From the NCBI GenBank assembly GCA_022837365.1, contig JALHHV010000011.1, positions 5,453-25,789 on the forward strand: a stretch of DNA of 20,337 bases. Reading direction: 5' to 3'. Source of the stretch: Desulfovibrio sp. (GTDB lineage: Bacteria; Desulfobacterota; Desulfovibrionia; Desulfovibrionales; Desulfovibrionaceae). Numbering within the stretch: the first letter of the stretch is position 1; every line of letters begins with the position of its first letter. A program made the translations under genes and the position numbers. Below the pieces are notes generated by a model, which saw nothing but the letters and a program-made list of their open reading frames with translations, did not search any database and was not told the DNA's origin. This document shows, piece by piece, positions 1 through 20,337 of this stretch.

Positions 1-25
1 AACATTCTAAAAATAAAGAAAATTT

Positions 26-61
26 ACGCCAGCCCCGCGTGTTGAAAACGGGGGCTGGCGT
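26..61 (-). terminator. Terminator-like inverted repeat
   Basis: An 11-bp perfect stem (ACGCCAGCCCC at 26-36, GGGGCTGGCGT at 51-61) with a 14-nt loop. Read on the minus strand, the stem is followed by a T-rich run (complement of 8-25). Read on the plus strand, the tail is GC-rich. It therefore looks like a minus-strand or bidirectional terminator, but no minus-strand gene lies immediately to its right. It may serve a gene outside the window. Confidence 0.45.
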
Positions 62-370
62 TCCGGGCGGCACCAGGCATGCTTGATATTTCCGGGGGGG
101 AAGACTATGGTTAAGGGCTCAGACTCTGTCCTCATGGTCCATGGCGCTGGTGTTTCGGGAATGGCGCGGGACCATGCCGGTAGCGTCGGGCGTGGTATTT
201 CGGATAACGATGCGAAGCAACATGTTACCGCAGTATATCTTGTAATTTCATACCGCTGCCGGAAGAGCCGTTACAGTAAGCGGAGAGCGCGGGAAAACAC
301 TGATGATTCTGTGTTTTTCTCTGCTGGTGTTTGTTGTAATGAGCAGTCTTATAAAAATCGGAGAAGAGCC

Positions 371-1066
371 GTGCCGCTTTTGAGTGCCATATCACCATCT
401 GCCCATGACGATAAATTAAGTTCGTCCATTATCCATACGTTGAAAAAACGTATCTTGCATTGGGAATACCCTCCTGATCATCTTTTGACGGAAAAAGATA
501 TCTGCAAGGAATTCCAGGTCAGTCGCAGCCCCGTGCGCGAGGCGCTGCGCGTGCTTGAAACGACGGGATTGATCCATAAAAAGAATACGCAAGGATACCT
601 GGTCAAACAGATAGGATTGGCCGAAGTGCAGGAACTGTATGACCTGCGTCTTGCGATAGAGTTTTACGCCATTGAAGCGCTGACGAAAAATTTGGAAAAG
701 CACGCCGCGGTCCGCACGTTGCGTGAAGAGTGGGCGGAGTGCTCACTTGAAACAAAAAGCAATCTGGAGTTGGCGAAAATCGACCAGGAATTCCACGAGA
801 CACTCGTCTCGCTGGCGGGTAACGGCACGATGCTTGATGCGTTGCGACGGGTTAACGAGCGCCTGTTCATTTTCCGGATGATCGATTTTGAACAACGCGA
901 GCGCGTCCAGACGACATATGTCCAGCATCTGGATATCCTGGATGCCATCCTGACGGGGGACGTCGCCCTCGCGCGGCAGTCTCTGGAAAAGAATGTCGCC
1001 CAGGGCCGCAATTACGTGCATGTCGCCATCAGGGATATGCTCGTTCGTTCTTTTGATCTGCGCTGA
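371..1066 (+). CDS. FadR-type GntR family transcriptional regulator
   Basis: A 231-aa DNA-binding regulator. Residues 15-80 form the GntR winged helix (LTEKDICKEFQVSRSPVREA). Residues 84-225 form an all-helical FCD ligand domain starting at EVQELYDLRLAIE. FCD metal-ligand positions are visible at D138, H142 and H187. The last usual histidine appears to be Asn208 (EKNVAQG), so metal binding may be altered. The frame stays open back to 83, but I chose the GTG at 371: GGAGAAG lies just upstream (359-366) and homology-like sequence begins there. It stands alone, convergent with deaD. The ligand is unknown. Members of this family often control organic-acid or amino-acid catabolism, but nothing here identifies a target. 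Confidence 0.85.
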   Translation: MPLLSAISPSAHDDKLSSSIIHTLKKRILHWEYPPDHLLTEKDICKEFQVSRSPVREALRVLETTGLIHKKNTQGYLVKQIGLAEVQELYDLRLAIEFYAIEALTKNLEKHAAVRTLREEWAECSLETKSNLELAKIDQEFHETLVSLAGNGTMLDALRRVNERLFIFRMIDFEQRERVQTTYVQHLDILDAILTGDVALARQSLEKNVAQGRNYVHVAIRDMLVRSFDLR

Positions 1067-1235
1067 AAACCTTTCCATAATGAACGGGCATGGCAAGGAA
1101 TTGTCCGGCTGCGCCGTCAGGATCAACGGACTGCGATTATGCGGATGTTCATTTTCTCGTCGTCTTGGATAATTCGGCAGAATTTTTGGTTGGATGCGGA
1201 GAGCTTCCCACCAGCCGGGACGTTTCAAAGGTGTG

Positions 1236-1270
1236 AAGGGGAGGACACGTTGCCGTGCCCTCCCCTTTTT
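1236..1270 (+). terminator. Rho-independent terminator between convergent genes
   Basis: A 14-bp stem with one A/C mismatch (1236-1249 with 1254-1267) and a TTGC tetraloop, followed on the plus strand by a T run and GTTGT. It sits between the GntR gene and the 3' end of deaD. The plus-strand tail is clearly better. The minus-strand tail is CTTCACACC, so it may only partly stop deaD transcripts. Confidence 0.7.
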
Positions 1271-1301
1271 GTTGTCCGTGCGGCTGCGTGAACCGGCGTG
1301 G

Positions 1302-2897
1302 CTATTCGCGTTCCCTCGGCGTGGCGGGCTCCACCCCCAGGCGGAAGCCCCGGATCTGGTTGCCGTTCATCACCGAGATGACTTCCTGGGCGTAGTCGGC
1401 GGGCACTTCGACGAACGACACGCGGTCGCGGATGTCGATGGCCCCGATCATGCGGCCGGGGATGCCGGTCTCGCCGGCGATGGCCCCCACGATGTCGCGC
1501 GCGGTGACGCGCATCTTGCGGCCCACGTTCAGGAACAGGCGCACCATGCCGGGTTCCGCGCCGGTGCCCGCCGGGGTCTTTTCGCCGCCGGGCACGGCGT
1601 CGCCCAGTTCGCGGCGCATCAGCAGCTTGAGCAGGGCGGCGGCCATGTCCACGGTGGTCACGTCCTCGTCCAGGAACGATTCCACGATGTCGGTGTACTT
1701 TTCCAGCTCGCCCGCCTCGATGTGGCGGCGCACCTCGGCCAGCAGCTGGTTGGTCTTCACCGTGGCCACGTCGCTGGAGGTGGGCACCTGGTGCTGCACG
1801 ATGTGCGCCTTGGTGAACTTCTTGATGTCGCGCAGCTTGTAGAAGTCGCGCCCGGAGACGAAGGTGAACGCCCGGCCGGAACGCCCGGCGCGGCCCGTGC
1901 GGCCGATGCGGTGCACGTAGTGCTCGACGGCGTTGGGGATGTCGTAGTTGACCACGGCCTCCACGTCGTCCACGTCGATGCCGCGCGCGGCCACGTCGGT
2001 GGCGACAAGGATTTCGATGCCGTTGCTGCGGAAGCGCGCCATCACCCGGTCGCGCTGCGACTGGTTGAGGTTGCCGTGCAGGCCGTCGGCCTGGTAGCCG
2101 CGCCCCTGCAGGTGCTGGGTCAGTTCGTCCACGCCGCGCTTGGTCGAGCAGAACACGATGGCGCGCTTGGGGTTGTACAGGTCCAGCACCCGGCACAGCG
2201 CCTCCAGCTTCTGGAAGGGCCGCACCTCGTAGTAGATCTGCTCGATGCTGGGCACGGTGACCTGCTTCTGGGTCACCTTGAGGAATTCGGGCGTCTTCAG
2301 GAAGCGCTGGGCCAGTTCAAGGATGGCCGGGGGCATGGTGGCGGAGAAGAACACCGTCTGCGCCTCGCCCGGCACGTGGCCGAGGATGTGCTCGATGTCG
2401 TCGCGAAAGCCCATGTCCAGCATCTCGTCGGCTTCGTCCAGCACGGCCATGCGCACCGTGGAAAGGTTGATGGTGCCGCGCTCCATGTGGTCCATGACGC
2501 GGCCGGGGGTGCCCACCACCACCTGCGCGCCGCGGCGCAGGGCCTTGAACTGGCGGTCGATGGGCTGGCCGCCGTACACGGGCAGCACGTACAGGCCGCG
2601 CTTGCGCGAGGCCAGTTGGGTGAGTTCTTCCGCCACCTGGATGGCCAGTTCGCGCGTGGGGCACAGGATGATGCCCTGGATGTCCTTTTCGCGCGGGTCG
2701 ATGCGCTCCAGCAGGGGGATGCCGAAGGCCGCCGTCTTGCCGGTGCCGGTCTGGGCCTGGCCGATGACGTCGCGGCCGTCCAGGATGTGGGGGATGGCCA
2801 ACGCCTGGATGGGCGAGGTTTCCTCGAAGCCCATTTCTTCGATGGCCTTCAGGATTTCCTTTGAAAGGGGCAATTCTTCAAAACGCATGGTTTCCAT
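1302..2897 (-). CDS. deaD: DEAD-box ATP-dependent RNA helicase (DeaD/CsdA type)
   Basis: A 531-aa cytoplasmic RNA helicase that unwinds structured RNA, typically in ribosome assembly and cold adaptation. All family motifs are visible: Q motif (FEELPLSKEIL..SPIQ, residues 6-31), motif I AQTGTGKT (48-55), Ia PTRELAIQ, Ib TPGRV, II DEAD (154-157), III SAT, IV IVFCSTKRGVDEL, V ATDVAARGID and VI HRIGRTGRAGR (329-339). Residues 450-525 look like the DbpA/CsdA RNA-binding domain (MVRLFLNVGRK...IGAIDIRDRVSFVEVP). Start choice: AAGGA at 2904-2908 is 6 nt from the ATG at 2897, whereas an in-frame ATG at 2903 abuts it. The ATG at 2903 overlaps the stop of the upstream GIY-YIG remnant, so translation may once have been coupled to that gene. 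Confidence 0.95.
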   Translation of the reverse strand: METMRFEELPLSKEILKAIEEMGFEETSPIQALAIPHILDGRDVIGQAQTGTGKTAAFGIPLLERIDPREKDIQGIILCPTRELAIQVAEELTQLASRKRGLYVLPVYGGQPIDRQFKALRRGAQVVVGTPGRVMDHMERGTINLSTVRMAVLDEADEMLDMGFRDDIEHILGHVPGEAQTVFFSATMPPAILELAQRFLKTPEFLKVTQKQVTVPSIEQIYYEVRPFQKLEALCRVLDLYNPKRAIVFCSTKRGVDELTQHLQGRGYQADGLHGNLNQSQRDRVMARFRSNGIEILVATDVAARGIDVDDVEAVVNYDIPNAVEHYVHRIGRTGRAGRSGRAFTFVSGRDFYKLRDIKKFTKAHIVQHQVPTSSDVATVKTNQLLAEVRRHIEAGELEKYTDIVESFLDEDVTTVDMAAALLKLLMRRELGDAVPGGEKTPAGTGAEPGMVRLFLNVGRKMRVTARDIVGAIAGETGIPGRMIGAIDIRDRVSFVEVPADYAQEVISVMNGNQIRGFRLGVEPATPRERE

Positions 2898-2899
2898 TG

Positions 2900-3122
2900 T
2901 CATTCCTTCGTGCGCGGGGCGCTCGGCCGCGCCGCGACGGGAAGTGCGCCTGCGTAATGTGCCAGCGCTTCCTGCTTCCTGTCGGGGGGCAGCCGTTTGA
3001 CGTGATGCTCGGCCTTCTGTGCGCTGCCGCGGTCAGGGAACGGGGCGGTGGCGATCAGCGTGACCGTCGGCACAGCGCACCAGATAGACAACCCATTTGT
3101 ATGTTACCGCCGCGTGTTCCAT
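2900..3122 (-). pseudogene. GIY-YIG (UPF0213-type) endonuclease remnant with internal frameshifting deletion
   Basis: The first 20 codons from the ATG at 3122 read TYKWVVYLVRCADG, the usual opening of short GIY-YIG proteins. In another frame, the sequence just downstream reads VTLIATAPFPDRGSA then AEHHVKRLPPDRKQEAL, the usual C-terminal end of the same family. The roughly 30 residues between them (second Tyr-x-Gly, catalytic Arg, EHN) are missing, and the two halves are out of frame at about 3060-3075. A simple sequencing error cannot explain this because the middle is absent. The remnant's final frame ends at the deaD start, which suggests it was an operon member. Upstream (3123-3295) I see no clear ribosome-binding site. 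Confidence 0.75.
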
Positions 3123-3135
3123 GGAGGTACCGAAC

Positions 3136-3291
3136 CGGGGCGCTTGCCCCGTTCGCTCCGGACCTCCCGCGCACGATGCCAGACATGCGCGAAACCGGAG
3201 GCGATGCCCGCGCCCGTGGGCCGGAATCCGCATTCCGGCGCGTGGAGCGCAAGGCGTGTTGCAGTGTTGACGATGCGGGTCCGTGACCCGC
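3136..3291. other. Intergenic stretch with three short hairpins
   Basis: No gene is supported between the UPF0173 stop and the GIY-YIG remnant. Three perfect hairpins are present: CGGGGC/GCCCCG (3136-3151), CCGGAAT/ATTCCGG (3221-3238) and GCGGGTC/GACCCGC (3275-3291). None is followed by a T run on either strand, so they are not classic terminators. They could stabilise or process the operon transcript. Confidence 0.35.
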
Positions 3292-3295
3292 GCAA

Positions 3296-4024
3296 TTAAC
3301 AGTATGCGCAGCCCCGGCCATCCTCGCCCATATCCAGGGTGACGGTGTCGCCGGGCTTCATGTCGAACAGCCGGCAGTCGGGGGCATGGTTGCGCAACTG
3401 CTCGCGGAAGCGCTCGGTGTTCTGTTCCAGCACCGGAAAGGTGCCCCAGTGCATGGGCACCACCGAGCGGGTGCGCAGCATGGCGCTGGCCATGGCCGCC
3501 TGCCGCGCGTCCATGGTGAAGGTGCCGCCGATGGGCAGCATGGCCAGGTCGATGGAATACAGCCGTCCCCACAGCTCCATCGACGAGAAGATGCCCGTGT
3601 CCCCGGCGTGGTAGAAGGTGAGCCCGCCCGGCATGGTCACGATGTACCCCACGGGCGCGCCCGATTCGGACGAGTGGAAGGCCTGGGTCATGGTGACGCT
3701 GACGCCCTTGTGCGTCACCGTGCCGCCGATGTTGAAGCCGATGGAGTTCAGCAGCAGGCCGGGGCGCAGCCCTTCTTCCAGCAGGCGCTGGGCCGTGCCC
3801 ACGATGCACCCCAGCAGCGCGCCGGTGGTGTTGCAGATCTGCACCGCCTGGCCCACGTGGTCGCCGTGGTCGTGGGTGACCAGCACGAGATCGGGCGGGG
3901 CGATGCCTGTCCACGGGGTGGACGCCGAGGGGTTGCCCTCGAAGAACGGGTCCACGAGCACGTTGGCTCCGTCGCAGGAAATCTGGAAATTGGCGTGGCC
4001 GTGCCATGTGAGGCTGTATTGCAT
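3296..4024 (-). CDS. UPF0173 family metal-dependent hydrolase (metallo-beta-lactamase fold)
   Basis: A 242-aa predicted cytoplasmic Zn-dependent hydrolase; its substrate is not known to me. Visible motifs are the opening WHGHANFQI (residues 7-15), the metal-binding THDHGDH (50-56), FHSSESG (116-122), YHAGDTGIF (138-146) and PMHWGTFP (190-197), in the order usual for the metallo-beta-lactamase-like UPF0173 family. Length is normal for the family, with a slight C-terminal extension ending CAYC. The ATG at 4024 is preceded by AGGCAGG. It lies 74 bp downstream of ubiX on the same strand and is probably co-transcribed with it. Confidence 0.93.
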
Positions 4025-4098
4025 GGTATGATCCTGCCTTTCCGCAAAAAGGTTTCCGCGTCGCGCCGCGCCGGAGCGCGGCTGTTCCCCGTCTGCGG

Positions 4099-4698
4099 CT
4101 ATTCCCGGTCCATTTCCCGGGGGGCCTCGCCCCAGCGGGCGGCAAGGGCGTTGGGCACGCCGATCTGGTCCAGAATGCGCCCGGCAAGGTGGTCCAGGAT
4201 GTCCTGCACGCTGGCGGGCCGCGCGTAGAAGCCGGGGCAGGGCGGCATGATCACCGCGCCCGCTTCGGCGGCGGCCAGCATGTTGCGCAGGTGCACCCGG
4301 CTTACGGGCGTTTCGCGCACCACCAGCACCAGCGGGCGGCGCTCCTTCAGGGTGACGTCGGCGGCGCGGTGCAGCAGGTTGCTGCCGGTGCCGTGGGCGA
4401 TGGCGGCCAGCGTGCTCATGGAGCAGGGGCAGACCATCATGCCGTCGTGCGGCCACGAACCGCTGGAGGGCGGCGCGCCGAAGTCGCGCGCGTCGTGAAC
4501 CACGTCGGCCAGGGCCAGCAGGTCCTCCGCGCGCAGGTCCGACTCCAGGGCCAGCACTTGCCGGGCCGCGTCGGACACCACGAGGTGCACCTGCGCGCCG
4601 CCGGGCAGGGCGCGTGCGGCGTCGCGCAGCCCGCGCAGCAGGGTGACGGCCAGGGGCATGCCGCTGGCGCCGGATATGCCGACCACGAAGCGCTTCAT
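4099..4698 (-). CDS. ubiX: UbiX-type flavin prenyltransferase
   Basis: A 199-aa enzyme of the UbiX/Pad1 family, which attaches a dimethylallyl group to FMN to make prenylated FMN, the cofactor of UbiD-type decarboxylases. The N-terminal flavin-binding GISGASG (residues 7-13) is present, as are the [20 protein letters not shown] block (90-109), [12 protein letters not shown] (120-131) and [10 protein letters not shown] (152-161). Length matches the family. The ATG at 4698 has GGAG five bases upstream. No ubiD partner is in the window. It heads a minus-strand series with the UPF0173 hydrolase and deaD. Confidence 0.94.
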
Positions 4699-5091
4699 GA
4701 AATCTCCGGAACCGGACCCGTCCCCCCCATGGCGTCGTGCGCTGCTGCCGCGCGGCGCGCGGAGAACCGGCGCCCCGATGGTTTCGGACCAGACCGATAC
4801 CGTACCGGCCGGGGCGGAAAGAATCGGGCGGACGGCGATCGGGGCGGGAGGGCGACGCGATGGAGGTGGGGTGCGGATGTTTTTATCGAAAATGTGCACG
4901 GCGCGCCATGCCTGCAAGGCCGCCCGACACGATTTTTTTCAAGACCGTCACACATTGGCGGCCATGTGACGGCGTGGGCCGCCATTCGGAGCGCGCCGGT
5001 CGCGTTGCCGCCCCGGCAGGGGAGGGCCATGCGTCCGGCGGACCCGTTGCCGGGCCGCCGTGACCGGGCGTGCCCTGCGATCACATATGTC
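4699..5091. other. Gene-free region between ubiX and the tRNA promoter
   Basis: About 390 bp with no coding sequence I can support; the open frames here are shadows with biased composition. It should hold the ubiX promoter. The one structure I note is an inverted repeat at 4947-4970 (GTCACA-CAT-TGGC, then GCCATGTGAC): a 10-bp stem with a 3-nt bulge and no T run after it on either strand. It may be a regulatory site. Confidence 0.4.
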
Positions 5092-5119
5092 TTGACAGTG
5101 CCGGTGGGCAAGCGATAGT
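5092..5119 (+). promoter_or_regulatory. Sigma-70 promoter of tRNA-Arg
   Basis: A perfect TTGACA -35 box (5092-5097), a 16-bp spacer and GATAGT as -10 (5114-5119), ending 13 bp before the mature 5' end of the tRNA. Confidence 0.75.
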
Positions 5120-5132
5120 TGTCCCGTTTCGC

Positions 5133-5209
<77 letters not shown>

Positions 5210-5214
<5 letters not shown>

Positions 5215-5244
5215 AAGAAATTCTAGCTCCTTTTTCGCGTTTTT
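5210..5244 (+). terminator. Element-supplied terminator of tRNA-Arg
   Basis: Stem CGCGAAA (5210-5216) with TTTCGCG (5233-5239), a 16-nt loop, then five Ts (5240-5244). The left arm straddles the end of the att core (5214). The rest of the hairpin belongs to the element, so the tRNA acquires this terminator only after integration. Confidence 0.65.
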
Positions 5245-5253
5245 GGTGTTGAG

Positions 5254-5275
5254 TGGTCCGCACGATGGTCCGCAC
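5254..5275 (+). promoter_or_regulatory. Candidate left arm-type integrase sites (tandem TGGTCCGCAC)
   Basis: Two copies of TGGTCCGCAC at 5254-5263 and 5266-5275, offset 12 bp, 40 bp inside attL. A matching pair with the same 12-bp offset and orientation occurs near attR (18857-18878). This is the layout expected of arm-type sites bound by the integrase N-terminal domain; the role is inferred. Confidence 0.5.
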
Positions 5276-5784
5276 GGATTGCGCCTTTTTGCGGCCATTG
5301 GGAGGGGAAAAGGGAACGCGCCGAGGCGGCCATGGTGGGGCTGCAATTGCCCCCGACGCACCGCCCCGGCGCGTTGCAAACAGGGTACGGATCGGGTCGA
5401 TTTTGTCAACGGGCGTATGGGGTGCGGTAGGGCATTGGGGGCTTGGGAAAGGCGATGGCGGAACGGCGTAGTGTCAATGGTTTATAGCAAACATAGCCAC
5501 ATGTTATGCGAATAGTATCTATGCTGTTGACATGTCAGCGGAAAAGTTGTTTGTGCTATAAATATAGAAAAACGATATAAGAAACATTTTTTATCCAAAA
5601 AGTACCGGGTTCTTTTGTACTGTGAATCAAAGGGTTAGGACAAAGAATTCGCAAAACACGAGTTGCAACTTACGAAATTGAGCGCCCGACTAATCCGTAT
5701 TTACAGGATGCCGCTGCATGCTCCATTTCCGGAGCAATTAGCATGGGGGTACGGCCCGGCTAGTTGCGCAGGTTTCGCGGTGGT
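5276..5784. other. Non-coding left end of the element with AT-rich island
   Basis: I support no gene here. It contains an 8-bp inverted repeat AACGCGCC (5315-5322) / GGCGCGTT (5368-5375) with GC-rich interior. From about 5470 to 5690 it contains an AT-rich stretch unlike the surrounding GC-rich sequence. Within the AT-rich part lie the palindrome TGACATGTCA (5528-5537) and a TATAAATATAG run. An undetected small RNA or regulatory region is possible. Confidence 0.4.
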
Positions 5785-5816
5785 CCGGGTGCCTGGCCTA
5801 CTGGCCGAGCACCCGG
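5785..5816 (-). terminator. Strong hairpin over the serine recombinase stop codon
   Basis: An outer stem CCGGGTGC/GCACCCGG (5785-5792 with 5809-5816) encloses an inner GGCC/GGCC stem (5795-5798 with 5803-5806). It spans the last codons and stop of the recombinase. There is no T run on either side, so it may act as a 3' stabiliser or weak terminator. Confidence 0.4.
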
Positions 5817-6367
5817 TACACGCTGCTTCGGGCCACCCCGAATCGCTTCACGATGTCGGCAACACCCATTCCTTCCGTGTGGGCCTTCCTGATCTCGTCG
5901 GCCTGTGTCTTGGCCGTGGCGGGCCGCCCCGTGGGCTTGCCGGTCTTCGTCCTGCCGGTGGACTTCATCCGCTGGATGCCCGCAAGCTGGCGTTCCTTGC
6001 GCAGATTCGTTTCAAACTCCGCGAATACCCCCAGCATTTGCAGGAAGGCGCGCCCGGCAGGCGTGGCCGTGTCTATGCGCTGGTCGAGTATTTCCAGCGC
6101 CGCGCCCTTTCCTTCCAAGGTGCCCACGATGTCGCACAGATCGCGGACATTGCGCGCCAGACGGTCCAGCTTCCAGACTACGAGGCGGTCACCTTCCCCG
6201 ATCATGTCCAGGAGAAGGCGCAGCACTTCGCGCCCCTCTGTCGTGGTGCCGCTGCGCTTCTCCTCCCGGATCACAGCGCCGGGGTATGCCGCCCGAATGG
6301 CTTCAGCCTGCATGCCGGGGTCTTGGTCAAGCGTCGAAACGCGGCAGTAAGCGAACACGGTCGGCAT
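5798..6367 (-). CDS. Serine recombinase (resolvase/invertase family)
   Basis: A 189-aa site-specific recombinase. The N-terminal catalytic domain opens FAYCRVSTLDQ with the nucleophile Ser11; KLDRLARN supplies the conserved arginines R69 and R72. The long E helix (GRAFLQMLGVFAEFETNLRK, 105-124) is followed by the Hin-type HTH (about 153-188, EIRKAHTEGMGVADIVKRFG then SSVYRVL). It is of small resolvase/invertase size, not a large serine integrase. AGGAGG lies 6 nt upstream of the ATG at 6367. Immediately upstream are three TTTTGRGAC repeats that could be its recombination site. It may resolve multimers of the element or invert a segment; no invertible gene is evident. Confidence 0.92.
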   Translation of the reverse strand: MPTVFAYCRVSTLDQDPGMQAEAIRAAYPGAVIREEKRSGTTTEGREVLRLLLDMIGEGDRLVVWKLDRLARNVRDLCDIVGTLEGKGAALEILDQRIDTATPAGRAFLQMLGVFAEFETNLRKERQLAGIQRMKSTGRTKTGKPTGRPATAKTQADEIRKAHTEGMGVADIVKRFGVARSSVYRVLGQ

Positions 6368-6430
6368 GGGTTTCCTCCTGCTGGGGTGTTGAGGTGGATA
6401 TACGGCTTCTATCCCGTAAAGTCAAATATG

Positions 6431-6516
6431 TTTTGAGACAAATGCGCCAAAAGTTCGTTTTGCTACCTTTTGGGACAGTGTTTCGGGGTCTCTCATTACG
6501 TATACCTTTTGAGACG
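6431..6516. repeat. Three TTTTGRGAC repeats, res-like region
   Basis: TTTTGAGACA at 6431-6440, TTTTGGGACA at 6468-6477 and TTTTGAGACG at 6507-6516, spaced 37 and 39 bp. The first is half of a dyad: TTTTGAGACA, AA, TGCGCCAAAA (6431-6452). Position directly upstream of the serine recombinase and multiple spaced subsites recall resolvase res sites. The dyads of copies two and three are poor. Confidence 0.4.
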
Positions 6517-6528
6517 GACGTGGAAAGA

Positions 6529-6555
6529 GAAGGGCCGCTCTGACGGCGGCCCTTC
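6529..6555 (-). terminator. Terminator of the large element operon
   Basis: A perfect 10-bp stem (GAAGGGCCGC at 6529-6538, GCGGCCCTTC at 6546-6555) with a 7-nt loop, located 12 bp past the last gene of the operon (stop at 6567). On the minus strand it is followed by TCTTTCC, a modest pyrimidine tail. Confidence 0.6.
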
Positions 6556-6566
6556 GGTTCGGGTGT

Positions 6567-6953
6567 TCACTGGTCCCAGCATGGTTCTTGGTCGTGCAAG
6601 GGTGGCAGGGAATCAGCACTTACGATCTCTATGCCATCGGCAAGCCCCCACCATGCAACCTGTATCCCTTCCTCAATTTTCGACAGGCTGGGGGGCAACC
6701 CGGTGACGGGGTCGGCGGTTATCAATCCTGCAAGCGGATCGCGCGTGTTACCAGGGCTGACCAGTCGAACGTGCGCGTTCTGTCCGGCAAGGTAGCGGAG
6801 TGCGGCAAGCCACAGGGTGGCGGCGTGCGGCCCGTTGCAATCCCTGATGTGTTCAACCTCCACCCGCACGCCGCTGCGCCCGCAGCGCAACGCCTGGTGC
6901 AGGTTTTCCATATCCCGCGCATCGAAGCGGTAGACTTCCACAGCATCCGACAT
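6567..6953 (-). CDS. Hypothetical protein, last gene of the element operon
   Basis: A 128-aa acidic protein I do not recognise. It has no signal peptide or membrane segment. The first 60 residues read like an alpha/beta fold (DAVEVYRFDARDMENLHQAL, then VRVEVEHIRDCNGPHAATLW); the end is DQEPCWDQ. It starts 2 nt after the stop of the 1214-aa gene, with GAGGT in the overlap region serving as ribosome-binding site, so it is almost certainly translated from the same message. A hairpin terminator follows. A role with the large protein is likely from this coupling only. Confidence 0.75.
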   Translation of the reverse strand: MSDAVEVYRFDARDMENLHQALRCGRSGVRVEVEHIRDCNGPHAATLWLAALRYLAGQNAHVRLVSPGNTRDPLAGLITADPVTGLPPSLSKIEEGIQVAWWGLADGIEIVSADSLPPLHDQEPCWDQ

Positions 6954-6955
6954 GG

Positions 6956-9900
6956 TTACCTCACGGTTTGCCCGGTCGCGGGCAGTCGCAGTTCAAGCAT
7001 GGCCCGGCGCTTGTCGTCCACCTCGTGGCGGATGGCCGAGTATTCCTTCAGGAGTTCGACTTTCGCAAGGCTGCGGAAGGTGTGCAGCATGTACTGGATG
7101 TACACCGCCTTCATGCCGTCCGGTCCATCGCTGCGCATGCGATAGACGCTGGACAGGGCATGCTTGCCCTCCACAACCTGGTTGAGGAAGTCCATTGCGC
7201 CAAGCTGAAACGCCGGGTGCTTGACCCCGTTCCCGGCCAGTTCGAGGAATCGGCTGTAGGCACCGGGGTGGCTGTGCAGATCGACCGGCACGCCATCAAA
7301 GGCAAGGCGGCTTCCCGGTCGGCTCACCTGCACGCCAAGGCGCATGATCTCCGCGTCAATGGGCTGGGGTTCCTGCCTGGTCGAACCCACGGGCGAGAAG
7401 GCGTCGTATGCCCAGCCCAGCCCGGAACGCCACGAGATGGGCCGCCCCCACAAGTCGCGGGCCGGGGGCAGGGTTTCGGACATGCCCGGCGTGCGGGCCT
7501 TCATGGCGTCCACCATGGACCGCACTTCGCGCAAGTACGGATCGTCGGCGCGGGCCACGGCGGCTACCCCGGCGGGCACCATGGACCCGGCCAGCTTCTG
7601 CACCCACGATTCGGCGTAGCGGTCGGGGTCGCCCATGGCCTGAAAGAATGACGACAGGCCAGAGAGATACGTCTTGCTCAAAGCGGTGTTGCCGATGGCG
7701 GCCACAGCGGCCACGGCCACGCGCTCCGCATCCTTGTCCGCCTCGCCGTCCATGTTCCGCAGGGTTTCGGCCATGTCCGCCGCAATGCCCAACTGCATGC
7801 CCAGCGGGTCAAGCCGCCCGTAGGCAAACCACCTGTCGCCAACCTTCACCGAATAGGGCTGCCAGCCAGTGCGCTTCAAGGCTTCGCGGTCACTGCCGGA
7901 CTTGGGGCCGGAACCGCTGATCTTGTCGTTCATGGCCGCGTCCATGCCCGCGAGCATCACGGCCGTGCCCATGGACATGCGGGCAAGGGCGATGTCCTTG
8001 CGGGCACCCCCGGCGGCAAGATCGGCGCGTACATGCTGCATCAGCGGGGCCAGGGGCGTGCGCTCGAAGGCAAAGCGCATGATGTTGGCCGGGGTGCGAA
8101 TGAAGGGAACCAGCACCTTGAGCAGCGGGTATTCCCCGGTCAGGCGTTGCAAGGATTTCGCCAGCGCACCGGGGGCGTTGGTGAAGGTGGAGTAGTCGGC
8201 AAAGTCCACGGCGGCGAGGCGCAAGTCCTCCGGCGGGTCGGCAAGGATGTCGGCCATGCGTTCCTTGATGCGGCCAGGTTCGACCACGCCGCCCGCCACA
8301 TCGCGCACCGCCTGCCGGTGGGCACGGGCGTGCAGTTCCATGCGGTGGGCCACGGTCTTGAAAAACTCGTCCGACGCGCCCAGTGCCCGGCCCGGCAGCC
8401 GGACAAGCGCCCCCAGGGCATCGACCACCCGGCCCGGCCACGTGTCCGACGCCATGCCGAACGCGGCGGAACTGATCGCCCCTTCGCGCGGCAGTTCCAG
8501 CTTGCCGAGGCCGTAGCCGGTTTCACCAGTGCGCAGGGCCTTGCCCGCATACCGGAACGCATCGCCAAGGCTGCCCACGAGGCCATGGAGCATCGCCAGT
8601 GCTTCGCCGGGGTCCACGCCATCCGCGTGGCCCATGAGGGCGCTGATGCCCCCGGCTGCGCGCCGTTCCGCCATTTGCTGGGCCAGCACCAGCAGGTTGC
8701 TGGTGGCGTTGACCACGTGGGTCTTAGGCGAGGAAAGCAGGGCCATCACCCACGCTTCGACCAGAGCATCACGGGTGGCTATCCCCGCCGACTTCTCCGC
8801 GAAGGCGGCAAGCTCCTTGCCCATGCCCGCTTTCGCCAGCGCGGCAACGCGGCTGGCTGCCTCGCGCGCCACGCCCGTGCCGCCGCCGGATGCCAGGGCA
8901 TCAGCCACGGCGCGGGCGCGTTCCATCGCCCCACCCGCCGGGATACGCCACGACGCCAGGGCGCGGGCCGTTTCGGTGCGCGCCGCAATGACTTCCTGCT
9001 GGATGGCGTGGTGTACCGTCAGCATCTTGCGGAACGCGAACAGGTTCACCTCGGACGGGTTGTCCGCCGCTTCGCGGGCTACCAGCGCCAGTTTGTCGGC
9101 GGATTCCGCCCACAACGTGCGCGCGGCTACGGATTGTTCCGCGTTCAGGGGGGCACCCTGCCGCCGCTGCATGAGCACGGACCAGGCGTCCTCCATGGCG
9201 GCACCGTCCGTGATCTCCCGGAAGGTCATGGTGCCACGCCGGGCCGCCTCGATGTCGCCGCGCATGGCGTCGGCCATGCCCTGCATGACGGACTTGACGT
9301 CGTCCGGGGTGTCGATGCGCGCCCAATTGACGAAGACCCCGCCGGATTCCTGTGAGGTGCCTTTCGCCACGGCGGCGGGCGTGGCGCTGTCCAGTGCGCC
9401 GGGGGCTTCGGGGGGTATCGCGGATGCCTCTGCGCGGGGCGTGGGTGGGGCTTCGGCTGCCCCTTCCTGGATCACGGAAGGCGTGTCCTTTGCCCCGGTG
9501 GGGGCACTCCCTTCGCTATGGACAGGTGCGGGTCGGTCGGCTGTGGTCAGTGGCGGGGCGGCCTCGTCGCCCAGCATGTGGAACGCATCGCCTTCCACGC
9601 GGGGGGCGTTGGCGGCTTCCGCCACCTGCCGGGCGAGGGCCTGTTCGCTGCCCTGGGCGGCGGCTTCGCGGCGGGCGATGCCCCAGGCGCGCACGGCCCG
9701 CAGGCCGTTCAAGGCCGCATCCGTGGCCATGCCAAGGCCCAGCCCTTCCAAGGCCAGCTTGGCGCGGCTTTCGGCGGCGGTGTCGCCTTCGCGCGATGCA
9801 AGGAATTCCGTCACCGGGTTGGCGAGGCCCGGGTATTGCTGGACGAGGGAGGCAAGCCGTTCCTGCGCCTCGTCCATGAAGGCGAAGTCGGCCACCGCCC

Positions 9901-10600
9901 CGCGCGTGGCTGCCGCCGCCACGGTGCCCGCACGCCCCATGCCAGCCATGGCCTGCACCGGCTTAAGCCTGCCTGCCACCGTAAAGCCCACCAGCCATTG
10001 CGCCACGTCGCGCACAAGGCCGCCCGTGGTGGATTCCGGGCGGTCCAGTTCGGGGGCCTGGGGCTGTTCCTCGCGGGGCACTTCGCCCTGTTGCCATGAC
10101 AGCGCCGGGCCATCGCCGGACAGGTTTACGCGCAGGTATCCGTCAGGTCCGACGCCATGGCGGCGCAGTGCCGCGCCCACGTCGTAAACGGCCTGTACCG
10201 CCTCGTTGACTGCGCCGGGTACCGCACCGGCCAGGGCGCGGGGCGTTTCCACAACCCCCCGCCCGATATCGCTGGCGATGCGCCCCACCACGGAGCCCGC
10301 TGCCTCTTGCGGCTGCCCGGCGGGCGGGGATTGGTCAGTGATGGGGGCACCCGGAGCGGCGGGCTGCCCGCTGGCAGTGCTGCCGCGCCTGCGGTCGCGC
10401 ACGCGGCGCAACATGTCTTCGGCGGCAAGCGCGGCCTGCGCTTCCTGCCGCCGCTGGGGCACTTGGGGGGCAAGGTCGTCGGGATCGTTGACCGGGGGCA
10501 GGGGGCGGGCACCCACGCCGTCGGCGGGACCATCGGCAGTGCCACCGGAAACGGCGGGGAAACGCTCCGGTAACGTTTCAGTAACGGCGGTCTGACTCAT
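6956..10600 (-). CDS. Large phage ejection / polyvalent-type protein
   Basis: A 1214-aa protein resembling the very long phage proteins described as internal virion, ejection or large polyvalent proteins, which enter the cell with the DNA. The N-terminus (1-100) and a linker at 340-415 are Ala/Pro-rich and disordered. Recognisable blocks are LLSSPKTHVVNATSN (621-635) and VPFIRTPANIMRF (831-843), followed by FERTPLAPLM. The second half has several Ala/Gly-rich helices (for example 875-890, 961-985) that could contact membranes. I see no lysozyme, transglycosylase or nuclease motif. AGGAG is 6 nt before the ATG at 10600. It follows the coiled-coil gene after 8 nt. Finding it without capsid or terminase genes is the oddity. 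Family-level call is moderate; exact role is inference. Confidence 0.75.
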   Translation of the reverse strand: MSQTAVTETLPERFPAVSGGTADGPADGVGARPLPPVNDPDDLAPQVPQRRQEAQAALAAEDMLRRVRDRRRGSTASGQPAAPGAPITDQSPPAGQPQEAAGSVVGRIASDIGRGVVETPRALAGAVPGAVNEAVQAVYDVGAALRRHGVGPDGYLRVNLSGDGPALSWQQGEVPREEQPQAPELDRPESTTGGLVRDVAQWLVGFTVAGRLKPVQAMAGMGRAGTVAAAATRGAVADFAFMDEAQERLASLVQQYPGLANPVTEFLASREGDTAAESRAKLALEGLGLGMATDAALNGLRAVRAWGIARREAAAQGSEQALARQVAEAANAPRVEGDAFHMLGDEAAPPLTTADRPAPVHSEGSAPTGAKDTPSVIQEGAAEAPPTPRAEASAIPPEAPGALDSATPAAVAKGTSQESGGVFVNWARIDTPDDVKSVMQGMADAMRGDIEAARRGTMTFREITDGAAMEDAWSVLMQRRQGAPLNAEQSVAARTLWAESADKLALVAREAADNPSEVNLFAFRKMLTVHHAIQQEVIAARTETARALASWRIPAGGAMERARAVADALASGGGTGVAREAASRVAALAKAGMGKELAAFAEKSAGIATRDALVEAWVMALLSSPKTHVVNATSNLLVLAQQMAERRAAGGISALMGHADGVDPGEALAMLHGLVGSLGDAFRYAGKALRTGETGYGLGKLELPREGAISSAAFGMASDTWPGRVVDALGALVRLPGRALGASDEFFKTVAHRMELHARAHRQAVRDVAGGVVEPGRIKERMADILADPPEDLRLAAVDFADYSTFTNAPGALAKSLQRLTGEYPLLKVLVPFIRTPANIMRFAFERTPLAPLMQHVRADLAAGGARKDIALARMSMGTAVMLAGMDAAMNDKISGSGPKSGSDREALKRTGWQPYSVKVGDRWFAYGRLDPLGMQLGIAADMAETLRNMDGEADKDAERVAVAAVAAIGNTALSKTYLSGLSSFFQAMGDPDRYAESWVQKLAGSMVPAGVAAVARADDPYLREVRSMVDAMKARTPGMSETLPPARDLWGRPISWRSGLGWAYDAFSPVGSTRQEPQPIDAEIMRLGVQVSRPGSRLAFDGVPVDLHSHPGAYSRFLELAGNGVKHPAFQLGAMDFLNQVVEGKHALSSVYRMRSDGPDGMKAVYIQYMLHTFRSLAKVELLKEYSAIRHEVDDKRRAMLELRLPATGQTVR

Positions 10601-10608
10601 GGGGACTC

Positions 10609-12153
10609 CTATTTGCCGCGCAGCTGGGCCTGGCGTTCAAGGGCGCTGCGCATGTTGGAGATTCGCCGGGATTCCTGTTCAAGCTCCTCGTTGGTGATGC
10701 GCCCGGCCTCGAAGGTATCCGCCGTGGCGTCTTCCGCCGCGTCCAGCGTTTGGGCGTTGATGTCGCTGCGCGCGCCGCTGAAGAACCTGGGCATGGGCAG
10801 GGTAAGGGGGTTCTGCGAGGGGTCCACCATGGAGTAGCGGCGAATGACGCCTTGCGCGGCCTCCTGCCTGTTCTGGTAGGTGGCTTGCGGGTTCTTGCGG
10901 TCCCACTCATCGAAATCCATCAAGGCGTTGGCGTGGCTGGCGGCCTGGGCGGGGTCGGGGTTGAAGTCGCTGGGGCGAAGTGACAGGCTGATGCTGTCGC
11001 GAAAGAACTTGGTTTCGTTGTCGTCGCGGCGGGCGGTGAGGCTGTCGAAGGTTTCCTTGCGGATGCGGCCATTCCGGTATGCGGAACGGGCTGCGGTGCT
11101 GATGTCCTCGCCCCGGTCGGCGCTTTCCACGAGGTCCAGGTATGTTGCCGGATCGTCGCGGTTGGTCTGCGCCGGGCCTTCCACAGCGCGCTTGCGCCAT
11201 TCGCGGTAGTCGTCGCCAGTCAGCAGGGGGCGTGCCTTTTCCACGTCGTCGCCGGTCAGGGTGCCCGCATACAGCTTGTCGGTGAGGGTCTTGTCCGCCT
11301 CTGCGGCGGCCCTGCGTTCCGCCCTGTCCGCGAGGCGGGTACGGCGTTCATCGTCCATGAGCCTGCGGCGCATGATCGATTCTTCGCGGGCGTCTATCTG
11401 GTTCAGCACGGCGGGGGCGTCGTCGCCCAGCAGTGCCAAGCTTTTTTCGTACAGGGAGTGGGCGCGGCTCACGCCATCGGGGGTCTTTTCAGACAGGGCC
11501 GTTGCGATGGCCTGCTTCGTGTCGTCGCGGTCCCACGCCGCGAAGAGGGCGGTGTTGTCCTGTCCCGGCATGAGTGAGCGGGCCATGTCGTCAAGGATCG
11601 CACGTTGCGCACGCACCGCAGCCGGGTTGCCCTGGTTGCCCGCCGCGAACTGCTGGAACGTGGCGCGCGCGCCCAGCAGCGTTGACCGGCGGTATTCGGC
11701 GTCCTGCTGCCGCCCGTAGGCGGCCCCGCGCTCCATGGCGGAACGGCCCATGCCGTCCACTGCCTGGTCGAAGGCCAACAGCATACGGTCATTGCCCGCG
11801 AAGCGTTTGCGCAGGTCACCGTGCAGGGTGCGGGCCTGCCGTTCAAAATCCCCCAGGGCATCGCGGGCGTCCGCCCCCTGACGGGTGGTGCGGTACTCGT
11901 CCTCGAAGGCCAGCATGCCCCGGTGGAATTCGTTGGCGGCGCTGACCACGTCGGTTACGTCGTGCAGTTCCTTTGATTCGCGCGCCTCCTTGGCGGCAAG
12001 CTGGGCCAGTTGCACGCCGCTGGCCGCAAGGTCGCCCAGCAGCCGTTGCCCTGCCGTGGGCCGCAGTTCCATGGGCCGTTGCAGCGCCGGGCCGGGCTGG
12101 TTGCGCGGTCCGGCTGCCGCAGCTTTGGGGTTGTAGATGACGATGCTGTTCAC
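10609..12153 (-). CDS. Coiled-coil phage protein, possible internal virion/ejection protein
   Basis: A 514-aa, highly charged, almost wholly helical protein. A basic/acidic coiled coil is evident at about 262-286 (RRRLMDDERRTRLADRAERR). The C-terminus is also helical (NEELEQESRRISNMRSALE). It has no signal peptide or enzyme motif. I chose the GTG at 12153, which overlaps the upstream stop as GTGA, with GGGGG about 10 nt upstream; an in-frame ATG at 12195 lies inside the preceding gene. Its place just before the 1214-aa protein matches podovirus-like gene order, where a mid-size helical internal protein precedes a giant one. That functional reading is inference. Confidence 0.7.
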   Translation of the reverse strand: MNSIVIYNPKAAAAGPRNQPGPALQRPMELRPTAGQRLLGDLAASGVQLAQLAAKEARESKELHDVTDVVSAANEFHRGMLAFEDEYRTTRQGADARDALGDFERQARTLHGDLRKRFAGNDRMLLAFDQAVDGMGRSAMERGAAYGRQQDAEYRRSTLLGARATFQQFAAGNQGNPAAVRAQRAILDDMARSLMPGQDNTALFAAWDRDDTKQAIATALSEKTPDGVSRAHSLYEKSLALLGDDAPAVLNQIDAREESIMRRRLMDDERRTRLADRAERRAAAEADKTLTDKLYAGTLTGDDVEKARPLLTGDDYREWRKRAVEGPAQTNRDDPATYLDLVESADRGEDISTAARSAYRNGRIRKETFDSLTARRDDNETKFFRDSISLSLRPSDFNPDPAQAASHANALMDFDEWDRKNPQATYQNRQEAAQGVIRRYSMVDPSQNPLTLPMPRFFSGARSDINAQTLDAAEDATADTFEAGRITNEELEQESRRISNMRSALERQAQLRGK

Positions 12154-12578
12154 TGCGCGAACCCCCTGTTGCCGGTGCCTTGGATTTTGGCGCACGCCCC
12201 ATCGGCCAGCACGGCGGCGTGATCCAGCAGGGCCAGGAGTTCTTCCCGGCGCTTGGCGTGGATTTCGAGCCGGTCAAAGCCCGGCGCGTCGAGGAGGAGG
12301 CTGATGGTGTCCGTGACCTTGCACAGAGGGCGGCCGGTGAAGTCTTCGGGCTGCGCGTCCGGGGTGGCGCTGCTGCCTTCGAGAACTTCCGAGAGCATCA
12401 GCATGCAGGTTACGTGGGTGTTCAGCTTTTCGCCTGCTTCCCGGCCCCGGATGATGCTGCTGTTGCGCTTGCTGATGTGCGCTTCGGCCAGAATCTTCCG
12501 GACGCCGTCAAGCTGGGTGCGGTAGAGTTGCGCGCCCGTGGCCGCGTTCTGCGGGGTGGCGAGGGGGGAAGTGTCCAT
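12150..12578 (-). CDS. Hypothetical small helical protein
   Basis: A 142-aa protein I do not recognise. Predominantly helical, it contains KILAEAHISKRNSSIIRGRE (29-48) and the C-terminal helix IHAKRREELLALLDHAAVLA. AAGGAG is well placed before the ATG at 12578, and the gene begins 2 nt after the recombinase stop. Its own stop overlaps the next start (GTGA). Coupling on both sides puts it firmly in the operon. A virion-associated or chaperone-like accessory is possible, but the sequence does not show it. Confidence 0.75.
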   Translation of the reverse strand: MDTSPLATPQNAATGAQLYRTQLDGVRKILAEAHISKRNSSIIRGREAGEKLNTHVTCMLMLSEVLEGSSATPDAQPEDFTGRPLCKVTDTISLLLDAPGFDRLEIHAKRREELLALLDHAAVLADGACAKIQGTGNRGFAQ

Positions 12579-12580
12579 GT

Positions 12581-13261
12581 TCACTCCTTTGCGGTTGCCG
12601 CAGGGCGTCCACGCCGTCTGCGGCTGGTTACTGGTGTGGGCGTGCCGGAAAGCATGGCGGCAGCGGCCCGGTGAACAACACGTTCTTCCATGTCGTGCTG
12701 CATGAAGGTCAGGTAGTGCAGGGTGCTGTCTACGCTGCGGTGGCCCAACATGCGTTGGACGAACTTGAGGTCGGCATGATGGTCGCCCGTGGCGGTTTCC
12801 CGCAGGATGGTCACGGCGAACGTCTTGCGGCAGCCGTGGGAACCGTGGCCGCGCCCGATGCCTGCCGCCCGGTAGGCGCGGGAGAGCACCCGCCACGCGG
12901 CACAGGTGGTGAGAGGACCACCTCGGCGGGTGTTCGGGAACAAGTGGCACAAGGGGGCCTTGAAGCCGTGGGCTTGTAGCCAGGCCACAAGATCACGGAT
13001 GGCGGCGCGCAGTTCCGGCGGGGCCGCGATGGTGCGCGAGGCGAGTCCGCCTTTCATGTGGGTTTTGGAGACGGTGATGCGTTCGCGGGGGGTGCCGTTG
13101 TTGGCTACGTCGTACACACGCAGGGAGAGGGCTTCTGACAGGCGAAAGCCGGTTGTGAGGAGCAGCAGGTACAGTGCGCGGTTTCGTGCCTTGTAGGGGC
13201 CGCGAAACGCGCGCAGCACGTCGGCCACCTGCTGGGGAGAAAATGGGCGCATACCGGCCAC
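12581..13261 (-). CDS. Catalytic-domain-only tyrosine recombinase
   Basis: A 226-aa tyrosine recombinase with all catalytic residues: R40 in TTGFRLSEAL, K70 in SKTHMKGG, H142 and R145 in HGCRKTF, H174 in MLGHRS and nucleophile Y183 in STLHYL. It lacks the N-terminal core-binding (SAM-like) domain and any arm-binding domain; only about 20 residues precede the catalytic fold. A basic tail (SRRRRGRP) ends it. The start is GTG at 13261 (ATG at 13252 is an alternative), 15 nt after the replication gene stop. It is in mid-operon, not at an element end, so it is probably not the integrase. Dimer resolution or a replication-linked role is possible. Confidence 0.88.
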   Translation of the reverse strand: MAGMRPFSPQQVADVLRAFRGPYKARNRALYLLLLTTGFRLSEALSLRVYDVANNGTPRERITVSKTHMKGGLASRTIAAPPELRAAIRDLVAWLQAHGFKAPLCHLFPNTRRGGPLTTCAAWRVLSRAYRAAGIGRGHGSHGCRKTFAVTILRETATGDHHADLKFVQRMLGHRSVDSTLHYLTFMQHDMEERVVHRAAAAMLSGTPTPVTSRRRRGRPAATAKE

Positions 13262-13276
13262 GGCTTTTCGGCCCCC

Positions 13277-14284
13277 CTACACCCGGCCCGGAACGCTGAC
13301 GGGCGTGGTTGTGGCGGGGGTGTCCGCTGGCGGCATGTCGCCCGTTGTCACGGAAGGGGCTTCGGAGGGGCTTGCGGAGGGCTTGGCAAGGGCTTGGGCT
13401 GTGTCCCGCCACATGCCTTCGGTCAGGAACCGGGCGAGACCCGGCGCGAATCCGTGGCGCCAGCGGCGTGCAGCAATCGTGGCCTGTGCAGCGGCCAACA
13501 CCTCTGCATCGCCAGGATAGTTAGCCTGTTCGCGCAAGGCCACCCAGGCTGGCAAGCCTTCGTACATCCCCTCTTTGCGAGCGCCCTTGTCCCATAAGGC
13601 GCGCAGGGCTTCAAAATTCTGCATGCCCTCGCTTTTGTCCGTGGTGCCGGTGCTGGCCGGGGACATCGCGGGGGAAGGCTTGCGGCTTTCACCTCTCTTG
13701 CCTTTCACCTCACAGGCGGCCCGAAGGGCCTCTTCCTTTCCCGGCACCTCGCGCGCGCCCGCGCGGTCTCCGTTCACGGTAGTACCTATGGTAAGGGGAT
13801 TTTCTTCTTCTTTTTCTTCTTTCTTCTCCTTCTTCTTATTCGGGGAAGGGTGAGGCCATGCTTCCCGGAAGGCTTTCCGGAAGCCTTCGGACAAGCCTTC
13901 CGTGTAGTCTTTAACAGCTTGGGAAATTTCATCCTTCAGCGGGCATTCCGGCAGTTCGGCAAAGCCGCCAACCCATGAGCGGATGACGTTGGGGGACTCC
14001 GGAGCGTTGTGCGTGAGGAACGCAGGGAGCCAGATCAGGGAGGCCCTTTCGTCATACTTCGCCCACCCTTTGCCCAAGGCTTCCGACAAGGCTTCGCGGA
14101 AGGCTTCAACGGTCCAGGACAGTTCACATGCGAGGCCAGGCACGTTTGCCCGAAGCGCACCCACCGATGTGGTGTGCGGGTGGGTGGACAGGACGAAATA
14201 CAACAGCTTTGCCGCATCGCTGAACCCGCGAAAGTCGCTGTCGTTCCAAATGGAGATGGGGATTTTCCGATACCGGACGGCCAT
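13277..14284 (-). CDS. Phage-type replication protein (replisome organiser-like)
   Basis: A 335-aa protein with the layout of phage replication initiators. The N-terminal winged-helix-like region begins IPISIWNDSDFRGFSDAAKL (9-28). A disordered linker includes a Lys/Glu run KKEKKEEKEEEN (150-161). The C-terminal segment WRHGFAPGLARFLTEGMWRD (275-294) resembles the end of O-like proteins (P..LARFL..G.W.D). Four-residue repeats (EAFR EALS EALG; EGLS EGFR KAFR) are encoded by DNA with exact 12-bp period, suggesting origin iterons inside the gene, as in lambda O. It follows the AlpA-like gene by 8 nt. No helicase or primase motif is seen, so it would recruit host machinery. Confidence 0.7.
   Translation of the reverse strand: MAVRYRKIPISIWNDSDFRGFSDAAKLLYFVLSTHPHTTSVGALRANVPGLACELSWTVEAFREALSEALGKGWAKYDERASLIWLPAFLTHNAPESPNVIRSWVGGFAELPECPLKDEISQAVKDYTEGLSEGFRKAFREAWPHPSPNKKKEKKEEKEEENPLTIGTTVNGDRAGAREVPGKEEALRAACEVKGKRGESRKPSPAMSPASTGTTDKSEGMQNFEALRALWDKGARKEGMYEGLPAWVALREQANYPGDAEVLAAAQATIAARRWRHGFAPGLARFLTEGMWRDTAQALAKPSASPSEAPSVTTGDMPPADTPATTTPVSVPGRV
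13799..13842 (-). repeat. TTC/TTCTT low-complexity tract
   Basis: On the plus strand almost pure TTC/TTCTT/TTT; on the coding strand GAA/AAG-rich, giving the Lys/Glu linker of the replication protein. Such a tract could vary in length. Confidence 0.6.
13869..13900. repeat. 12-bp-period AAGCCTTC repeats in the replication gene (cluster 2)
   Basis: AAGGCTTT at 13869, AAGCCTTC at 13881 and 13893: exact 12-bp spacing, first copy inverted. They encode the EGLS-EGFR-KAFR peptide repeat. Confidence 0.6.
14076..14107. repeat. 12-bp-period AAGGCTTC repeats in the replication gene (cluster 1)
   Basis: AAGGCTTC at 14076, 14088 and 14100: exact 12-bp spacing, same orientation. They encode EAFR-EALS-EALG. 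A third, looser GGGCTTGCGGAG-type series with similar period lies at about 13351-13399. Candidate iterons. Confidence 0.6.
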
Positions 14285-14292
14285 CGTTAGCC

Positions 14293-14490
14293 CTACACCT
14301 CGCGCGGCGTAACAACACGATCCGCGATGTAGAGTTCAATGTCCCCTTGGCGGTATCGAATGGTTCTGCCGTCCCTTACGAATTGCGGCGGTTTTCGCCA
14401 GTATCGTCTGCTGCGAAGCGTGTGGACAGAGAGCCCCAGGATTTCAGCGGCTTCAAATTCGGTGAGCAGTTTTTCCGGCTTCTTCGACAT
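14293..14490 (-). CDS. AlpA/MerR-like helix-turn-helix protein
   Basis: A 65-aa DNA-binding protein. LLTEFEAAEILGLSVHTLRS (8-27) is a MerR/AlpA-type HTH, followed by the wing-like RKPPQFVRDGRTIRYRQGDI (32-51). This is the small family that includes phage P4-type regulators and excisionases (recombination directionality factors). AGGAGG lies 5 nt before the ATG at 14490. It is the first gene of the long minus-strand operon, just downstream of the GGGACA repeat cluster, which it may bind to control replication and excision. A host-independent switch for excision is inference. Confidence 0.82.
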   Translation of the reverse strand: MSKKPEKLLTEFEAAEILGLSVHTLRSRRYWRKPPQFVRDGRTIRYRQGDIELYIADRVVTPREV

Positions 14491-14535
14491 GTCTCCTCCT
14501 TTCATGTGGTGTGAGGTCTTGTGGTAAGCGTACCC

Positions 14536-14662
14536 TGTCCCCGTGGGCGGGACACAAGGGGGGACATGGGGGGACAACAACTTTTTTTGATCGGGGATTC
14601 TGGGCGATTACGCTTGTCCCCTTGTTGTCCCTTTTGTGTCCCTCCCAAGGGACAGGGGGACA
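14536..14662. repeat. Nine-copy GGGACA repeat cluster (candidate origin/operator)
   Basis: In 127 bp: GGGACA at 14549, 14561, 14571, 14649 and 14657; TGTCCC at 14536, 14615, 14626 and 14637. The left and right halves form a long imperfect inverted repeat (GGGcGGGACACAA versus GGGaGGGACACAA), around a centre with a T7 run (14582-14588). It lies upstream of the AlpA-like/replication operon. No coding sequence is supported between 14491 and 14779. Binding sites for the AlpA-like or replication protein are likely. Confidence 0.7.
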
Positions 14663-14779
14663 TGTGTGTTGTCAGCGCTAGTTTCTTGTGCTGTGTGCTG
14701 AACAACCAGGGTTCGAAAAATTGCGAGCCAGTTGCCCGGAAAGCGCGGCATGCGCCCCGCACGAGGTGTTCGAGCCACC

Positions 14780-15016
14780 TCACTTTTTGGTGTGCATTGC
14801 ATCCACACCTCTGTCGATGAAATCCAACTTTTCCCGGCAGAAGTCGTAGATGTGCGCAAGTCCTTCCCGACCTTCTATAGAAAGCCGAAGTTCAGCTTCA
14901 TCTTCGGCAATGGTGACTTCCCACATGAAGGAAAGTATCTGGCGTAGATGGAGAATTGCGGTGGATACGTCGTTATAGCTGGGGGATTCGGCATTGTTGG
15001 CGGCGGACATGGACAC
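14780..15016 (-). CDS. Small helical hypothetical protein
   Basis: A 78-aa protein containing YNDVSTAILHLRQILSFMWE (13-32) and REGLAHIYDFCREKLDFID (53-71), ending MHTKK. I do not recognise a function. I prefer the GTG at 15016 because AAAGGAG (15024-15030) stands 7 nt upstream; ATG at 15010 is a close alternative. The frame is open to an ATG at 15232, which would overlap the repressor gene's 3' end by 11 bp and add a 72-residue Arg/Ala/Pro-rich segment of uncertain reality. It is the last gene before the GGGACA cluster and is probably transcribed with the repressor candidate. Confidence 0.6.
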   Translation of the reverse strand: MSMSAANNAESPSYNDVSTAILHLRQILSFMWEVTIAEDEAELRLSIEGREGLAHIYDFCREKLDFIDRGVDAMHTKK

Positions 15017-15221
15017 GGCGGCACTCCTTTCGGCTGTATGGGGCGGCTGTTCCGCCGGTTGGTCACCAGTACGGACAGGGCGCAGGTATGCCGCCATCTG
15101 GGCTAGGGTGGCTTTCAGACAGCAGCGGCGCGCTTGGTCGGCGGTGCATGATGTGGTGCCCCCTTGGGGGCGTGAGTGCTGGGGAGATGACGTGGCGGCG
15201 CGCCTGCGGGTGCGTGCTTTG

Positions 15222-15821
15222 CTACGAGGCATGGCGAAGCCCCCTGCGCGGGACGATGGACAAAGCCGGACGCGGCGTATCGGTGGGTGTGGTTTGGCCC
15301 CCGCCCCAGATAAGCGACAGGCGATCGCGGCGGCTGGGGTAGTGTTTTAGGAAAAGTTCCTGGTGTAGTGACCGCTCGCGCTTGGGCATGTCGAGGATGC
15401 GACGAACTTGCGCGGGCGTGTAATTGCGTGCGGAAAGAAATTCTTCTTCTGTGTTTTCAGGAACTGGCAGCGCTTCATCTGCAAGATTTGGGTAGTAATA
15501 GTTTGGCGTCCATCCTTCTGTGTAGTCGCGTTCGGCGCGCGCAAAGAATGCTTGTACTGAAATGCCCAAAGTCTCGCATACGGATTTCATCACCTGAAAG
15601 CGGCACAGTTCGCTTTCTCCGGTCAACAGTTTGAGAATGCGCTTTTCTCCAAGTGCCGTTTTTCCCGGCCAGAGTTTTGTGACCAAGGCCCGGCGTTCCG
15701 TGGCATCAAAATATGCGTCCATGTATTTGCGAATTAGCAATAAATATGCGCGCCTTGGATGGAGCTTGTTTGTGCGAAAGTCTGGAACGGGAAAGGACGG
15801 AACGTCTTTGCGGCAGTACAT
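15222..15821 (-). CDS. Candidate phage repressor / XRE-like regulator
   Basis: A 199-aa protein with a possible XRE-like HTH at about 40-95 (LVTKLWPGKTALGEKRILKL, then KSVCETLGISVQAFF). The rest (100-199) is not a recognisable peptidase or oligomerisation domain, so if it is a repressor it is not LexA-like self-cleaving. I chose the ATG at 15821 with AGAGG about 7 nt upstream; the frame opens to 15986, but that extension would run through the operators. It is divergent from the Cro-like gene across a 164-bp region with three operator-like sites, the typical lysogeny-switch arrangement. Confidence 0.65.
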   Translation of the reverse strand: MYCRKDVPSFPVPDFRTNKLHPRRAYLLLIRKYMDAYFDATERRALVTKLWPGKTALGEKRILKLLTGESELCRFQVMKSVCETLGISVQAFFARAERDYTEGWTPNYYYPNLADEALPVPENTEEEFLSARNYTPAQVRRILDMPKRERSLHQELFLKHYPSRRDRLSLIWGGGQTTPTDTPRPALSIVPRRGLRHAS

Positions 15822-15916
15822 GGCGGACCTCTTAGGCTTGAGGGGTCTCGGCAGTTGTGGCGTTTGCTGCCGCCCGATGCGGAGTCGTGGCCTGTGCTGC
15901 CGTGGTCGTTTTTGTG

Positions 15917-15985
15917 GTGACATATCACCCCACAATTGCCAAGAAAAAAGTGATACATCACCCCAAATATGAGGGGTGATGCTCA
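15917..15985. promoter_or_regulatory. Operator cluster between divergent regulators
   Basis: GTGA-N4-TCAC at 15917-15928 and 15950-15961, both continuing as TCACCCC. A third, reversed site reads GGGGTGA then TGC-TCA (15973-15985) and overlaps the ribosome-binding site of the Cro-like gene. Starts are 33 and 26 bp apart. Three sites between divergent genes recall lambda-type operators. Confidence 0.65.
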
Positions 15986-16204
15986 ATGTTTCATAGCAAT
16001 GTTAAGGTGATAATGGAGGAGCGAGGCTTGACCATTCGAGGAATGGAGGCTGTGACGGGCCTTTCGACTCAAACGGTGAGGCGTGCCCGTGGCCCGATGA
16101 TTGAGCGTTGTACCCTGGACACGTTGGCCCGGATCGCGGCGGCGCTGGGCGTACGGGTGAAGGACCTGTTCAGCGAAGAGGGCGAACCTGGCCCGGAGCA
16201 GTAG
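15986..16204 (+). CDS. Cro/C1-like XRE family regulator
   Basis: A 72-aa small HTH protein: KVIMEERGLTIRGMEAVTG (7-25), then LSTQTVRRARG as the recognition region, and LDTLARIAAALGVRVKDLF (44-62), the usual XRE ending. It is the only plus-strand gene in the element. GAGGGG lies upstream, inside the third operator, so binding there would block both transcription and translation. It probably opposes the divergent 199-aa regulator in the decision between quiescence and excision/replication. Confidence 0.85.
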   Translation: MFHSNVKVIMEERGLTIRGMEAVTGLSTQTVRRARGPMIERCTLDTLARIAAALGVRVKDLFSEEGEPGPEQ

Positions 16205-16221
16205 GCGCAGGGCAGGGCGCA

Positions 16222-16264
16222 AGCCTTCGGGGAAGGCTAGGCCAAAGCCTTCCGGCTAGGCTTT
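16222..16264 (+). terminator. Tandem hairpins after the Cro-like gene
   Basis: AGCCTTC/GAAGGCT (16222-16228, 16232-16238) and AAAGCCT/AGGCTTT (16244-16250, 16258-16264). The second ends in TTT and is followed by CGATTTG, so it may be a weak terminator. The arms repeat the AAGCCTTC motif found in the replication gene. Confidence 0.45.
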
Positions 16265-16280
16265 CGATTTGCCTTTGAGC

Positions 16281-16310
16281 AAAAGAAAAGGCCCCACCGA
16301 AGCGGGGCCT
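16281..16310 (-). terminator. Terminator of the toxin-antitoxin operon
   Basis: Stem AGGCCCC (16289-16295) / GGGGCCT (16304-16310) with an 8-nt loop, followed on the minus strand by TTTCTTTT. It lies 18 bp past the antitoxin stop. Confidence 0.75.
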
Positions 16311-16327
16311 GTGCTTTCTGCCGGAGG

Positions 16328-16663
16328 TTACGCGGCAAGAAAACGGGTGGGCGGGCAGTTCAACGCCTCGGCCAGCTTGCGGGCGTTCTGCTTGCCGATG
16401 GGGCGACGGCTGTTTTCCATCTCGCTGATGTGCCGCTGCGGAATGCCCGTGCGGCGCGAAAGTTCGGCCTGGGTGATATCCTCGCGGTAGCGCATGCCGC
16501 GCAGGATGGCAGCCGGGGACATATCCAGAACTTCTTCCGGGGCCACGGAACCCTGCACCGTGCAGCCCTTATCACGCAGAAAGGCCATGACGCTGGCCTG
16601 CATGTCCACCGGGCACGTCACGGTAAACGTTTCAGTAGGGTGCTTTCTCGTGGGTGCCAGCAT
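16328..16663 (-). CDS. HigA-type XRE antitoxin
   Basis: A 111-aa protein: N-terminal part 1-45, then a canonical XRE HTH at 50-108 (REDITQAELSRRTGIPQRHI, SEMENSRRPIGKQNARKLAE). It would neutralise the toxin encoded upstream and repress the operon by binding the promoter palindrome at 16922-16938. GGAGGT is 5 nt before the ATG at 16663. The gene overlaps the toxin's 3' end by 32 bp, so toxin precedes antitoxin, the HigBA-type order. Such modules stabilise mobile elements or limit phage growth. Confidence 0.88.
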   Translation of the reverse strand: MLAPTRKHPTETFTVTCPVDMQASVMAFLRDKGCTVQGSVAPEEVLDMSPAAILRGMRYREDITQAELSRRTGIPQRHISEMENSRRPIGKQNARKLAEALNCPPTRFLAA

Positions 16664-16910
16664 AGGTCACCTCCACTTCCTTGGCTTTCTTGTCCTTCTC
16701 TTCCCACACGGCCACATAGGTAGGCTTGCCTTTCTTGAGGTGGCAGTGGTGCCTGTCGTCACCCAGCTTGCTGTAGTTGGGCCAATCGCCGCGTACCGGG
16801 CCAGCCGCGCGGATGTCCGCGATAAGCGCGGCCACGGCGTCCTGTACCCTTTTGGGTAGCCTGGCAATGCCCTTCGCCGCCTTGGCGCTGATGGTGACGA
16901 TCCAGTTCAT
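16632..16910 (-). CDS. RelE/ParE-superfamily (HigB-like) toxin
   Basis: A 92-aa toxin, probably an mRNA interferase of the RelE/HigB group. It contains LPKRVQDAVAALIADI (22-37), GPVRGDWPNYSKLGDDRHHC (41-60), KKGKPTYVAVWE and the family-typical ending VTYAGTHEKAPY. ATG at 16910 fits the usual N-terminus (MNWIVTISAKAAKG). There is no good ribosome-binding site, and a TATATT box lies only 8-13 bp upstream, so the message may be nearly leaderless; a TTG at 16928 would be inside the operator. The following antitoxin has a strong ribosome-binding site, consistent with less toxin than antitoxin. Confidence 0.88.
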   Translation of the reverse strand: MNWIVTISAKAAKGIARLPKRVQDAVAALIADIRAAGPVRGDWPNYSKLGDDRHHCHLKKGKPTYVAVWEEKDKKAKEVEVTYAGTHEKAPY

Positions 16911-16918
16911 GCGGGAGA

Positions 16919-16945
16919 AATATACCAAAAAATGGTATTGGTCAA
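16919..16945 (-). promoter_or_regulatory. Toxin-antitoxin promoter with operator palindrome
   Basis: Palindrome ATACCA-AAAAA-TGGTAT (16922-16938) overlaps a minus-strand -10 box TATATT (16924-16919) and sits against TTGACC (16945-16940) as -35, with a 15-bp spacer. Probable autorepression site. Confidence 0.6.
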
Positions 16946-16952
16946 GGTTGGC

Positions 16953-17672
16953 TTAGTCAATCCCGTGTTGCTGGCGCAGGCGCACTGACTTTTGCTTGGC
17001 TGCCGCCTTGGTAATGCTTTCCTTGGAGAACAACAGCAAGCCGCAAGCCTCGTCGCCATAGGGCAACCCCCTGCGCTTTAACTCCGGGCGCAGGAACCGG
17101 AGTATTTTTGCATCGTCTGCGCCTTCGTTTCGCATGCGGGTAACGCACATTTCCGGCGTTTCGTCCTGCTGCCCATCTCCCCCTGGAATGGCATCCGTTT
17201 GTGTCTCGCCGGATATGGCCCATAGATCGGCTATCACTGCTTCGTCCCACGCACAGGCAGCAGCGATTTCATGGGCGGTAAATAGTGCGGATGCTAGACT
17301 TGGAAAGAGGAATTCGCTGCCGGTTTCAGCATTGCCAAATAGCCACAGCGACACACGGGTTGTTGCTCGAAGGAGGTCTTCGCGTTCGTCGTCAATGACG
17401 GCAATGTTGCGTAACCATGCACAACCCAAGATGCCTTCTCCGCACATGGTTAGGTCGGCTTTTATAGTTTTGTCTTGAAGCTGATCCGCAACGTTGAGGG
17501 CGTTGCACAAGACCTCCGTGATCGCTTGGTGGTGTTGGTCTGCTAGGTGCTCGGCATCACATCCAAGTATGTTAGCGTGGAGCATCCAGGTAAACACATC
17601 ACCTTCTGTCCAGCCAGTAACCTGTGCCGCCTCTTTTCCGGTGAACAGTCGCTTGGGCAATTCAGGCACCAT
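16953..17672 (-). CDS. Hypothetical protein coupled to the integrase
   Basis: A 239-aa mostly helical protein I do not recognise. Residues 9-32 (RLFTGKEAAQVTGWTEGDVF) look like a short HTH. The middle (100-150) is hydrophobic, with helices such as SLWLFGNAETGSEFLF; these are not clear membrane spans. The C-terminus is basic (KAAAKQKSVRLRQQHGID). GGAGGAAAG precedes the ATG at 17672, which overlaps the integrase stop by 11 bp, so the two are co-translated. This position suits an excision cofactor or accessory/defence gene, but there is no direct evidence. Its stretches CCAAGTATG and TTTTATAG are more AT-rich than neighbouring genes. Confidence 0.72.
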   Translation of the reverse strand: MVPELPKRLFTGKEAAQVTGWTEGDVFTWMLHANILGCDAEHLADQHHQAITEVLCNALNVADQLQDKTIKADLTMCGEGILGCAWLRNIAVIDDEREDLLRATTRVSLWLFGNAETGSEFLFPSLASALFTAHEIAAACAWDEAVIADLWAISGETQTDAIPGGDGQQDETPEMCVTRMRNEGADDAKILRFLRPELKRRGLPYGDEACGLLLFSKESITKAAAKQKSVRLRQQHGID

Positions 17673-18840
17673 GACTTTCCTCCGGCGTGGTGGGGTTCTT
17701 CTCGTCTGGCCCGGCTTCGCCGGTCGCAAAGAGGGCGCACGCGACGGATGATCCCCGCTGTAGGGCTTCGTCCGCGAGATGGGCGTACCGCTGTGTCATT
17801 TGGGCGCTGCCGTGGGTCAGCAGCTTTTGCAGGGTGTACAAGTCCACGTTGCCCGACGAGGCGAGGTGCGAGGCGAAGGTATGGCGCAGGCCGTGCAGCG
17901 GGCGGAAGTCGTCCGGCAGCCCGGCGGCTTTCTTGATCCGGTGCGTCGGGCGGTTCAGGTCGCTCCGGCGGCCACCGCCCCTGCCGGGGAAGATGAACGG
18001 GCTTTGCGTGCGGGGTATGGTCAGCAGAATGGCGCGGGCCGCATCGTTCATGGGGATGCGCTCGGTGCGGCCTTTCTTGGCCGTGGCCCCGCGCAGGGTG
18101 ATGAACCCTCTCTCGAAGTCGCAGTCTTCCCATGTCAGGCCCAGCAGCGCCCCACGGCGCATGCCGGTAGCCAGCGCCAGGCGGATGGCGGATGCGGCCA
18201 CCTGGTCGTGATCCTCGTCCAGCGCCTTGAGCAAGGCGGCCACCTGTTCCGGGGTGAGACATTCCGTCTTGGTGTTGTCCACCTGGGGCATCTCGAAGTG
18301 CAGGCGCGAGGGACCCGGCATGCGGACAAGTCCGCGCATCACGGCAAAGCGAATGATGCGCCGCAGCAGGGCCAGCACGTGCTTGACGGTCTGCGGGCTT
18401 TTGCCGTCCTTTTGAAGCCGGCCGCGGAGCCGGTCCACATCCTGGGTGGTGATGTCGTCCGGGGTCTTGTCGCTGAATTCGGGTTCGATGAAGAGACGGT
18501 AACGGGAGGCGTCCGAGGCAGCGGAGCTATTCTCCGCGCGGGCTTCGTGGTAGTGTGCCCACAGCTTGGCGATGGTGGGGCGGCTGGCAAGTTCCTGGGC
18601 GCGTTCCCGCCGTTGCCGGTTGGAAAGTTCCTTGCCCCTGGCGCGGTCTTCCCTGATTTGCGCGGCCTTGCGGGCGGTCATGCCCTCGCTTTCGCGGCCC
18701 ACGGGTTCACGCGTTTCCTTGGTGCCGCGCCCGCCCGTCCGGTAGCGGACATAGTAGATGCGCTCAAGCCCGTCGCCGGAAAGACGCCGAACCATGGAGT
18801 AGGTGACGCCGGGGTACTTGGTGGGGGTGTGTCTGGGCAT
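17662..18840 (-). CDS. int: Tyrosine integrase of the element
   Basis: A 392-aa phage-type integrase, the likely enzyme for tRNA-Arg insertion. It has an N-terminal arm-binding-like region (1-60), a core-binding helical domain (about 85-185, AKLWAHYHEA...TVKHVLALLRRIIRFA) and a catalytic domain with R228 (TGMRRGALLGL), K255/K256, H316 and R319 (LHGLRHTF), H343 (LLTHGS) and nucleophile Y352 (TQRYAHL). ATG at 18840 is chosen; upstream in-frame ATGs fall in the repeat region beside attR, and the ribosome-binding site (GGGATTCGGA) is moderate. It is transcribed away from attR. Candidate arm sites lie 17-38 bp upstream of its start, so it may repress itself. Confidence 0.93.
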   Translation of the reverse strand: MPRHTPTKYPGVTYSMVRRLSGDGLERIYYVRYRTGGRGTKETREPVGRESEGMTARKAAQIREDRARGKELSNRQRRERAQELASRPTIAKLWAHYHEARAENSSAASDASRYRLFIEPEFSDKTPDDITTQDVDRLRGRLQKDGKSPQTVKHVLALLRRIIRFAVMRGLVRMPGPSRLHFEMPQVDNTKTECLTPEQVAALLKALDEDHDQVAASAIRLALATGMRRGALLGLTWEDCDFERGFITLRGATAKKGRTERIPMNDAARAILLTIPRTQSPFIFPGRGGGRRSDLNRPTHRIKKAAGLPDDFRPLHGLRHTFASHLASSGNVDLYTLQKLLTHGSAQMTQRYAHLADEALQRGSSVACALFATGEAGPDEKNPTTPEESHGA

Positions 18841-18856
18841 TCCGAATCCCGCAGCT

Positions 18857-18878
18857 TGTTCCGCACCATGGTCCGCAC
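18857..18878 (+). promoter_or_regulatory. Candidate right arm-type integrase sites
   Basis: TGTTCCGCAC (18857-18866, one mismatch) and TGGTCCGCAC (18869-18878), offset 12 bp, same orientation as the left pair at 5254-5275. They lie 116 bp from the attR core and just upstream of the integrase start. Confidence 0.5.
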
Positions 18879-18883
18879 ACAGG

Positions 18884-18977
18884 ATAGAAAACGGCATGGC
18901 TAGGAAGTAGAGTAGAGATGTCGAACCTCTTCTATCACCCAGCAAAATGAAAGAAAATAGAAAACGCCATGACTAGG
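18884..18977 (+). repeat. Two 21-bp imperfect direct repeats beside attR
   Basis: ATAGAAAACGGCATGG plus CTAGG at 18884-18904 and ATAGAAAACGCCATGA plus CTAGG at 18957-18977: 19 of 21 positions identical, 73 bp apart. They flank an AT-rich stretch between the integrase and attR and are candidate excisionase or integrase binding sites. Confidence 0.6.
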
Positions 18978-18994
18978 CAATAATGGGCGCATTG

Positions 18995-19047
18995 GGCCTC
19001 CGGAGCCAAAGGCCACAGGTTCGAATCCTGTATTGCCCACCACGCGA
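18995..19047 (+). repeat. attR: 53-bp attachment core, truncated tRNA-Arg copy
   Basis: Exact copy of 5162-5214. The tRNA 5' half is missing, so this is not a functional tRNA. Chromosomal sequence resumes at 19048. Confidence 0.95.
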
Positions 19048-19053
19048 CCCTTG

Positions 19054-19089
19054 GGGGCGTTTCCGAAACATGACGGAAACGCCCCTTTT
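19054..19089 (+). terminator. Original tRNA-Arg terminator, now displaced
   Basis: A perfect 12-bp stem (19054-19065 with 19074-19085), an 8-nt loop, then TTTT. It lies 6 bp after the att core, where the tRNA terminator would have been before integration. Confidence 0.8.
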
Positions 19090-19867
19090 GCGTCTGATTG
19101 TCCGGCGTCACAAAAAAATAATGCCTCGGGCAAAAAAACTTTTTCTGTTTTTCCGGACAAAAATGACTCGGCACACCCGTGTGATGGCGTGACACGTCGC
19201 TGAAAAATAGTGAGCAGGCACATCATGTTGCGTTGCATGGTTCGCGCCTGCGGAAGCCACCGCACCTGCAAGCCGCCACGGCGCAAGGCAAACGGAAGGG
19301 GCGCCGTTTTCCCGCCGGGGGGAGCAACGCCATTGGTGTCCCCGTTTCCGTCACGGACACGCCTCGGAACCGCAGCAGGCCCATGCCCGTGCCGGGGGGA
19401 TGCCGTACCTCCTGTCGTGTTGCATGAAATGCGCCCCATGTCTGCGGGTGAAGCAAGGAAAAAGTGCATCTTCCAGTGGGTACTTAGCATGATATGTAAA
19501 CATAATAGACAATTAAGAGTCGACATGTTCATGCACTAACATAATTGAAGATGTTCATGAGTTGTCAAAATATGGACCATGACGATGTATCTTTGTGATG
19601 TTTTCCGTATATGAATCTTTTTCTTGGTATGATTCTTATGCGTGAAAAGCAATACATATGTTGTTTGTATGAACAATTGGTCAATCTGCGTCCAATCTTG
19701 CGGAGCGATGATGATTTTTCCTTGAAACTACGCATCAAGTCTGAAAAAAAAGATTCTCTTCCCCTTCTTGAAGTCGGGTTTTCCTTGAGCTAATGCGACG
19801 ATCAAGAGCAAGCCCATGGGCTGGGGCCGGTGCAGGCCCTCATCATAATCCGTAAGGGAGGAGTTTC
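19090..19867. promoter_or_regulatory. Gene-poor upstream region of the lactate permease
   Basis: About 780 bp without a supported gene; the GC content falls sharply between about 19480 and 19800. Visible elements are two direct ATGTTCATG copies (19525-19533 and 19551-19559), a perfect palindrome AGCCCATGGGCT (19811-19822) and a hairpin GGGCC/GGCCC (19824-19828, 19835-19839), 29 bp before the permease start. A long leader with regulatory structure is likely. A 60-codon AT-rich frame at 19611-19793 has no ribosome-binding site. Confidence 0.5.
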
Positions 19868-20337
19868 ATGAACTGGGTGCAGAACTACGATCCGCTCTCG
19901 AACATTCTTTTGTCGGCGCTGGTCGCGGCCGTGCCGCTGTACGTTCTTTTCTACATGCTGGCCGTGCGCCGCGCGAAGGGTCACTTCGCCGCCGCCCTCG
20001 GCACCACCGCGGCCGTGCTGCTCGCCATCCTGGTGTGGGGCATGCCCGTGAACCTGGCCGTCAACGCGACCCTGTACGGCGCCGCGTACGGGCTGTTCCC
20101 CATCGTCTGGATCGTCATCACGGCGGTGTGGATCTACAACATGACCGTTGAATCCGGCGAATTCGAAATCATCAAGGATTCGCTGGCCCGCCTCACCGAC
20201 GACCGCCGCCTGCAGGCCATCTTCATCGCCTTCGCGTTCGGTTCGTTCATCGAAGGCACCGCCGGTTTCGGCACCCCCGTGGCCATCACCGCCGCCATGC
20301 TGGTGGGCCTGGGCTTCAACCCGCTGTACGCCGCGGG
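19868..20337 (+). CDS. lctP: L-lactate permease, 5' part (runs off the window)
   Basis: The first 156 codons of an inner-membrane LctP-family lactate/proton symporter, normally about 550-570 aa. It opens MNWVQNYDPLSNILLSALVA. Hydrophobic segments are evident at about 12-33, 41-58, 71-90 and 118-end. The family signature FGSFIEGTAGFGTPVAIT is at 125-142. AGGGAGGAG stands 5 nt before the ATG at 19868, so the start is secure. Lactate is the main electron donor of Desulfovibrio-type sulfate reducers, which fits the suspected host. Control probably acts through the palindromes and repeats in the long upstream region. Confidence 0.93.
   Translation, partial: MNWVQNYDPLSNILLSALVAAVPLYVLFYMLAVRRAKGHFAAALGTTAAVLLAILVWGMPVNLAVNATLYGAAYGLFPIVWIVITAVWIYNMTVESGEFEIIKDSLARLTDDRRLQAIFIAFAFGSFIEGTAGFGTPVAITAAMLVGLGFNPLYAA

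Follow-up and report, generated by a model that had tools for sequence, protein, structure and literature searches.

The window, which is the whole stretch of 20,337 bp analysed here, carries nine copies of GGGACA disposed as a dyad just before an alpA-like gene and a replication gene (rep) of a phage-derived integrated element. In its architecture the array resembles phage arrays known to serve control or origin functions. Our tentative preference, held at less than even confidence, is that it is an operator with multiple protein-binding sites, located in the promoter region of a putative alpA-rep operon. The preliminary description had proposed a replication origin or a multi-site operator, which is partly supported, comparison with other elements lending something to each of the two. 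The operator is put slightly ahead of the origin on two grounds: the element has no recognised helicase of the kind linked to such arrays, and an alpA-rep promoter would be expected at the place of the array, although the scan found none. The features directly concerned are the following.

14536..14662, no strand assigned: GGGACA/TGTCCC array, site order - + + + then - - - + + on the two sides of a dyad axis at 14595.5
14293..14490, minus strand: AlpA-like small HTH protein of 65 aa (Pfam HTH_17, E 1.4e-6; excisionase/regulator phrog_66, 9.9e-7)
13277..14284, minus strand: lambda-O/DnaD-like replication protein (Rep) of 335 aa (phrog_1701, 9.6e-15; phrog_3171, 2.7e-8)
14724..14738, minus strand: terminator-like hairpin separating the array from the upstream ORF, by consensus scan only

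The nine exact copies in 127 bp reported beforehand are all present, at 14536(-), 14549(+), 14561(+) and 14571(+) in the left half and at 14615(-), 14626(-), 14637(-), 14649(+) and 14657(+) in the right half, with a run of T (14582-14588) near the centre separating four from five as described. Eight of them form four opposite-strand pairs that share the axis 14595.5 in a register kept within 1 bp (p = 0.009 on shuffling spacing and orientation 2000 times), leaving the site at 14657 unpaired. The inner triples have spacings of 12, 10 and 11, 11 bp, so that neighbouring short sites of this control region are separated by roughly a turn of the helix; they are direct within each triple and inverted between halves. 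The symmetry first called "mirror" is real but the word is loose, the geometry being that of a dyad, and the long imperfect inverted repeat was recovered by a repeat finder with 38-nt arms that are 74% complementary. The chance rate of about one GGGACA per 2 kb also agrees with the count in the window (19 copies, 10 of them outside the array), as does the position upstream of both genes, 45 bp from the alpA-like start codon (14490) and 251 bp from that of rep (14284). No other 6-mer of the window clusters as strongly as GGGACA, the runner-up reaching 5 copies. When any 6-mer was scored in 200 first-order simulations of the window, the best one reached 7 copies once, 6 once, 5 in 35 cases, 4 in 162 and 3 in one; 2000 local-gap simulations gave a maximum of 5 copies, reached in 3.

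The element of 13.8 kb is bounded by a 53-bp perfect direct repeat in tRNA-Arg(CCG). Its ends and the genes to the right of the array are as follows.

5162..5214, plus strand: left att copy, a 53-bp perfect direct repeat overlapping tRNA-Arg(CCG) (5133-5209)
18995..19047, plus strand: right att copy, the 53-bp repeat, adjoined by the integrase
17662-18945, minus strand: tyrosine integrase, beside the right att
15986..16204, plus strand: Cro/C1-type HTH protein (HTH_26, E 3.9e-11)
15222..15821, minus strand: candidate CI-like regulator, with a weak HTH_26 match (E 0.016) below the cut-off and none in PHROGs
14780..15232, minus strand: 150-aa ORF without family match, whose end lies 117 bp from the array

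Leftward from mid-element the order is CI-like candidate, 150-aa ORF, terminator-like hairpin, array, alpA and rep; a second tyrosine recombinase and then larger genes lie beyond rep. This recombinase (12581-13261) sits next to rep, and a DNA invertase/resolvase gene (5798-6367) occupies the left end of the element. The Cro-like gene is flanked by palindrome-like GGTGA..TCACC sites (15916-15981), read by eye, whose sequence differs from GGGACA. At 16328-16928 an HTH_3 protein adjoins a small protein that resembles RelE/ParE-type toxins, and the two are possibly a toxin-antitoxin pair. The product of 6956-10600 resembles internal virion proteins (phrog_6651, E 7.9e-54), and a query of 900 residues aligns at 30% with its counterpart in Desulfovibrio phage ProddE, internal virion protein D; the segment 6956-12195 carries this podophage internal virion protein D-like gene and, by position, that for protein C. 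Capsid, portal and terminase were not recognised among the scanned ORFs of the element. The longest contig measures 11.9-15.3 kb for five of the six closest Rep homologues and for 8 of 50 homologues of the internal virion protein D-like protein, a size that would suit a satellite unit. PICMI satellites carry int, alpA and prim in 6.1 kb (PMC10803314). The element is likewise a small integrated island that has an integrase, AlpA and a replication gene; it differs by a lambda-O-like rep in place of a primase, by its 13.8 kb and by its internal virion protein genes. DNA of close relatives was not found in the collections searched, which may omit very near records; two weak HTH loci that came up were left aside.

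Acting as an operator, the array would take up a small element-encoded DNA-binding protein cooperatively, at three helically spaced sites per half and on both sides of the dyad. The AlpA-like protein is the first candidate binder. Occupancy would set transcription of alpA and rep, presumably as a single operon, and with it the switch to excision and replication, the sign of this regulation being presumptive. The place of the array, between the terminator-like hairpin and the alpA start codon, favours this role, as does the probable separate origin within rep suggested by the sequence repeats there (see below). The consensus scan gave 6 terminator-like sites in the 2-kb region vs 2.7 in shuffles; the scan for sigma-70-like promoters found none, which counts against the operator.

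The layout has a precedent by analogy in the operators of phage 186 Apl. Seven such operators, 6-bp direct repeats that follow one another at roughly the helical pitch, lie between pR and pL, and Apl binds only where at least three operators are present (PMC7498355). The array resembles them in its 6-bp sites, their spacing of about one helical turn, its place in an early control region and the small element-encoded DNA-binding protein, which is here a candidate. Unlike the seven direct repeats of pR-pL, it consists of two inverted triples with outer sites that make a dyad. Apl is both recombination directionality factor and switch regulator. The array has no copy at att: a single GGGACA (5120-5125, outside the element) occurs within 100 bp of either att copy, and this lack of a second site set also speaks against the operator. 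The repeats resembling arm sites at att are instead GGTCCGCAC. Pairs of repeats of the GGTCCGCAC type, 12 bp apart, occur near both att copies (5254-5276 and 18849-18878) and are likely integrase arm sites.

The predicted fold of the AlpA-like protein also favours an operator. Its AF2 model, built from a three-row alignment, has a pLDDT of 81 and gives in Foldseek against PDB a best match to RdfS (8dgl, E 5.4e-3) followed by BldC (6ama, E 0.04), no match falling below E 1e-3. Both folds are therefore matched at modest E-values and the likeness is one of predicted structure. On DNA, RdfS and BldC both assemble in head-to-tail rows, and RdfS does so on its own promoter as well; the sites of RdfS show no clear motif, and BldC recognises AATTXXXX(C) (PMC5859096, PMC11963761). 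A further hint is that P0121 (AlpA) and P0005 (Rep) have the same longest contig, of 14,169 bp, from which alpA and rep may be linked in one relative; this may count for the operator.

Smaller GGGACA arrays before other alpA-like or HTH genes are counted for the operator. In a survey of 82 loci (including overlapping fetches) with 108 GGGACA clusters, five elements have an alpA-like gene within 350 bp after a cluster, namely the window, L115, L122, L164 and L165, the last being the same site as L153. In L174 an array precedes an HTH gene, judged by eye, that the alpA model misses. All five arrays outside the window are smaller than its own; those of L164, L165 and L174 have direct repeats only, and that of L115 has two opposite-strand pairs, no more than chance. 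L165 also bears another word, CATTGCC, in seven copies at the 3' terminus of the long ORF that follows, which we guess to be its rep gene. L123 has two GGGACA in the 260 bp before its alpA-like ORF. In 12 other array-bearing elements no GGGACA was found in the 260 bp before the longest start of the alpA-like or HTH ORF, eleven of these ORFs being assigned by model, some weakly, and that of L111 by eye.

Wider sampling speaks against the operator. Conservation of the repeats in related elements, put forward earlier as a check, failed near 40 more distant AlpA homologues, which have at most 2 GGGACA per 200 bp; they were chosen by alignment and represent 40 of the 49 rows after five query members, the nine skipped being mostly look-alikes, and two of the loci (L406, L416) offer less than 320 bp upstream. 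The claim that AlpA is a proven binder of the array was dropped on account of these 40. Among 27 PF05930 alpA loci (30 sampled, 3 too short) GGGACA is never one of the top two clustered upstream words, and words cluster there no more than in 108 control segments; L216 has five AGGACA and L220 five GTGACA. None of 155 GGGACA arrays precedes an alpA-like ORF in 120 viral loci among the matches listed, where 3 such ORFs were found. That the arrays of L164, L165 and L174 are direct and that of L115 has chance-level pairs, and that array bearers are scattered on the tree, weighs in the same direction: the array-linked alpA-like proteins do not cluster (5 changes, as low in 110 of 500 shuffles, on few columns). 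A seemingly decisive AlpA clade (L118, L122, L123, L131; array beside helicase) was discarded, its rows having been pre-chosen for GGGACA. In one genus of the family, (C)GGACAA repeats of 3-5 copies occur about -170 or -360 of alpA genes (L410, L412, L431, L433, L436, L443). Were the array indeed an operator, its clean nine-site dyad would lend itself to testing how wHTH regulators of mobile elements cooperate.

The repeats that accompany Rep are of another kind. Rep has no Pfam match; its lambda-O/DnaD-like part is N-terminal, and residues 5-146 share 40% identity with "DNA replication protein O" of Citrobacter phage Chris1. Two groups of sites lie inside its gene.

14076..14106, no strand assigned: three AAGGCTT sites with 12-bp spacing, inside rep
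13869..13899, no strand assigned: three more AAGGCTT/AAGCCTT sites with 12-bp spacing, inside rep

A polypurine/polypyrimidine tract (about 13800-13842) lies near the second group. In phage lambda the origin iterons are inside the O gene, and the element is alike in having a rep with an O-like N-terminal part, in-gene iterons and a purine tract; a lambda-type origin would sit at 13800-14106, not at the GGGACA array. Over the 1 kb that begins at the match start, the leading repeated 7-mer of 31 viral rep homologues, chosen by alignment, is AAGSCTT. At least three copies per 160 bp are found in 22 of the 31 regions vs none of 31 controls, and at least two in 29 vs 2 controls. GGGACA never exceeds 3 copies per 130 bp in these 31 viral loci and 19 genomic ones. 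The in-gene iterons of Rep are thus AAGSCTT sites, and GGGACA as its cognate word was ruled out by AAGSCTT conservation together with the scarcity of GGGACA in rep homologue loci. Because AAGSCTT repeats are conserved in rep homologues and GGGACA is sparse there, the origin of the element is most simply placed in rep, probably at the in-gene sites near the polypurine tract. Lambda-O-like rep genes of the family (L004, L007, L016, L071-L101) also have in-gene AAGSCTT repeats, often in 12-bp steps and numbering up to 11 (L016), which are probable origins.

The main competitor, a real possibility to which we give somewhat less credence, is that the array consists of origin-type iterons for a replication initiator or helicase, either as a second origin or with the helicase gene lost or supplied from elsewhere. 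Twenty of 25 distinct dense GGGACA arrays (at least 8 copies per 260 bp; 23 of 29 rows before duplicates L133, L150, L159 and L161 were merged) in the fetched loci of the family lie within 400 bp of a helicase or primase ORF, a set gathered through GGGACA patterns, one requiring an inverted copy, with some query helicases drawn from the same loci and the L102 and L104 primases named by eye. The neighbours scanned with Pfam (L111, L112, L115, L117, L118, L119, L123, L177) have DUF927, AAA_25, Toprim or Prim-Pol. The window is one of the five dense arrays without a nearby helicase or primase, two of which (L132, L173) are near a contig end. Of 288 family genomes, 31 contain the pattern whose third site is inverted (68 matches vs 15 for the reversed pattern) and 59 that of three direct sites; the latter means little in the genus of the window, because it is rarer there than its reversed control (26 vs 52). 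In viral matches, a helicase or primase ORF similar to the queries lies within 400 bp of 8 of 40 dense arrays, among the matches listed, and many matches resemble coding tandem repeats (e.g. L246, L253, L264, L340).

A sample picked by DUF927 alone extends this association. Of its best-scoring 30 loci, which include several near-copies such as L199-L202, 22 bear a 6-mer in 6-14 copies some 850 bp beyond the domain. These arrays (L183-L212) are mostly near locus position 3150-3400, at about the 3' end of the gene where checked, and a dense array of a single word is likewise what the window has. The word is GGGACA in 6 of the 30 loci and elsewhere GGTGACA, GGCGACA, GGTTACA, CGTTGC, GCCCGA, GCCCAC or AAAGCA; GGGACA as a universal phage iteron was accordingly rejected as a product of search bias. 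The dyad plan of the window is common to L118 and L177 (p = 0.0005 each), L119 (0.0025) and L271 (0.003). Against this, p falls below 0.05 in only 6 of 27 other arrays tested, a set that excludes the alpA-upstream arrays and L170 and includes L271 and L341, picked for looking symmetric.

The iteron arrays of DUF927/AAA_25 phage helicases are dense, some with GGGACA and the same dyad plan. The array of the window departs from them in preceding alpA-rep with no adjoining helicase, in lying away from the 3' end of any helicase or primase gene, and in belonging to an element whose rep carries conserved repeats of a different word. Among the scanned ORFs of the element neither a helicase nor an initiator of this kind was recognised, and DUF927 had no match in the genome of the window (589 contigs, 75% complete) or in seven other genomes of the genus. 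No work linking GGGACA repeats to replication origins was found in the literature, judged by title. If the array is an origin, the element would have two origin types or borrow the helicase of another phage. The helicase-linked arrays, with their position near the gene 3' end and a word that varies per element, offer a ready set for matching helicases to iterons.

Three further explanations are improbable. The array could be the remnant of an older replication module without present role, in keeping with the mosaic nature of an element whose internal virion protein genes come with no capsid, portal or terminase recognised among the scanned ORFs; nine exact hexamers and the 1-bp register of four pairs are unlikely to persist without use, unless recently acquired. 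With an equally slight chance, the array could mimic an origin: a satellite-like element with a lambda-O-type origin and the dyad array of a helicase phage would recruit the helicase of a co-resident phage, or a helper initiator would switch on alpA-rep. RNA control of the attenuator or antisense-target kind is known from phage P4 immunity, and the alpA strand of 14491-14720 does fold into a long stem (-84.2 kcal/mol, z = -4.5), but that the array acts as RNA, as a hairpin, attenuator or antisense target in the alpA-rep leader, is the least probable of all, given that any inverted array would fold likewise, that this strand has no U run after the stem, that Rfam at gathering score matches the tRNA alone and that regular hexamers 10-12 bp apart suggest protein binding.

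GGGACA repeats are also found just before or across integrase starts (L166-L169, L134/L180, L182, L120), mostly direct and mixed in L120; those before integrase genes are perhaps arm-type sites. Short hairpins such as CCCCTTTAGGGG or CCTATAGG are flanked by, or lie near, GGGACA pairs in several phage arrays, those of L102, L103, L104, L273, L275, L344 and L353.
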